Shown here: one piece after another, positions 1 to 64,000 of the stretch
How positions within the stretch are numbered: the first letter of the stretch is position 1
Layout: each line of letters starts with the position of its first letter
Origin: Gammaproteobacteria bacterium
GTDB lineage: Bacteria > Pseudomonadota > Gammaproteobacteria > JAABTG01
Assembly: GCA_017999615.1 (NCBI GenBank)
Contig: JAGNLM010000002.1
Coordinates: 1 to 64,000, forward strand
Length of the DNA: 64,000 nucleotides
Direction: 5' to 3'
Position numbers and translations under genes: made by a program
Notes under the pieces: generated by a model
Told to the model about the DNA's origin: nothing
The model's input: only the letters and a program-made list of their open reading frames with translations
Database searches by the model: none

Positions 1-456
1 CCCGTGACCCGCCTCGGCCCGCCACGGGAACAGCTGGGAGCCAAGGTGCCCGTGCCGCCGGCGCCGCCCCCTGCGGCCCCCAGCCCCCCTCCCACACCCG
101 CGCCGGTCACCCCGCCGGCACCGCCCCCCGCGCTGGCACCGGCCCCCGCGCTGGCACCGCCCCCCGCGCTGGCACCGGCCTCCACACCCTTCGTCCTGGG
201 GACCGACCTCCAGCAAACGGTACTCGCGGCAGCGCGGGCCGCGGGTGTCCCACCCGAGGACTGGGTCTCCCAGGCCTCCCGTGCCCTCGAGGCGGATCGC
301 CGAGCCCCGCAGGGGGCCGTCAGCTACGACGAGGTCGTCGTCTACACGCTGCGGGAGATGAACCAGCGCATTGCCCACCTCGAGCGCCGGGGTCTCGCCG
401 CCCGCTGGGGCGCCCTGCGCGCATGGTTCCGCGACCTGCTCGAGCTCCGTTGGTGA
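1..456 (+). CDS. Proline/alanine-rich hypothetical protein, probably 5'-partial
   Basis: The frame is already open at base 1 and a GTG lies at base 4, so the true start may be upstream of the window. Visible part, about 150 residues: residues 15-60 are almost only Pro and Ala, built on tandem PALAPA/PALAPP units. The C-terminal 90 residues are a normal-looking, charged, probably helical domain ending in a Trp/Arg/Leu-rich tail (WGALRAWFRDLLELRW). I do not recognise a family. The layout, a flexible Pro-Ala linker before a small helical domain, is common in envelope and regulatory proteins, but no function can be assigned. Confidence 0.5.
   Translation, partial: PVTRLGPPREQLGAKVPVPPAPPPAAPSPPPTPAPVTPPAPPPALAPAPALAPPPALAPASTPFVLGTDLQQTVLAAARAAGVPPEDWVSQASRALEADRRAPQGAVSYDEVVVYTLREMNQRIAHLERRGLAARWGALRAWFRDLLELRW
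126..180 (+). repeat. Short in-frame tandem repeat (about 18 bp, three copies)
   Basis: Three near-identical copies of CCCGCGCTGGCACCG with small spacers encode the PALAPA/PALAPP units of the overlapping gene. The period is a multiple of three, so copy-number change would keep the frame. Confidence 0.6.
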
Positions 457-588
457 TCCGGGTGAAGGCGGTGCCGCCGCGTCCGCTAACCTGACGATGG
501 GCCGAGCGACGCGCCGCCGAGGGACTGGACCGCTGGCGTTCCTGGCTCAATACTTAAGGGGCGTGATGAGGGTGCGCGCATAACCCTC

Positions 589-594
589 TATACT
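589..594 (+). promoter_or_regulatory. Possible -10 element for the D-Ala-D-Ala peptidase gene
   Basis: TATACT lies about 58 bp before the chosen GTG start. It is one of the few AT-rich hexamers in this GC-rich gap. No convincing -35 element is visible 16-18 bp upstream, so this is a weak call. Confidence 0.25.
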
Positions 595-651
595 TTCGAA
601 GTCTGGCCGGCGTGGTTCACCAGACAGCGGGTGCAACGGAGGGACACGAAC

Positions 652-1917
652 GTGCGAACGGTGGCAACCATTCTGAGCATGCTCCTTCTCGCCAGCACGC
701 CGGCTCTGGGCGCGCCGGCGACCGGCAAGGTCTCCTCCCCGAACAAGGCGACGGCCGTGCGCCCGGCGAACAACCGCGCCGCGGCCCAGACCCGGACCGT
801 CGCAGCCGCACCCGCCAAAGCCGCACCCGCCAAAGCCGCGGCGGCCAGAAGCACGCCGGCCAAGGCTACCGGCGCCAAGGCATCGTCCACCAGGGCCACG
901 GCCACCCGCGCGACACCGAGGAAGACTCCCACCGCCGTCGCCCGTACCAGTCCCCGGACTGCCTCAGGCTCCCGGTCGGCGCCACCACGGGTGGCGGTGA
1001 ACAAGTCGCGCCGCAACGCCCCCGCGCTCACACGGGCCTCTTCTCCCCGCGGGCGAGCCGCCCTCTGCCTGGCACACCGGCCCACGCACGAACCCGCGCT
1101 CTCCTCACCGGCCGAGTCGAGTCCGGAGCACCTGCACCTGGCCTCCGGCTCGGCGCTCATCGTCGATCAGCGGCAGAACGCCGTGCTCTACGAGAAGAAC
1201 AGCGAGACACGGCTGCCCATCGCCTCGATCACCAAGCTGATGACCGCGATGGTGGTGCTCGACGCCCGCCTGCCGTTGGAAGAGACCCTCGAGGTGACCG
1301 AGGAGGACGTGGACTGGCTGAAGGGGTCGCGCTCCCGGCTCCCCCTGGGCACCCAACTGAGCCGCCACGAACTGCTCTACCTGGCCCTCGTCTCTTCGGA
1401 CAACCGGGCCGCTTCGGCCCTCGGGCGCACCTACCCCGGAGGCAAGCCCGCGTTCGTTGCGGCCATGAACCGCAAGGCCCGGGCCCTCGACATGGTGGAC
1501 AGCCGCTTCGAGGATCCGACGGGCCTGAACCCGGGGAACACGTCCACGGCCCAGGACCTCGTGCGGATGGTGAAGGCCGCCTACGCGTATCCCACCATCC
1601 GTCAAGTGACCACTACCCCCCAGTACACCCTGGCACTTCCCCAGGACTCGGGGAGCCTGGAGTTCCGCAACACGAACCGCCTGGTGCGGGCGGAGGACTG
1701 GGACATCGGCCTGAGCAAGACCGGCTACATCAACGAGGCGGGGCGTTGCCTCGTGATGCAGGCGGACATCGCGGAACGGCCCCTGCTGATCGTGCTGTTG
1801 AACGGAGACGGCCGATACACCCCGTTCGCCGACGTGGTCCGGCTGCGGGACTGGCTGCAGCGCCGGCAGCACATCTCTGCAGTCCCGAGCACCGCGACGA
1901 CACGCTCGCTCGGCTGA
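652..1917 (+). CDS. D-alanyl-D-alanine endopeptidase/carboxypeptidase (peptidase S11, PBP7-like)
   Basis: Penicillin-binding serine peptidase that cuts D-Ala-containing peptides of peptidoglycan in the periplasm. All three active-site motifs are present: SITK (Ser near residue 192), SDN (about 249) and KTG (about 356). A signal peptide of about 22 residues ends at TPALG-A. Between it and the catalytic domain lies an unusual stretch of about 120 residues made almost only of Ala, Lys, Arg, Thr and Pro, like histone H1 tails; a typical PBP7 has no such linker. I chose GTG 652 because GGAGGG sits 8 nt upstream; a GTG at 631 is in frame but has no ribosome-binding site. The gene converges with prc. 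Confidence 0.88.
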   Translation: MRTVATILSMLLLASTPALGAPATGKVSSPNKATAVRPANNRAAAQTRTVAAAPAKAAPAKAAAARSTPAKATGAKASSTRATATRATPRKTPTAVARTSPRTASGSRSAPPRVAVNKSRRNAPALTRASSPRGRAALCLAHRPTHEPALSSPAESSPEHLHLASGSALIVDQRQNAVLYEKNSETRLPIASITKLMTAMVVLDARLPLEETLEVTEEDVDWLKGSRSRLPLGTQLSRHELLYLALVSSDNRAASALGRTYPGGKPAFVAAMNRKARALDMVDSRFEDPTGLNPGNTSTAQDLVRMVKAAYAYPTIRQVTTTPQYTLALPQDSGSLEFRNTNRLVRAEDWDIGLSKTGYINEAGRCLVMQADIAERPLLIVLLNGDGRYTPFADVVRLRDWLQRRQHISAVPSTATTRSLG

Positions 1918-1989
1918 GAACCTCGGCCGCTCCGGGGTCCCTCCGCGACGACGCCCTTCGCGACGGCCTGCCCTCCCTCTGAGTCCGCG

Positions 1990-4197
1990 TCAGAGTCCGG
2001 GGATGTCCGCGCAGGGCCCGGAGACGCAGGCCGCCGCCAGCCCCCCCTCGCCGCCACCCACGGTCCGCAGTTGGGGCGAGGACCGGGCCAGGTCCACCAT
2101 GTCCGCAAGGATGTGCGCAGTCTCGCTGAGCCAGACGTCCTCTTCGGGGCTCTTCGCAGCCGAGGCGTCCGTGTCCACCTCTTCTCTCTCCTTGCGGGGC
2201 GCGAGGCCGCGCGCCAGGCGGAACTGGTTTTCCCGCTCGTAGCTCGCCCGCCGCTCCGCCTCCCGCTCGGCGCGGCGGCGGTTCTCCGCGAGTGAGGTCG
2301 TGGAACGGTTGGACCCGGCCAGCTGCGCCGCACCCTCTTCGAGCAGCCAGCGGAAGCCCGGGTCGACCCCCACCCGCAACTGATGGCGGGCGCGCAGGGT
2401 CGGTAACAGGGGCAGCAGGTCACCAGCGGCCCGATAGCGCGCCGCTTCCACCTTCGCCCAGGGGATGGCGTTGTCGAACGAGCGCTCACCGTCCGTCGAC
2501 GGGTCGGAGGCGGTCGGGAGCGTCAGGTCGGGCACCACGCCCCGGTGCTGGGTGCTGCTGCCGTTGACCCGGAAGAACTGCGCCACCGTGGCCTTGAGCT
2601 GCCCCAGGTCGCCGGCTGCCCCGCGGGCGAGCCGGGAGAGGTCGATCAGGCTCTGGACGGTGCCTTTGCCAAACGTCGGTTCCCCTACGACGAGGGCGCG
2701 ACCGTAGTCCTGCAGGGCGGCGGCGACGATCTCCGAGGCCGAGGCGCTCTCCCGGTCGACCAGCACCATCAGCGGTCCCGCGTAGGCGACGGTGTCATCC
2801 CCGTCCTCCAGGACCTGGACCTTGCCGGTCGCGTCACGGATCTGCACCACAGGACCCGTGGGGATGAACAGCCCGCTCAACTCGACCGCCTCGCTGAGCG
2901 CTCCCCCTCCGTCCCCCCGCAGGTCGAGCACGACACCGTCCACCCCCTCCCTCTCCAGCTCCGCGAGGAGCCGCGCGACGTCACGGGCGGTGCTCCGGTA
3001 GTCGGTCTCGCCCCGGGCCCGCGCGGCGGCGTCCAGATAGAAGGTCGGGATGCTGACCACCCCGATGCGCCGCGGCGCCCCGTGCAGTCCAAAGACCTCG
3101 ATGACGGAGCGTTTGGCCGCCTGCTCCTCCAGACGCACCCGGTCGCGGGTGAGCGTCACGAGCTTGCGGGGCCCACCGTCCGGGGCACCCTTCGACAACA
3201 CCTCGAGCCGCACCGTCGAGCCCTTCGGCCCGCGGATCAGCTCGACCACGTCGTCCAGGCGCCAACCGACCACGTCGACCAGCAGGCCGTCCGGCCCCTG
3301 CCCCACCGCCGTGACGCGGTCCTGGGCCTGCAACTGGCCGCTCAGGCTGGCCGGTCCGCCGGGGATGATGCGCTGGACGACGGTGTATTCGTCCTCGCCC
3401 TGCAGCGCCGCCCCGATACCCTCGAGGGACAGGCTCAACTGGATCTGAAAGTTCTCCGAGTTGCGCGGGGAGAGATACGCGGTGTGTGGCTCGATGCTGC
3501 CCGCGTAGGCGTTCATGAAGATCTGGAACACGTCCTCCGCGTTGAACTGCTCCGCCCTGCGCACAAGGGCCTCGTAACGGCGCCTGAGCGTGCGCTCGGC
3601 CTCCTTCTGGGTCCGCCCCGCCAGCATGAGATTGAGCACGTCGTTCTTCACGCGCTGACGCCAGACCTCGTCGAGCTCCTTGCGGTCCCGCGGCCACGGG
3701 GCATTCTTGCGGTCGATCCGGAAATCCTCGTCCCGGGTGAAATCGAAGGGCCCGTCGAGCAACGCAAGCGCCTGACGCGCGCGCTCGCCGAGCCGCGCCC
3801 GATAGACCGCGAAGATCTGATACGCGGCATCCAGGCGGGCCTGGCGCAACGCGTCGTCCAGCTTGTCCCGGTACCGGGACATGCGGGCGACGTCCTCCGC
3901 CAGGAGATAACTGCGATTCGGGTCCAGGTTCTCCAGATACCTCTCGAACACGCGGGTCGAGAACGCGTCGTCGAGGCTCACGTTCAGGTAATGCTGCTTG
4001 TCGATGATGCGGGTGATGAGACCGGTGGCCTTCACCTGACTCGCCGTCGGGGCGAGCGCAGGGAGGTCGGCCCACGCGGGCGAGAGGGCGAGAACCGCGA
4101 GCGCGACGCCGCCGCCCAGCAGGGCCCACCGCCGCACGGACCCGGCCCCGCCGGGGGTCAAGATGGGAAGACTCTGCATGCCTGTACCGGACCGCAC
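1990..4197 (-). CDS. prc: Carboxy-terminal processing (tail-specific) protease, peptidase S41
   Basis: Periplasmic Prc/Tsp protease, which trims or degrades envelope proteins such as peptidoglycan hydrolases. The 735-residue length fits the long enterobacterial Prc rather than short CtpA. Order: signal peptide (ending SPAWA, about residue 43), N-terminal helical domain, PDZ domain (about 255-340), S41 catalytic domain with the serine segment SASASEI (about 484) and the lysine in TFGKGTVQ (about 508), then a charged C-terminal domain. The GTG start has GGGGAG 7 nt upstream; an ATG six codons further in is the alternative. Convergent with the S11 peptidase, so two peptidoglycan-linked peptidase genes face each other here. 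Confidence 0.95.
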   Translation of the reverse strand: MRSGTGMQSLPILTPGGAGSVRRWALLGGGVALAVLALSPAWADLPALAPTASQVKATGLITRIIDKQHYLNVSLDDAFSTRVFERYLENLDPNRSYLLAEDVARMSRYRDKLDDALRQARLDAAYQIFAVYRARLGERARQALALLDGPFDFTRDEDFRIDRKNAPWPRDRKELDEVWRQRVKNDVLNLMLAGRTQKEAERTLRRRYEALVRRAEQFNAEDVFQIFMNAYAGSIEPHTAYLSPRNSENFQIQLSLSLEGIGAALQGEDEYTVVQRIIPGGPASLSGQLQAQDRVTAVGQGPDGLLVDVVGWRLDDVVELIRGPKGSTVRLEVLSKGAPDGGPRKLVTLTRDRVRLEEQAAKRSVIEVFGLHGAPRRIGVVSIPTFYLDAAARARGETDYRSTARDVARLLAELEREGVDGVVLDLRGDGGGALSEAVELSGLFIPTGPVVQIRDATGKVQVLEDGDDTVAYAGPLMVLVDRESASASEIVAAALQDYGRALVVGEPTFGKGTVQSLIDLSRLARGAAGDLGQLKATVAQFFRVNGSSTQHRGVVPDLTLPTASDPSTDGERSFDNAIPWAKVEAARYRAAGDLLPLLPTLRARHQLRVGVDPGFRWLLEEGAAQLAGSNRSTTSLAENRRRAEREAERRASYERENQFRLARGLAPRKEREEVDTDASAAKSPEEDVWLSETAHILADMVDLARSSPQLRTVGGGEGGLAAACVSGPCADIPGL

Positions 4198-4272
4198 GGA
4201 CCGCTCCCCGGGGGGTGCCTGCCGGGCTCCCCCGCCCTCCTCATGCGACAGTCGGCCGCGCCAGGAGTTTCC

Positions 4273-7200
4273 TTACGTTGGGTCATAGGCGAGGTTCGGG
4301 GCGAGCCAACGCTCCACGGCAGCCACCGTCATGCCCTTGCGCCGAGCATAGTCCTCGACCTGGTCGCGGTCGATCCGTCCCACGGCGAAGTAGCGGGCCT
4401 GGGGGTGGGAGAAGTAGAAGCCGCTCACCGAGGCCGCGGGCATCATCGCCCGCGTCTCCGTCAGCCGGATCCCCGTGACCGCTTCCACGTCGAGGAGCTC
4501 CCACAGGAGGTCCTTCTCCGTGTGGTCGGGGCACGCGGGGTAGCCGGGGGCGGGCCGGATGCCCTGGTACTCCTCGCGGACCAGGGCATCGCCGTCCAGG
4601 CGCTCCCCGGGGGCGTACCCCCAGAACTCCCGGCGGACCCGCTCGTGCAGGCGCTCGGCGAAGGCCTCCGCCAGGCGGTCGGCGAGCGCCTTCAACAGGA
4701 TGGACCGGTAGTCGTCGTGTGCCGCCTCGAACTCCGCGAGCTTGCCCTCGATGCCCTGTCCCGCCGTCACCGCGAAGGCCCCGATCCAGTCGGCGAGCCC
4801 CGTCTCTACCGGTGCGACGAAGTCGGCCAGACACTGATTGGGCTTGCCGTCGGGACGCACGGCCTGCTGGCGCAGGTGGTGCAGGGTGAGGAGCACGCCC
4901 CCACGGCCCTCGTCCCCGTAGACCTCGAGATCATCGCCGAGGGCGTTCGCCGGGAAGATCCCCACCACGGCGCGCGCCTCGAGCCAGCCCTCGGCCACGA
5001 TCCGCGCCAGCATCTCCCGGGCGTCGGCGTAGAGGGTGCGCGCCTCGCCACCCACCACGGGGTCCTCGAGGATCGCGGGGAAGCTCCCGAGCAGCTCCCA
5101 AGCCTTGAAGAACGGCGTCCAGTCGATGTACGGCACCAGCTCGGCCAGCGGATAGCGCAGGAAGGTCCGCACCCCCGGCTGACGGGGCGCGGGCGGCAGG
5201 TAGCCCACCCAGTCGATGCGCGTGCGGTTGGCCCGGGCGGCCGCGAGCGGGAGGCCCGCGGCCTGCTGCCTGCGAGCGGCGTGCTGCTCGCGTTTGGCCG
5301 CGTAGTCGGACTTCACCCGCTCCACGTAGGCACCCCGCTGCTCCCGGCTCAGCACACTCTGGGCGACACCGACCGCGCGCGAGGCGTCCTTCACGTAGAT
5401 GACGGGACCGGCGTACTGGGGGTCGATCTTGACGGCAGTGTGCATCGCCGAGGTCGTCGCCCCACCGATCAGGAGCGGCACCGTGAAGCCCTGGCGCTGC
5501 ATCTCGCGCGCCACGTGGACCATCTCGTCCAGCGAGGGGGTGATGAGGCCCGACAGGCCGATGACGTCGGCCCCACGCTGCCGGGCGGCGTCGAGGATGA
5601 CCTGGGCCGGCACCATCACGCCGAGGTCGATCACCTCGAAGTTGTTGCACTGCAGGACGACGCCCACGATGTTCTTGCCGATGTCGTGGACGTCCCCCTT
5701 GACCGTCGCCATCAGGATCCGGCCGGCCACGCGGGATCCCTGGGATTGCTCCGCCTCGATGAAGGGCACCAGATGGGCCACCGCCTTCTTCATCACGCGG
5801 GCGCTCTTCACCACCTGGGGCAGGAACATCTTCCCCGCGCCGAAGAGATCGCCCACCGTGCTCATGCCGCTCATGAGCGGCCCCTCGATGACGGCCAGCG
5901 GGCTCGGCAGGCTCTGGCGCGCCTCCTCGGCGTCCTCGACCACCCACTGATCGATGCCCTGCACGAGCGCGTGCTCGATGCGCTTTTCCACGGGCCAGGC
6001 CCGCCAGCTGAGGTCGGCCTCCCGGGTAGCGCCCCCCCCCTCTCCTCGGTAGCGCCCGGCCACCTCGAGCAGGCGCTCGGTGGCGTCCGCGCGCCGGTTC
6101 AACACCACGTCCTCCACGCGCTCGCGCAGCTCCTCCGGGAGCTCCGCGTAGACCGCCAGTTGGCCGGCGTTGACGATCCCCATGTCCATGCCCGCCTGGA
6201 CGGCGTGGTAGAGGAACACGGCGTGGATGGCCTCGCGCACCGCGTCGTTGCCCCGGAAGGCGAAGGAGACGTTGGAAACGCCCCCGGAGACGAGGGCGTG
6301 GGGCAGGGTCGCCTTGATCCGGCGCGTCGCCTCGATGAAAGCGACCCCGTAGCCGTTGTGCTCCTCGATCCCCGTGGCGACCGCGAAGATGTTCGGGTCG
6401 AAGATGATGTCTTCGGGCGGGAAGCCCACCTGCTCCGTGAGGATGCGGTAGGCCCGGCTGCAGATGCCGACCTTGCGCTCCAGGGTGTCCGCCTGCCCCG
6501 CCTCGTCGAAGGCCATAACGACGACCGCCGCGCCGTAACGGCGGGCGAGACGCGCCTGCCGCACGAAGGGCTCCTCGCCCTCCTTCAGGCTGATGGAGTT
6601 GACGATCCCCTTGCCCTGGAGGCACTTCAGCCCTGCCTCCAGCACCGACCAGCGGGAGGAGTCGATCATCACCGGGACACGGGCGATCGCCGGTTCGGAC
6701 GCGATCTGGTGGAGGAACCGGACCATCGCCTCGCGGCCGTCCAGCATTCCCTCGTCCATGTTCACGTCGATGACCTGGGCGCCGTTCTCCACCTGCTGGC
6801 GCGCCACGTCCACCGCCCCCTCGAAGTCCCCCGCGAGCACCAGGCGCTTGAAGGCCGCCGAGCCGGTCACGTTGGTGCGCTCGCCCACGTTGACGAAGAG
6901 CGACTCCGGACCGACGTTGAGCGCCTCGAGGCCCGCGAGCCGGCAGCGCTTCGGCACCTCCGGGACCCAGCGCGGCGGATAGGGGGCCACGGCCCGGGCG
7001 ATCGCGGCGATATGCTCGGGCGTGGTCCCGCAGCAGCCACCGACCACGTTCAGGAACCCTTCCCGGGCCCAGTCCCCGATCTCACGGGCCATCCCCTCCG
7101 GGGTGTCGTCGTACTCGCCGAAGGCGTTCGGCAGACCCGCGTTCGGGTGCGCGGAGACCCGGGTGTCGGCGACCCGCGCGAGCTCCTCCACATGCGCGCG

Positions 7201-7962
7201 CAGCTCGCGCGCCCCGAGGGCGCAGTTCAGCCCGATGGTGAAGGGCCGCGTGTGCGCGAGGGAGCTCCAGAACGCTTCGACCGTCTGCCCCGAGAGCGTG
7301 CGGCCGCTCGCGTCGGTGATCGTGCCGGAGATCATGAGCGGCACGTCGAGCCCGCGCTCCTCCAGGACTTCGGCCACCGCGAAGGCCGCGGCCTTCGCGT
7401 TGAGCGTGTCGAAGACCGTCTCGATCAGCAGCAGGTCCGCTCCCCCGTCGAGAAGACCGCGCACGGCCTCGCGATAGGCCGTTGCCAGATCGTCGAAGGT
7501 GACGTTGCGGAAGCCGGGGTTGTTGACGTCCGGCGAGATGGAGGCGGTGCGGTTGGTCGGGCCGAGCACTCCCGCCACGAAGCGAGGCTTCCGGGGATCC
7601 CGGGCGGTCGCCGCGTCGGCGGCCTCGCGGGCCAGCCGGGCGCCGGCGGCGTTCAGCTCGTAGACGATGGACTCCAGCCGGTAGTCCGCCTGCGAGATGG
7701 ACGTCGCGTTGAAGGTATTGGTCTCGAGGATATCCGCCCCGGCGTCCAGGTAGGCCGAGTGGATCTCCCGGATCACCTCGGGCCGGGTCAGGCAGAGCAG
7801 GTCGTTGTTGCCCTTCAGGTCCGAGGGATGCTCGGAGAAGCGTGAGCCCCGGAAGTCCGCCTCGCCGAGCCGGTAGCGCTGGATCATGGTGCCCATGGCG
7901 CCGTCCAACAGGAGGATCCGCTCCCGGGCGAGCGCCTCGATGCGTTGGCGGAGATCAGCCAT
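4273..7962 (-). CDS. metH: Cobalamin-dependent methionine synthase
   Basis: Transfers the methyl group of 5-methyltetrahydrofolate to homocysteine through cob(I)alamin, making methionine in the cytoplasm. Full modular length (1229 residues). Homocysteine domain with the zinc cysteines GLNC (about 245) and GGCC (about 309); pterin-binding domain (about 340-620); cap domain; cobalamin domain with DVHDIGKN near residue 757 carrying the lower-ligand His; C-terminal reactivation domain that binds AdoMet, with the [12 protein letters not shown] motif near residue 1140. Transcribed away from a Crp/Fnr gene across a 243 bp gap. A long open frame on the opposite strand is a GC-codon shadow. Confidence 0.98.
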
Positions 7963-8070
7963 GAATCAGATTGCCCGGCGTGGCTGCGCCCACCGGCCTG
8001 CCCGCTGCCTGTCGACCATGGAATTTGCCCGTGGAAACAGGCCGGGAGGAACCCCGGCCCCTGGGATGGC

Positions 8071-8076
8071 ATTGTA
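8071..8076 (-). promoter_or_regulatory. Possible -10 element for metH
   Basis: On the minus strand the hexamer is TACAAT, about 110 nt before the metH ATG. The implied leader holds a GC-rich hairpin (8041-8058, arms GCCGGG/CCCGGC). I looked for a B12 box and for SAH or SAM riboswitch cores and saw none. Confidence 0.35.
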
Positions 8077-8205
8077 GCGGAGGGGCCTGACCACCGAAAC
8101 GGAAACATCCCCACCCGAACCTTGTCCCCGGAGGGCCGTGCAAGTATCCTCAGTGTTGCGGCGTCGTCCGCGGCTTCGTCTCGACCCCTGGCGGACAGAC
8201 CTTCC

Positions 8206-8958
8206 ATGGCGGGCACCCCCACGGCAAACCCCACCCCCTGCGCCGAGTGTCCCATTCGGCGGCTGGCGCTCTTCGAGCCCCTGTCGAACGGTCTGCTCGA
8301 GTTGATGCAGAAGCACCGCCTCGAGCAGCGCGACATCCCGGCTGGCTCCCTGATCTACCCCCAGGATGCCCGGCTGGACGAGAGCTTCACGGTCTTCCAG
8401 GGCTGGGTGATGCTGCACCGCACCCTGAGCGACGGCCGCCGTCAGGTGCTCCGCTTCGCCCTGCCGGGAGACTTCATCGGGTTCCAGCCGGACCCCGAGA
8501 GTCCGGTCCTGCATTCGGCCCAGGCCCTCACGGCGGTGCGGGTCTGCGTGTTCCGTCAGGACTCGCTGATGGAAATGTTCCGTGAGCACCCGATGCTCGC
8601 CATCCAGATGGCGTGGATCGCCTCGCGGGACGAGGCGCTGGCCCACGACCACATGACGAGCCTCGGCCGGCGTCCGGCCAAGGAGCGCATCGCCCACCTC
8701 TTCCTGGAGATCCAGCAGCGGCTGGCCGCCCGGGGACCCGTGGACGAGCGCGCAGGGATCCCGGTGCCGCTGAAGCAGGAACACATCGCCGACGCCCTTG
8801 GCCTCACCACCATCCACGTCAACCGGACGTTGCGGACCCTGCGCGAGGCCGGCATGGTGGTCCTCCGGGGCGGGATACTCCGGATCCAGAACCGCGCGGC
8901 CCTGATCGAGATGACGGGCTTTCGCCCGGACTCGTTCAGCCGGCGGCCCATCCTCTGA
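8206..8958 (+). CDS. Crp/Fnr-family transcriptional regulator with N-terminal CxxC
   Basis: Cytoplasmic one-component regulator: cyclic-nucleotide-binding fold (about 25-150), dimerisation helix, and winged helix-turn-helix near residue 195. The recognition segment reads LGLTTIHVNRTL, which lacks the E-xx-SR pattern that reads TTGA half-sites in FNR. Cysteines are C12, C15 and C114. Against FNR (CxxC-x5-C plus a distant Cys) the third cluster ligand is Ala21, so a standard 4Fe-4S cluster looks unlikely. ATG 8206 was chosen because the CxxC N-terminus follows it directly; its ribosome-binding site is weak. Divergent from metH. Confidence 0.85.
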   Translation: MAGTPTANPTPCAECPIRRLALFEPLSNGLLELMQKHRLEQRDIPAGSLIYPQDARLDESFTVFQGWVMLHRTLSDGRRQVLRFALPGDFIGFQPDPESPVLHSAQALTAVRVCVFRQDSLMEMFREHPMLAIQMAWIASRDEALAHDHMTSLGRRPAKERIAHLFLEIQQRLAARGPVDERAGIPVPLKQEHIADALGLTTIHVNRTLRTLREAGMVVLRGGILRIQNRAALIEMTGFRPDSFSRRPIL

Positions 8959-8999
8959 CCGGACGGCATTCCGCAAGCCCCCGCTGACCGAGACGGCCG

Positions 9000-9431
9000 A
9001 TGGGCAACGCCTGGAATTGGGTCACTGACAACGGCGTGCTGCTGGGGGCGCTCGGTGCGCTCTCGGTCCTCTCCCTCATCGCCACGCTGGTCCTCCTGCC
9101 CGTGCTGGTGGTCCGCATCCCCCCCGAGTACTTCCGCCATCGGCACCGGGTGCGCGACTACGCGCAGGAGGGGCGCCCCCTCGTGCACCACACGCTCGTC
9201 GTACTGAAGAACGTGCTCGGGGTCGCCCTGGTCCTCGCCGGGGTCAGCATGCTCCTGCTCCCAGGGCAGGGGCTCCTGACCCTGCTGATCGGCCTGATGC
9301 TCACCGACTTCCCGGGCAAGTACGGACTGGAGAAGCGGCTCGTGCGCCAGCCCGGGGTCCTGAAGGCCGTCAACTGGCTGCGCGCCAGGGCCAGCCACCC
9401 TCCCGTCCTCGCCCCACTCGACGGCAACTGA
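9000..9431 (+). CDS. Small integral membrane protein, PGPGW-like
   Basis: 143 residues with two or three hydrophobic segments (about 12-38 and 65-100). The second holds LLPGQGLLTLLIGLML, close to the PGPG loop of the PGPGW family of bacterial membrane proteins, followed by a basic tail. Function unknown. It starts 41 bp after the Crp/Fnr gene on the same strand, so co-transcription is possible. No strong ribosome-binding site precedes the ATG. Confidence 0.7.
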   Translation: MGNAWNWVTDNGVLLGALGALSVLSLIATLVLLPVLVVRIPPEYFRHRHRVRDYAQEGRPLVHHTLVVLKNVLGVALVLAGVSMLLLPGQGLLTLLIGLMLTDFPGKYGLEKRLVRQPGVLKAVNWLRARASHPPVLAPLDGN

Positions 9432-9487
9432 GCGAAGGCCCCCGCCTCAGCGGCACCCTTTGGTGGCCCTGTTGCCGGGCCAGCGCC

Positions 9488-9501
9488 TTGACTTCCGTCA
9501 A
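9488..9501 (+). promoter_or_regulatory. FNR/DNR-type operator upstream of the cytochrome c peroxidase gene
   Basis: TTGAC-TTCC-GTCAA is a perfect 5+4+5 inverted repeat and differs from the FNR consensus (TTGAT-N4-ATCAA) only at the inner base of each arm. A -10-like TATAGT follows at 9531-9536, which puts the operator centre near -48, an activating position though not the classical -41.5. Confidence 0.55.
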
Positions 9502-9625
9502 CGGGGTGTCGCCTGAAGGGATTGCACCCGTATAGTGTGTACCGTTGCCCCGTCGTCGGGTCCAGCCGGCACGCGCGTATCTGTCCGGCTCTCCCGCAAA
9601 CCCGTGCCCACTCGAGGAGAGCCCC

Positions 9626-10657
9626 ATGAAGCGCCCCGTGCTCGTCCCGTTGGCCGCCACTCTGCTGGCCGTTTCCGCAGCCTCGTCCGCCTACGAGTGG
9701 CAGGCCCTGCCGGACAAGGCCCCCGCGCCGGCCGACAACCCCCCGACCGCGAAGAAGCTCGAGCTCGGCAAACAGCTCTTCTTCGACCCCCGCTTCTCCT
9801 CGACCGGGACCGTCTCCTGCAACTCCTGCCACAACCTGATGACGGGCGGTGACGACAGCCGGTCGACTTCCATGGGAGTGCACGGCCTCGCCGGCCCGCG
9901 CAACGCCCCCACGGTCTGGAACTCCGCCTTCCACTCGGTCCAGTTCTGGGACGGGCGCGCGGCCACCCTGGAAGAGCAGGCCAAGGGGCCGGTGGTCGCA
10001 GGCGTCGAGATGGGGATGAACTCTCTCGACGATGCCCTCGCCCGCGTCCGGCAGATCCCGGGCTACGTGACGCAGTTCAAGGCCGTCTTCGGGGGCGACG
10101 ACCCGGTCAACGCCGACAACGCGGCCAAGGCAGTCGGCGCCTACGAGCGCACGCTGATCACCCCGGGCAGCCCCTATGACCGCTACGTGAAGGGCAACGC
10201 CTCGGCCCTGACCCCGCAGCAGGTACGGGGGATGAAGACCTTCGACGAGCTCGGCTGCACCGCCTGCCACCGCGGGCCCGCCTTCAACGGTCCCGAGATG
10301 CCCGGCGGCAAGGGATTCTTCATCTCCTTCCCCTTCCACACCTCGGAATACGTGAAGATGTATGACCTGCGGGACGACGAAGGCCGCTTCCTCGTCACCA
10401 AGAACGAGGCCGACCACCACAAGTTCCGCGTGCCCACCCTGCGCAACATCGCCCTCACCGCCCCCTATTTCCACAATGGGAAGGTGAAGACGTTGGAAGA
10501 GGCGGTGCGGGTCATGGCGCCCTCCCAGCTCAACAAGAAGCTGCTGGACGAGCAGGCGCAGGACGTGGCCGCGTTCCTGGACGCGCTGACCGGCCCCTTC
10601 CCGGAGCAGACGATGCCCCGTCTGCCCCCGACGATCGGGTACACGATCCTCGACTGA
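9626..10657 (+). CDS. Di-heme cytochrome c peroxidase (CcpA/MauG family)
   Basis: Periplasmic enzyme reducing hydrogen peroxide with electrons from small c-type cytochromes. Signal peptide of about 22 residues (ending SSAYEW). Two heme c sites: CNSCH near residue 65 (peroxidatic domain, in a context typical of bacterial CCP: FDPRFS, then SCNSCHN) and CTACH near residue 211 (electron-transfer domain). The later segment FRVPTLRNIALTAPYFHNG is a family hallmark. ATG 9626 has GAGGAG 6-8 nt upstream; an earlier in-frame start would bury the signal peptide. The upstream FNR-like box fits the usual low-oxygen control of this family. A strong hairpin follows the stop codon. Confidence 0.93.
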   Translation: MKRPVLVPLAATLLAVSAASSAYEWQALPDKAPAPADNPPTAKKLELGKQLFFDPRFSSTGTVSCNSCHNLMTGGDDSRSTSMGVHGLAGPRNAPTVWNSAFHSVQFWDGRAATLEEQAKGPVVAGVEMGMNSLDDALARVRQIPGYVTQFKAVFGGDDPVNADNAAKAVGAYERTLITPGSPYDRYVKGNASALTPQQVRGMKTFDELGCTACHRGPAFNGPEMPGGKGFFISFPFHTSEYVKMYDLRDDEGRFLVTKNEADHHKFRVPTLRNIALTAPYFHNGKVKTLEEAVRVMAPSQLNKKLLDEQAQDVAAFLDALTGPFPEQTMPRLPPTIGYTILD

Positions 10658-10667
10658 CGATCCTGCC

Positions 10668-10697
10668 GGCGGGAGAAGGGCTCGTCCCTCTCCCGCC
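10668..10697 (+). terminator. Hairpin terminator after the cytochrome c peroxidase gene
   Basis: Perfect 9-bp arms GGCGGGAGA and TCTCCCGCC, with further pairing inside the loop. No T-run follows, so it may act as a terminator of the GC-rich type or as a 3'-end stabiliser. Confidence 0.55.
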
Positions 10698-10777
10698 CCT
10701 CCCCGCAATCACCCGACCCCTGGTGCGCGCGAGGCCTTGCGCGCCGGGCGGCGTATCCCCAGGACCCGGAGAGGACC

Positions 10778-11473
10778 TTGCGCACATCGGCGCTCCGGCG
10801 GCTCGGTCGAGCGGCAGCAGCGACCACCCTCGCGGTGCTGGGCGCCAGCGTCGCGCTGGTGCTCCTCCTGCGCTGGGTGGACCCGCCGGTCTCCGCGTTC
10901 ATGCTGCCCGATCTCTTCGCCGGGAAGGGCGGCGGCGTGGTCGCGCACCGTTGGGTCCCGCTCGAGCGCATGCCGGAGCACCTGCTCCTCGCCGTCATCG
11001 CCGCGGAGGACCAGCGCTTCGCGCACCACCACGGCTTCGACCTGCGGGAGATCCGAGACGCAATCGAGGAGCGGGCCGCGGGGCAGCGCGTGCGGGGGGC
11101 CAGCACCATCTCCCAACAGGTGGCGAAGAACCTCTTCCTCTGGCGCGACCGGAGCTGGGTGCGCAAGGGCCTGGAGGCCTGGCTCACCGCGCTGATCGAG
11201 CTCGCCTGGCCGAAGCGCCGGATCCTGGAGATGTACCTGAACTTCGCCCAGTTCGGGCCCCGCACCTACGGCGCCTCGGCCGCGGCCGAGCGCTCCTTCC
11301 GCAAGCCGGTCCGCGACCTGACCCCGCAGGAGAGTGCCCGGCTGGCGGCGGTGCTGCCGAACCCGCAGGCGTTCGACGCGGCGGCACCCTCGCCTCGGGT
11401 CCGCGCCCGGGCCGACTGGGTCGAGCGCCAGATGGGGCAGCTCGGGGCGTTCTACCTGAACGCGATCCTGTAG
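10778..11473 (+). CDS. mtgA: Monofunctional biosynthetic peptidoglycan transglycosylase
   Basis: Polymerises lipid II into glycan strands (family GT51). 231 residues with one N-terminal membrane anchor (about 12-32). GT51 motifs: AVIAAEDQRFAHHHGFD with the catalytic Glu near residue 75, then GASTISQQVAKNLFLW, then RRILEMYLNFAQFG. No transpeptidase domain follows, which separates MtgA from bifunctional PBPs. The start is TTG 10778 with GGAGAGG 4-10 nt upstream; no ATG or GTG fits better. Confidence 0.94.
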   Translation: MRTSALRRLGRAAAATTLAVLGASVALVLLLRWVDPPVSAFMLPDLFAGKGGGVVAHRWVPLERMPEHLLLAVIAAEDQRFAHHHGFDLREIRDAIEERAAGQRVRGASTISQQVAKNLFLWRDRSWVRKGLEAWLTALIELAWPKRRILEMYLNFAQFGPRTYGASAAAERSFRKPVRDLTPQESARLAAVLPNPQAFDAAAPSPRVRARADWVERQMGQLGAFYLNAIL

Positions 11474-11527
11474 GACCCGAGCCCGAGGGTTCCTTCGAAG
11501 CGCAGGAGGCCACTCGGTTGGAGACTT

Positions 11528-11621
<94 letters not shown>

Positions 11622-11698
11622 AGAACGCGTAAGGATACGGTGTCCCCGGGGCGGACGCCAAGACTCACGCGTGCGCCGGCCGTCCCCTGCTCGGCCCC

Positions 11699-12190
11699 CT
11701 ACCCCCGGATGAGCACCCGGGTGCCCGGGGAGGCCGCATCGAAGACCTCCAGGAGGTCGCGGTTGCGCATGCGCACGCAGCCGCGCGAGCCGGGCACGCC
11801 CATGGGGACACCGTCCGGCGTGCCGTGGATGTAGATGAAGCGCCGGAAACTGTCCACGTCCCCCAGCCGGTTGCGGCCTGGCTCCAGGCCGCTCAGCCAG
11901 AGGATCCGGGTGAGGATCCAGTCCCGCCCCGGGAACTCCCGGGCAAGGGCCTCGGAGTAGACCTCGCCGGTCGGCCGTCTGCGCACGAAGACGGTGTTCA
12001 GGGGCGCACCGGCGCCGATCCGAGCCCGCACCTGGTGCCACCCGCGCGGCGTGCGACCGCTGCCCAGGGTCTCTCCGGGGCCGTTGCGGGCGGTGGAGAC
12101 AGGGTACTCCGCCAGCAGCGCACCGTCGCGCCAGTGGCGCAGGCGCTGGTCCTGGATCGACACCTCGAGCACGTTCCCGGGAAGGTCCAT
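11699..12190 (-). CDS. L,D-transpeptidase (YkuD domain), short form
   Basis: 163 residues, nearly all one YkuD domain. Catalytic motif IYIHGTPDG followed by SRGCVRMRN (nucleophile Cys), preceded by a conserved NxxGDVDSFRR segment. The family cross-links peptidoglycan stem peptides or attaches proteins to them. This short subfamily typically has no signal peptide, and none is seen here. ATG 12190 is the first Met that keeps the conserved N-terminus; the frame runs on upstream as non-conserved low-complexity sequence. Its neighbours MtgA and the S11 peptidase gene are also cell-wall genes. Confidence 0.88.
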   Translation of the reverse strand: MDLPGNVLEVSIQDQRLRHWRDGALLAEYPVSTARNGPGETLGSGRTPRGWHQVRARIGAGAPLNTVFVRRRPTGEVYSEALAREFPGRDWILTRILWLSGLEPGRNRLGDVDSFRRFIYIHGTPDGVPMGVPGSRGCVRMRNRDLLEVFDAASPGTRVLIRG

Positions 12191-12779
12191 CGACGAGCCA
12201 CCACCGGCCGCGGCGCGGCCTGCGCACCCCCATCGTACCCGGCGCGGGGCTCGCCCCGGAAGCGGCGACCCGGCGAGGGTCTCTTCGGTTGACGAAACCG
12301 GGCGGGCACGCGTAACCGGCTGGGCAAGGGGCGATCTCCGCCCGCGCTCTGCTACACTCCCGATCGGCCTCAAAGGGCCGCCGCGCGGGCGATGCCGGTT
12401 CCGAAGATGGGCGCCGAAGACTCCTTCTCGCTGCCTCCCACCTCGGGTGCCCTGCCGCGCCCGGGGCACGGCGGCGGGAGGGCGCTCGCGACGCTGACCT
12501 CGCGGCGGGCTCCCGCCTGGCCGACACGGGCTCGTGCGCTCCCGGTACCCAGCCTGGACGAGGGACCCCTGCGGGGAGAGGTCCTCGCGCGTCCCCGGAC
12601 TCTCGAGGGGGGAGTGGACGACTACCTGGCGTTGGGAGGGCTTCTACCCCCGAGGCTCCTGCCCCGTTCGCTCTTCGTCGACCTGTTTGCCTGAGGCGGC
12701 CGGCGCCTGCCGGCGTCCCCTCGAAGGTGGCCCCCGGGGCGCCCCTCGTCCGGCAGGTCGGGTCTCGACTCCCAGCAGG
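12191..12779. other. 589-bp stretch without a secure gene
   Basis: It holds a -10-like TACACT at 12353-12358 (+ strand) without a clear -35, and one doubtful frame described separately. No RNA gene, repeat or strong hairpin was recognised. Confidence 0.4.
12407..12694 (+). CDS. Doubtful small hypothetical protein
   Basis: A 95-residue frame starting at ATG 12407 (another ATG lies at 12392) and ending in a Leu/Pro-rich tail (LALGGLLPPRLLPRSLF). No ribosome-binding site is evident. The codons look only partly like genuine coding sequence of this genome, and I recognise no family. It is listed because it follows a possible -10 element and nothing else occupies the gap. Chance openness in GC-rich DNA is at least as likely. 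Confidence 0.2.
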   Translation: MGAEDSFSLPPTSGALPRPGHGGGRALATLTSRRAPAWPTRARALPVPSLDEGPLRGEVLARPRTLEGGVDDYLALGGLLPPRLLPRSLFVDLFA

Positions 12780-12941
12780 TCAGTTTTCGACTCCCGTCAG
12801 GAACGGCAGCATCAGCCACGCGATCGTGAGCGCCGCCAGGTGGTCGCCGAAGCCCGGCACGCCCAGTTGGTCGGCGAAGGCGCCGAACCCGCCTTGCGCC
12901 GCCACGACACACGCCAGTGCGAGCAGGAGGAACCGGATCAT
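12780..12941 (-). CDS. Small hydrophobic hypothetical protein (53 residues)
   Basis: Two short hydrophobic segments (residues 2-15 and about 34-48) around a glycine-rich middle (QGGFGAFADQLGVPGFGD). ATG 12941 is taken as the start because it begins directly with the hydrophobic MIRFLLLALACVV segment; the frame runs further upstream as low-complexity sequence. The ribosome-binding site is weak (GAGACG). No family recognised. A small inner-membrane protein is the most that can be said. Confidence 0.4.
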   Translation of the reverse strand: MIRFLLLALACVVAAQGGFGAFADQLGVPGFGDHLAALTIAWLMLPFLTGVEN

Positions 12942-13104
12942 GGGCGTCTCGAGCGCGTGGGATGAGTGACCCCCTTCGGCAAGGCAACCTTCGTGCCCGC
13001 CCTGTCTCCCTCCGCCGATTTGCCAAGCCCAGGGGCGTTTCCGGCCCGTCGCCGCCACCCGGGGCTACCGGCCGCGGGTCCTGCTTGGACCTCGCGAGGG
13101 CTAA

Positions 13105-13126
13105 AGCGTCAACGCGCGTTGACGCT
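13105..13126. promoter_or_regulatory. 22-bp perfect palindrome upstream of the sigma-54 activator gene
   Basis: Arms AGCGTCAACGC and GCGTTGACGCT join with no spacer and end 24 bp before ATG 13151. A perfect palindrome of this length in a promoter-proximal position suggests an operator, perhaps for autoregulation by the dimeric Fis-type helix-turn-helix of the gene it precedes. Confidence 0.55.
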
Positions 13127-13150
13127 GAAGGTAACGGAGTTGCCACCGCC

Positions 13151-14689
13151 ATGCCCGATCGCCTCCCCGCCCCCGCCGACCTGCACCAGCGCCTCGCCGC
13201 CCTGCGCGCGCGCCTCGAGCACGTCAGCCGCGGCTGGGCGGAGGGCAGCTACGAGGCCCTGATCAGAGTTCTGGTGGAGCTCCTCCCCGCCGCCCTCGAC
13301 AGCGAGCGGGCCACGGTGTTCGTCGCCGAGCCGGGTGAGACCCCCATCTGGGCCAAGATCGGCACCGGGATCCGGGAGCGCCAGATCGAGGCCCCGCGCG
13401 CCGAGAGCGTCGTCGGGCAGACCGTCACCTCCGGACGGCCGGTCGTGGAGAACCGGCCGAGCCGCTCGGGCGGCTTCCACCGGGAGACGGATTCCCGCAC
13501 CGGTTTCGAGACCCGCAACCTCGCCTGCGTCCCCATCCCGAGCCCCTCAGGCCACGGGTTCATCGGTGCCGTCGAGGTGCTGAACCACCGGTCGGGCGGG
13601 TTCGGGGAGGCCGACGTGGCCCTCCTGGAGCGGGTCGCCGGGCAGCTCGGCGCGGCGGTGGAGAGCGTCCTTGTGAACCGGGAGATCCGCGCCGTCGGCG
13701 CGGGGCTCGACCAGGAGGTCCAGCGCCTGCGCAGCAACTACCTCGGCGACGTGCCGCTGGTGGCGGAGAGCCCCGCGATGCGCTCGGTGATCCAGATGGT
13801 GCGCACGCTGGCCACGACCCCCGTGAACGTCCTCGTCCAGGGCGAGAACGGCACCGGCAAGGAGGTGGTCGCCCGGCTCCTGCACGACCTCGGCGAGCGG
13901 CGCGAACGCCCCTTCGTCGCCGTCAACTGCGCCTCGATCCCGGAGACGCTGATGGAGAGCGAATTCTTCGGCTTCGAGCGCGGCGCCTTCACCGGTGCGG
14001 TGGCGAGCCGCGGGGGGCGATTCGAGGAGGCCGCGGGCGGCACCCTGTTCCTGGACGAGGTCGCCGACCTGCCCCTCTCCATCCAGCCCAAGTTCCTGCG
14101 CGCGATCCAGGAGGGCGAAGGGACGCGCCTCGGCAGCGGGCAGGTCCGCCGCTACGACTTCCGGGTCATCAGCGCGAGCAACCGCGACCTGCGGGCGGCG
14201 GTCGCCCGCGGGGCGTTCCGCGAGGACCTCTTCTACCGGCTGTTTGCGGTCGAGGTCCGAGTGCCGCCCCTGCGCGAGCGGCCCGAGGACGTGGCGGAGC
14301 TGACCCGGGCCTTCCTGGTGGACACCGCCCGGCGCTTCGGACGCCCCCAGCTCACCCTCAGCCCCGAGGTGCTGGCCCTTTTCGAGGCCTACCCCTGGCC
14401 CGGGAACGTCCGCCAGCTCAAGCGCGAGGTGGAGCGCCTGGTGGCGCTGACCCCGCCGGGGGAGCCCCTCGGGCTGGAGCGCTGCTCGGAGGAGCTGCGC
14501 CACTGGCCAGGAGTGCCCGCCGTGGCCGAGGGGAACGGACTGAATCTGCCCCGGCAGGTCGAGGCCCTGGAATCCGAGCTCATCCGGCGCGCCCTCGCCG
14601 CGAGCGGCGGCCAGCGCACCCGGGCCGCGGCACTGCTGGGCATCACGCGACAGGGGCTGCACAAGAAACTGCGAAGGAGAGAGGCATGA
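13151..14689 (+). CDS. Sigma-54-dependent transcriptional activator: GAF, AAA+ and Fis-type HTH
   Basis: Enhancer-binding protein that would remodel sigma-54 RNA polymerase. Order: GAF sensor domain (about 30-180), AAA+ domain (about 205-430) with Walker A GENGTGKE at 231, intact sigma-54-contacting loop GAFTGA at 278 and Walker B GGTLFLDE, then a Fis-type helix-turn-helix at the C-terminus (RTRAAALLGITRQGLHKKL). There is no receiver domain, so it probably senses a small ligand or partner through GAF, as NorR does, rather than a phosphoryl group. Its stop overlaps the galE start by 4 bp. Three sigma-54 promoters lie 1-4 kb downstream and are plausible targets. GGAG lies about 11 nt before the ATG. 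Confidence 0.92.
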   Translation: MPDRLPAPADLHQRLAALRARLEHVSRGWAEGSYEALIRVLVELLPAALDSERATVFVAEPGETPIWAKIGTGIRERQIEAPRAESVVGQTVTSGRPVVENRPSRSGGFHRETDSRTGFETRNLACVPIPSPSGHGFIGAVEVLNHRSGGFGEADVALLERVAGQLGAAVESVLVNREIRAVGAGLDQEVQRLRSNYLGDVPLVAESPAMRSVIQMVRTLATTPVNVLVQGENGTGKEVVARLLHDLGERRERPFVAVNCASIPETLMESEFFGFERGAFTGAVASRGGRFEEAAGGTLFLDEVADLPLSIQPKFLRAIQEGEGTRLGSGQVRRYDFRVISASNRDLRAAVARGAFREDLFYRLFAVEVRVPPLRERPEDVAELTRAFLVDTARRFGRPQLTLSPEVLALFEAYPWPGNVRQLKREVERLVALTPPGEPLGLERCSEELRHWPGVPAVAEGNGLNLPRQVEALESELIRRALAASGGQRTRAAALLGITRQGLHKKLRRREA

Positions 14690-15687
14690 CCCGAAACATC
14701 CTGCAGACGGGCGGCGCCGGCTACATCGGCAGCCACGTGACGCGCCAGCTCGCCGAGCTCGGCCACCGGGTGGTGGTGCTCGACAACCTCTCGAAGGGGT
14801 TTCGCGAGGCGGTGCTCGGCGCGGAGCTCGTCGTCGGCGACACCGGGGACCGGGCACTCGTCAGCCGGCTGCTGCGCGAGCACGCCATCGACTCCGTCCT
14901 GCACTTCGCGGCCCACACCATCGTCCCGGAGTCCGTGGAGAAACCGCTCAAGTACTACGGCAACAACACCTGCAACACCCGCAGCCTGCTGGAGTGCTGC
15001 GCGGAGGCGGGCGTCCGCCACTTCATCTTCTCCTCGACTGCCGCGGTCTACGGGATCCCCGAGCACATGCCGGCCACCGAGGACTCACCCACGGCGCCGA
15101 TCAACCCCTACGGCATGTCGAAGCTGATGAGCGAGCACATGCTCCGGGACCTCTCCCTCGCGACCCCCCTGCGGCACGTGATCCTGCGCTACTTCAACGT
15201 CGCCGGAAGCGACCCGGGCGGGCGGATCGGTCAGTCGACCCCCGAAGCGACGCTGCTCGTGAAGGTCGCCTGCGAGCACGCGGTCGGCAAGCGCCCGTCG
15301 GTCTCCATCTTCGGCACCGACTACCCCACCCCGGACGGCACCGGCGTGCGCGATTACATCCACGTGGAGGACCTCGCCTCCGCGCACGTGAAGGCGCTCG
15401 ATTACCTCGCCGGTGGCGGCGAGTCGGTCACCCTCAACTGCGGCTACGGCCACGGCTACAGCGTACGCGAGGTGCTGGACGCGGTCGCGCGCGTGCACGG
15501 CGCCCCCCTTCACGTCATCGAGCAGCCCCGGCGCGCGGGCGATCCGCCGAGCCTCGTCGCCGGGGCCTCTCGCGTGCGCGAGGTCCTCGGCTGGACCCCC
15601 CGCTACGACGACCTGGAGGTCATCGTGCGCACCTCCCTGCAGTGGGAGCGTGCGCCCCGGTACGGGACTCCATCCGCAAGGCCCTAG
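14686..15687 (+). CDS. galE: UDP-glucose 4-epimerase
   Basis: Interconverts UDP-glucose and UDP-galactose for exopolysaccharide or LPS. Extended short-chain dehydrogenase fold: NAD-binding TGGAGYIGSH at residues 8-17, serine-rich FSSTAAVYG, catalytic Tyr-x3-Lys (NPYGMSK, Tyr near 142), and DGTGVRDYIHVEDLA typical of GalE. 333 residues, normal length. ATGA overlap with the sigma-54 activator gene implies translational coupling, so sugar-nucleotide supply and the regulator are made together, consistent with a polysaccharide/PEP-CTERM locus. Confidence 0.95.
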   Translation: MTRNILQTGGAGYIGSHVTRQLAELGHRVVVLDNLSKGFREAVLGAELVVGDTGDRALVSRLLREHAIDSVLHFAAHTIVPESVEKPLKYYGNNTCNTRSLLECCAEAGVRHFIFSSTAAVYGIPEHMPATEDSPTAPINPYGMSKLMSEHMLRDLSLATPLRHVILRYFNVAGSDPGGRIGQSTPEATLLVKVACEHAVGKRPSVSIFGTDYPTPDGTGVRDYIHVEDLASAHVKALDYLAGGGESVTLNCGYGHGYSVREVLDAVARVHGAPLHVIEQPRRAGDPPSLVAGASRVREVLGWTPRYDDLEVIVRTSLQWERAPRYGTPSARP

Positions 15688-15774
15688 CTTCACCCGCCCC
15701 CCTCCGACCCTCGCGCCACACCTCCCACCCGCAGTGGGCGGAAGGGAAGGCGTGCCTTGACTTGTCGGCAGGTT

Positions 15775-15790
15775 TTACAGTGTTCGCTGT
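15775..15790 (+). promoter_or_regulatory. Candidate upstream activating site A
   Basis: TTACAGTGTTCGCTGT: an imperfect dyad (ACAG-N6-CTGT) centred about 62 bp upstream of the -24 element of the first PEP-CTERM gene. Similar TTACA-led sites lie at nearly the same distance before the other two PEP-CTERM genes. Confidence 0.45.
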
Positions 15791-15843
15791 CCGCCTTCGT
15801 GGGCCCCGATCCAAGCCCCTGATCACAAATAAAGTGTGACGAA

Positions 15844-15859
15844 GGGCGCAAAAATTGCT
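15844..15859 (+). promoter_or_regulatory. Sigma-54 (-24/-12) promoter of the first PEP-CTERM gene
   Basis: GGGCGCAAAAATTGCT fits TGGCAC-N5-TTGCW with exact 10-bp spacing between the -24 GG and the -12 GC. It lies 43 bp before the ATG. Confidence 0.7.
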
Positions 15860-15902
15860 TCATTTGTGGACGAGGTCACAATAAAAAGATCGGGAGGAGG
15901 AC

Positions 15903-16895
15903 ATGGCGAGCGTCACCGCTCGGCAGGTTGTTTTGTCCCTGATTCTGGTCGCTTCGACACCGTGCGCCAGCGGCATCACCATCGACATCCAGTTCGTCGG
16001 CGACGCGGTGTCGGCCGGTTTCTTCACACCGGAGCGCGAGAGCGTCATCCAGGCCGCAGGCACCTACGTCGGGTCCCGGCTGAGTGACAGGCTTGCCGCC
16101 ATCCACCCCGTCGGGGAAGAGTCGTTTCTCGGGTCGACCTTCTACCCCGGCACCGGCAAAGGCAGCGCACGGATTTCCAGCGTCCCCGCGGACACGCTGG
16201 TGGTCTTCGTCGGCGCCAACGATGCCTTTGGCGCAAGCACGCTCGCGGTGGGTAGTCCCGGGGGTACGAGCGCATCGGGCGATGAGGCGTTCGTCAGCCT
16301 GGCCCGAAATCGAGGCCAAGGTCCGGGCACCGACTTCGGCCCTTGGGGCGGCAGCATCGCCTTCAACCCCGGGTTCAACTGGTACGCCGACCCGGACCCG
16401 TCGACGGTCGAGTCGTTCTCCGGGTGGGACCTGTTCTCCACCGCCATCCACGAGCTCGGCCACCTGCTCGGCTACGGCACAGCAACGTCCTGGTCGAACC
16501 AGGTCGTCGACCAAGTCGTCGACAAGGTCGTCACGGGCGCGAACGCCCGGTCGGCCTTCGGCGGCCCGGTGCCCCTGGCCGACCGCTGGCACTGGGCGAG
16601 CGGTCTGCAAAGCCTGGCGCTCGGCGGCTCGCAGGAAGCCGCCATGGACCCCACCCTCTCGGCCGGCACGCGCAAGTACTTCACGGAACTGGACTGGGCG
16701 GGCTTGGCCGACGTCGGCTGGGAGGTCGTTCCCGGCGCGGCCCTCTCGAGCGAGACGGCCTTCGCGTCGGCCTCCATCCCCGCCGCGCCGGCCGCGTCGA
16801 TGACCCCCACGCCGCTACCGGCGTCGGTCGTGCTCCTCGGAACGGCACTCGTACTGACCGCGGGTCTGCGCAGGCGAGCGCAGCCACCCCCCTGA
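15903..16895 (+). CDS. PEP-CTERM-sorted protein with a metalloprotease-like HExxH motif
   Basis: Predicted secreted protein of 330 residues: signal peptide (about 1-22, ending CASG), zinc-protease-like motif HELGHLLGYG near residue 183, then a downstream MDPTLSAGTRKYF and LADVGW segment as seen in secreted HExxH peptidases of the metzincin type. The C-terminus carries PLPAS, a hydrophobic helix and RRR, the three-part PEP-CTERM sorting signal cut by an exosortase. The third zinc ligand is not at the usual +6 position; HW near residue 233 may serve. ATG 15903 follows a strong GGGAGGAGG. Transcribed from a sigma-54 promoter. Confidence 0.8.
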   Translation: MASVTARQVVLSLILVASTPCASGITIDIQFVGDAVSAGFFTPERESVIQAAGTYVGSRLSDRLAAIHPVGEESFLGSTFYPGTGKGSARISSVPADTLVVFVGANDAFGASTLAVGSPGGTSASGDEAFVSLARNRGQGPGTDFGPWGGSIAFNPGFNWYADPDPSTVESFSGWDLFSTAIHELGHLLGYGTATSWSNQVVDQVVDKVVTGANARSAFGGPVPLADRWHWASGLQSLALGGSQEAAMDPTLSAGTRKYFTELDWAGLADVGWEVVPGAALSSETAFASASIPAAPAASMTPTPLPASVVLLGTALVLTAGLRRRAQPPP

Positions 16896-17138
16896 GTCAC
16901 CGCAAAGGCCACCGACGCCCCTCGGGCGGACGCGGACGGACTGTCGGGGCTTCGCGGGGCTTACGCTCCAATCATCCTTGCTGCCCGCCTGACGCGGACG
17001 GGCGCGGTACGGAAAGGACCGCCGTCGCGACTCGCCCCGGAGGGTCCAACACATCCTGGACGGTCGCTCGCGTGATCGCGGCCCTGCCGTACAGCGGGCG
17101 GATCACCCAGGTTCTCCTGCCGCCGCTGTCGGTGCGCC

Positions 17139-17154
17139 TTACACACCGGCGTGT
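17139..17154 (+). promoter_or_regulatory. Candidate upstream activating site B
   Basis: TTACACACCGGCGTGT: dyad ACAC-N6-GTGT centred about 63 bp upstream of the -24 element of the second PEP-CTERM gene; same TTACA-N8-TGT layout as site A. Confidence 0.5.
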
Positions 17155-17208
17155 GAGACTCGCCCCACACGGTTGGAACCCCCTGAAACCACTGTCCTAC
17201 CCGCAGGA

Positions 17209-17224
17209 TGGCGTGAGTCTTGCT
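17209..17224 (+). promoter_or_regulatory. Sigma-54 (-24/-12) promoter of the second PEP-CTERM gene
   Basis: TGGCGTGAGTCTTGCT matches the consensus at TGGC, the G at position 7 and TTGCT, with exact spacing. It lies 78 bp before the ATG. Confidence 0.8.
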
Positions 17225-17302
17225 GTGCGCCGACCCGATTGGGAGGCACCCGGCACGGCCACGGGGCGCCGCAGACCGAGTCCGTCATCCGGGGATACGC
17301 TG

Positions 17303-18091
17303 ATGCATCCGACCAGCCGACACGCCGCGCGCTTGGCCTTCCTTGCCGCCACTCTGGTAACCGCCGAAGCTCCGGCGTACTCGCTCAGCCAGTCTGCGCC
17401 GGGGAAGTGGGGCGACCCCGCCTTCGGCACCGGGGCCGTCATCAGCTACAGCTTGATGGGGGCAGGGCTCGATACCGGTTCCGGTCGGACGAGCGTCGAC
17501 TTCTCCACGTTTATGCCGGGGGGGTTCGAGGACGACATCCGCAGCGCCTTCGCGGCTTGGTCGGCGGTGGCCAACCTCGGCTTCGTGGAGGCGCTGGACC
17601 CCGGCGTGGGCGCCTACAATATCGGCGCGGATGCGGTCAACATCCGCATCAGCGGGGTCGACTACGGGCCCACCGACATCCTGGCGGACGCATTCTTCCC
17701 ACCGAGCTTCGGCGGCTCCGGCGCCGGCGACCTCCACTTCAACAGCCAGGTGGACTGGCGGCTCAACTCGGACGCCGGGACGGGGATCAGCGTCTATCTG
17801 GTCGCGGTGCACGAGATTGGACATGCCCTTGGACTGCACCACCCGGGCTGCGGCAGCTCGCCCGCCTGCCCTGACCTGGGCCCCTACGGGAGTGACCCGC
17901 TCACCTCGCGCCTGATGTCACCCACCTACAATGTGAGCCTCATCGGTCCGCAACGCGACGACATCGCCGGAATCCAGCACCTCTACGGGCCGCCGACGGG
18001 GGCAGTGCCGGTACCCGGGAGCCTTGTCCTGTTTGCCAGCACGCTCGGTTTCCTGGCCGGTGCGCGTCGCCGCCAGCGACTCCCCCGGTGA
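17303..18091 (+). CDS. Matrixin-like (M10) zinc metalloprotease with PEP-CTERM-like anchor
   Basis: 262-residue secreted protein. Signal peptide (about 1-24); matrixin zinc motif HEIGHALGLHH near residue 170 with all three His; Met-turn in SRLMSPTY near 205; C-terminal VPVPGS, hydrophobic helix and RRR (about 237-262), a variant PEP-CTERM signal. The domain before the zinc motif resembles the matrixin fold (FAAWSAV segment; DILADAFFPP). Known family members cleave extracellular proteins; substrates here are unknown. ATG 17303 has GGGGAT about 8 nt upstream. Own sigma-54 promoter; 407 bp from the previous gene. Confidence 0.85.
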   Translation: MHPTSRHAARLAFLAATLVTAEAPAYSLSQSAPGKWGDPAFGTGAVISYSLMGAGLDTGSGRTSVDFSTFMPGGFEDDIRSAFAAWSAVANLGFVEALDPGVGAYNIGADAVNIRISGVDYGPTDILADAFFPPSFGGSGAGDLHFNSQVDWRLNSDAGTGISVYLVAVHEIGHALGLHHPGCGSSPACPDLGPYGSDPLTSRLMSPTYNVSLIGPQRDDIAGIQHLYGPPTGAVPVPGSLVLFASTLGFLAGARRRQRLPR

Positions 18092-18428
18092 GGGAAGAGG
18101 CCCCCTGACCGGATTGCCAGCCGGTCGGCCACTCCAGCTTGCTCACGGCACAGAATCAGCGCGCTATCGCTTCGCGAACGCCTGACGCGCCGCCGAGGGG
18201 GTGGAGTGATCAGGAAGCCCTCGAAGGGCTCTGACCCAGCGCGGATAGGGCGCGCGCCCCCTTCCCCCTGCGGGGCCGCCGGCGGGGTGGGCCGGCGCTG
18301 GTCAACTCCATGCTGCGCGAGCCACGGGTAGGCACCGTCCTGGTGCTCGCGTCGAGCGCCCCGGCGCGATGGAGAAGACCACCCGCCGAGCTGCCTTTTT
18401 TCAGCCACGAATGCCGCCCGTCCTGAGT

Positions 18429-18442
18429 GTGACGTGCGTCAC
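18429..18442. promoter_or_regulatory. Inverted repeat upstream of the third PEP-CTERM gene
   Basis: GTGACG-TG-CGTCAC, perfect 6-bp arms, centred about 94 bp upstream of the -24 element. Possible additional regulator site. Confidence 0.35.
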
Positions 18443-18460
18443 GCCGACCGTCGGGCGGCG

Positions 18461-18476
18461 TTACAGTCCACGGACC
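18461..18476 (+). promoter_or_regulatory. Candidate upstream activating site C
   Basis: TTACAGTCCACGGACC keeps the TTACAG half-site of site A, but the right half is degenerate. Centred about 60 bp upstream of the -24 element. Confidence 0.35.
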
Positions 18477-18527
18477 GGAGAGACCAAAAAGACACCCAAC
18501 GCACTGCAATAGCTATTTTTTTGGATG

Positions 18528-18543
18528 TGGCACAGCACGTGCT
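18528..18543 (+). promoter_or_regulatory. Sigma-54 (-24/-12) promoter of the third PEP-CTERM gene
   Basis: TGGCACAGCACGTGCT: perfect TGGCAC at -24 and GTGCT at -12 with exact spacing. It lies 44 bp before the GTG start. Confidence 0.8.
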
Positions 18544-18587
18544 TCAGTGGCACCAGACACCCGAACCTGGCTACCAAGGAGCACCCC

Positions 18588-19469
18588 GTGAAGACCCACC
18601 TCCGCCTCTGCGCCCTCGCCGTCGGCCTCCTGGGGCTGGCTACTGCCTCTCCTGCCCGGGCAAATCCCGACGCGACCATTTTTGACACCTACTGGGGAGC
18701 GGATGACCACGGCTGGGGCGACGTGATCGGCGACGCTGGCAGGTTCAACATTGGAAAAGCCGAGGTCACGCTTGCGGGAACCTGGCTGACGGTGGACATC
18801 TACACTGCCTTCGCCACCCAAGCGGGCGTTTGGTTTACTGGCTACACACGGAATCCGGAATCGCATACGAATGACCAGAAAGGCATCGGCTACGGGGATC
18901 TCTTCCTGGCAGAGTCCTGGACCCCGCATGCGGAAGGGGCAAGCGGCCAAAACGGGGATTACCCGACCTACAACAAGGACGACAGCACCAACGGCACCCT
19001 TTGGACCTATGCGATCTCGATCGGTGACGGTCTGCGCTGGGGCGGAAAAACGACCACGAGGACAGCGGTCACGCTCTACCAACTCAGGGGGACCAACGAC
19101 GAAAACGCCTACCTGAGTGACGATTATCTCTTCAACGCGACCTGGCGCAACAAACAGGTGGTCGCGGTCGATACCGTGGATAACTCCAAGGTTGAGCGGC
19201 TATCCAACAACGCGTTCTTCACGGTTCAGTCTGATTTCTTGCGATTCGAGCTCGACCTGGCCGGAACGTCGCTCGCCGGAAAGGACCAGTTGGCGCTGCA
19301 CTGGGGCCAGACCTGTGCCAACGACGTGATCGAGGGTCGGGCCCTGAACCTTCCCAAGCAACGCGTCCCCGAGCCCACCACCCTGGCGCTGCTCGGCCTC
19401 GGCCTCGCCGGCATCGGTTACGCGCGCCGCGAAAAGGGCCGCGAGAAAGCGTTTCGCGCGCCGCGATAG
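18588..19469 (+). CDS. PEP-CTERM sorting-domain protein of unknown function
   Basis: 293-residue secreted protein with a signal peptide (ending SPARA, about residue 24) and a textbook C-terminal sorting signal: VPEPTTLALLGLGLAG, then a basic tail starting ARRE (from about residue 260). The central 235 residues are rich in Thr, Asp, Trp and Tyr, as in beta-rich extracellular proteins; no enzyme motif seen. Codons are visibly less GC-rich than in the neighbouring housekeeping genes, which is common for surface proteins. GTG 18588 has AAGGAG 6 nt upstream. Own sigma-54 promoter and a downstream terminator, so probably monocistronic. Confidence 0.88.
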   Translation: MKTHLRLCALAVGLLGLATASPARANPDATIFDTYWGADDHGWGDVIGDAGRFNIGKAEVTLAGTWLTVDIYTAFATQAGVWFTGYTRNPESHTNDQKGIGYGDLFLAESWTPHAEGASGQNGDYPTYNKDDSTNGTLWTYAISIGDGLRWGGKTTTRTAVTLYQLRGTNDENAYLSDDYLFNATWRNKQVVAVDTVDNSKVERLSNNAFFTVQSDFLRFELDLAGTSLAGKDQLALHWGQTCANDVIEGRALNLPKQRVPEPTTLALLGLGLAGIGYARREKGREKAFRAPR

Positions 19470-19505
19470 GGCGCGCCGCCAGGCCCCGTAGCGGGCCTCG
19501 GGAAC

Positions 19506-19527
19506 AGGGCGGCCTCCGGGCCGCCCT
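19506..19527 (+). terminator. Intrinsic terminator after the third PEP-CTERM gene
   Basis: Arms AGGGCGGCC and GGCCGCCCT around a TCCG loop, followed by TTCCTC. It begins 36 bp after the stop codon. Confidence 0.7.
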
Positions 19528-19669
19528 TTCCTCGTTGCGGGGGACCCCGCCAACGGGTCACTCCCCGTAACCACCCTCTCTCGGGTGTATCCTCTGCCCC
19601 GCCGGACGCTATCCATTCGGATGGGGCCGGCTTGCGCCGGCCGCCCAGCCACGTCAGTGGGGTCCCGTC

Positions 19670-19685
19670 GGCGTCTGCTGACGCC
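19670..19685. promoter_or_regulatory. Inverted repeat just upstream of the PrsT gene
   Basis: GGCGTC-TGCT-GACGCC, perfect 6-bp arms, 23 bp before the ATG. Its GCGTC/GACGC half-sites also occur in the palindrome at 13105-13126, though with a different spacer. It could be an operator or an RNA hairpin in the leader. Confidence 0.35.
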
Positions 19686-19708
19686 CCCCCGCACAGCGAG
19701 AGAGACCG

Positions 19709-22489
19709 ATGCCGCGCACCCCGAGCCTACGCCAGAGCCTCGCCCTCCCCGTCCTGTTCGCCATCGCCCTGCCCGCCTGCGACGCGGGTCCCACGGCGGC
19801 CGAGCACGTCGACCGCGCCCGGGCCTTCGTGGACAAGCGGGATCTCAGCGCTTCGGTCATCGAGCTGAAGAACGCCCTGCAGAAGGAGCCGGAGAACGCC
19901 CAGGCGCGCCTGCTGCTCGGCAGGGTCTACCTGGACCTCGGCGACGGCGCCGGAGCCGAGAAAGAGCTGGCGCGCGCCGGGCGGCTCGGCGCCTCGGACC
20001 CTGAGCTGCCCCTCACGCTCGCCCGCGCCCTGCTGCTGGAACGCAAGTACCAGGAGGCCCTGGACCAACTGGCGAAGGCACCGGCCGACCCACCCTCGGC
20101 GCGGGTGCTGGTCCTGCAGGGCGAGGCGCATCTCGGCCTCGGGCAGCGGGAGGAGGCCCGCGCCGCCTTCAACCGGGCGCTGGAGGCCGAGCCCGGCCTC
20201 ACCGCCGCGCGGCTGGGTCTCGCCAGCCTCGCCCTCGCCGAGGGCCGCACGGAGGATGCGCAGAAGCAGGTGACCCTGGCCCTGGAGAAGAGCCCCGACG
20301 ACCTCCGGTCCCTGCTGCTGCGCGGTGAGCTGCTGCTGGCACGCCGCGATCTGGAGGGCGCCGAGGCGGCCTTCGCGAAGGCCCTCGAGGTGGGCGGAGA
20401 GCGCAACACGTCCGCCCGTCTCGCCCTCGCCCGCGCCAAGCTCGCCCGGGGGGACCTGGATGGGGCCTCGGCGCAGGTGGAGCAGGTACGCAAGCAGTCG
20501 CCCCAGGAGCCGCTCGCCAACTACCTCCGGGGGGCCATCGCCTACCAGCGCAAGGACATGAGCGGGGCCCAGGAAGCCCTGCGCGACGTGCTGCGGGTCG
20601 TCCCCGATCACCTGCCGAGCCTCCTGCTGCTCGGCACGGTGGACTACGCCGAGGGCCGGCTGGAACAGGCCGAGGAGCACCTCTCCCACTACAGCGCCGC
20701 GGTCCCGGACCACATGGCCTCGCGCAAGCTCCTGGCGGCGGTGCGGCTCGCCCGCAACGAGCCCGACCGGGCCCTCGAGGCGCTCGCCCCGGCCGCGAAA
20801 CAGGCCGCCGGGGACCCGCAACTCCTGGCGCTCCTCGGCACGGCCCACCTGCGCAAGGGTGACGCTGCCCGGGCGGAGGAGTACCTCACCCAGGCGAGCC
20901 AGCTGGCGCCCGACGTCGCGGCCATCCGCACCCAGCTCGCCCTGACCCACCTGGCCACCGGCGAGGCCAAGGAGGCCGTGGCCGAGCTGCAGTCGGCGGT
21001 CGACCTCGGCGCCGGCACGGGGCAGGCCGAGGTCCTGCTCGTGCTGACCCACCTGCGCCAGGGCCAGACCGACGAGGCCCTGGCGGCGGCCCGCAGGCTC
21101 GCCGAGCGCCAGCCCGAGAACCCCCTGGCCCACAATCTCGTCGGCGCGGCCTACCTCGCGAAGCAGGACACGCCGAGCGCCCGGGCCGCCTTCGAGCAGG
21201 CCCTGAAGGTCTCGGCGGCCTTCGCGCCGGCCGCCCTCAACCTGGCTCAGCTGGACGTGCGCGAGGGCAAACGCGACGCTGCCCGCGCCCGTTACGAGTC
21301 GGTGCTCTCCCGCGACGAGCACAACGTACAGGCGCTGGTCGGCCTCGGCCGGCTGGCCGGCGAGGCGAACGACGGGCCGCGGGCGGTGGAGCTCCTGGAG
21401 CGAGCGCGCCAGCACCACCCGAACGCCCTGGAGCCCCGGCTGATGCTCGCCGCCTACTATCTCGACAACGGCCCTCTCGCGAAGGCGGTCGAGGTGACGC
21501 AGGAGGCGGTCAAGCTCGCCCCCGAGAACACCGTCGCGCTGGGGCTGCAGGGCCAGACCGAGCTGCTCTCGGGCCACCCGGCCGATGCGGCGCGCACCTT
21601 CGCTGCCCTGGTGGCGAAGGGCGTGAAGACCCCCGACCTGCACGCGCGCCTCGCTGCCGCGCAGTTCGCGACCGGCAAGCGGGAGGAGGCTCGCGCCTCG
21701 TTCTCCCGCGCGCTCGAGCTCTCCGAGGGCAAGCACGCGGGGGCCCTCCTGGGGCTCGGGCGCCTGGACATCGCCGCAGGGAAGCCGGAGGCGGCCCGGG
21801 AGCGCGTCGATCGGCTGAAGGCCCTCTACCCCGCGTCCCCTGCGGGCCCGGGCCTCGAGGGGGACATGCTGTTCGCCGCCCGGCAACCGGTCGAGGCCGC
21901 GGCAGCCTACCAGGACGCCCTGGCCAAGGGAGGCGGCGCGGACGTGGTGCTGAAGCTGTCCCAGGCCCGCCGGGCCGAGGGCGACGAGGCCGGCGGCCTG
22001 CAGGCGATGCGCGACTGGCTCGCCCAGCACGCCCAGGACGGCGCGGTGCGCCTGGCGCTCGCGAGCACCCTCCAGGCCTCGGGCCAGCGGGATGCGGCGG
22101 CGAAGGAGTACGAGCTCCTGGTCTCGCAGCAGCCCAAGAACGCCGTCGCCCTGAACAACCTGGCCTGGCTCTATTTCGAATCGAAGGACCCGCGGGCGGC
22201 GGACCTCGCGCAACGCGCCCTCGCCGAGGCCCCGGAGAACCCCGCCATCCTGGACACCGTCGGCTGGATCCGGGTGCAGCAGGGCCAGGTGGAACAGGGC
22301 GTGCAGCTCCTGCGCCAGGCGGCGGAGAAGGCCCCGCGGGAGGCGGAGATCCGGTATCACCTGGGGGCTGCGCTGGCCCGCTCGGGCGACATGGCTCGCG
22401 CGCGCCAGGAGCTGGAGGCGGCGGTTGCGGGCGCCGGCGAGGCAGCCTGGAAGACGGAAGCGAAGCGGCTGCTGGACCTCCTGCCCTAG
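19709..22489 (+). CDS. prsT: PEP-CTERM system TPR-repeat lipoprotein PrsT
   Basis: 926-residue lipoprotein made of about 20 or more tetratricopeptide repeats (residues about 30-920), with an N-terminal signal ending in ALPAC (Cys24 as lipidated residue). Length, lipobox and continuous TPR array match the PrsT family (TIGR02917), which co-occurs with exosortase/PEP-CTERM systems and is thought to act as an envelope scaffold in exopolysaccharide or protein export. Its usual neighbours (prsK, prsR, exosortase, EPS genes) are not in this window. A -24/-12 promoter as in the three preceding genes was not found. The large open frame on the opposite strand is a codon shadow. Confidence 0.9.
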   Translation: MPRTPSLRQSLALPVLFAIALPACDAGPTAAEHVDRARAFVDKRDLSASVIELKNALQKEPENAQARLLLGRVYLDLGDGAGAEKELARAGRLGASDPELPLTLARALLLERKYQEALDQLAKAPADPPSARVLVLQGEAHLGLGQREEARAAFNRALEAEPGLTAARLGLASLALAEGRTEDAQKQVTLALEKSPDDLRSLLLRGELLLARRDLEGAEAAFAKALEVGGERNTSARLALARAKLARGDLDGASAQVEQVRKQSPQEPLANYLRGAIAYQRKDMSGAQEALRDVLRVVPDHLPSLLLLGTVDYAEGRLEQAEEHLSHYSAAVPDHMASRKLLAAVRLARNEPDRALEALAPAAKQAAGDPQLLALLGTAHLRKGDAARAEEYLTQASQLAPDVAAIRTQLALTHLATGEAKEAVAELQSAVDLGAGTGQAEVLLVLTHLRQGQTDEALAAARRLAERQPENPLAHNLVGAAYLAKQDTPSARAAFEQALKVSAAFAPAALNLAQLDVREGKRDAARARYESVLSRDEHNVQALVGLGRLAGEANDGPRAVELLERARQHHPNALEPRLMLAAYYLDNGPLAKAVEVTQEAVKLAPENTVALGLQGQTELLSGHPADAARTFAALVAKGVKTPDLHARLAAAQFATGKREEARASFSRALELSEGKHAGALLGLGRLDIAAGKPEAARERVDRLKALYPASPAGPGLEGDMLFAARQPVEAAAAYQDALAKGGGADVVLKLSQARRAEGDEAGGLQAMRDWLAQHAQDGAVRLALASTLQASGQRDAAAKEYELLVSQQPKNAVALNNLAWLYFESKDPRAADLAQRALAEAPENPAILDTVGWIRVQQGQVEQGVQLLRQAAEKAPREAEIRYHLGAALARSGDMARARQELEAAVAGAGEAAWKTEAKRLLDLLP

Positions 22490-22535
22490 CGGCGCACGCG
22501 GAGGCGCGCCGGCCCGGGACAGGGACGTCCCGACC

Positions 22536-25082
22536 TCACTCCTCGCGCAACGCCCGGGCGGGCGACGTGCCGGCCATCCGCCGCGCCGGGTAGAGACCCG
22601 CCGCGATCGCGGCCACGACCGCGAGGGCGACCGCCTGGAGGAGCAGCCAGGGGTCCACGTGCACGTCCAGGGTCCAGCCGAAGGAGCGGCGGTTGATCAC
22701 CTGGATCAGGATGAAGGCGAGGGTGAGGCCGAGCGGAACGGCGAAGAGCCCCGCGAGCGTGCCCAGCAGCCCGGTCTGGGACAGCACCAGGCCCCAGACC
22801 TGGCCGCGGGTCGCGCCGATGGCCCGCAGGATGGCGACCTCCCGGCCCCGCTCCAGCTCGAGGGCCATCAGCGCGCTCAGGACCCCCACGAAGGCCACCA
22901 GGGTGACCAGTCCCCGCAGCGCGTAGGTGATCGCGAAGGTGCGGTCGAAGACGGCCAGCGAGGCCTGGCGCAGGTCGCGGTTGGACTGGACGACCACCGC
23001 CTCGTCCGCCCCCACCACCGCGCGGACCTCGGACAGGAGCGCGGCCAGGTCGACGCCCCGCCCGGCGTAGAGCCCGACGGCCGCCACCCCGGGGTCGTCC
23101 CAGTAGCGGTCGTAGGTCCGGCGGCTCACCGCCACTACCCCCCGGTCCGAGCCGTAGTCCCGGTAGACCCCGGCCACGGTGAGCTCACGCTCCCCCCGGT
23201 CCGTGTGGAGCGTGAGCCGCGAGCCCCGCCCCACCCCGTGGCGGTAAGCGAAGGACTCGGAGACGATGGCCCGCTCCTGCTCCTCGAAGTCGGGCCAGAC
23301 CGTCGCCGGGTCACCCTCCAGGAACCGGAAGCCCCTCCGGCTGCTCGGGTTCAGGGCGTAGGCGCTCAGCCTGACCGGCCCGAGCGAGGAGAGCGCCTCG
23401 CGTGTGCGTGCCGTGCTGGTGCCCACGACCCCGGGAACGGCGGCGAGGCGCGGCAGCAGGCGCGCATCGAGACTGCCGCCGCCGCGGGCGGACATGGCGG
23501 TGGGCGCGGAGACGTAGACGTCCGCCCGAAGCGTCTGTTCGAGCCACACGGCCACGCTGCGCCGGAAGCTGTCGACCATGACCCCGACGCCCACGGTCGT
23601 GGCCACGGCGACCATCAGCGCCGCGACCGCAACGCCGGTGCGGCTCAGCCCCGCGGAGACACCGCGCACCGCGAGCGGGCCGAGCACGCTGCCGGCGCGC
23701 CCGAGCCACGCCGGCAGGGGGCGCAGCACCAGGACCAGGGCACCGGGGGTGAGGAGCGTGAACCCCAGGATCACCCCGAAGAGGGCGAGGAAGCCCACGG
23801 CGAGGCTGCCCCCCGGCAGGGCCAGCAGGGCGGCACTCGCGCCCAGCATCCCCGCCCCCACGAGCGCGGCGGCCGGCAGGCGGCGCCGCACGCCGGACTC
23901 GAGGGTGGAGCGCGCCAGCGTCGCCCGGGGCGGGATACGGGTCGCCTCGCGGGCCGGCAGGGCCGCGGCAGCAGCGGTCGCCAGGACCCCCAGGGCCACC
24001 CCTTTGGCCAGCGACAGCCACTCCACGTGCACGGCGCGCACGTGGAGGGTGAAGTAGAGGTCGTTGATGGTGCGCGTGACCAGGGCGAGGAAGGCGTCCG
24101 CGAGGACCACGCCAAGCATGAGCCCGAGGGCGGTACCGGTCGCGCCCACCAGCAGCGCCTCGCCCTGCACGGCCGCGAAGACCTCGCCCCGGGTGGCGCC
24201 GAGCGCGCGGAGCGTTCCGAACAGGGCCCGGCGCTGGACCACGGAGAAGGTCATGGTGTTGTAGATGAGGAAGACCCCGACCAGCAGCGCCAGCAGACTC
24301 AGCATGGTCAGGTTCAGGCGGAAGGCGCGCGTCATCTGGTCGAGCACGGTGGCCCGGGAGCCGGCCGGCCCCAGGCTCACCGCGGGCGGAAGCAGGGCCC
24401 GCACCCGCTCCAGGTCGCCCTGGGCATCCGGGCCCAGGGCGAGGTCGATCCGGGACAGGCGCCCCACCCGCCCGAGCACCTCCTGGGCGGTGGACACATC
24501 GGCCACCATTACCCCCTCCAGGGTCTGGCGCGCCAGCTCGTCCGCGGGCTCCAGGAGCCCCGCCACGGTGACCGCCACCCGCAGCCCCGCGGCCCGCAGG
24601 GCCAGCCGGCCGCCCTCGCCGACGCCGAGCGCGCGCGCCAGGGGGACCGACAGCAGGACCGTCCCCGGCCGGGTGAGCAGGGCCGGCAGGTGCGCCGCGC
24701 CGGTCTCCCCGGGGCCGGCCACGAAAGAGCGCACCAGCTGGTCCGCGAAGGGGTCCACGCCGAGCAGCAGGAGCGCGCGCCCCGGGTGGTCGAGCAGCGC
24801 CACGTAGCCCTGGACGACCGGCGCGGCGGGCACGCGGGCGCGCAGACGCAGGTCCACGTAGACCTGCTCGGGGAACCCGGCGGGACCCGCCTCGATGGCG
24901 TGGGTCGCCCGCCCGGCCAACCCCTCGGCGGAGAGCTCGAAGGCCCGCAGGGCGCTCCCGTTGGCGAGGTCGATGGACACGACCACGGCCACCCCGAGCG
25001 CGATGCCGAGCACCGCCAGGGCGAGCTGCACGGGGTGACGCAGGGCGTGGCGCCATACGGCGACACCGAGCAAAGGACTCAC
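22536..25082 (-). CDS. ABC transporter permease, FtsX/MacB-like with duplicated domains
   Basis: 848-residue inner-membrane permease of the LolC/E-FtsX type: one N-terminal transmembrane helix, a large periplasmic domain, then three-helix FtsX core; the pattern is then repeated in the C-terminal half (FtsX segments near residues 250-390 and 720-840). Duplicated permeases of this size usually pair with a LolD-like ATPase for lipid, lipoprotein or secreted-substrate export. GTGA overlap with the ATPase gene upstream shows coupling. The substrate cannot be told from sequence. Confidence 0.88.
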   Translation of the reverse strand: MSPLLGVAVWRHALRHPVQLALAVLGIALGVAVVVSIDLANGSALRAFELSAEGLAGRATHAIEAGPAGFPEQVYVDLRLRARVPAAPVVQGYVALLDHPGRALLLLGVDPFADQLVRSFVAGPGETGAAHLPALLTRPGTVLLSVPLARALGVGEGGRLALRAAGLRVAVTVAGLLEPADELARQTLEGVMVADVSTAQEVLGRVGRLSRIDLALGPDAQGDLERVRALLPPAVSLGPAGSRATVLDQMTRAFRLNLTMLSLLALLVGVFLIYNTMTFSVVQRRALFGTLRALGATRGEVFAAVQGEALLVGATGTALGLMLGVVLADAFLALVTRTINDLYFTLHVRAVHVEWLSLAKGVALGVLATAAAAALPAREATRIPPRATLARSTLESGVRRRLPAAALVGAGMLGASAALLALPGGSLAVGFLALFGVILGFTLLTPGALVLVLRPLPAWLGRAGSVLGPLAVRGVSAGLSRTGVAVAALMVAVATTVGVGVMVDSFRRSVAVWLEQTLRADVYVSAPTAMSARGGGSLDARLLPRLAAVPGVVGTSTARTREALSSLGPVRLSAYALNPSSRRGFRFLEGDPATVWPDFEEQERAIVSESFAYRHGVGRGSRLTLHTDRGERELTVAGVYRDYGSDRGVVAVSRRTYDRYWDDPGVAAVGLYAGRGVDLAALLSEVRAVVGADEAVVVQSNRDLRQASLAVFDRTFAITYALRGLVTLVAFVGVLSALMALELERGREVAILRAIGATRGQVWGLVLSQTGLLGTLAGLFAVPLGLTLAFILIQVINRRSFGWTLDVHVDPWLLLQAVALAVVAAIAAGLYPARRMAGTSPARALREE

Positions 25083-25795
25083 ACCGCCCCCCGCCCCCGC
25101 TCCTGCAGGCGTCCGTCCACCAGGACCAGGCAGCGGTCCGCGTAGGCCTCCGCCTCGCTGCTGTGGGTGACCATGACCAGCGTGCGCCCGGTCCCGTGGA
25201 CGAGGCGCCCCAACAGCTCCAGCACCCCCCGCCCCGTCTCCCCGTCCAGATTCCCGGTCGGCTCGTCGGCGAGGAGCAGCAGCGGGTCGTGCACCAGTGC
25301 CCGCGCGATGGCGACCCTCTGCTGCTCCCCCCCGGAGAGCTGGTCGGGGAAGCTCTCCCCCCGGTCGGCCAGCCCCACCTGCTCCAGGCGGGCCGTGACG
25401 GCGGAGTCGGCCCGCGCCCCGCGCACCCCGTTCAGCTCCAGGGGCAGGCGCAAGTTCTCGCGCACGGTCAGGGTCTGGACCAGATTGAAGAACTGGAAGA
25501 CGAAACCGATGTGGCGCCGGCGGTACAGGGTGCGCTCCCGCTCCCCGAGCGCGGTCAGGCTCCGGCCGTCCACGATGACCTCGCCGGCGTCCGGCAGGTC
25601 GATGCCGCTCACCAGGTTGAGCAGCGTCGACTTGCCGGTGCCGCTGCGCCCGAGGAGGACCGTCACCCGTCCCCGCTCGATCTCGGCGTCCAGGCCGGCG
25701 AAGACCACCCGCTCCCGGTCGCCCTCCCGGTAGCCCTTGCGCACACCCTGCAACGACACCAGGACGTCGCGGCGCTCAGGGGTCGTCTCGGACAC
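25079..25795 (-). CDS. ABC transporter ATP-binding protein (LolD/MacB type)
   Basis: 238 residues. Walker A GRSGTGKST (about 50), Q-loop in FVFQFFNL, signature LSGGEQQR (about 148), Walker B LLLLADEPTGNLD, and switch His in VTHSSE. The ADEPTGNLD and FQFFNL wording is typical of the LolD/FtsE/MacB subfamily that partners FtsX-type permeases. The GTG start has a very strong GAGGAGGGAGA directly upstream. First gene of a two-gene operon with the permease. Confidence 0.93.
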   Translation of the reverse strand: MSETTPERRDVLVSLQGVRKGYREGDRERVVFAGLDAEIERGRVTVLLGRSGTGKSTLLNLVSGIDLPDAGEVIVDGRSLTALGERERTLYRRRHIGFVFQFFNLVQTLTVRENLRLPLELNGVRGARADSAVTARLEQVGLADRGESFPDQLSGGEQQRVAIARALVHDPLLLLADEPTGNLDGETGRGVLELLGRLVHGTGRTLVMVTHSSEAEAYADRCLVLVDGRLQERGRGAV

Positions 25796-25865
25796 TCTCT
25801 CCCTCCTCGGCCGGGTCCCCGGGAACGGGCTCAGCCGGTGGTCTGTCTCCCCTCGGTCACGCCCC

Positions 25866-27698
25866 TCAGCTGGCGGGCCGACCCACCCCGAGCCAGGCGC
25901 CGCGCCGCTCGCGGGTCGCCTCGTCCACGTCCTCCCGCAGGGTGAGGACGCAGGTGTCGAGGGGGGCCTGGGTGAGCGTCACGGACCGCTCGACGAGCTC
26001 GTCCCGGCGAAAGGCGTGGACCTGGACTCGGCTCCCGACCGCGTGCCGGGACACCGCCCGGTCCAGGGTCCCGTGGCTCACCCGCAACCCGTCCAGGGCC
26101 ACCAGCAGGTCTCCGGCGGAGAGCCCCGCGGCCTGGGCGGCGCCACCATCGTACACGTGCGTCAGACGCGCCCCGCCCTCCGCGGCCTCCGTGCGCACGC
26201 CGAGCGCGGGCCGCTCGGCCCGCTCCGGGCCGCTCGCCGGTCGCCCACCCCGGTCCTCCGCCGATTCGGCGGGTCGCAGGCGGAAGTCGACGCCGACCCA
26301 GGCGAGCAGCTCGCGCAGCGGCGGGTCTTCCGTCCCGCGCACGAACCGCTCGAAGAACTCCCCGAGCGGCGCTCCCGCCACGGCCTCGGCCTCACGCTCC
26401 ACACCGTCCTCGGGGACTCCGACGCCGGTGCGTCCGTAACGCTCCCAGAGTGCCCGCAGGACGTCGTCCAGGCTCCGGGCGCCCCCCGTGCGCTGGCGCA
26501 GGGTCAGATCCAGCGCGAGGGCCACCAGCGCCCCCTTGGCGTAGTAGCTGACCACCGCGTTGGGGGTGTTCTCGTCGGGGCGGTAGAACTTGATCCAGGC
26601 GTCGAGGCTCGACTCCGCGAGCGTCTGGCGCAATCGCCCCGGGGTGCGCCAGACACGAGTGGCGGTCTCGCCGAGGAGCTGCAGGTAGTCCGACACCTCG
26701 ATGACCCCTGCCCGCGCGAGCGCCAGGTCGTCGTAGTAGGACGTGACTCCCTCGAAGGCCCACAGCAGCGTGGTGTACTGTTCCCGGGTCAGGTCGTAGG
26801 GAGTGAAGGCCGCGGGCCGGATCCGCTTGACCAGCCAGGCGTGGAAGTATTCGTGGCTCGCGAGCCCGAGGAAGGTCCGGTATCCCTCCGCGACGGGCCC
26901 GTCCCCGGGCGGCGGGAGGTCGTCCCGCCGGCAGAGCAGGCTCGCGCTGGCGCGGTGCTCGAGCCCCCCGTAACCCTCGCCGACCGCCGTGACCAGGAAC
27001 AGGAAGCGCTCGAACGGGGGGGCGCCGCCGAAGAGACCGCAGTGGCACTCACAGACCCGGCGAAGGTCCCGGGCGAGACGCTCGCAATCCACGCGGTGCC
27101 CGCCCGAGATCGCGACCTCGTGCGGGACCCCGCCGGCCTCGAATTCCACGAGCGTGAGCCGGCCCACCTCGACCGGGTGGTCGATCAACTCGTCGTAGTC
27201 AGCCGCCGCGTAGGTCCCGAGCCCCCCGGGCACGGCCCCTGCGCGGGGCATCGTGGTCGCCACCCGCCAGTCTCGCGCCCCTTCGGCCCCGGGGCATACC
27301 AGCTCCAGTCGGCAGGGGCGGTGCTCCCGCCCCACGGCGTAGACCAGGAGACTCGCGCCGTTGAAGTAGGCGCGGTCGGCGTCCAGGTAGGCGCCGCGCA
27401 CCGACAGGTCGTGCGCGTAGACCTCGTAGACGAGGGACAGCGGCCCGGCCACCGGGGCGCAACGCCAGCTCTGCTTGTCGACCTTCCAAACGGCGACGGG
27501 CCTCCCGCCGGCCTCGGCTCGGCAACCGAGCACGTGGCGCGAGAATTCCCGGATGAGATAGCTGCCCGGGATCCAGGCGGGAAGACGGAAGAGCTGGCCC
27601 TCGGGGTCAGGGTCCGAGACGGTGCAGGTGACCTGGAAGCGGTGGGCGGCCGGCTCCGCGGCGGCAACGCGGTAGACGACGGGCTCCGGATCGGTCAT
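25866..27698 (-). CDS. Peptidase M61 family protein with PDZ domain
   Basis: 610-residue putative glycyl aminopeptidase family member. Beta-rich N-terminal domain (1-180, IPGSYLIREFSRHV motif), thermolysin-like catalytic domain with zinc motif HEYFHAWLVKRIRP near residue 281 and the downstream Glu ligand in EGVTSYYDDL, then a C-terminal PDZ domain (about 495-570, HVYDGGAAQAAGLSAGDLL). No signal peptide, so probably cytoplasmic. Between the ABC operon and bcp on the same strand, with spacers of 40-70 bp, so it may share a transcript. No clear ribosome-binding site before the ATG. Confidence 0.92.
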   Translation of the reverse strand: MTDPEPVVYRVAAAEPAAHRFQVTCTVSDPDPEGQLFRLPAWIPGSYLIREFSRHVLGCRAEAGGRPVAVWKVDKQSWRCAPVAGPLSLVYEVYAHDLSVRGAYLDADRAYFNGASLLVYAVGREHRPCRLELVCPGAEGARDWRVATTMPRAGAVPGGLGTYAAADYDELIDHPVEVGRLTLVEFEAGGVPHEVAISGGHRVDCERLARDLRRVCECHCGLFGGAPPFERFLFLVTAVGEGYGGLEHRASASLLCRRDDLPPPGDGPVAEGYRTFLGLASHEYFHAWLVKRIRPAAFTPYDLTREQYTTLLWAFEGVTSYYDDLALARAGVIEVSDYLQLLGETATRVWRTPGRLRQTLAESSLDAWIKFYRPDENTPNAVVSYYAKGALVALALDLTLRQRTGGARSLDDVLRALWERYGRTGVGVPEDGVEREAEAVAGAPLGEFFERFVRGTEDPPLRELLAWVGVDFRLRPAESAEDRGGRPASGPERAERPALGVRTEAAEGGARLTHVYDGGAAQAAGLSAGDLLVALDGLRVSHGTLDRAVSRHAVGSRVQVHAFRRDELVERSVTLTQAPLDTCVLTLREDVDEATRERRGAWLGVGRPAS

Positions 27699-27738
27699 GA
27701 GAGCGGCCCCGGCGGGCAGGTGCGCTGCCCGGCCCCCC

Positions 27739-28203
27739 TCACCCCATCTCCTTCACCCACTCGAGGGCCCGCGCCGCGTGGCCCTTCGGGGACACCCCGT
27801 ACTCGGCGATACGGACCTTCCCCTCCGGGTCGATGACGAAGGTCGACCGCACGATAGCCATGGCCTTGAGCCCGTTCTTCTCCTTCTCCTGGTACACCCC
27901 GTAGCTGGCGCACGCCTCCCGGTCCACGTCCGCGAGGAGAGTGACCTTCAGGCCGTACTTGTCCCGGAAGGCCTGGTGGCTGAAACAGTCGTCGGGGCTC
28001 ACCCCGGTCACGTCCGCGCCCTCGGCCTCGAACTCGTCGAGGAGCTCGGTGAAATCCGTGGCCATCAGGGTGCACCCCGGGGTGTCGTCCTTCGGGTAGA
28101 AGTACAGCACCAGCTTGCGCCCTGCGAACTCGCCGAGGGTGCGCAGGTGCATCTCGGTGTCCGGCAATGAGAAATCGGGAGCCTTGTCGCCTGGGCCCAG
28201 CAT
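27739..28203 (-). CDS. bcp: Thioredoxin-dependent peroxiredoxin (Bcp/PrxQ)
   Basis: 154-residue cytoplasmic peroxidase reducing hydroperoxides. The peroxidatic Cys is in YPKDDTPGCTLMATDF (Cys44). The usual PrxQ resolving Cys five residues later is replaced (TLMATDF), but other cysteines occur at about 73 (SPDDCFSH) and about 97 (REACASYG), so resolution may be by another Cys or intermolecular. ATG 28203 has GGAGGGG 6 nt upstream; the frame extends far upstream but only as shadow of the ccm gene. Confidence 0.93.
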   Translation of the reverse strand: MLGPGDKAPDFSLPDTEMHLRTLGEFAGRKLVLYFYPKDDTPGCTLMATDFTELLDEFEAEGADVTGVSPDDCFSHQAFRDKYGLKVTLLADVDREACASYGVYQEKEKNGLKAMAIVRSTFVIDPEGKVRIAEYGVSPKGHAARALEWVKEMG

Positions 28204-28303
28204 GCCGTCCCCTCCGATCCAGTCCGCGCCTGTGCTCGAATGCGCCGCAGGCAGGCTCGGGCGGATGCCGGACCGGGACCGCGGGCGGCGGCATGATGTT
28301 GGG

Positions 28304-28338
28304 AAAAAACGGCCGCCGCAAGAGGCTGGCGGCGGCCG
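28304..28338 (-). terminator. Rho-independent terminator after ccmI
   Basis: On the minus strand, perfect 10-bp arms CGGCCGCCGC and GCGGCGGCCG with a 9-nt loop, then TTTTTT. It closes the ccmF/H-ccmI transcript before bcp. Confidence 0.85.
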
Positions 28339-28361
28339 CGTAGCCGGGAAGACGTAACGGA

Positions 28362-29276
28362 TCAGGGCGCGGGCGGGACGGTCTCCACCGGGGCGGCCTC
28401 GGGGGTGGGGCTCTGCGCCGGCAGCAGCGTCTCTCCGAGCGTCACGCCAAGACCCGCCTCCGCGCGGCGCCGGGCCTCCCGGGCGGCGGAGGCGATCTCC
28501 TCGGCGAACGGCGTACCCTCGGGCAGGACGCGTAGCAGGCGCTTCCAGTGGAAGCCCGCCTGCTTGTAGTTGCCCTTGCTGAAGTGGTGCAGCCCGGCGA
28601 GCTCCAGGGCCTTCGGGTCTGTCACGTCCAGCTCCAGCGCCTTGTACACGAGGGCCATCGGCTCGCCTTCCAGGTCGGTACCCCGCGCCATGGCAATGGC
28701 CTCGGCGTACGCCGACCACGCGCTCGCCTGCTCGGGCAGGAGCTCGGTGGCGCGCTTCAGGGCCCGGACGGCGTCCTCGGCCCGCTCCGCCTGCACGTAG
28801 TGCCTGCCGAGCAGCAGCCAGCCCTCTCCGTCGTCGGGGCGTTCCTGGACCCGCGCCTCGAGCTCCGGCAGGGTGGGCTCGGCCGGCAGGGCAGCCCCCT
28901 CCCCCCCGGGGACGGCCGGAGTCCCCTCCGCCGGGACGCCCGGGGCGCCTTCCGCCGCCGCTGCCGGAGTCCCGGGCACGGGGGCAGCCGCCGTCGCCTC
29001 GCCAGGGGAAACCGCGGCGGTCGCCTCGGCGCTCGCGCCCACGGCCGGTTCCGCCGCGGGCCGGGGCGGCTCCACCCGCGACAGGAACACGTACAGGCCA
29101 ATGGCCGCGGCGGGGACCAGGACGGCCAGCAGGAGCGCGAGGCGCCCCCGGGCCGTGCCTCCAGCTTCGGCCGCGTCGCGCCGGCGCAGGAGCGGCGCCA
29201 GGATGAAGGCCAGTCCGACCACCACCAGGGCGGCCGCCAGGACCCAGAACAGGATGGTCTCTCGAGGCATGGTCAT
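28362..29276 (-). CDS. ccmI: Cytochrome c maturation protein CcmI (TPR)
   Basis: 304 residues. Two N-terminal membrane helices (about 6-28 and 46-64), an Ala/Pro/Gly-rich linker (about 70-130), then a periplasmic TPR domain (about 130-260; EGWLLLGRHYVQAERAEDAVRAL). CcmI chaperones apocytochrome c to the CcmF/H heme ligation complex. ATG 29276 overlaps the stop of the ccmF-ccmH gene (ATGA). The linker is Pro/Ala-rich and long for the family. Closed by a strong terminator. Confidence 0.9.
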   Translation of the reverse strand: MTMPRETILFWVLAAALVVVGLAFILAPLLRRRDAAEAGGTARGRLALLLAVLVPAAAIGLYVFLSRVEPPRPAAEPAVGASAEATAAVSPGEATAAAPVPGTPAAAAEGAPGVPAEGTPAVPGGEGAALPAEPTLPELEARVQERPDDGEGWLLLGRHYVQAERAEDAVRALKRATELLPEQASAWSAYAEAIAMARGTDLEGEPMALVYKALELDVTDPKALELAGLHHFSKGNYKQAGFHWKRLLRVLPEGTPFAEEIASAAREARRRAEAGLGVTLGETLLPAQSPTPEAAPVETVPPAP

Positions 29277-31681
29277 GAGGGGTGTGACTCCGGGTCGAGG
29301 GGAAGGGATTCCGGCTGCGCCGGCGAGGTCGCCCCCTCGGCGGGGGGCACGTTCGTGGCCCTGGCACGACGCAGGTACGCGAGCAGGCCGGCGATTGCCG
29401 AGGCCGCAATCACTGCCGGTCCGAACCACAACAGCCACGTCTCCGGCTTGACCCGGGGACGGTACAGCACGAAATCACCGTAGCGCTGGACCAGGAACTC
29501 GACGACCTCCTCGTCCGAGTGCCCGGCGCGCATCAGGTCGCGGATCTCGCGGCGCAGGTCCTCGGCGAGGTCGGCCCGCGAGCCGGCGAGGGATTCGTTC
29601 TGGCACACCACGCAGCGCAGCTCCTGGGCGAGCCGCACGAGGCGTGCCTCGCTCACCGGGTCCTCGGCAAGCGGCTGGGCCTCGCGGGCCCCTGCGTCCG
29701 GCGCGAAGGACGCCCCCGCCGCAAGCGAGGCGGCCAGGAACACCCCCATCACGGGGCCCGCCCGGCCCCGCCGGCCCGCCAGGGTCACCAGCCCGCCCAG
29801 GACGGCGAGCAGCGCACCGCCCCAGATCCAGGACACGAACGGCTTCAGGTACACGCTGACGCTCCACGCCCCGTTGCCGAGCGACTGACCCAGGGAGACA
29901 TAGAGGTCGTGGCTGGGGCGCGAGTCGATCGCGGCCTCGGTCATGGTCATCTCCGAGGCGCTGTAGACCCTCTTCTCGGGACGCAGGAGGTGGGACTCCC
30001 GCCCGGCCCCCGTCACCTCGACCGCGGCCTGCGCCGCCACGTAATTCGGGCCGTCCACGCGGGCCACGCCGTAAAAGAGCAGGGTGTAGCCGCCGAGGCT
30101 GACGGTGTCCCCGGGGGCCATCCGGACGTGGCGCTCGGAGGCGAGGCCACCGACGAGACTGACGCCGATCACGGCCACGGCCACGCCCAGGTGCGCGAGC
30201 GTCATGCCGTAGAAGCTCGCGGGCGGCGCCGCGGTCCGCGCGAACGGCCCGCCGGGGGCGGCACGCCAGCGCGCCAGCACGCTGGCGAGGGTCGTCACCG
30301 CGATCCAGGCCGCGAGCCCCAGACCGACCCCGGGCAGGGGACGCCAGATGTGGAGCGCGAGGCCCGCCCCGAGCGCGATGGCCACACTCAGGAACGCCGC
30401 GCCACGAACCCTCCGCCACAGAGCACCCGGCCTGTCCTCGCCCCAGAGGGTCAGGGGTCCCAGTCCCAGCAACAGGAGGAACGGCAGGGCCACCGGCACG
30501 AAGACCGCCTCGAAGTACGGGGGCCCCACGGAGACCTTGCCGAAACCGAGGGCGTCGAGGACCAGGGGGTAGACGGTCCCGAGCAGCACGAAGGCGGCGG
30601 CGGTGAGCAGCAGCACGTTGCCCGCGAGCAGGAGCGACTCCCGGGACAGCGGGGCGAAGCCGCGGGCCCCGGCAAGGCGGTGCGCGCGCAGGGCGAAGAG
30701 CAGCAGGGGGCCACCGACCACGAGGGTCAGCAGGGTCAGGATGAACACGCCCCGGGCGGGGTCGATGGCGAAGGCGTGCACGGAGGACAGCACCCCGGAG
30801 CGCACCAGGAAGGTGCCGAGGAGGCTCAGGGCGAACGTGGTGATCGAGAGCAGCAGGGTCCAGACCCGGAGCGACCCTCGCTTGTGCACCACCGCCAGCG
30901 AGTGCACCAGGGCGGTCCCGGAGAGCCAGGGCATCAGCGCGGCGTTCTCCGTGGGGTCCCAGAACCACCACCCACCCCAGCCCAGCTCGTAGTAGGCCCA
31001 CCAACTGCCGAGCGCAAGCCCCGCGGTGAGGCAAACCCAGGCCGCGGTGGTCCAGGGCCGCGCCCAGCGGGCCCACGCCGCGTCGAGCCGGCCGGCGATC
31101 AGTGCGGCGACCGCGAAGGCGAAGGCGACCGAAAAACCGACGTAACCCAGGTACAGCATGGGCGGATGCACCACCATACCCGGGTCCTGAAGCAGTGGGT
31201 GCAGGTCGGCGCCCTCCATGGGCACCGGGGAGAGACGGCGGAAGGGGCTCGAGGTCGTCAGCAGGAAGAGCAGGAAGCCGGTGCTGACGAGCCCCATGAC
31301 CCCGATGACCCGTGCCAGGAGGTCGCGTGGGAGTTGCCGGCCGACGAGGCCCACCGCGGCCGTCCACCCCGCGAGGAACAGGGTCCACAGGAGGAGCGAC
31401 CCCTCGTGGGACCCCCAGAGGGCCGTGAAACGGTAGATGGCCGGGAGCTTCGAATACGAGTTGTGGGCGACGTTCTCCACCGAGAAGTCGTTGACCAGGA
31501 AGGCGTAGGCGAGCGCGGCGAAGGCGAGCGCGACGAACGCGAACTGCCCCACGGCGACCGGCCGGGCCATCCCCATCCAGAGCGAATCGCCGCGGGCGGC
31601 ACCGGCCAGCGGCACGAGCCCCTGGACCGCCGCCAGGACCAGCGCGAGAACCAGGGCGAAGTGGCCGAGTTCGGGAATCAT
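29273..31681 (-). CDS. Fused cytochrome c heme lyase CcmF-CcmH
   Basis: 802 residues in one frame. Residues 1 to about 645 are CcmF: many membrane helices, the heme-handling WWD segment GWGGWWFWDPTENAALMPW near 233, and conserved HPPMLYLGYVG. Immediately after the normal CcmF end (GGLVTLAGRRGRAG) comes a complete CcmH with a signal-peptide-like helix (about 645-668), the redox motif RCVVCQNESLAGS near 690, and a C-terminal membrane anchor. There is no stop codon between them. The thioredoxin-like ccmG that usually lies between ccmF and ccmH is absent. An internal ATG at 29749 begins the CcmH signal sequence and could also yield free CcmH. Works with CcmI, whose gene overlaps the 3' end. Confidence 0.92.
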   Translation of the reverse strand: MIPELGHFALVLALVLAAVQGLVPLAGAARGDSLWMGMARPVAVGQFAFVALAFAALAYAFLVNDFSVENVAHNSYSKLPAIYRFTALWGSHEGSLLLWTLFLAGWTAAVGLVGRQLPRDLLARVIGVMGLVSTGFLLFLLTTSSPFRRLSPVPMEGADLHPLLQDPGMVVHPPMLYLGYVGFSVAFAFAVAALIAGRLDAAWARWARPWTTAAWVCLTAGLALGSWWAYYELGWGGWWFWDPTENAALMPWLSGTALVHSLAVVHKRGSLRVWTLLLSITTFALSLLGTFLVRSGVLSSVHAFAIDPARGVFILTLLTLVVGGPLLLFALRAHRLAGARGFAPLSRESLLLAGNVLLLTAAAFVLLGTVYPLVLDALGFGKVSVGPPYFEAVFVPVALPFLLLLGLGPLTLWGEDRPGALWRRVRGAAFLSVAIALGAGLALHIWRPLPGVGLGLAAWIAVTTLASVLARWRAAPGGPFARTAAPPASFYGMTLAHLGVAVAVIGVSLVGGLASERHVRMAPGDTVSLGGYTLLFYGVARVDGPNYVAAQAAVEVTGAGRESHLLRPEKRVYSASEMTMTEAAIDSRPSHDLYVSLGQSLGNGAWSVSVYLKPFVSWIWGGALLAVLGGLVTLAGRRGRAGPVMGVFLAASLAAGASFAPDAGAREAQPLAEDPVSEARLVRLAQELRCVVCQNESLAGSRADLAEDLRREIRDLMRAGHSDEEVVEFLVQRYGDFVLYRPRVKPETWLLWFGPAVIAASAIAGLLAYLRRARATNVPPAEGATSPAQPESLPLDPESHPS

Positions 31682-31706
31682 CGTGGAGGCCGCGCGAAGA
31701 ACGGGA

Positions 31707-31718
31707 GGTTCCGGAACC
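31707..31718. promoter_or_regulatory. 12-bp perfect palindrome in the ccmF leader
   Basis: GGTTCCGGAACC lies 26 bp before the ccmF ATG, next to a -10-like TATCCT on the minus strand. Possible operator; weak evidence. Confidence 0.25.
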
Positions 31719-31734
31719 GTCCGGAGGATACGAC

Positions 31735-31770
31735 AAAAAAAGGGGGGGGCGCGGCATCCGCCGGCCCCCC
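31735..31770 (-). terminator. Rho-independent terminator after the octaheme nitrite reductase gene
   Basis: On the minus strand a run of seven G, a GCCGGCGGATGCCGC core and seven to eight C form a long GC hairpin, followed by TTTTTTT. It lies about 27 bp after the stop and separates this gene from ccmF. Confidence 0.9.
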
Positions 31771-31796
31771 CGTCCTTCAGGGGAACGAGCCCTACA

Positions 31797-33479
31797 TTAC
31801 TTCGCAGCCACGGCGCACTTCGACGCCTTCGCAGCGGCCTCGTTCAGCATCTTCATGCCGTCCTGGGCCAGCGTGATCGCCTTCGACAGGGACTCACGCG
31901 CGATCGCCGGGTTGTGGAAGCCCACCGAGTTCTCGGCAGTCCACCACTCCCAGAGCGGATGCATGGTCTCGTGCATGTCGCGAGCCTTCTTCAGGGTCTC
32001 CTCGTCCACGCACGCGGCCTTGGCCTTCGCGAAGGCATCGATGAACTGCGAGATCCAGAACTCCGCCTTGATGATCTTTCCGTTGATCATGTTCTGGATG
32101 TTGTCGATCTGATACTCGGCCTCTTCCTCGGTCCAGGCATGGCACTTGGAGCAGGTGTCGTGGAGCTGGTACTTCGCGCTCCGCTGACCGTGCCAAGTGT
32201 AGGTCTTGCCCTGCAGGCCCGATTTCACCTTCGGCATGTGGCAGTCCTTGCACTCCACACCCGCACGCTCGTGCTTGCTGCCCCAGTTGGTCTCGGCCTC
32301 CGGGTGCTGCATCTTGGTGATCAGGGCGCCGGTCACCGCATGCTTGAAGTCGCGGAAGAAGACCTTGTCCATGGTCGCCTTGTAGTCCAGCATGTTGGCC
32401 CACGGGAAGAAGTTGGTCAGCTGGCTGTCCATCTTCACGGAGTACTCGCCGGTCCGGGTGTCGAAGCCCGGGTTGCAGTTGTACTCCACGTGGCACTGGG
32501 CGCACATGACGTTGGAGTCGGGCCGGCTCAGGAGGCCGATGGCCCGGAAGTCCCGGAACATGACCTTCTTGATCTGGCTCTTCTCGCTCTTCGCCTTGTC
32601 GTAGGGGTAGGTCCCGAGGCCGCGGTCCACCACCGCCTGGATCAGGCCGTCGCGAACGACGCGCGGCGCGGTCGAGTGCGGGTCGTGGCAGTAGAAGCAG
32701 TTCAGGCCGTGCTTCAGGTCACGCGCGAAGGCCACCGTCTTGGACGTGCGATCCCACTTGGCGCGAGGATCGGGGTCGCCCATGTACTTCCACTTCAGGA
32801 TGTGGTCCTGGGTCTTGCAGGTCAAGCAGACCGGGTTCGCCGCCGTCGCCGAGTACGGGAGGAACTTCTTCTGCTCGTCGGTGGAGGGCTCCACGTCCAC
32901 CAGGATCGACCACAGGTCCTTGGAGGCCGCGTTCGTGTTGGTGACCTCGGTCCAGTTCTTCAGCTGGAACCGGCCGCCGTAGGCGCGGTCTACGATCAGG
33001 TGATCCATCAACATGAACACGTGCTGGCGCGGCTCGCAGTGCTCGAACGCGAAGCCGTGGCCCTGGATCAGCTTGTCGAACATCGGCGACCGGCTTCCGA
33101 AGGAAGCCTTCTCGATGCGCGCCGCGGACTTCAGCTGCATCTCGAGGAAGGAGCCGTACTGGTCCGCGTGGCAGGTGCCGCACACGGAGTGACCCGTGAG
33201 GGTGACCGGCTTGGACATCGGCCCCTTGGCGATGTGCTCCTCACTTCCCGTGTGGCAGAACGCGCAGTTGATGCTGGCGTGCTTGCCGGCAACGTGCATC
33301 TCTTTGATCTGGACGTGACACCCGTAGCAAACCTCTTCCTGCACGGGCTTGACGGCCCCGGAACTCGCCGCGGGAACCGTCTGTGTCGGTGCCGGCTTAT
33401 CCGCCGCCCAGGCGCTCCCTGCGCCGCCGGCGAGGAAAAGCAGGCCCGTCGCCACGTGCACCCACTTCTTTTGTAGCAT
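31797..33479 (-). CDS. Octaheme cytochrome c nitrite reductase (TvNiR/ONR type)
   Basis: Periplasmic reductase expected to take nitrite to ammonia in a six-electron step. 560-residue precursor with a signal peptide (ending GSAWA, about residue 26). Eight heme motifs: CYGCH (50), CAFCH (72), CGTCH (100), CLTCK (217), CFYCH (260), CAQCH (325), CKDCH (414) and CSKCH (444). The single CxxCK marks the catalytic heme, as in NrfA and ONR. YNC just after the sixth motif matches the Tyr-x-Cys thioether pair known from the Thioalkalivibrio enzyme, and CEPRQH may carry the active-site Arg. ATG 33479 has GAGGGG 8 nt upstream. Heme insertion needs the neighbouring Ccm genes; NrfA-type CxxCK ligation may also need a dedicated lyase not seen here. 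Confidence 0.95.
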   Translation of the reverse strand: MLQKKWVHVATGLLFLAGGAGSAWAADKPAPTQTVPAASSGAVKPVQEEVCYGCHVQIKEMHVAGKHASINCAFCHTGSEEHIAKGPMSKPVTLTGHSVCGTCHADQYGSFLEMQLKSAARIEKASFGSRSPMFDKLIQGHGFAFEHCEPRQHVFMLMDHLIVDRAYGGRFQLKNWTEVTNTNAASKDLWSILVDVEPSTDEQKKFLPYSATAANPVCLTCKTQDHILKWKYMGDPDPRAKWDRTSKTVAFARDLKHGLNCFYCHDPHSTAPRVVRDGLIQAVVDRGLGTYPYDKAKSEKSQIKKVMFRDFRAIGLLSRPDSNVMCAQCHVEYNCNPGFDTRTGEYSVKMDSQLTNFFPWANMLDYKATMDKVFFRDFKHAVTGALITKMQHPEAETNWGSKHERAGVECKDCHMPKVKSGLQGKTYTWHGQRSAKYQLHDTCSKCHAWTEEEAEYQIDNIQNMINGKIIKAEFWISQFIDAFAKAKAACVDEETLKKARDMHETMHPLWEWWTAENSVGFHNPAIARESLSKAITLAQDGMKMLNEAAAKASKCAVAAK

Positions 33480-33785
33480 GGCTCGACCCCTCGTGAACCC
33501 AACCGGCAGCGCCCGTCCAAACCGCCCGAACCGCTGCCTTCCTCTGTGCAAGGGCCTGAGCGGGGGCTCACCCCGATCAGGCACTCGCCACACCCTGCAA
33601 GCCCGCAGACCTCCCGCGCCACCCGGGCCGACGCCCTTCGACAAAGCAGACACCGCCGAAGTTCCCGGCAGAGGCAAAAAAAGTACACAAATCGGGCTGC
33701 GTTCGAAGGATGACCCACCGCTCGTGGGGTCGACAATGGACCGATTGATCCGCATCAAAGGCCAGTCGAGGTACCATTCAGGCCC
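33480..33785. other. 306-bp divergent promoter region
   Basis: Lies between the octaheme reductase gene (minus) and a DNR-like regulator gene (plus). It contains one perfect FNR box (33745-33758). No small gene or RNA was recognised. The leader of the reductase gene would be about 200 nt if its promoter lies near the box. Confidence 0.6.
33745..33758. promoter_or_regulatory. Perfect FNR/DNR box in the divergent promoter
   Basis: TTGAT-CCGC-ATCAA is an exact match to the FNR consensus. It is about 28 bp from the regulator start and 266 bp from the reductase start, so it may repress or autoregulate one gene and activate the other; the direction cannot be told from sequence. Confidence 0.75.
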
Positions 33786-34514
33786 ATGAGGATGAGGGCT
33801 CCCAACGGCTCCGGGACGACCACACCGATACCCCTGGTGACGGAGACCCTGCGCGCCACCACCCTCTTCTCGGCGTTTCCCGACGCCCACCTGGAGGCCG
33901 TGGCGCGCTTCTCCCGGCTGGCCTCTTTCAGCCCCGAGGAGGAACTCTTCCGCGAGGGGGAGCCCTGCAGCGCCGTGTACTGCTGCATCAGCGGCCTCGT
34001 CAAGCTCTATCTCCTCGGCTCCGACCAGCACGAGAAGGCGCTCGAGTTCGTCGGGGCAGGCCAGACCTTCGCGGAGGCGGCGATGTTCTCGGGCCAGGGT
34101 TACCCTGTGAACGCCGTGGCCCTGGACGTCACCCGTCTCGTCGCCATCGACGCCTTCTCGCTGATGCGCCACCTCCGCCAGCACCCGGAGCTCACCTGGC
34201 AGATGCTGGCGGTCATCAGCCGGAGCCTGCACGCCCTGGTGGGCCAGATCCGCAGCGTCTCCCTGCACAGCGCCGAGCAGCGGGTGGCCTCCTACCTTCT
34301 GGCGAACCACGACCCGGAGGAGCCGGCGCTCCCCATCGGCGGGAACCCCTCCCGGCGCTCGGAGCTGGCGTCGATGCTCGGCCTCACGACCGAGACCCTG
34401 TGCCGGGTGATCGCCAGCTTCCGGCGCCGGGGCTGGATCGAGACCGCAGACCACCAGATCGTGGTCTCCGAGCCCGACGCGCTGCAGGACACCCTGAAGC
34501 GCCCGCGCCGCTGA
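33786..34514 (+). CDS. Crp/Fnr-family regulator, DNR-like
   Basis: 242 residues: cNMP-binding fold (about 25-145, with EEELFREGEPC and GAGQTFAEAAMF, wording typical of the NO-sensing DNR group), dimerisation helix, and winged HTH near 200. The recognition segment TTETLCRVI keeps the Glu and Arg that read TTGA half-sites. It has none of the N-terminal FNR cluster cysteines, so oxygen sensing by Fe-S is unlikely; heme-based NO sensing as in DNR is plausible. Divergent from the octaheme nitrite reductase with a perfect FNR box between, so it probably controls that gene. A second ATG at 33792 is an alternative start. Confidence 0.88.
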   Translation: MRMRAPNGSGTTTPIPLVTETLRATTLFSAFPDAHLEAVARFSRLASFSPEEELFREGEPCSAVYCCISGLVKLYLLGSDQHEKALEFVGAGQTFAEAAMFSGQGYPVNAVALDVTRLVAIDAFSLMRHLRQHPELTWQMLAVISRSLHALVGQIRSVSLHSAEQRVASYLLANHDPEEPALPIGGNPSRRSELASMLGLTTETLCRVIASFRRRGWIETADHQIVVSEPDALQDTLKRPRR

Positions 34515-34578
34515 CCCCCCGGGGCCCGCGCCCCCGGCCCTGCGGGGCCCCGTGCTCCCACGTCTCGCCCCCCCGCGC

Positions 34579-35925
34579 CTAGAGATAGCGCAGGTAGATG
34601 TATACGGTGCTGATCACGATGGAGAGCAGCATCAGGGGAAAAGCGGCGAGCAGGAACGGAACGAAGCGGATCGGTTGCCCGGCCCGTTCCGCGAGGCCCG
34701 CCACGATCAGGTTCGCGCTGGCCCCCACCAGGGTCCCGTTGCCTCCCAGGCAGGCCCCGAGCGAGAGCGACCACCAGAGCGGCATCAACCCCTCCGGCCC
34801 CCCGAAGGTCGGCGCCATCGACTTGATGAGCGGAATCATGGTCGCGACGAACGGGATGTTGTCGACCACGGCCGAGGCGATGGCCGAGACCCAGAGGATG
34901 GACAGCGCGGTCACGGTCAGGTCCCCCCCGGTCGCCGCGGCGAGCCACTCGGCCAGCATCCGCAGCAGCCCGGTGGAGTCGAGCCCGTGCACCACGATGA
35001 ACAGCCCCACGAAGAAGAAGATCGTCACCCACTCCACCTCGGTGAAGGCGTGGTGGACGTTGCGGGCCTGCTCGTCGGCGCCGTGAGGCCAGTTGGCAAG
35101 GAGCAGCAGGAGCGCCCCGCCGAACATGGCGATGGTCGCCGGCTCCAGGTGGAGCGGGTGGGCCAGCACGAAGGCAGTGAGCACCAGCCCCAGCACGGAG
35201 AGCGACTGCTTCAGGAGCCGCGGGTCGGTGATCGCCTCGCGCTCGTCGAACCTCATCACCCGCTCCCGATACTGGGGCTCGGCGTGCATCTTCCGGCCCC
35301 AGATGAGGTAGATGGGCACCAGCGTCACCAGGAGGACCACCAAGACCACCGGGCTCAGGTTCATCACGAAGTCGTTGAACGTGAGGTCGACCGCCGACCC
35401 GATCATGATGTTCGGGGGGTCGCCGATGAGCGTCGCGGTGCCGCCGATGTTGGAGGCGAAGATCTCGCTGAACAGGAAGGGGTAGGGGCTCACCCGCAGC
35501 TCCTCGGCGATGAGGAGGGTGACGGGGGCGATCAGAAGGACGGTCGTGACGTTGTCGAGGAACGCGGACAGCAGTGCGGTCACGAGCGTGAGCATCACCA
35601 GGATGCCCCAGGGTCGGGCCTGGACCTTCTTGGCCGACCAGATCGCCAGGTACTGGAACACCCCCGAGCGCTTGGTGACCGCCACGATGACCATCATCCC
35701 CGTCAGCAGGCCCAGGGTGTTGAAGTCCACCCCGTCGATCGCGGCGTCCTGGGTCAGGATGCCCGCGAAGATCATCAGGCCGGCGGCCAGCAGCGCGACG
35801 ATGGCGCGGTTCACGCGCTCGCTCATGACGACCGCGTAGGTGACGACGAACAGCCCCCCCGCGACCCAGCGCGGATCCAGGCCGAAGACGACGGACTGTA
35901 CGGAGTGGACGGTATCCGGACTCAT
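34579..35925 (-). CDS. NhaD/ArsB-family ion transporter (probable Na+/H+ antiporter)
   Basis: 448-residue membrane protein with about 11-12 helices of the ion transporter superfamily. Conserved half-repeat motifs: SAFLDNVTTVLLIAPV and SAVVDNIPFVATMIPL (paired D-N-x-T/P), plus SNIGGTATLIGDPPN and ACLGGNGTLVGASAN. This pattern is shared by NhaD antiporters and ArsB-type permeases; no other ars gene is nearby, while trkH is. ATG 35925 has GGGGAGGGG 6 nt upstream and overlaps the CBS gene stop (ATGA). Probably part of sodium/pH homeostasis. Confidence 0.85.
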   Translation of the reverse strand: MSPDTVHSVQSVVFGLDPRWVAGGLFVVTYAVVMSERVNRAIVALLAAGLMIFAGILTQDAAIDGVDFNTLGLLTGMMVIVAVTKRSGVFQYLAIWSAKKVQARPWGILVMLTLVTALLSAFLDNVTTVLLIAPVTLLIAEELRVSPYPFLFSEIFASNIGGTATLIGDPPNIMIGSAVDLTFNDFVMNLSPVVLVVLLVTLVPIYLIWGRKMHAEPQYRERVMRFDEREAITDPRLLKQSLSVLGLVLTAFVLAHPLHLEPATIAMFGGALLLLLANWPHGADEQARNVHHAFTEVEWVTIFFFVGLFIVVHGLDSTGLLRMLAEWLAAATGGDLTVTALSILWVSAIASAVVDNIPFVATMIPLIKSMAPTFGGPEGLMPLWWSLSLGACLGGNGTLVGASANLIVAGLAERAGQPIRFVPFLLAAFPLMLLSIVISTVYIYLRYL

Positions 35926-36386
35926 GGCGACCCCTCCCCTACCATCGCAGCGCCCGCGCTCCAGTGCGAAACGATCCCGACGAGCCGCATCGTCGTGGCG
36001 TCCACCACGGGCAAGCTGGTGCGATTGTGGTACAGCGAGAGCAGGGTCTCCGCAATCGGGGTCTCCGGGGTCACGGTCTCCAGGTCCGTGTCGAGGCACT
36101 CCAGGACCGGGGTGGAGGCGACCTCCCGCCACCGCTCCCGGAAATCCGCGAGCGTGTCCTTGACGAAGGGCAGGCTGTCGATGCCCGACCGCTCCATGAA
36201 GGCAGCCTTCGGCAGGACCATCTGGAGCAAGCGGTTCGCGCTCACCACCCCGAGGTACCTGCCGGACTCGTCCACCACCGGGACGTTGCGGAAGCGGTGC
36301 TCCAGGATGAGCCGTGCGGCGTCCCGCAGGCGCGCCGTGTGCGGGAGAACCATGGGTCTTTCCTTCATCAACTGCCGTGCCGTCAT
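35922..36386 (-). CDS. CBS-domain protein (tandem pair)
   Basis: 154 residues, two CBS motifs (about 5-65 and 90-150; RNVPVVDESGRYLGVVSANRL and TSLPVVDATTMRLVGIVSHW) forming one Bateman module that usually binds adenine nucleotides. ATG 36386 is chosen because GGGAGA lies 7 nt upstream; an ATG 15 codons earlier has no ribosome-binding site. Sits between trkH and the antiporter gene, overlapping the latter by 4 bp, so it may adjust ion transport to energy state. Confidence 0.88.
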   Translation of the reverse strand: MTARQLMKERPMVLPHTARLRDAARLILEHRFRNVPVVDESGRYLGVVSANRLLQMVLPKAAFMERSGIDSLPFVKDTLADFRERWREVASTPVLECLDTDLETVTPETPIAETLLSLYHNRTSLPVVDATTMRLVGIVSHWSAGAAMVGEGSP

Positions 36387-36470
36387 GCGCGCTATCTCCC
36401 TGTCAGAAAGGGCACTCGGCCGCGAGGCCATCGGGCTCGCGGCCCGTGAAGGCGGGCCTCCGCAGGCGGG

Positions 36471-37922
36471 TCATCGCCGCCAGAAGCCCGGGTAGAACAG
36501 CATCAGGAGAGGAAAGACCTCGAGGCGACCGAGCAGCATGGAGAAGCTGAGCAGCCACTTGGCGATGTCGTTCAGTCCGCCGAAGCCGGCCGCCGTGCCC
36601 CCATACCCGACGCCCATGTTGTTCAGCCCCGCGGCGACGGAGGCGAGTGCCGTCGCACCGTCGACCCCCGTGGCCACCAGGGCGAGCGAGAGCGCGCAGA
36701 AGGAGAGGATGTACAGGAAATAGAAGGCCCACACCGCCGTCATCACCCGCTCGTCGATGACGCGGTTGCCGAGCTTGATGGCAAAGCTCCCGCGCGGGTG
36801 GATGAGCAGCTTCAATTCCCGGCCGCTCTGGCGGTACAGGAGCAGGAAGCGGATGGACTTGATGCCACCGCAGGTCGACCCCGCGCACCCCCCGAAGAAG
36901 CTCCCGAGCACCAGAAGGATCACCACGAAGACCGGCCAGCTGCCCGGGAACCCCGCGGTCGCCAGGCCGTTGGTGGCCACGATCGAAGGGACCTGAAAGA
37001 AACCGTGATACAGGGATTCCCAGAAGGGGAACGTGCCACTGGCGTAGAGGACAGCCACCGTCACGACGATGAGCCCGCCCATCACCGCGGCATAGAGCCG
37101 GAACTCCGGGTCGCTCGTGTACACCCGTGCGCTCAGGGAGCGCCACGAGAGGAAGTGCAGCGCGAAGTTCACCCCCGCGATCAGCGTGAACAGGCCGGCC
37201 ACGACCTCGATGGCCGCGTTGTCGAAGAACCCGATGCTCGCGTCGTGGGTCGAGAAACCGCCGAGCGAAACGGTCGCGAAGGCGTGGGTGACCGCGTCGA
37301 AGGGGTCCATCCCCGCGATCCAGAAGGCCACGGCACAGGCCGCGTTCACACCGACGTAGACGACCCAGAGGCTCTTGGCGGTCTCGGTGATGCGAGGCGT
37401 CAGCTTGTCCTCCTTCATCGGCCCCGGGGTCTCCGCGCGGTAGAGCTGCATGCCGCCGATCCCCAGCATGGGCAACAGGGCCACGGCGAGGACCACCACG
37501 CCCATGCCGCCCATGAACTGCAGCTGCATGCGGTAGAAATTGATGCTGTGGGGGAGGTTCTCGACGCTCGCGAGGACCGTTCCTCCGGTGGTCGTGAGGC
37601 CGGAGACCGCCTCGAAGAACGCATCGACCAGCTCCATGTGCGGCCGGTCCGAGAGCATGAGGGGGAGAGCGCCCAGGAGCGAGAGCGCCACCCAGAACAG
37701 GGTGACCACCAGGAACCCGTCGGAGCCCCGGATCTCGGGCCGGCGGCCACGCGTGACCACCCAGAAGACAAAGCCGATGACCAGCATGAGCCCGAAGGCG
37801 ACCCCGAAGGGGGCGGTCTCGCCGTCCCCGTACCACCAGCCGATCGCCATCGGTGGGAGCATGGAGACGCTGAACATCATCGTCAGCAGCCCCAGCAGGT
37901 AGAGGACGGTGCGCAGGCGCAT
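36471..37922 (-). CDS. trkH: Trk potassium uptake system membrane protein TrkH
   Basis: 483 residues, the expected length, with four repeated membrane-pore-membrane units. Selectivity-filter loops are seen as TTTGGTV, SLGGFSTHD, TNGLATAGFPGS and NMGVGYGG. It imports K+ together with the peripheral NAD-binding TrkA, which is not in this window. First gene of a minus-strand cluster trkH, CBS protein, antiporter. Divergent from the pseudouridine synthase gene across 57 bp. Confidence 0.94.
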   Translation of the reverse strand: MRLRTVLYLLGLLTMMFSVSMLPPMAIGWWYGDGETAPFGVAFGLMLVIGFVFWVVTRGRRPEIRGSDGFLVVTLFWVALSLLGALPLMLSDRPHMELVDAFFEAVSGLTTTGGTVLASVENLPHSINFYRMQLQFMGGMGVVVLAVALLPMLGIGGMQLYRAETPGPMKEDKLTPRITETAKSLWVVYVGVNAACAVAFWIAGMDPFDAVTHAFATVSLGGFSTHDASIGFFDNAAIEVVAGLFTLIAGVNFALHFLSWRSLSARVYTSDPEFRLYAAVMGGLIVVTVAVLYASGTFPFWESLYHGFFQVPSIVATNGLATAGFPGSWPVFVVILLVLGSFFGGCAGSTCGGIKSIRFLLLYRQSGRELKLLIHPRGSFAIKLGNRVIDERVMTAVWAFYFLYILSFCALSLALVATGVDGATALASVAAGLNNMGVGYGGTAAGFGGLNDIAKWLLSFSMLLGRLEVFPLLMLFYPGFWRR

Positions 37923-37979
37923 GGTGGCGGCTATTCTAGCCGCTGTCCCACCTCGCCAGGCCAGCCCGGCCGACCGCCG

Positions 37980-38858
37980 ATGCCCATCCCCACTCCCCCG
38001 TCCTCACCGCCCGCCCCCGGCCCCCAGGCCGGGCGCTTCGTCCTCGAGCACCGCGTGCTGCCCGGGGAAGAGGCGGCGGCGAGCGAGCTCCTCGCCCGCC
38101 TGTGCGGGCTGTCCCGGAGCGCGGTGAAGGACGCCATGGTGAAGGGGGCGGTCTGGCTCCGGCGTCCCGGGACCCCGGGCGGAGAACGGCGCCTGCGCCG
38201 CGCGACCACCGAGCTCAAGCCGGGCGACCACATCACCCTCTGCCACGACCCCGCGATACTCGGCGTCGTCCCCCCGGACGCGACGCTCCTGGAGGACCGC
38301 GGCGACTACACCGTGTGGCTCAAGCCGGCCGGGCTGCTCGCCCAGGGTACCCGCTTCGGCGACCACGCGAGCCTGCTGCGTCAGGCAGAGAAGGCGGGCG
38401 GGCGACCGCGGCCGGTGTTCCCGGTGCATCGGCTGGACCGGGAGGTCACGGGCATCATGGTGGTAGCGCACACGCCCGCTGCCGCCCGCCGGCTGGCGGC
38501 GACCCTGCAGGCCGAAGACACGGAAAAGACCTACCGGGCGGAGGTCCGGGGCGACCTCGCGGCACGCCACGGTACGATCGGCCGGATCGACCTGCCGCTC
38601 GACGGACGAACGGCCCTGACCGAGTACCGCGTCGAGCGCTACGACCGGGCGCGTGACGCGAGCGTGGTGCAGATCCGGATCCGGACCGGCCGCACCCACC
38701 AGATCCGCCGCCACCTCGCCGCCCTCGGGCACCCGGTCCTCGGCGACCCCCGCTACGGGCGGGGCAACGCCGACCCGCGGGGGCTGCAGCTCGTGGCCGC
38801 GGGGCTCACCTTCCGCTGCCCGCTGCGCGGAGACCGGATGGCCTTCGCGACCGATTGA
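37980..38858 (+). CDS. RluA-family RNA pseudouridine synthase
   Basis: 292 residues. Degenerate S4-like N-terminal domain (about 20-85), then the catalytic domain with HRLDREVTG near 150 (catalytic Asp), and the C-terminal RTGRTHQIRRHLAALGHPVLGDPRYG motif of the RluA/C/D group. The N-terminus is Pro-rich (PTPPSSPPAPGP). Which rRNA or tRNA uridine is modified cannot be told. No ribosome-binding site is visible before the ATG. Confidence 0.9.
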   Translation: MPIPTPPSSPPAPGPQAGRFVLEHRVLPGEEAAASELLARLCGLSRSAVKDAMVKGAVWLRRPGTPGGERRLRRATTELKPGDHITLCHDPAILGVVPPDATLLEDRGDYTVWLKPAGLLAQGTRFGDHASLLRQAEKAGGRPRPVFPVHRLDREVTGIMVVAHTPAAARRLAATLQAEDTEKTYRAEVRGDLAARHGTIGRIDLPLDGRTALTEYRVERYDRARDASVVQIRIRTGRTHQIRRHLAALGHPVLGDPRYGRGNADPRGLQLVAAGLTFRCPLRGDRMAFATD

Positions 38859-38866
38859 GGAGACCT

Positions 38867-39349
38867 TCAGGCGCTTGCGGGCCAACTGCGCCGGAACACC
38901 CAGTACTTGTTCACCACGAAGTTGAAGGCGAGGCCGGCGACCGAGCCGGCGGCCACCCCCAGGACCGGCCAGGTCCGGACCGCCCCGGAGAGCCAGAGCG
39001 CGAGCACGTAGGTCCCGTAGTTCACGAGCCCGCCGATGGCGTTCGCGGCCAGATAGGCGAGCCATTCGCCGGCGAGCCCCTCTCGCCCCGGGACCCGGAA
39101 GGTGTATCGGCGGTTCATCGCCCAGGCGGCGGTCGCCGCGCAGAGATAGGAGGCGACGCGTCCGCTGTAGGGGTCGAGCCCCAGCGCGAGCGCTGCCTGC
39201 AGGACGCTCGCGTCCACGAGGAAGGCCAGCACGCCCACCACCGCAAAGCGCAGGAACTGGCCCGTGGACTCCCGCAAGGAGGACTCGCGCACAGGGGGCT
39301 CCCCCCTCGCGGATCCCTGCAACGCCGACTCCGGCGCCGAACCGGTCAC
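38867..39349 (-). CDS. GtrA-family membrane protein
   Basis: 160 residues with four membrane helices (about 33-52, 62-80, 97-118, 124-145) and the closing NFVVNKYWVFRR typical of GtrA. GtrA-like proteins are thought to flip or position polyprenyl-linked sugars for surface glycan modification. Directly follows a family 2 glycosyltransferase gene (14 bp gap), the standard GtrA-GtrB pairing. GTG start, no clear ribosome-binding site. Confidence 0.88.
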   Translation of the reverse strand: MTGSAPESALQGSARGEPPVRESSLRESTGQFLRFAVVGVLAFLVDASVLQAALALGLDPYSGRVASYLCAATAAWAMNRRYTFRVPGREGLAGEWLAYLAANAIGGLVNYGTYVLALWLSGAVRTWPVLGVAAGSVAGLAFNFVVNKYWVFRRSWPASA

Positions 39350-39363
39350 GGGTGCGGACCGGG

Positions 39364-40326
39364 CTAGCGCGGGCCCGGGATGGTCAGGTAGGCGAGCCGC
39401 TTCAGCTCCTTGCGCCCGCGCGTCACCGTCTCCAGCACCAGCCCGGAAGTGAAACTGAGGAACGCCAGCGTCATCAGACCGGTCGCCAGGATCGCAGTCG
39501 GAAACCGCGGAACCAGCCCGGTCCTGAGATACTCCGTCAGGACCGGGTAGCCGAGGCCGAGCGCGAGCAGCGCCAGGGCGAGGCCCGCGAGACCGAAGAA
39601 GGCGAGCGGCCGCTCCTCCTTGAACAGGACCAGGATGGTCGTGAGGATCCGCACCCCGTCCCGGTAGGTCCTCAGCTTGCTCGCCGACCCCGCGGGGCGG
39701 TCCTTGTAGGGGGTGTCGACCTCCGCGATCGGCATGTCGAGCTCGAGGGCGTGCACGGTGAGCTCGGTCTCGATCTCGAACTCCTTGGTCAGGGCGGGGA
39801 ACGACTTCACGAACCGGCGCGAGAACACCCGGTACCCCGAGAGGATGTCCTTGAAGCGGTCGCCGAAGACCCTCGCCACCACGCCCGTCAGCAGCCGGTT
39901 GCCCAGGCGGTGGCCCGGGCGGTACGCCTGCTCGATCTCCGTGACCCGCCGCCCCACCACCATGTCGAGCTGATCGGCCAGCAGGCGCTCCACCAGCAGC
40001 GGGGCCGACGGGGCGTGGTAGGTGTCGTCGCCGTCCACGAGCACGTACACGTCGGCCTCCACGTCGGCGAACATCCGCCGCACCACGAAGCCCTTGCCCT
40101 GCTGGCTCTCACTGCGCACCACGGCCCCGGCGGCCGCGGCCCGGGCGCGGGTCTCGTCCTGAGAGTTGTTGTCGTAGACGTAGACGATGGCCTCGGGCAG
40201 GGCCTGGCGGAAGTCCCGCACCACCTGGCCAATGGCCTCCTGCTCGTTGTAGCAGGGCAAGAGGACGGCCACGCGCAGGCCGGCCCGGCTCGTCGTCAGC
40301 AGCATCCGCTCGGCAGCCTCGCTCAT
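39364..40326 (-). CDS. Family 2 glycosyltransferase, GtrB/DPM1-like
   Basis: 320 residues. GT-A fold with LLPCYNEQEAI at the start and the DxD-type motif LVDGDDTYHA near residue 100, then two C-terminal membrane helices (about 238-262 and 274-298). This is the layout of bactoprenol-phosphate glycosyltransferases that charge the lipid carrier with a sugar in the inner membrane. Paired with the GtrA gene downstream; together they may decorate LPS or exopolysaccharide. Confidence 0.9.
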   Translation of the reverse strand: MSEAAERMLLTTSRAGLRVAVLLPCYNEQEAIGQVVRDFRQALPEAIVYVYDNNSQDETRARAAAAGAVVRSESQQGKGFVVRRMFADVEADVYVLVDGDDTYHAPSAPLLVERLLADQLDMVVGRRVTEIEQAYRPGHRLGNRLLTGVVARVFGDRFKDILSGYRVFSRRFVKSFPALTKEFEIETELTVHALELDMPIAEVDTPYKDRPAGSASKLRTYRDGVRILTTILVLFKEERPLAFFGLAGLALALLALGLGYPVLTEYLRTGLVPRFPTAILATGLMTLAFLSFTSGLVLETVTRGRKELKRLAYLTIPGPR

Positions 40327-40342
40327 CGAGTCTCGATTCCCT

Positions 40343-40387
40343 CGGGCCGGTCAGGCCCCCGGGCGGCTCCCGGGCGCCTGACCGGCC
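40343..40387. terminator. Long GC-rich inverted repeat between the SoxXA-like and glycosyltransferase genes
   Basis: Perfect 13-bp arms GGGCCGGTCAGGC and GCCTGACCGGCCC enclose a smaller CCCGGG/CCCGGG pairing. It lies 37 bp after the SoxXA-like stop. No T-run, so a terminator role is likely but unproven. Confidence 0.6.
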
Positions 40388-40424
40388 CTACGGCGCTCTG
40401 CCCCTCGCCGGGGCGCTGGCCCTG

Positions 40425-41513
40425 TCAGTGCCGAATCCCCGGCACATTCAGGGGGATACCCTGGTTCTGGCCCGCGATGAACAGCGTCAGCTCACCGTAC
40501 TCGGGCGCGTCGGGCATCAACTCGTTCGCCCGCACCGCAACGTTGCACCACTGCAGCCGGCGCGGGAAGTCCCACACCGCCCCCTGGCTCGTGCGGAAGG
40601 TCGGGAAGTGGGCGTACGCTCCCTTGTAGGCCGCCAGGTACTGGCCCCGCACCCAGCGGTTGGCGCCGGTCTCGTGGCAGTCGTTGCAGGTGAAGTTCTG
40701 CTGCCCGACCTTCACGGCCGTCAGCTTCTTTCCCCGCTCGAGGGCGGCCTTCGCCTCCGGGCTCTCCAGGTCGACATTGATCGGCGTGCCGTTCGCCAGA
40801 TACCGCAAGTACACCGCCATGTCGATGTTGGGCTGCGTCTCCATCAGGAGGTCCGCACCGGTGGTCGCCTTGGCGTGCCGGGCCACGAACTCCTCGATGA
40901 CCATGACCTTGTTCATCCGCGGCTCCCACTTCGGCATGGACGCCGCCCAGGTCTTGAACGCCTGCTCGGGCTTCTCGTGGCAGGAAGCGCAGGACTTCCC
41001 GGTCGAGCCCACCTTCGCGAACAGGGCCTTGCCCTCGTCGACGCTGAACATGCCCGGGTTCTCGGTCGGGTCCAGATTGTCCCGGGTTTCCACGGGCACC
41101 GGCCGCACGTTCGGGTCGTCCAGAGTCGGGTTCGGCAATACCGCGGGCGCCTTCAGCGTCTTCATGAACGCCACGATGTCCTTCATCTCCTCCTCGTTCA
41201 GGAGCTTGTTCGTGCCCCAGGGCGGCATGGCGCTCAGCGGATTGTAGACACGAGGGTCGCTCAGATAGTTGTAGAGCCAGGTGTCGTCGCGGTAGGTCGC
41301 GATCTGAGAGATGTCCGGGCCCAGGTTGCCCGCCTGGTCGCTCTTGTCGCCCATGACGTGGCAGGTCATGCAGTGCCCGCGCCGTTTCGAGATCTCGAGT
41401 CCCTTGGCGGCGTCACCCACCACGTTCTCCATCTTGACCGGCTCCTTCGGCGGAGGCGGGGCCACGTCCAGCCGGGGCAGGCTGTTGTAGTCCTTCGTTA
41501 TATTCGCGGTCAT
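40425..41513 (-). CDS. Triheme cytochrome c: SoxX-like and SoxA-like domains fused
   Basis: 362 residues. N-terminal part (about 30-120) resembles SoxX: RRGHCMTCH heme motif near 48, then GNLGPDIS, DPRVYNP and MPPWG, whose Met can be the heme ligand. C-terminal part (about 150-355) resembles SoxA: NPGMFSVDEG, CASCH near 175, CNDCH near 275, and RLQWCNVAVRAN near 322, where SoxA carries its reactive heme-ligating Cys. SoxXA conjugates thiosulfate to SoxYZ in the periplasm. Odd points: no signal peptide or hydrophobic helix after ATG 41513, an in-frame stop upstream, and only one Cys outside the heme motifs, so the SoxA heme-1 Cys ligand seems lost. No other sox gene is in the window. Confidence 0.82.
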   Translation of the reverse strand: MTANITKDYNSLPRLDVAPPPPKEPVKMENVVGDAAKGLEISKRRGHCMTCHVMGDKSDQAGNLGPDISQIATYRDDTWLYNYLSDPRVYNPLSAMPPWGTNKLLNEEEMKDIVAFMKTLKAPAVLPNPTLDDPNVRPVPVETRDNLDPTENPGMFSVDEGKALFAKVGSTGKSCASCHEKPEQAFKTWAASMPKWEPRMNKVMVIEEFVARHAKATTGADLLMETQPNIDMAVYLRYLANGTPINVDLESPEAKAALERGKKLTAVKVGQQNFTCNDCHETGANRWVRGQYLAAYKGAYAHFPTFRTSQGAVWDFPRRLQWCNVAVRANELMPDAPEYGELTLFIAGQNQGIPLNVPGIRH

Positions 41514-41584
41514 TCGCGCTTGTATTCGGTGCCGCCGGCGTGAGCGGCGGCCGTTTGAGGACTACACCCGAAAGCTAGCACCAC
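41510..41584 (-). other. 24-codon frame overlapping the SoxXA-like start
   Basis: Begins GTG GTG, encodes VVLAFGCSPQTAAAHAGG plus six residues and ends in a TGA overlapping the SoxXA-like ATG. The short hydrophobic start, Cys and AHA look like the remains of a secretion signal in another frame. It could be a decayed signal peptide, a leader peptide or chance. Confidence 0.3.
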
Positions 41585-41860
41585 GGGAAGGGGATGTCAC
41601 ACCCTGCCCCCCCGGTCCCTCCCTCCGGGGGGGGGCAGGGCCTGCGCACCACACCCTGGTTGACCCCTGCGAGCCGGCGGCGCTAGCCTGTCCTCGGCTC
41701 AAGACCGGACGTCGCGGTGTCGATAGACTTGACACCCACGGGTCGCGGCCCGGCGGCGGCATCCGGAAGCCCCTGGGGCGCCGGGGTTGTTGCGCCCCTG
41801 GCACACAGGATGCTTTCATTCAGGGCGGTCCGGTTCCGCCCCCCTGCCTTGAGGAGGATC
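41585..41860. other. Intergenic region before the lytic transglycosylase gene
   Basis: Contains the GC hairpin at 41602-41640. A promoter for the + strand gene should lie after it; TTGACA at 41728 and TTGACC at 41662 resemble -35 boxes but no good -10 is paired with them. Confidence 0.35.
41602..41640. repeat. Large GC-rich hairpin
   Basis: Arms CCCTGCCCCCCCGG and CCGGGGGGGGGCAGGG with a TCCCTCCCT loop. Long C and G runs make it prone to sequencing or replication slippage. Confidence 0.6.
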
Positions 41861-42757
41861 GTGGCCTCTCACCGAATCTCCGCCCTCCTGTTCGGCCTCA
41901 CCGCAGCCCTCGCGGCGGTGGGCGCCAGCGCCAGCCCCTCGGTCCAGCGCATCCTGCGCTTCGACGCCGTCACCCAGACCGCCTGGGGCGAGCGCTACGA
42001 GCACGGGGAAGGGGTCGGCCAGGACTACGGAAAGGCCGTCCAGCTCTACTGCGCGGCGGCGCGCCAGGGCAACCCGCGGGCCCAGTACCGGCTCGGCTGG
42101 ATGTACGCGAATGGCAGGGGAGTCACCCGGGACGACGGGCTCGCCGCGGCCTGGTTCCAGCTCGCGGCAAAACAGGGCGACGAGCACGCAGGGCGCATGC
42201 TCCAGCACGTGGCGATGCCGGCGAAGCCGGTGAAGGCCCGCTGCGTCGGACCGCAGGCACCGCTGACCCGCCCCCTCATGGCTGCACGGATCGATCTGAA
42301 ATCCCCCCAGCGCAAGGCCGTCGTCGACACGGTCAAGCGTCTGGCCGACCGCTACGGCCTCGACCCGCACCTCGTGTTCGCGGTCATTCAGGCCGAGTCG
42401 GCCTTCGACCCGAGGGCCGTGTCGCCGAAGGGCGCCATGGGGGTCATGCAGTTGATGCCGGACACCGCCGAGCGCTTCGGAGTTCGGGACCCCTTCGACG
42501 TGGAGGACAACCTGAAGGGGGGCATGGCCTACCTGCGCTGGCTGCTACGCCAGTTCGACGGCAGCGTGGTGCACGCCGTCGCCGCCTACAACGCGGGCGA
42601 GCAGGCGGTGAGCCGCTACGGCGGGATCCCCCCGTACGAGGAGACCCAGACCTACGTGCAGCGCGTCACCTCCTACTACCCGCACCCGAGTCACCCGGTC
42701 GGCGAGGGGGCTTCGATCGCGCGACGGGTCGCGCCCGCGCGCCAGGGAGACTCCTGA
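41861..42757 (+). CDS. Lytic transglycosylase (SLT domain) with Sel1-like repeats
   Basis: 298 residues: signal peptide (about 1-22, ending VGASA), two Sel1/TPR-like repeats (about 40-110; YGKAVQLYCAAARQGNPRAQYRLGWMYANGRGV), then a family 1 SLT domain with catalytic Glu near 178 (IQAESAFDPRAVSPKGAMGVMQLMP) and AYNAGEQAV. It would cleave glycan strands of peptidoglycan in the periplasm. GTG 41861 has GAGGAGG 4-10 nt upstream; an earlier ATG at about 41810 would mask the signal peptide. Confidence 0.9.
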   Translation: MASHRISALLFGLTAALAAVGASASPSVQRILRFDAVTQTAWGERYEHGEGVGQDYGKAVQLYCAAARQGNPRAQYRLGWMYANGRGVTRDDGLAAAWFQLAAKQGDEHAGRMLQHVAMPAKPVKARCVGPQAPLTRPLMAARIDLKSPQRKAVVDTVKRLADRYGLDPHLVFAVIQAESAFDPRAVSPKGAMGVMQLMPDTAERFGVRDPFDVEDNLKGGMAYLRWLLRQFDGSVVHAVAAYNAGEQAVSRYGGIPPYEETQTYVQRVTSYYPHPSHPVGEGASIARRVAPARQGDS

Positions 42758-42875
42758 AGGGCCGGCTCGCGGGCATGCGTGCCCCGGCATCCGTGCCCAG
42801 CATCCGTGGGATAATCGCCCTTCGAACGGTCGCCTCCGCATCCAGGCGGAGCGCGCACTCCTCGAGGTGAGCTCG

Positions 42876-44180
42876 ATGCGGACATTGCTCCAGGGTTCGT
42901 CCCGCCACTCTCTCCCCGCCGCGGTCACGGAGCTGGCTCCGTTGGCCGGGCTGCGGGCCGAGGTCCGGCCCTCGCCCCGGCGCCGCCTGCGGGTCTCGAC
43001 GGTTCTCGTCGGCGCCCTCCTCGTCTTGCTCGCCCTGGGGCTCGGCCGGGGGCTGTGGGACAGCGTCCTCGACCGGCTGGAGTGGCTCAGCGCCGTGCAC
43101 CCCGACCAGTCGAGCGCCGACTCCGGCGTGCGCCGCGAGGCCCGGCCGCTCGCGTGGCTCACGTACCGCGCCGCGGATGGCCGCGAGGTCCGCGCCCTGG
43201 TCGACGAGGAGCGCCTGGGGGCGTTTCTCGCCGGACAGGTGTACCAGCTCGAGTCGGCGCGCGCGGAACTGCGCCGGGCGGCGCGGGCGGACACGGAGGA
43301 GGCGGTCACTCCCCTCTTCGAGACGATGGCGGCCCGTGTGGCGGCCTTCACCGACTGGTACCTCGCCTGGGGCACCGGCTACGAACTGCTGCGGGTGGCG
43401 CTGGTCTCGGCGGCCGGCCACGCGGTGACCCCCGGGGTCATGGGCCTGCGGGACGCAGTCGCCCAGGACGTGGAGCGCCACGTGGAGGGCCGGTATCGGG
43501 ACCTCGTGCTGAAGCCCGAGGAGTCCGACCCCCTGGTGCGCGCCGCCTACGAGCAGGCCCTGGTGGACGCCCACCGGCGGACCCTGGCCCTCGCGGCCCA
43601 GACGGACGCCGAATTCCTGCGGTTCCTGGGCCGGGAGTCCCGCGTGCTGGAGAGCCCTTCGGCCCAGGCGGCCCCGCACCTCACCCTCGACTGGGCAGCC
43701 TGGACCCGCAAGCTGGTCGTCCCCGACCTGGGGCAGACCGGCTTCGAGTCCCTGCGCGGGCTCTCCCTCGCCGCGGCCGGGGCCATGGCGGGGCGCACGG
43801 TGGGCGCGGCCGCGGGGCGAGCCCTCGCCCAGGGTGTCTCCGGCCGGGCGCTCGCGCCCTCGGCCGCCCGCGTGGGCTCACGGCTCGCCGCACCGGCCTT
43901 CTCTCGCCTGGCGGGGAGCGTCGCGGGGGCCAGCGTCGGTGCCGGCGGAGGCCCCCTGGGTCTCGCCCTGGGCGGGGCGGCAGGTCTCGGGGTCGACTAC
44001 CTGGTCCACGCGGCGACGGCCGCGGTGCGCCGCGACGACGTCGAGGCGGCGGCCCATGGGACACTGGCGGCGCACCGGAGCGCCTGGCAACGGCTCCTCG
44101 GCGATTCCGTCGGCGGCACGGTGGACCTCTGGGTCGACGACCTCCAGGCGTTCCTGGTCCAGCACGCAGGCCGGGGCTGA
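42876..44180 (+). CDS. Hypothetical membrane protein with glycine-zipper region
   Basis: 434 residues, family not recognised. One N-terminal membrane helix (about 41-60), a mostly helical periplasmic or cytoplasmic region (about 70-290; repeated Trp and Glu/Arg-rich helices), and a C-terminal Gly/Ala-rich membrane-prone part (about 295-385) with small-xxx-small spacing (AAGAMAGRTVGAAAGRALA; GAGGGPLGLALGGAAGLG). ATG 42876 is preferred over GTG 42867 because AGGTGA lies about 5 nt upstream. Overlaps the next gene (TGATG), the first of three coupled genes. Confidence 0.6.
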   Translation: MRTLLQGSSRHSLPAAVTELAPLAGLRAEVRPSPRRRLRVSTVLVGALLVLLALGLGRGLWDSVLDRLEWLSAVHPDQSSADSGVRREARPLAWLTYRAADGREVRALVDEERLGAFLAGQVYQLESARAELRRAARADTEEAVTPLFETMAARVAAFTDWYLAWGTGYELLRVALVSAAGHAVTPGVMGLRDAVAQDVERHVEGRYRDLVLKPEESDPLVRAAYEQALVDAHRRTLALAAQTDAEFLRFLGRESRVLESPSAQAAPHLTLDWAAWTRKLVVPDLGQTGFESLRGLSLAAAGAMAGRTVGAAAGRALAQGVSGRALAPSAARVGSRLAAPAFSRLAGSVAGASVGAGGGPLGLALGGAAGLGVDYLVHAATAAVRRDDVEAAAHGTLAAHRSAWQRLLGDSVGGTVDLWVDDLQAFLVQHAGRG

Positions 44181-44689
44181 TGCGGCTGGACGGCTACAGG
44201 CTCGGTGAGACGCCCGAGCCGCTCGAGGTGACGACGACCGAGGAGGCCGCGGCAGTGGCGCTCGCCCTCGCCCGCCAGGCCGCGCGGACCCTGGACATCT
44301 TGAGCCGGCAGATTGACCCGCGGATCTTCGATACGGCCGACTTCGCCGAGGCCGTGACGCGCCTGGTCCTTCGCTCACGGCGGGCGCAGGTACGCATCCT
44401 CGTGCAGGACGTGGAGCCGGTGCTGCGGGACGGACACCGCCTGGTGACGCTCTCCCAGCGCCTGCCGAGCTTCCTGCAGATCCGGGTACCGGCGGAGGAG
44501 TACCGCACCTTCAACCAGGCCTTCGTCGTGGCCGACGGCACCGGGTATCTGCACCGTGGTCTCGCCGACCGCTACGAAGGCAAGGCGTCGTTCCACGCCC
44601 CCGCCAGGGCCCGCGAATTGCTCCGGGCCTTCCAACCCATCTGGGACACGGCCGAGCCGGACCCCAGCTTCCGGACGCTGGGCGTATGA
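44180..44689 (+). CDS. Uncharacterised protein resembling the DUF7931/PLD-like C-terminal domain
   Basis: 169 residues, soluble. The core (LDILSRQIDPRIFDTADF, then SRRAQVRILVQDVEP, then SFLQIRVPAEEYR and ADRYEGKASF) resembles a domain found alone or fused to GNAT acetyltransferases in gammaproteobacteria, distantly like phospholipase D folds. No HKD catalytic motif is present, so it is probably not a phosphodiesterase. Translationally coupled to both neighbours (1-4 bp overlaps). The family assignment is from memory and moderate. Confidence 0.55.
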   Translation: MRLDGYRLGETPEPLEVTTTEEAAAVALALARQAARTLDILSRQIDPRIFDTADFAEAVTRLVLRSRRAQVRILVQDVEPVLRDGHRLVTLSQRLPSFLQIRVPAEEYRTFNQAFVVADGTGYLHRGLADRYEGKASFHAPARARELLRAFQPIWDTAEPDPSFRTLGV

Positions 44690-45537
44690 GAGAACTGCAC
44701 CGCGCGGTCTTCGGCCTCGTCCTCCTTCTCGTCCTCGGCGCCGGCGCGCGCGGCGCGGCGGCCGAGGAGCTCGTCATCCAGGTGTACGCCCTGCAATACC
44801 GCACCGTGGAGGAGGTCGCCCCCGTGCTGCGCCCGCTCGTGCCCGAGCCCGGCGCGGTGACCGGCCTCGGCGACCGGCTGGTGGTGAAGACCTCCCCCGA
44901 GAATCTCTCCACCGTCGAGGAGGTCCTGAGCCAGCTGGACCGGGAGCCCCGGCGGCTGATGATCAGCGTGCGCCAGGAGCGGGAAGAGAACCTGGACGCC
45001 CTCGGGGCCTCCGTCGGCGCCCGGGTCCGCGTGGGGGACGCGACGGTCTCGGCGGGGCGCACCGGCCCCGGTGCGGGAAACCGCGCCCGCGTCGAGGTCT
45101 ACGGCACCGACTCCCGCGACGAAGGGGTGACGACCCAGAAGGTGCAGACCCTGGAGGGCCGGGCCGCCCTGGTGCGTGCCGGGACCTCGGTGCCCGTCGG
45201 CGAGCAGTACGTCTTCGTCGGCCCAGGCGGCGCCGGCGTTGCGGGCACCGTGCGCTATCTCGACCTCGCGACCGGCTTCTACGCCCTCCCCCGGTTGAGC
45301 GCCGACCGTGTGACGCTGGAGCTCTCCCCCTTCGCCGCGCGCCCCGCGGGCGTGGGTGGGGGGGTCGTGGACACCCAGGCGGCCAGCACCGTCGTCTCCA
45401 CCCGGCTCGGCGAGTGGGTCGTCGTCGCCAGCTCCGTGGAGTCCGCCCAGGACCGCGGGACCGGCACCGTCTACTCGACCCGGCGCCGGGGGGAGACGAA
45501 CCGCGTCATCCTCCTGCGGGTCGACGAGGTGCCGTAA
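44686..45537 (+). CDS. Exported protein with secretin N-domain-like repeat
   Basis: 283 residues with a signal peptide (ending RGAAAEE, about residue 25). Residues about 27-90 (IQVYALQYRTVEEVAPVLRPLV, then TSPENLSTVEEVLSQLD) match the ring-forming N domain of type II/III secretins and pilus PilQ. The second half (about 140-280) is beta-rich with phrases like those near a secretin core, but the protein is too short to form a full outer-membrane ring. It ends a three-gene overlapping operon. A periplasmic accessory or truncated secretin is the best guess. Confidence 0.6.
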   Translation: MRELHRAVFGLVLLLVLGAGARGAAAEELVIQVYALQYRTVEEVAPVLRPLVPEPGAVTGLGDRLVVKTSPENLSTVEEVLSQLDREPRRLMISVRQEREENLDALGASVGARVRVGDATVSAGRTGPGAGNRARVEVYGTDSRDEGVTTQKVQTLEGRAALVRAGTSVPVGEQYVFVGPGGAGVAGTVRYLDLATGFYALPRLSADRVTLELSPFAARPAGVGGGVVDTQAASTVVSTRLGEWVVVASSVESAQDRGTGTVYSTRRRGETNRVILLRVDEVP

Positions 45538-45564
45538 CGCCCGCGGCGCCGGGCACGGAATGCC

Positions 45565-46989
45565 TCAGAACTGGCCCCAGAGGTACTGGTTCGTCACCTC
45601 GTGGTGGAACTGGATCTCGCCGCGCTTGACGCGCGAGCCGAGCGCCTTCGGGCAGCGCTCGGCGCAGGCGAGCTTCAGCTCGGCGTACTTCGCGTGCACC
45701 TCGCGCCCCAGCAGCTCCCGCAGGTATCTGCTCGACTCGAAGGAACGGAGCGCCTCGTAGACGTTGCCGGGGAGCAGGCGCACCCGCTGGGACTTCGCGC
45801 CGTCGCCCCCGGGCCCCTCGAGCCCGGTCTTCAACAGGACGAAGATCGCCAGATAGGGATTCGCGTCCGGCGCGATCGATCGCACCTCGATGCGGGCCGC
45901 GCGCTCGTTGCCGATGGGGACCCGGACCATCGACCCCCGGTCGGACGCGGAGACCTTGATCTGGTTGGGGGCCTCGAAGTGGGGGTCGAGACGCCGGTAG
46001 GCGTTGACGCTGGAATTGAAGACGAGGCAGGTCTCGCCCGCGGTCGCCAGCACCCGATTCACGAAGCCCCACGCGAGGGGGCTCAACCCGTACTGCCCCT
46101 TGCCGTCGTGGAAGAGGTTCCTGCCGTTGCGGGCGATGGAGACGTTGGTGTGGCAGCCGCTGCCGTTCACGTTGGCGACCGGCTTCGGCAGGAACGAGGC
46201 GGTGAGCTCCATCTGGGCCGCGACCTGCCGGGCGATCAGCTTGTAGAGCTGCACCTGGTCCGCAGCCACGGTGGCCTCGGTGTAGGCGTAGTTCATCTCG
46301 AACTGCGAGGGAGCGACCTCCGGGTGGTCCTTCTCGTTACCGAACCCGAGCGCCCGCTGGACCTCGGCCGAGGTGTCGATGAAGCGGCGCAGCGCGTCGC
46401 CGGGCAGTGAATGGTAGTAACCGCCCGTGGAGACGTACTCGAACTGGCCGGTCTCGAAGTAGCGGCGCTCGGCGTCACGGCCCCGGAAGAGGAATCCCTC
46501 GATCTCGCTCGCCACGTGGGCCACCATCCCCTTCTGGCGCAGCTCCCCACCGAAGGCCTTCAGCCGCGACCGGAAGTCGCCGGGATAGGGGGTCCCGCCC
46601 TGGTCCTGGACGTCGCCGAAGACCAGCACCTTGCCGGGTCCGAAGACATCCGAGGGCAGCCAGTACAGCGCCGCCCAGTCGACACCGAGCCGCAAGTCCG
46701 ACTCCGCCTGGCGCGAGAAGCCGCGGATGGAGGAGCCGTCGAAGGTGAGGTTGTCGGGGGACTTCAGGAGGAACTTCTTGTCGTAGTCCAGCATGTGGAA
46801 GCGGCCCTCGAGGTCCGTGAAACAGACGGTCACGGCCTTGATGCCCTTCTCGTCGGTCAGCCGCTTGACGCGCGCCTCGCGGATCCTTCCCGGGTCCTCT
46901 CCGGCCACGCGCTCGGCCTTGGCCTGAAGATTCGCCTCCTCGAGCTGCTCGTACGGGATCTCCAGAAAACGACGGAGCGGCGTATCCAT
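45565..46989 (-). CDS. Glutamine synthetase family protein, atypical
   Basis: 474 residues with the GS fold: substrate-entry motif LTFDGSSIRGFS near 83, acid residues in ASEIEGFLF and PSQFEMNYAY, the ATP/His region NVNGSGCHTNVSI near 274, and the closing Arg segment NERAARIEVRSIAPDANPYLA. GCHTN resembles the GSII wording rather than the GMHCHQS of bacterial GlnA, and no adenylylation Tyr motif (NLYDLPPE) is visible. It may make glutamine, or gamma-glutamylate another amine. The ATG has GAGGACAGGA directly upstream. Converges with the secretin-like gene and diverges from hsp20-lon. Confidence 0.85.
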   Translation of the reverse strand: MDTPLRRFLEIPYEQLEEANLQAKAERVAGEDPGRIREARVKRLTDEKGIKAVTVCFTDLEGRFHMLDYDKKFLLKSPDNLTFDGSSIRGFSRQAESDLRLGVDWAALYWLPSDVFGPGKVLVFGDVQDQGGTPYPGDFRSRLKAFGGELRQKGMVAHVASEIEGFLFRGRDAERRYFETGQFEYVSTGGYYHSLPGDALRRFIDTSAEVQRALGFGNEKDHPEVAPSQFEMNYAYTEATVAADQVQLYKLIARQVAAQMELTASFLPKPVANVNGSGCHTNVSIARNGRNLFHDGKGQYGLSPLAWGFVNRVLATAGETCLVFNSSVNAYRRLDPHFEAPNQIKVSASDRGSMVRVPIGNERAARIEVRSIAPDANPYLAIFVLLKTGLEGPGGDGAKSQRVRLLPGNVYEALRSFESSRYLRELLGREVHAKYAELKLACAERCPKALGSRVKRGEIQFHHEVTNQYLWGQF

Positions 46990-47091
46990 TCCTGTCCTCG
47001 CTGCGCGCGACGTGAGCCGAGCGGCACAGTGGCGACCGCCGGCAAGGGGGCCATCGGGGCCCGGGGAAGCTCAGCACGCCCCAGGCTCCAA

Positions 47092-47105
47092 TGCAAGCGG
47101 TTGCA
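47092..47105. promoter_or_regulatory. LacI-family-like operator
   Basis: TGCAA-GCGG-TTGCA fits the general LacI/GalR operator pattern TGNAANCGNTTNCA with central CG. It lies in the divergent region between the glutamine synthetase-like gene and hsp20. Confidence 0.35.
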
Positions 47106-47186
47106 GCCCCCGGGGCGCGCCGCCCGCGCCCTCGACCGCCGCAGCCGCGGTCGGTATGCTGGACGGGAGCCTCGGGGAGTACCGTG

Positions 47187-47591
47187 ATGCCTGGACGTGA
47201 CCCTCGCAACTGGATGTGGGCGGAGGCCTGCGAGATGCTCGAGCAGGCCGAGCGGATGCGCCGCGAGTTCTTCCGCCCCGCACCCCGCGGGGGACGGACG
47301 GCCTGGCACCCGCCGGTGGACGTCTTCGAGACGGAGCGCGACCTCTGGCTCGTGGTCGCGCTCCCCGGAGTGCCGGTCGACCGGGTCAAGGTACGGGTCG
47401 AGGGTGGCACGGTCATCGTCTCCGGAGAGCGGCCCCTGCCCGCTGCGGTCCGCGAGGCCCAGGTCCACCGTCTCGAGATCCCCCAGGGCCGCTTCGAGCG
47501 CCGCCTGGAACTGCCCGCCGGGCGCTTTCGCGTGGACCGGCACGAAATGGTCGACGGCTGCCTGGTCCTGAGCCTGTCCCGGGTTCCCTGA
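47187..47591 (+). CDS. Small heat shock protein (Hsp20/alpha-crystallin)
   Basis: 134 residues. N-terminal helical arm (1-42), alpha-crystallin domain (about 43-134) with PPVDVFETERDLWLVVALPGV and the ALPG/VSGERPLP elements; it ends with LVLSLSRVP and lacks a distinct C-terminal IxI tail. ATP-independent holdase. ATG 47187 has GGGGAG about 7 nt upstream. The gene stops 7 bp before lon, so the holdase and the protease probably share one heat-stress transcript. Confidence 0.9.
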   Translation: MPGRDPRNWMWAEACEMLEQAERMRREFFRPAPRGGRTAWHPPVDVFETERDLWLVVALPGVPVDRVKVRVEGGTVIVSGERPLPAAVREAQVHRLEIPQGRFERRLELPAGRFRVDRHEMVDGCLVLSLSRVP

Positions 47592-47598
47592 GGACGCC

Positions 47599-50049
<2,451 letters not shown>

Positions 50050-50091
50050 GGCCCACCGGCCCCGCGGCGCGCCCCTCGCCTCCCGCCCGCG

Positions 50092-50119
50092 CCGGCCGGC
50101 GCTCAATCTTGCCGGCCGG
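50092..50119. terminator. Inverted repeat after lon
   Basis: Perfect 9-bp arms CCGGCCGGC and GCCGGCCGG around loop GCTCAATCTT, 43 bp after the lon stop. No T-run; candidate terminator. Confidence 0.5.
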
Positions 50120-50161
50120 TGTCCGACAACCTCCCTCAGACAAGGTGGCGGAGAGCGGGCG

Positions 50162-52174
50162 ATGGCGGGCGCCAGGAATGCGCGAGGCACGAGCTCGGAC
50201 AGGGCTGGGCATCCCCCTGCCGGGGTTCCCGGGATCGAAGGCCGCTCCGAGGGCAACTTCGGCCTGACGCGGCTGGACCGGTTCCGGCTCGACCGGTGCA
50301 TCGGCGAGGGCGGTGAGGGCAAGGTCTACCTCGCCCACGACCGTGTGCTGGACCGGCCGGTCGCCGTGAAGCGCCTTCACTCCGGCGCGCTCGCCGGGGA
50401 GGGCTGGCGCGAGCGGCTGCCCCAGGAGGCCCGCAACGCCGGGAAGCTGCTGCACCCGAACGTCGTCACCCTCTTCGACGTGGGGGAGCACGAGGGCGCG
50501 CCCTTCCTCGTCTTCGAGTACGTCGAGGGCGAGACCCTCGCGGCCCTGCTCGCGCGCGAGGGGCGCCTGCCCCTGCCCCGGGCCCTGGCCCTGCTGCGCC
50601 AGGTCCTCGCGGGGGTCGCCCACGCCCACGCGCAGGGCATCGCGCACCTGGACCTGAAACCGGCGAACGTGCTGCTGACCACGAACGGCACGCCGCGCAT
50701 CGCGGACCTCGGGACCTCGCGCCTGCTGGAGGCCGCGCGCCCCGCAGGCCACGTCCTCATGGGCACCCTCCACTACCTCAGCCCCGAGCACGTCACCGGC
50801 TCCGAGCCGGGGCCCTGCTCCGACGTCTTCGCGCTCGGGCTCCTCGCCTTCGAGCTCATCACCGGGCGCAGGCTGGTCCGCGGAGACGACCTGAAGGCGG
50901 TGCGGGCCGAGCTCCTGGAGGGCCCCCTGCCCGCGCCCTCCAGCGTCGTGCCGGACCTGGACCCGAAGCTGGACGCCTTCGTGCTCCGGGCCCTCGAGCG
51001 CGACCGGACGGCCCGCTATCCCGACGCCGGGGCGATGGCCCTGGCGCTGGAGGAGGTCTCCCCTGCCGAGGCCGCGGGCCCCCGGGCGCCCGCCGCCGGG
51101 GAGGAACGCATCCCGGCCCTCGAGTTCCTGCTGCTGCGCATGCGCCACAAGGGCGACTTCCCGGCCCTGTCCCAGACCCTCGGCGAGCTCAACCGCCTCA
51201 CCGCCGCCGACACCCGCGCCTCGACCGCCCAGCTCGCGAACGTCATCCTGCGCGACTACGCCCTGACCAAGCGCCTGCTGCGGCTGGCCAATTCGGCCTT
51301 CTACGGCCCCGTGGCCCGGCCGGTGCGGAACGTCTCCGAGGCCGTCAAGGTCCTCGGTCTGCGGCAGGTCCGCGCGGCGGCGACCGGCCTCATCTACGGC
51401 CAACGGATGGGCATCGGCAGCACCTCGGAGGGCCGGGAGTCCATCGCGGCGGCCTTCATGAGCGGGCTCGTCGCCCGCCACCTGGCGCGCGCCGCCGGTC
51501 TCGAGGCGGTGGAAGACGCCTTTCTTTGCGGCCTCTTCCACAATCTCGGCCGCAGCCTGACCCTCGTGTACTTCCCCGAGGAATACGCCGAGATCCGGCG
51601 CCGGCTCCGGGAGCAGGGGCTCGATTGGGACGCGGCCGCGCGCAGCGTGCTCGAGCTGTCCCTGCACGAACTGGGCGTCGCGGTGGCCCGCAGCTGGCGC
51701 TTCCCCGAAACCCTGACCCAGGCCATCCAGGCGCCCCCGGAAGGGGAGGTCGAAAACCCGCGCTCGCTGGAGGAACGGATGCACCGCTTCGCGGCCCTCG
51801 CCAACGAAGCCTGTGACGCCCTGGCGGACGCCCCGCCCGACGGCGTCGGCGAGGCTCTCTCCCGGCTCGCCGAGCGGTACGCCGTGGTCTTCCCGTCGCG
51901 GAGTCCGGCACTCGTGGCCGTCGTCGCGGCCGCGGCGGGCAAGGTCGGGGAATTCGGCCCCGTGCTCGGCTTCGAGCCGAACGCCTGCGAGGTCGTGCGC
52001 AGGGCGCTCGGCCCGGGCACCGACCCCTCCTCCACCCCCGCACCGCCGGCCCCGCCGCTGGAGCCACCCACCCGGACGACCGGGGCGGCCCCCGGTCCCC
52101 AGCCCCCGAAGGCTGGCCGGCGCTGGTGGCGCCGGCTGTTGTCCCGTTACGGGCTGCGAGCCGGCGCCCCGTAG
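50162..52174 (+). CDS. Serine/threonine protein kinase fused to an HDOD domain
   Basis: 670 residues. Hanks-type kinase (about 42-300): glycine loop IGEGGEGKVYLA, ATP Lys in VAVKRL, catalytic loop HLDLKPANVLL, DLG in place of DFG, SPE for APE, and DVFALGLLAFELITGR. Residues about 325-520 are an HDOD domain (LRLANSAFYG, VLGLRQVRAAATG, LFHNLGRSLTL), which is HD-like but normally without phosphodiesterase activity and occurs in signalling proteins. A Pro-rich, Trp/Arg-rich tail follows (about 620-670). There is no membrane helix, so cytoplasmic. GGAG lies about 10 nt before the ATG. Its 3' end overlaps the convergent Ala/Pro-rich gene by 28 bp. Confidence 0.9.
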   Translation: MAGARNARGTSSDRAGHPPAGVPGIEGRSEGNFGLTRLDRFRLDRCIGEGGEGKVYLAHDRVLDRPVAVKRLHSGALAGEGWRERLPQEARNAGKLLHPNVVTLFDVGEHEGAPFLVFEYVEGETLAALLAREGRLPLPRALALLRQVLAGVAHAHAQGIAHLDLKPANVLLTTNGTPRIADLGTSRLLEAARPAGHVLMGTLHYLSPEHVTGSEPGPCSDVFALGLLAFELITGRRLVRGDDLKAVRAELLEGPLPAPSSVVPDLDPKLDAFVLRALERDRTARYPDAGAMALALEEVSPAEAAGPRAPAAGEERIPALEFLLLRMRHKGDFPALSQTLGELNRLTAADTRASTAQLANVILRDYALTKRLLRLANSAFYGPVARPVRNVSEAVKVLGLRQVRAAATGLIYGQRMGIGSTSEGRESIAAAFMSGLVARHLARAAGLEAVEDAFLCGLFHNLGRSLTLVYFPEEYAEIRRRLREQGLDWDAAARSVLELSLHELGVAVARSWRFPETLTQAIQAPPEGEVENPRSLEERMHRFAALANEACDALADAPPDGVGEALSRLAERYAVVFPSRSPALVAVVAAAAGKVGEFGPVLGFEPNACEVVRRALGPGTDPSSTPAPPAPPLEPPTRTTGAAPGPQPPKAGRRWWRRLLSRYGLRAGAP

Positions 52175-52944
52175 GGGTAGTAGGGCTGGGGGGCCCAGCC
52201 GTACGGGGAGGAATACCCCGGGTATGCGGGGTAGGAGGGATAGGACGCCGGGGCGGACGAGGGCGCAGGTGCCGACGCGGCAGCCGGTGCGGAGGAGGAC
52301 GCCGGGGCGGACGCAGCAGCAGCCGCTGCGGAGGCGGACGAGGGTGCCGGCGCGGCAGAGGACGCTGACCCGGGCGTTGCCCCGGATGCGGGCGCAGGCT
52401 CGCGAGCGGACACCGGCACGGACGCGGACGCGGACGCGGAGGCCGACGCAGGCACGGGCGCAGGCACCGCTGCCGGACCGGACCCGGGCGCAGGCGCAGG
52501 CGCAGAGCCCCGCGCAGCCGAGGGCACGGGCCCAGGGGCGGGAGCAGGCCAGACGGGGTCCGGGAGCGCCGCCGCCGAGGGCCGCTCGGCCTTGGTCGCC
52601 GCGGCCGGCCGCGCAGGCGTCCCGGCGGAAGACCCCGTACGGGCCCCCTTCGTCTCGGGCATCGGTTCCGGCGGGCCGCCGACGAGCCAGACGAGGGCCA
52701 GGACCACCGCGGCCCCGGCCACCCCCAGGAGGAGCCCCCTGCGCCCGCGCCGGCCGGCGGGGCGCCGCGAGAGCGAGTCCCGAGAGAGCCCCAGCTCGTC
52801 CATCCGCGCCCGGATGGCCGCCTCACGCTCCGGGGAGACCTCGGGGAGCTGGCCGGGGACGGCGGTCCGCGGCGAGGGGCCGGCGGAGCCCGGCGGAACC
52901 GGGGACTCCAGGCCTGGTGGGGGGGTGGTTTCGGAATGGGCCAT
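52147..52944 (-). CDS. Ala/Pro/Ser-rich single-pass membrane protein
   Basis: 265 residues, no known family. Residues 1-70 are soluble and contain a regular helix (SPEREAAIRARMDELGLSRDSL); a basic patch RRPAGRRGRRG precedes one membrane helix (about 74-92), giving a cytoplasmic N-terminus. The remaining 170 residues are low-complexity Ala/Pro/Ser ending in a Tyr/Pro-rich tail (YPSYPAYPGYSSPYGW), probably an extended periplasmic stalk. ATG 52944 has AGGAG 10 nt upstream. Convergent with, and overlapping by 28 bp, the kinase-HDOD gene, so a functional link is possible but unproven. Confidence 0.6.
   Translation of the reverse strand: MAHSETTPPPGLESPVPPGSAGPSPRTAVPGQLPEVSPEREAAIRARMDELGLSRDSLSRRPAGRRGRRGLLLGVAGAAVVLALVWLVGGPPEPMPETKGARTGSSAGTPARPAAATKAERPSAAALPDPVWPAPAPGPVPSAARGSAPAPAPGSGPAAVPAPVPASASASASASVPVSAREPAPASGATPGSASSAAPAPSSASAAAAAASAPASSSAPAAASAPAPSSAPASYPSYPAYPGYSSPYGWAPQPYYPYGAPARSP
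52235..52560. repeat. Low-complexity GC-rich coding repeat
   Basis: Degenerate hexamer-like units (GGCGCAGGCGCAG, GACGCGGACGCGG) encode the Ala/Pro/Ser stalk. Likely to expand and contract by slippage. Confidence 0.5.
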
Positions 52945-53070
52945 CGTCGCGCACTCCTGACGGTCTGGTCCGGCGTGGAGCCGAGAGGTTAGCACAGGGA
53001 CGCGCCCCGCCCGCGCGCCCGGGGCGACCCTGACCTATCATTGGGGCTCGCTCCCACCCGAGGCCCAGCC

Positions 53071-56000
53071 ATGTACCTGCGCGGCTCCCCCGCCCTCTCC
53101 CGATTTCGCCTGGACAAGACCCTCGACCAGGCCCGAGCCGCAGGGGCCGGCGCGCTCACCGGCGCCTTCGCCGAGTACGTCCACTTCGTCGAGCTGCGCG
53201 AGCCCCTCGCCCCAGGAGACCTCGCCGTCCTGCGCCAACTGCTGGACTACGGCCCACCCCCCACCTCCTTGCCGCCCCGGGGGCAGCTCCAGCTCGTGGT
53301 CCCCCGCCCCGGCACCATCTCGCCGTGGTCCACCAAGGCCACCGACATCGCCCACGTCTGCGGCCTGGCGGCGGTGTCGCGCATCGAGCGGGGCGTCGCC
53401 TGGTATCTCGAGAGCGAGGCGGGCGCTGGGCTCGACCCGCGGGCACTGGCGGTCGTCCAGGGGCTCGTCCACGACCGCATGACGGAGGTGGTGACGGCGG
53501 ACTTCGCGGAGGCCGAACGCCGGCTCTTCCAGCACGCCGAGCCGGCCCGCCTGCAGTCCGTGGACCTCCTGGAGGGCGGCCGGGGAGCCCTCGAGCGGGC
53601 CAACCGGGAGCTCGGCCTCGCCCTCTCGGACGACGAGGTGGACTACCTCCTCGCCAGCTTCCGGGCCCTCGGGCGCAACCCCCACGACGTCGAGCTGATG
53701 ATGTTCGCCCAGGCGAACTCGGAGCACTGCCGCCACAAGGTCTTCAACGCCACCTGGACCCTGGACGGCGCCCCGGGCGAGGGGACCCTCTTCGGCATGG
53801 TCAAGGAGACGCACCGCCGCAGCCCCGGGGACGTCCTCTCCGCCTACCGGGACAACGCGGCCGTGGTGCGCGGCTTCCCCGCCGCCCGCTTCGCCCCCGA
53901 CCCCGGCGACGGGCGCTACCGCTACGTCGAGGAGCCGGTCCACATCCTGATGAAGGTGGAGACCCACAACCACCCCACCGCGATCTCCCCCGGCCCCGGG
54001 GCCGCCACCGGCACGGGGGGTGAGATCCGCGACGAGGCCGCCACCGGCCGCGGGGCCCGGACCAAGGCCGGTCTGGTGGGCTTCTCGGTCTCGAACCTGC
54101 GGATCCCGGGCTTCGAGCAGGCCTGGGAGGTGGACCACGGGAAACCGGGCAGGATCGCCTCCGCACTCGACATCATGATCGAGGGCCCGGTCGGGGCCGC
54201 GGGGTTCGGCAACGAGTTCGGGCGCCCGAACCTCGTGGGGTATTTCCGGACCTACGAGCAGAGCGTCCCCGGCGTCGGCGGCCCCGAGGTCCGGGGCTAC
54301 CACAAGCCCATCATGCTGGCCGGCGGGGTCGGCAACATCCGCGCGCCCCACGTGGCCAAGGGGCACATCCCCACGGGAGCCAAGGTCATCGTCCTCGGGG
54401 GACCGGCGATGCTGATCGGACTCGGCGGCGGCGCGGCCTCATCGATGGCCTCCGGGGCGAGCGAGGAGGCGCTCGACTTCGCCTCGGTGCAGCGGGCCAA
54501 TCCCGAGATGCAGCGCCGGGCCCAGGAGGTCATCGACCGCTGCCGGGAGCTCGGGGAGGCCAACCCCATCGTGGCCGTCCACGACGTGGGCGCCGGTGGC
54601 CTGTCCAACGCGGTCCCCGAGCTGCTGCACGAGAGCGGCCGCGGCGGGCGGCTGGAGCTGCGCGCCGTGCCGAGCGACGACCCCGGGATGTCGCCGCTCG
54701 AGATCTGGTGCAACGAGTCCCAGGAGCGCTACGTGCTGTCCGTGCGCCCCGAGGACCTGGCGCGCTTCTCGGCCCTGTGCGAGCGCGAGCGCTGCCCGTA
54801 CGCCGTGCTCGGGGAGGCGACGGACGACGGGCGCCTGGTGATGCACGACCGCCACTTCGCCAACACCCCCATCGACCTGCCGCTCGAGGTCCTGCTCGGC
54901 AAGCCGCCGCGCATGCACCGGGAGGCGGCCCACGTGCGCCCGCCCCGCCCGCCCCTCGACCTCACGGGCATCGACCTGCGCGAGGCGGCCCTGAGAGTGC
55001 TCCGGCTGCCGGCCGTCGCGGACAAGACCTTCCTCGTGACCATCGGCGACCGCAGCGTGACCGGTCTGGTGGCGAGGGACCCGATGGTCGGCCCGTGGCA
55101 AGTCCCGGTCGCGGACTGCGCCGTCACTGCGACCGGCTACCGGTCCCGCACGGGCGAGGCGATGGCCATCGGCGAGCGCACCCCCCTCGCGCTCGTGGAC
55201 GCGCCGGCATCCGGGCGCATGGCGGTGGCGGAGGCCATCACGAACCTCGCCGCGGCCGCCGTGGAGGACCTCGGCCAGGTGGTCCTCTCGGCGAACTGGA
55301 TGGCCGCCGTGGGGCACCCCGGTGAGGACGCGGCCCTCTTCGACACCGTGCGCTCGGTGGCGCTCGAGCTCTGCCCGACCCTCGGGATCGCGGTGCCGGT
55401 GGGCAAGGACAGCCTCTCCATGAAGACCGTGTGGCACGAGGCCGGAGAGGAGCGCGCCGTCACCGCCCCCCTCTCGCTCATCGCCTCGGCGTTCGCGCCG
55501 GTCGCGGACATCGCCCGCACCCTGACCCCGGTGCTGCGGACCGACCGGGGCGAGACCGACCTGCTGCTCGTGGACCTGGGCCGCGGGCGGAACCGCCTGG
55601 GGGCCTCGGCGCTCGCCCAGGTCTACGGCCAGCTGGGCGACCAGGTGCCCGATCTCGACCACCCCGGGGACCTGAAGGGCTTCTTCGCGGCCGTCCAGCG
55701 GCTGAGCTCCGACGGGCTCCTGCTGGCCTACCACGACCGCTCGGACGGCGGGCTGTGGGCGACGCTCTGCGAGATGGCCTTCGCGGGCCACACCGGTCTC
55801 GAGGTGGACCTGACCGGCCTCTCCGGCGGGTCACTGGAGACCCTCTTCAGCGAGGAGCTGGGCGCCGTGCTGCAGGTCCGCGTAGGGGACCGCCAGGCGG
55901 TGCTCGGCGCCTTTGAGGGCGCCGGGCTCGGCGGCCACGTGCACCGCATCGGAGCGCCCGCGACCCACGGGCGGGTGGTCGTGCGCCAGGGCCGCGAAAT

Positions 56001-56967
56001 CCTGCTCGACCTCTCGCGGGTCGAGCTGCACCGGACCTGGTCGGAGACGACGTTCCGGATGCAGGCCCTGCGCGACCACCCGGACTGCGCCCGCGAGGAA
56101 TACGACCGCCTGCTCGACGGGGAAGACCCGGGGCTCTCGGTCACGCTCACCTTCGACCCCGCCGCGCCCCCGGCCCCCCACCTCGCCGGCGCCCGCCCGC
56201 GGGTGGCCGTCCTGCGCGAGCAGGGGGTGAACGGCCACGTGGAGATGGCAGCGGCCTTCGACCGGGCCGGCTTCGAGGCAGTGGACGTGCACATGAGCGA
56301 CGTCCTCTCCGGGCGCTCAAGGCTGGAGGGCTTCCGCGGCCTAGTGGCCTGCGGCGGCTTCTCCTACGGCGACGTCCTGGGGGCCGGAGGTGGCTGGGCC
56401 CGCTCGGTCCTCTTCAACTCACGGGCCCGGGACGCCTTCGCGGCCTTCTTCGTCCGCCCGGACACCTTCGCCCTGGGGGTCTGCAACGGCTGCCAGACGC
56501 TCTCGCTCCTCCACGACCTGATCCCGGGCGCCGAGGCCTGGCCGCGGTTCCTGCGCAACCGCTCGGAGCAGTTCGAGGCGCGCCTGGTGATGGTAGAGGT
56601 CACCGAGAGCCCGTCGCTCTTCTTCGCCGGGATGGCGGGGTCGCGCCTGCCGGTCGTGGTGGCCCACGGCGAGGGGCGGGTCGAGCATCGCGACGCCGCC
56701 CACGCGGCGGCCGTCGGCACCGGCGGCCTGCTGGCCCTGCGCTACGTAAACGGGCGCGGCCGGCCGGCAGAGCGCTACCCCGAGAACCCCAACGGCTCCC
56801 CGGGCGGCGCCACCGGGTTCACCACCCCGGACGGCCGCTTCACCATCCTGATGCCCCACCCGGAGCGGCTCTTCCGCACGCCCCAGTGGTCCTGGCACCC
56901 CGACGGCTGGGGCGAGGACTCACCCTGGATGCGGTTCTTCCGCAACGCCCGCACCTGGGTGGGCTGA
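53071..56967 (+). CDS. purL: Phosphoribosylformylglycinamidine synthase (large single-chain form)
   Basis: Fourth step of purine synthesis: FGAR plus glutamine and ATP give FGAM. 1298 residues, the full-length proteobacterial form. Order: N-terminal PurS-like domain, linker, two AIR-synthase-like halves ([24 protein letters not shown] near 310 and [11 protein letters not shown] near 775), and a C-terminal class I glutaminase with Cys in LGVCNGCQ near 1138 and His-Glu in PHPERLFR near 1268. ATG 53071 has GAGG about 7 nt upstream; the preceding TTG is less likely. The P-type ATPase gene follows after 3 bp. Confidence 0.97.
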
Positions 56968-56970
56968 GCC

Positions 56971-59514
56971 GTGACGAGGCAGGGGCCGCACGCTTCCTAC
57001 TGGAGCGAGCAGGCTCGCGTGGTGATGGACCAGCTGGGGAGCGGCCCGCAGGGACTGCCCGCCACCACGGCAGCGGAACGGCTTCGGCAATACGGAGCCA
57101 ACTCGCTCGAGGAGCAACCCCAACGAACCTCCGCCAGGCTCCTGCTGCACCAGTTCGAGAGCCCACTGGTGCTGATCCTCGTCTTCGGCGGCGCCGTCTC
57201 CATGCTCGCCGGCGACTGGGTCGACGCCGCGATCATCCTGGCCATCGTGATCGGCAGCGCCCTGCTCGGGTTCGTCCAGGAGCACCGGGCATCCTCCGCG
57301 ATTTCCAAGCTGCGTCGCCGACTGGCCTTGACCGCGCAGGTACGCCGCGACGGCTCGGCCCGAACGACCAGCGCCAGCGCCATCGTGCCGGGCGACGTGA
57401 TCGAGCTCTGCGCGGGCAACCTGGTTCCCGCAGACGGACTCATCGTCGAGGCGAGGGACTTCCTGGTGACCGAGGCGAGTCTCACCGGCGAATCCTTGCC
57501 GGTGGAGAAACGTCCCGGTGTCGTGCCAGCGCAGACACCCCTGGCCGCCCGGACGAACTGCGTATTCCTCGGCACCTCGGTACGCAGTGGCACGGCCACG
57601 GTGCTGGTCGTGAAGACCGGCCTGGACACGGCCTTCGGCGCCGTCGCCAGGCAACTGAAGTCGCAGCCACCGGAAACCGAGTTTGCCCGGGGTGTGCGAC
57701 AGTTCGGGCACCTTCTCGTCCGCGTCATGCTCGTGATGGTGGTCTTCGTCCTGGCCGTCAATCACTGGTTGGACCGGCCCGCCATCGAATCGCTGTTGTA
57801 CGGGGTTGCCCTGGCCGTGGGGATTTCACCGGAGCTCCTGCCCGCCATCGTGAGCGTGACCCTCTCCCACGGGGCCCGCGCCATGGCCCGGCGCGGGGTG
57901 ATCATCCGGAGGCTCGAAGCGATCGAGAATCTGGGCAGCATGGATGTCCTCTGCACGGACAAGACCGGCACGCTCACCGAGGGGCGCATCGCCCTGCGGG
58001 CCGCGGTCGATCTGGACTTCCGGGACTCGGCCTCGGTTCTCCGCCTCGCGTACCTCAACGCGGCCTTCGAGACGGGCATCGACAACCCCCTCGACGAGGC
58101 GCTGACGGCGGCCGGGACGCGGGAAGGGCTCACCACCGAAGGCTGGAAGAAGGTCGATGAGATCCCTTATGACTTCGTGCGCAAGCGCCTCACGATCGTT
58201 GCCGCCCCGGCTGAAGACAGCGGCCATCACTGGATGGTCACCAAGGGCGCCTTCGCGCAGGTGCTCGCGGTCTGTTCCTCGCTCGACCGGGAAGGCAGCG
58301 ACGTCCCCTTGGACCACGCCGCTCGCGAACGGCTGGACGCCTATTTCCGCGAGAGGAGCACGGAGGGGTTTCGGGTACTCGCGCTCGCGACGAAACGTGT
58401 CGCGGCAAGGGAAGAGTATGTTCGCAGCGACGAGAAGGAGATGTGCCTGCGGGGCCTTCTCCTCTTCTTCGACCCGCCGAGGCCAGACGCAAGAAAAACG
58501 ATCGAAGACCTGGCAGGACTGGGCATTCGAATCAAGATCATCACCGGTGACAACCGCTACGTCTCGGCACACGTGGCCAGCAGCATCGGGCTCGACCCGC
58601 AGGCGATGATCACCGGTGAAGAGATCGCCAGACTGAAGGACGAGGCACTCTGGTATCGAGTCGGGCGGGCCGACCTTTTCGTGGAGGTCGACCCGCAACA
58701 GAAAGAGCGCATCGTCCGGGCGCTGCAGCGAACCGGTTGCGCCGTGGGCTACATGGGCGACGGCATCAACGACGCTCCTGCCCTGCATGCCGCCGATGTC
58801 GGCATCTCGGTCGAAGGGGCCGTCGACGTCGCGAGAGACAGCGCGGACGTGATTCTGCTGCGCAGCGACCTCAAGGTGCTCGGCGCAGGCGTGCGAGACG
58901 GCCGCCGCACCTTTGCCAACACCCTGAAGTACATCTGCATCACCACCAGCGCGAACTTCGGCAACATGGTGAGCATGGCCCTGGCGACCCCGATCCTGCC
59001 CTTCCTGCCCCTGGCCGCCAAGCAGATCCTGCTGAACAATTTCCTGTCCGACCTGCCATCGGTCGCCATTTCGACCGACAACGTCGACGCTGCCAAGGTC
59101 GCCCTGCCCCAGCGCTGGCACGTCCGGGACGTGCGGCGGTTCATGCTCGTGTTCGGCCTGCTCAGCACCCTGTTCGATCTGCTGACGTTCGTCGTTCTCT
59201 GGAAGGTGTTCCGGGCCGACGAGCCGACCTTCCAGACCGCGTGGTTCGTGGTCTCCCTCATGACCGAGTTGGCCGTCGTGCTGGTACTGCGGACAGAGCA
59301 GTCCGCGATACGGAGCAGGCCGAGCGGCCTGCTGCTCTGGACGACGGTCCTCGTCGCAGCCGTTGCGCTTGTCAGTCCGTACCTCGGTCCGCTCTCCGCG
59401 AGCTTCGACTTCGTTCCGCTGCCGTGGCAGGTCCTCGCGGTCATGGCCCTGGTCGTCGCGGGCTACCTCGTGGCGACGGAGGCGGCCAAGCGGCGATTCT
59501 TCGGCCCGGGCTGA
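56971..59514 (+). CDS. P-type ATPase, MgtA-like (magnesium-import subfamily)
   Basis: 847 residues. Actuator motif LTGES at 171, phosphorylation motif DKTGTLTEG at 330, nucleotide-binding KGAFAQVL, hinge GDGINDAPAL near 596, and about ten membrane helices. The helix-4 sequence VGISPELLPAIV and helix-6 region LLNNFLSDLPSVAISTDNVD fit the P-IIIB (MgtA/MgtB) group rather than calcium or heavy-metal pumps. It starts with GTG only 3 bp after purL, with no leader of the mgtL type, so it depends on purL transcription. Base composition seems slightly less GC-rich than purL. Confidence 0.88.
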   Translation: MTRQGPHASYWSEQARVVMDQLGSGPQGLPATTAAERLRQYGANSLEEQPQRTSARLLLHQFESPLVLILVFGGAVSMLAGDWVDAAIILAIVIGSALLGFVQEHRASSAISKLRRRLALTAQVRRDGSARTTSASAIVPGDVIELCAGNLVPADGLIVEARDFLVTEASLTGESLPVEKRPGVVPAQTPLAARTNCVFLGTSVRSGTATVLVVKTGLDTAFGAVARQLKSQPPETEFARGVRQFGHLLVRVMLVMVVFVLAVNHWLDRPAIESLLYGVALAVGISPELLPAIVSVTLSHGARAMARRGVIIRRLEAIENLGSMDVLCTDKTGTLTEGRIALRAAVDLDFRDSASVLRLAYLNAAFETGIDNPLDEALTAAGTREGLTTEGWKKVDEIPYDFVRKRLTIVAAPAEDSGHHWMVTKGAFAQVLAVCSSLDREGSDVPLDHAARERLDAYFRERSTEGFRVLALATKRVAAREEYVRSDEKEMCLRGLLLFFDPPRPDARKTIEDLAGLGIRIKIITGDNRYVSAHVASSIGLDPQAMITGEEIARLKDEALWYRVGRADLFVEVDPQQKERIVRALQRTGCAVGYMGDGINDAPALHAADVGISVEGAVDVARDSADVILLRSDLKVLGAGVRDGRRTFANTLKYICITTSANFGNMVSMALATPILPFLPLAAKQILLNNFLSDLPSVAISTDNVDAAKVALPQRWHVRDVRRFMLVFGLLSTLFDLLTFVVLWKVFRADEPTFQTAWFVVSLMTELAVVLVLRTEQSAIRSRPSGLLLWTTVLVAAVALVSPYLGPLSASFDFVPLPWQVLAVMALVVAGYLVATEAAKRRFFGPG

Positions 59515-59604
59515 GCCCGCGGGGGCGCGCACGCACGAGCCTCGCCCGTCGATCCTCGAAGGCGTCCAGCGAGCCGCGCGGCGTATCGGCCGCCTGCCAG
59601 CGAC

Positions 59605-60192
59605 CTAGCTCACGGGATGCTCGTCGCTCGGCTCGTCCCTCGGCGCGCCCTGGTGGTTCCCCTGCCCGTGGTCGTCGGAGTGGGTGAGCCAGAGCGCCGC
59701 GCCGATGAGCGCGATCCCGCCCGCCAGGTAGAGGAGGTCGAGCGGCCGGTCGAAGTGCATGTCGATGACGTGCTCGAAGAACTTCACGATCAGGATCATC
59801 AGGATGACCTTCGCGAGCCGCGTCTTCAGGTCGTCCAGGCTTCCGATCAGCAGCACGTTGTTCGAGGTCTCGGACGCCTTGGCCACGTCGAGCTTGCTGA
59901 TGAAGAGCTCGTACAGCCCGAGGGCGAAGATGAGCAGGACGGCCCCGAGCAGATAACCGTCCACGATCTCCACCACGTGGGCGACCGCCTCGCCGTGCAG
60001 GTCGGCGCGGGCGACGGCGTCGAGCCCCGGCTCCCAGTAATGCGCCAGGTGCAGGAACATGTAGACCGCGTCGACGGTGGCCAGGTAGAACATCGCGAAC
60101 GCGGACAGCAGGCTGGCGACCACCGCGAACAGCACCACGACCCGGCTCTGCCAGAGCATGGCCTCGAAGGTCCGTTCAAGCCACTTCATCAT
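59605..60192 (-). CDS. YqhA/UPF0114-family membrane protein
   Basis: 195 residues with three to four membrane helices (about 17-38, 70-92, 118-140, 150-168). It matches the YqhA family in the opening LERTFEAMLWQSRVVVLFAVVASLL, the central LGLYELFISKLD, and the SLDDLKTRLAKVILMILIVKFFE motif. Function is unknown. A His/Asp/Gly-rich tail (HSDDHGQGNH) follows the last helix. ATG 60192 has GGAGGGG 4-5 nt upstream; a second Met follows directly. Confidence 0.88.
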   Translation of the reverse strand: MMKWLERTFEAMLWQSRVVVLFAVVASLLSAFAMFYLATVDAVYMFLHLAHYWEPGLDAVARADLHGEAVAHVVEIVDGYLLGAVLLIFALGLYELFISKLDVAKASETSNNVLLIGSLDDLKTRLAKVILMILIVKFFEHVIDMHFDRPLDLLYLAGGIALIGAALWLTHSDDHGQGNHQGAPRDEPSDEHPVS

Positions 60193-60283
60193 GGGTCCCC
60201 TCCCGTTGGCAAAGGGCGATGATGTACCACAGAGTCCCCGGCACTCCCAGCTCTGCGTATGATGGGGGGAACAGGGGGCAAGC

Positions 60284-60820
60284 TTGAAGCGGCACACACC
60301 CAGCGAGGAGGAAGTCCGGCTCTTCCGCGACGCGGTCGGACCGGTCCGGGCCCTGGAGCACGATCGCCACCTCCCGGAGACGGCAGGACCGCCGCCGGTG
60401 CCCTCCCAGCGCCGGCGCGACGAGAAGCAGGTGCTGCGTGACCTCCTCTCCGACGGCCTCGACCCGGCGGACCTGGAGACCGGCGAGGAGCTCGTCTACC
60501 TGAGGCCGGGCCTGCCCTACTCCCTGCTGCGGCGCCTGCGCCGGGGCCAGTTCAGCGTCGGCCCCCAGCTCGACCTGCACGGTCTCACGGTCGACGAGGC
60601 GCGGGCCGCGCTCGGCGCCTTCCTGCACGAGGTCCAGCGGGGCGGCCGGCGCTGCGTGCGCATCGTGCACGGCAAGGGCCTGCGCTCCCGTCAGGGTCAG
60701 CCGGTGCTCAAGGTGAAGGTCAACCACTGGCTGCGCCAGCGCGAGGAGGTGCTCGCGTTCTGCTCGGCCCGCCCCGTGGACGGCGGTACCGGGGCGGTCT
60801 ACGTGCTCCTGAAGGGCTGA
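60284..60820 (+). CDS. Smr-domain protein (SmrA-type)
   Basis: 178 residues. A helical N-terminal arm (DUF2027-like, with LSDGLDPADLETGEELVYLRPG), then a MutS2-type Smr domain (about 93-178) with LDLHGLTVDEAR at 96 and RIVHGKGLRS near 128. Smr domains are nicking endonucleases or RNA-binding nucleases. The start is TTG 60284 with AGGGGG 6-7 nt upstream. The 3' end overlaps truD by 22 bp in opposite orientation. Confidence 0.88.
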   Translation: MKRHTPSEEEVRLFRDAVGPVRALEHDRHLPETAGPPPVPSQRRRDEKQVLRDLLSDGLDPADLETGEELVYLRPGLPYSLLRRLRRGQFSVGPQLDLHGLTVDEARAALGAFLHEVQRGGRRCVRIVHGKGLRSRQGQPVLKVKVNHWLRQREEVLAFCSARPVDGGTGAVYVLLKG

Positions 60821-61872
60821 TCGGGGGCTGCGACCTCGCGCAGGAGGGCGGTGGCGTAGGCCCCGCTGGTGAGCGTGAAGGCGAGCTCCAGGGCGTCGTC
60901 CCCGGTCCAGCGCCAGGCGAGGTCGTGGGCCCGGGCGCGTAGCGCGCGGCGGTCCGACTCGAGCCCCGCCTCTTCGAGCCCTCGGCACCAGTCCCCGCAG
61001 CCGGCGAGGGCTTCCTCCTCGACCCGCCGGGCCTCCTCACGGGGCTCCGGCTCGCCCCGACCCCAGAGCGGTCCCGTGGGGTGTACCTCCCCCCGCCCAG
61101 CGCGCTCCATCAACTCCGGCGTCGGCTCCTCGGCCAGGAAACGGCTGTGGCGGCCGTCCAGCATCAGCACCTCGCCCGCGAGGGGGCGGTCCCAGGTCCC
61201 GCCGCCGACCCGGGCAGCGAGGACACGGTTGAAGAGGACCGAGCGGGCGGCCGAGAGGTAGAGCCCGCGCTCGGCGCGGTCCCGGACCCGCAGGCGCCCC
61301 CCCAGCATCGCCCGCGCCCGGGCCGGGTTCGACCCGTCCCGGCCGAACCGCTGCTCGCCGAAATAGTTGGGGAAGCCACGGTCACGCAGGACGCCGAGGC
61401 GCTCTTCGAGGGCAGCCCGCACGCCCGTGACATCCCGCAGCACCAGGACGAACCGGTTGGCGCGGTGGCTGCCCCGGCGCAGCTTGCGGTCGTGGCGCCG
61501 CGCGGCGAGCACCTCGACGGCGCCGGGTGCGAGCTGACCCCAGTCGGGCTCGGGACGGCCCGCCAGGTCGACGGAGAACCACTGGGTGGTCACGGCGTCG
61601 CGGTCCTTCAGCCCCGAGTAGCCGACCGCGACCGGGGCCACACCCGCGAGGCGTGCGAGCTGGCCGGCCACCCAGACGGTGTTCGCCCCGCGCTTGCGCA
61701 GCTGCAGGAGGACGTGCTGCCCGGTGCCGAGCGGCTCGAAACCCAGGACCTCGTCGACCGCGAAGTCCTCCGGCGCGACCCGCCAGCGTGCCCGGGCGGG
61801 CGGCTCCCCGTGGGCCCGGGGCAGGTCCTCCCAGGGGATCGGCGGGCAGTCGTCCGGCCGATCGGCGGTCAC
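60799..61872 (-). CDS. truD: tRNA pseudouridine(13) synthase
   Basis: 357 residues. TruD motifs: [24 protein letters not shown], and [15 protein letters not shown] with catalytic Asp near 90, then the insertion domain and [15 protein letters not shown] 61872 overlaps the ispF stop (GTGA). Last gene of the eno-ftsB-ispD-ispF-truD cluster in the order usual for gammaproteobacteria. Confidence 0.96.
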
Positions 61873-62366
61873 GCCGGCGCGGCCGGGGAGGCTTGCCGCT
61901 CCACGAGCAGGACGACCGCGTGGGCGGCCATCCCCTCCCCGCGCCCGGTGAACCCCATCCCCTCGGTGGTGGTGGCCTTCACGTTGACCCGCGACGGGTC
62001 GACGCCCAGGTCCGCCGCCAGGGTGGCGCGGATGGCCGGCACGTGGGGTGCGAGCTTCGGCGCCTGGGCCACGACCGTGAGGTCGGCGTTGCCCAGCCCG
62101 AGCCCCTGTGCCCCCAGCAGGGCGACCACGCGGCGCAGCAGGACCCGGCTGTCGACGCCTGCGTACTCGGCGCTCGAGTCCGGGAAGTGTCGGCCGATGT
62201 CGCCGAGGCCCGCCGCCCCGAGCAGGGCGTCGCACAGGGCGTGCACCAGGACGTCGCCGTCGGAGTGGGCAAGGAGGCCCTGGGGGTGAGGCACCGTCAC
62301 GCCTCCGATCACGAGGGGCCGGACGGCACCGAAACGGTGTGCGTCGAAGCCGTGACCGATTCTCAC
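61869..62366 (-). CDS. ispF: 2-C-methyl-D-erythritol 2,4-cyclodiphosphate synthase
   Basis: 165 residues. Zinc-binding GFDAHRFG (Asp8, His10), [35 protein letters not shown] and the closing [22 protein letters not shown]. Fifth step of the MEP isoprenoid pathway. GTG start overlapping the ispD stop (GTGA), so IspD, IspF and TruD are translationally coupled. Confidence 0.97.
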
Positions 62367-63103
62367 TGGTGAGCCTCCTGGGCCCTCAGGAACAACTCGG
62401 CGAGCGCCAGGTCCCGGGGCGCCGTCACCTTCACGTTGTCGGGACTGCCCTCGACCAGGCGGGGAACGTGACCCGCAAGCTCCACGGCCTGGGCCTCGTC
62501 GGTGACCAGGAGCCCCCTGCCGATCGCCGCCTGGAGCGCCCGGCGCAGCAGGCCGAAGCGGAACATCTGGGGAGTCAGGGCGCGCCAGAGCCCGGCGCGG
62601 GCGACGGTCTCCCGCACGTTGCCGTCCGGGTCCGCCCGCTTCAGGGTGTCGCGCGCCGGCAGCCCCAGCAGTCCGCCGACCGGGTGCCCGGCAAGCTCGT
62701 CCATGAGCCGGTCGATGTCCTCGCGCCGCACGCAGGGGCGCGCGGCGTCGTGGACCAGGACCCAGTCGTCCTCGGCCGCGTCGTCGGCCAGGGCCTCCAG
62801 TCCGTTCAGCACCGAATGGCAGCGCTCGGCACCACCGGTCGCCCGGCGCGGCCGCGGCACGGGGCCGAGCTCGACCGCATCCCAGAGCGCGTCGTCCCGC
62901 GCGAGCACGACCACGGCCCCGGACACCCGCGGGTGTCCGGCGACGCGCTCGACGGCGTGCGCCAGCAGCGGGCGCCCGGCGAGGGGCAGGTACTGCTTGG
63001 GCACCCCTGCGCCCATCCGCTTCCCGCCGCCCGCCGCGGCGATGACCGCCCAGTAGCCCGGGATCGGGACGTTCGTCTCCGAGCGAATCTTCACATCGGC
63101 CAC
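62363..63103 (-). CDS. ispD: 2-C-methyl-D-erythritol 4-phosphate cytidylyltransferase
   Basis: 246 residues. CTP-binding [20 protein letters not shown] near residue 22, [11 protein letters not shown], and [22 protein letters not shown]. Third step of the MEP pathway. GTG start with AAGGG 5-6 nt upstream gives an extra 15 residues before the fold. Followed by ispF with a 4-bp overlap. Confidence 0.97.
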
Positions 63104-63136
63104 GAGACCCTTCGCCTGATCCTCACCACCCCGGGC

Positions 63137-63415
63137 TCACTCCTCCACCAGGAGGTAGAACGTCTCGTCCTTGCGTGTCATGCCGAGCTCCCGACGGGCC
63201 CGCTCCTCGATGGCCTCCAGTCCGCCCTTGAGGTCCCGGACCTCCGCGTCGAGCGCCCGGTTGCGCTCCAGGTATTGCTCGTTCTCCCCCTGCTGCGCCC
63301 GGGTGCGGCGATCGAGGTCACGGACCTCCTCGAGGCTGCCGTCGCCGAGCCAGAGCTGCTGCTGGAGACCCACCAGCAGCACGAACAGCACCGACATGAC
63401 CAGCAGCCAGCGCAC
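63137..63415 (-). CDS. ftsB: Cell division protein FtsB
   Basis: 92 residues: one membrane helix (about 4-20) followed by a heptad-rich coiled coil (about 27-72; ENEQYLERNRALDAEVRDL) and the ELGMTRKDETFYLLVEE tail typical of FtsB. It bridges FtsL and FtsQ in the divisome. GTG start; it lies 27 bp after eno as in other gammaproteobacteria. Confidence 0.95.
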   Translation of the reverse strand: MRWLLVMSVLFVLLVGLQQQLWLGDGSLEEVRDLDRRTRAQQGENEQYLERNRALDAEVRDLKGGLEAIEERARRELGMTRKDETFYLLVEE

Positions 63416-63442
63416 CTTGCGCGTTCGCCGCGCTCAGAGCGC

Positions 63443-64000
<558 letters not shown>

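Follow-up and report, generated by a model that had tools for sequence, protein, structure and literature searches.

A predicted PrsR box and a sigma-54 promoter precede each of three consecutive PEP-CTERM genes between galE and prsT

The window, a stretch of 64,000 nucleotides of a gammaproteobacterial genome, contains a run of three genes for predicted exosortase substrates, flanked upstream by galE and downstream by prsT. Each of the three is preceded by an element of the sigma-54 type.

14686..15687, plus strand: galE (UDP-glucose 4-epimerase), upstream of gene 1
15844..15859, plus strand: sigma-54 -24/-12 element of gene 1, GGGCGCAAAAATTGCT
15903..16895, plus strand: gene 1, encoding a secreted protein that resembles metalloproteases (AIHELGHLLG) and has a variant PEP-CTERM/VPLPA tail
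17209..17224, plus strand: sigma-54 element of gene 2, TGGCGTGAGTCTTGCT
17303..18091, plus strand: gene 2, matrixin-type (M10) metalloprotease with the variant PEP-CTERM tail VPVPGS
18528..18543, plus strand: sigma-54 element of gene 3, TGGCACAGCACGTGCT
18588..19469, plus strand: gene 3, canonical PEP-CTERM protein, directly 5' of prsT
19709..22489, plus strand: prsT, PEP-CTERM system TPR lipoprotein (TIGR02917, 803 bits), directly after gene 3

The products of all three genes score at or above the 16-bit cut-off of the PEP-CTERM family TIGR02595. Gene 3 has the only canonical tail of the three (VPEPTTLALLGLGLAGIGYARR, 29 bits). The tail of gene 2, VPVPGSLVLF, is a variant with 19.3 bits, and that of gene 1, TPLPASVVLL, is a variant with 16.0 bits, borderline at the cut-off. 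Both variants stay below the 25.35-bit cut-off of the VPLPA-CTERM family TIGR03370, at 17.2 bits for gene 1 and 14.8 bits for gene 2. Among the three co-regulated surface proteins, two are metalloproteases, of the HELGHLLG and matrixin types, whose sorting tails are variant and weakly scoring.

The GG-N10-GC spacing is present in all three elements, at 15844, 17209 and 18528. An earlier reading made from the sequence alone had described them as TGGC elements with exact -24/-12 spacing; the positions and the spacing are confirmed, while the first element begins with GGGC. The same reading placed the elements 43-78 bp before the start codons, and we measure 43 bp (ATG 15903), 78 bp (ATG 17303) and 44 bp (GTG 18588). 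The GTG start of gene 3 is preceded by AAGGAG. An upstream ATG at 18525 overlaps the promoter at 18528, so it cannot start gene 3 if this promoter is used. A search for sigma-70-type promoters across 15.6-19.7 kb found none.

Sites were scored with an approximate sigma-54 weight matrix composed from general knowledge, against a background of 361 kb of the same genome (15 stretches plus the window), supplemented by genome-wide pattern searches. By this rough matrix the element of gene 2 ranks first in the window, that of gene 3 second and that of gene 1 fourth. Near their starts, 7 of 9 PEP-CTERM genes have a site with a score of at least 12, and none of 184 background genes does (Fisher p = 2e-11). 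Sites scoring at least 14 are rare, with seven in 361 kb on both strands, three of which are the elements of genes 1-3. The looser pattern GGCNCN5TTGCT has 27 matches genome-wide against 27 for the control, and the sigma-54 half alone is therefore not specific.

The decisive feature, overlooked in the sequence-only reading, is a second motif. A 17-nt box, TGTCGG-N6-TTACA, precedes each sigma-54 element, with spacers of 64, 65 and 62 bp for genes 1, 2 and 3.

15763..15779, plus strand: predicted PrsR box upstream of gene 1 (motif 1 of Haft et al.), TGTCGGCAGGTTTTACA
17127..17143, plus strand: predicted PrsR box of gene 2, TGTCGGTGCGCCTTACA
18449..18465, plus strand: predicted PrsR box of gene 3, CGTCGGGCGGCGTTACA, which departs from the applied consensus at two positions

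Haft et al. 2006 (PMC1569441) describe a two-motif layout in which a 17-nt motif ending in TTTACA and predicted to bind PrsR is followed by a spacer (mean 62.8, SD 10.6) and the sigma-54 motif. Our boxes agree with this motif 1, taken as an ending in TTTACA 32-92 bp upstream; gene 2 reads CTTACA and gene 3 GTTACA. By sequence, the box is motif 1 of the PEP-CTERM regulon and hence the predicted PrsR site; we found no direct demonstration of PrsR binding to it in the literature. The likeness to the sites in the text of Haft et al. extends to the spacing of about 63 bp, the -24/-12 element, the single-gene PEP-CTERM unit in a long intergenic region, and the co-occurrence with PrsK, PrsR and PrsT.

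The pattern TGTC-N8-TTACA has 14 matches genome-wide and none for the reversed control. The combination of box and promoter is found at 6 of 9 PEP-CTERM genes and at 0 of 184 background genes (p = 1e-9). One of the nine, C2:222172, has no site at all, and two on contig C13 have a sigma-54 site and no well-placed box, so some PEP-CTERM genes appear to be controlled otherwise. On C13, a three-gene PEP-CTERM cluster (C13:9902-13800) has sigma-54 sites with degenerate or misplaced boxes, one of which is at a distance of 101 bp. Another gene with a VPLPAS tail (C3:169108) has two boxes and no clean promoter. The combination of box and promoter also brought to light two sorted proteins, C4:125967 and C1:679258, whose tails (IPAPA and VPLPP, respectively) are weak.

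The regulators expected of such promoters are encoded in the genome, and all score above their curated cut-offs. A full-length PrsR (741 bits, cut-off 502.6) and an adjoining PrsK (807 bits) lie in the XrtA exopolysaccharide locus on contig C1; PrsT is the lipoprotein encoded next to gene 3. The genome further encodes an exosortase (258 bits), a single rpoN and an ihfB-like gene with 69% identity to E. coli IhfB. The sequence-only reading had pointed out that PEP-CTERM genes of other bacteria depend on RpoN and PrsK/PrsR, and both the upstream boxes and this gene complement bear out that the promoters are of this kind. A second PrsT-like gene (C1:102053-104764) and a second exosortase gene (C1:698279-698977) are also present, so two sorting systems may coexist.

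A third element lies in the spacer between each box and its promoter.

15812..15824, minus strand: IHF-like element in the spacer of gene 1, 32 bp ahead of the -24 element, reading CAAGCCCCTGATC on the top strand
17176..17188, minus strand: IHF-like element in the spacer of gene 2, 33 bp ahead of the -24 element, reading GAACCCCCTGAAA on the top strand
18497..18509, minus strand: IHF-like element in the spacer of gene 3, 31 bp ahead of the -24 element, reading CAACGCACTGCAA on the top strand

Each has one mismatch to YAANNNNYTGAWW, the reverse complement of an IHF-type site. The name IHF-like refers to sequence: the elements match WATCARNNNNTTR, whose reverse complement is YAANNNNYTGATW, and keep a fixed position in the spacer. 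We searched for the same arrangement in public genomes, where 55 of the first 80 sites found (a non-random sample that includes related species) lie upstream of genes whose products count as PEP-CTERM-like under a simple tail rule. A scan of 369 genomes of the class gave 112 sites in 59 genomes and three control matches. In both samples (80 and 112 sites) the distance from box to promoter falls into three classes, 52, 63 and 74 bp, and values in between are almost absent. The concentration at a 10.5-bp period is R = 0.78 and 0.67, respectively, with a null maximum of about 0.25; a fit of the period gives 11.5-11.8 as the best value, and the spacer peaks are 11 apart. Whatever the spacer class, the IHF-like element starts roughly 31-33 bp ahead of the -24 element; it is present in 52 of 80 sites (7.3 in shuffled sequences) and recurs in 15 of 27 held-out sites, a set that includes the three promoters of the window (1.2 in shuffled sequences).

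These data suggest a layout that probably holds across Proteobacteria, in which a PrsR box, an IHF-like bend site and a sigma-54 promoter follow one another, the bend site being fixed and the box moving only in 11-bp steps. Such steps (52, 63, 74 bp) would keep the box on one face of the helix. The layout is stricter than the text of Haft et al. describes: discrete spacer classes and a third, IHF-like element are added here. We found no report in the open literature of PrsR spacing or of IHF at PEP-CTERM promoters, and the new detail here is this layout rule. An IHF-type site between enhancer and promoter is also a feature of IHF-assisted sigma-54 promoters of the NifA and XylR type (general knowledge; PMC7962754). 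Unlike in those systems, the putative IHF site here is fixed to the promoter and the enhancer box moves in 11-bp steps.

Based on the sequence evidence, the three genes are very probably separate single-gene units, each with an RpoN-dependent promoter of its own and controlled by the PrsK/PrsR two-component system that the genome encodes. The switch at each gene, a PrsR-type box with a sigma-54 promoter, is the standard one for this class of proteins throughout Proteobacteria, and it marks the locus as part of the known regulon and not as a locally rewired one. In the proposed mechanism, PrsK would signal to PrsR, and phosphorylated PrsR would bind the TGTCGG-N6-TTACA box. The spacer would be bent, probably by IHF occupying the conserved IHF-like element 31-33 bp before -24, and the bend would bring PrsR to the sigma-54 RNA polymerase, where the AAA+ domain of PrsR would open the promoter. 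Activation would occur separately at each of the three genes, from predicted transcription starts, and the products would undergo export and, along with exopolysaccharide, be handled by the exosortase system.

The alternatives to control by PrsR centre on another regulator encoded just upstream of galE.

13151..14689, plus strand: GAF-AAA+-Fis sigma-54 activator, NifA/NorR-like, judged not to be the activator of the three promoters

It has GAF, AAA+ (with an intact GAFTGA motif) and Fis-type HTH domains. As had been noted from the sequence, a GAF domain stands in place of the receiver, and the protein reaches only 286 bits against the 502.6 of the PrsR family (TIGR02915). We searched for orthologues in 56 genomes, our own included, at E <= 1e-100. 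PrsR could be the main activator while the GAF protein modulates the three promoters or others close by, such as its own or that of galE. This is unlikely: the activator is indeed found near the locus in two species of the genus, but no common element of the three upstream regions beyond the box, the IHF-like site and the promoter stood clearly above shuffled sequences.

That the GAF activator controls the three promoters locally in place of PrsR, the variant of the regulon that the sequence-only reading had proposed, is more improbable still, and we do not retain it. The protein is the closest sigma-54 activator, its GAFTGA motif is intact and it has a Fis-type HTH, and in the sister genome G001 its orthologue (94%) is syntenic with galE and two PEP-CTERM genes. 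However, the same box and spacing occur at PEP-CTERM genes elsewhere in this genome and in other Proteobacteria, and the recognition helix of the GAF activator (ITRQGLHKKL) is unlike that of PrsR (VSRPTLYDLV). In the three upstream regions no extra shared element rose clearly above shuffled sequences. Furthermore, the activator does not track the boxes. In G002 the orthologue (59%) adjoins genes for type II secretion, and no PEP-CTERM gene was recognised in its vicinity; that genome (85% completeness) has boxes, and prsT was not detected in it. In G003 and G004, which belong to the same family, boxes and prsT are present without an orthologue at the threshold used. In these two genomes galE and prsT are adjacent with no PEP-CTERM genes between them, and the PEP-CTERM genes were thus probably inserted there in this genus. 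In G001 the relative of gene 1 has its own box and promoter with a 63 bp spacer, and the relative of gene 3 has a strong promoter and, 140 bp away from it, a box. Finally, chance can be put aside as an explanation of the -24/-12 matches with near certainty: although the window has no excess of loose-consensus matches (73 with up to three mismatches, 79 expected), high-scoring sites are rare, three of them fall on three consecutive gene starts, and they are paired with boxes at a fixed spacing and conserved in the held-out sites.

Predicted PrsR sites also precede genes outside the PEP-CTERM class. A fourth pair of box and promoter lies in the window and is conserved in the sister genome G001.

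41718..41734, plus strand: fourth predicted PrsR box, TGTCGATAGACTTGACA
41799..41814, plus strand: fourth sigma-54 element, TGGCACACAGGATGCT, 64 bp after the fourth box
41861..42757, plus strand: Sel1-repeat/lytic transglycosylase (SLT) gene, downstream of the fourth promoter

The product of this gene lacks a PEP-CTERM tail. Elsewhere in the genome, PrsR-type boxes precede genes for a GGDEF/EAL c-di-GMP protein (C9:52155-52390), a histidine kinase (C1:458718-458814) and a small PilZ-like protein (C16:10157-10252), and a box alone precedes an exosortase-associated acyltransferase gene (C1:116284). The presence of boxes at such genes suggests that the regulon may extend beyond sorted proteins.

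The arrangement at gene 3 resembles that of Aquincola tertiaricarbonis RN12 (PMC9850573), where pepA lies upstream of prsT and has an RpoN1-dependent mapped start with the promoter TGGCAC/CTGCTT. In both cases a PEP-CTERM gene with a sigma-54 promoter is directly 5' of prsT. Loss of rpoN1 was seemingly without effect on prsT transcription in that organism; similarly, a search before prsT of our locus found no pair of box and promoter. Against control by PrsK/PrsR stands a result of the same study, in which plasmid-borne prsK-prsR did not restore floc formation of the mutant (PMC9850573). Unlike in Aquincola, three exosortase-substrate genes lie between galE and prsT here, two of which encode metalloproteases with variant tails.

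Our analysis settles which of two controllers is likely to act at this locus. It also indicates that scoring box and promoter together recovers exosortase substrates that score poorly by their tails, as for genes 1 and 2, C4:125967 and C1:679258. The fixed layout provides a sharp rule to predict, for any proteobacterial genome, which genes belong to the PrsR regulon; it also predicts that helical phase and IHF matter for the expression of floc and biofilm surface proteins.
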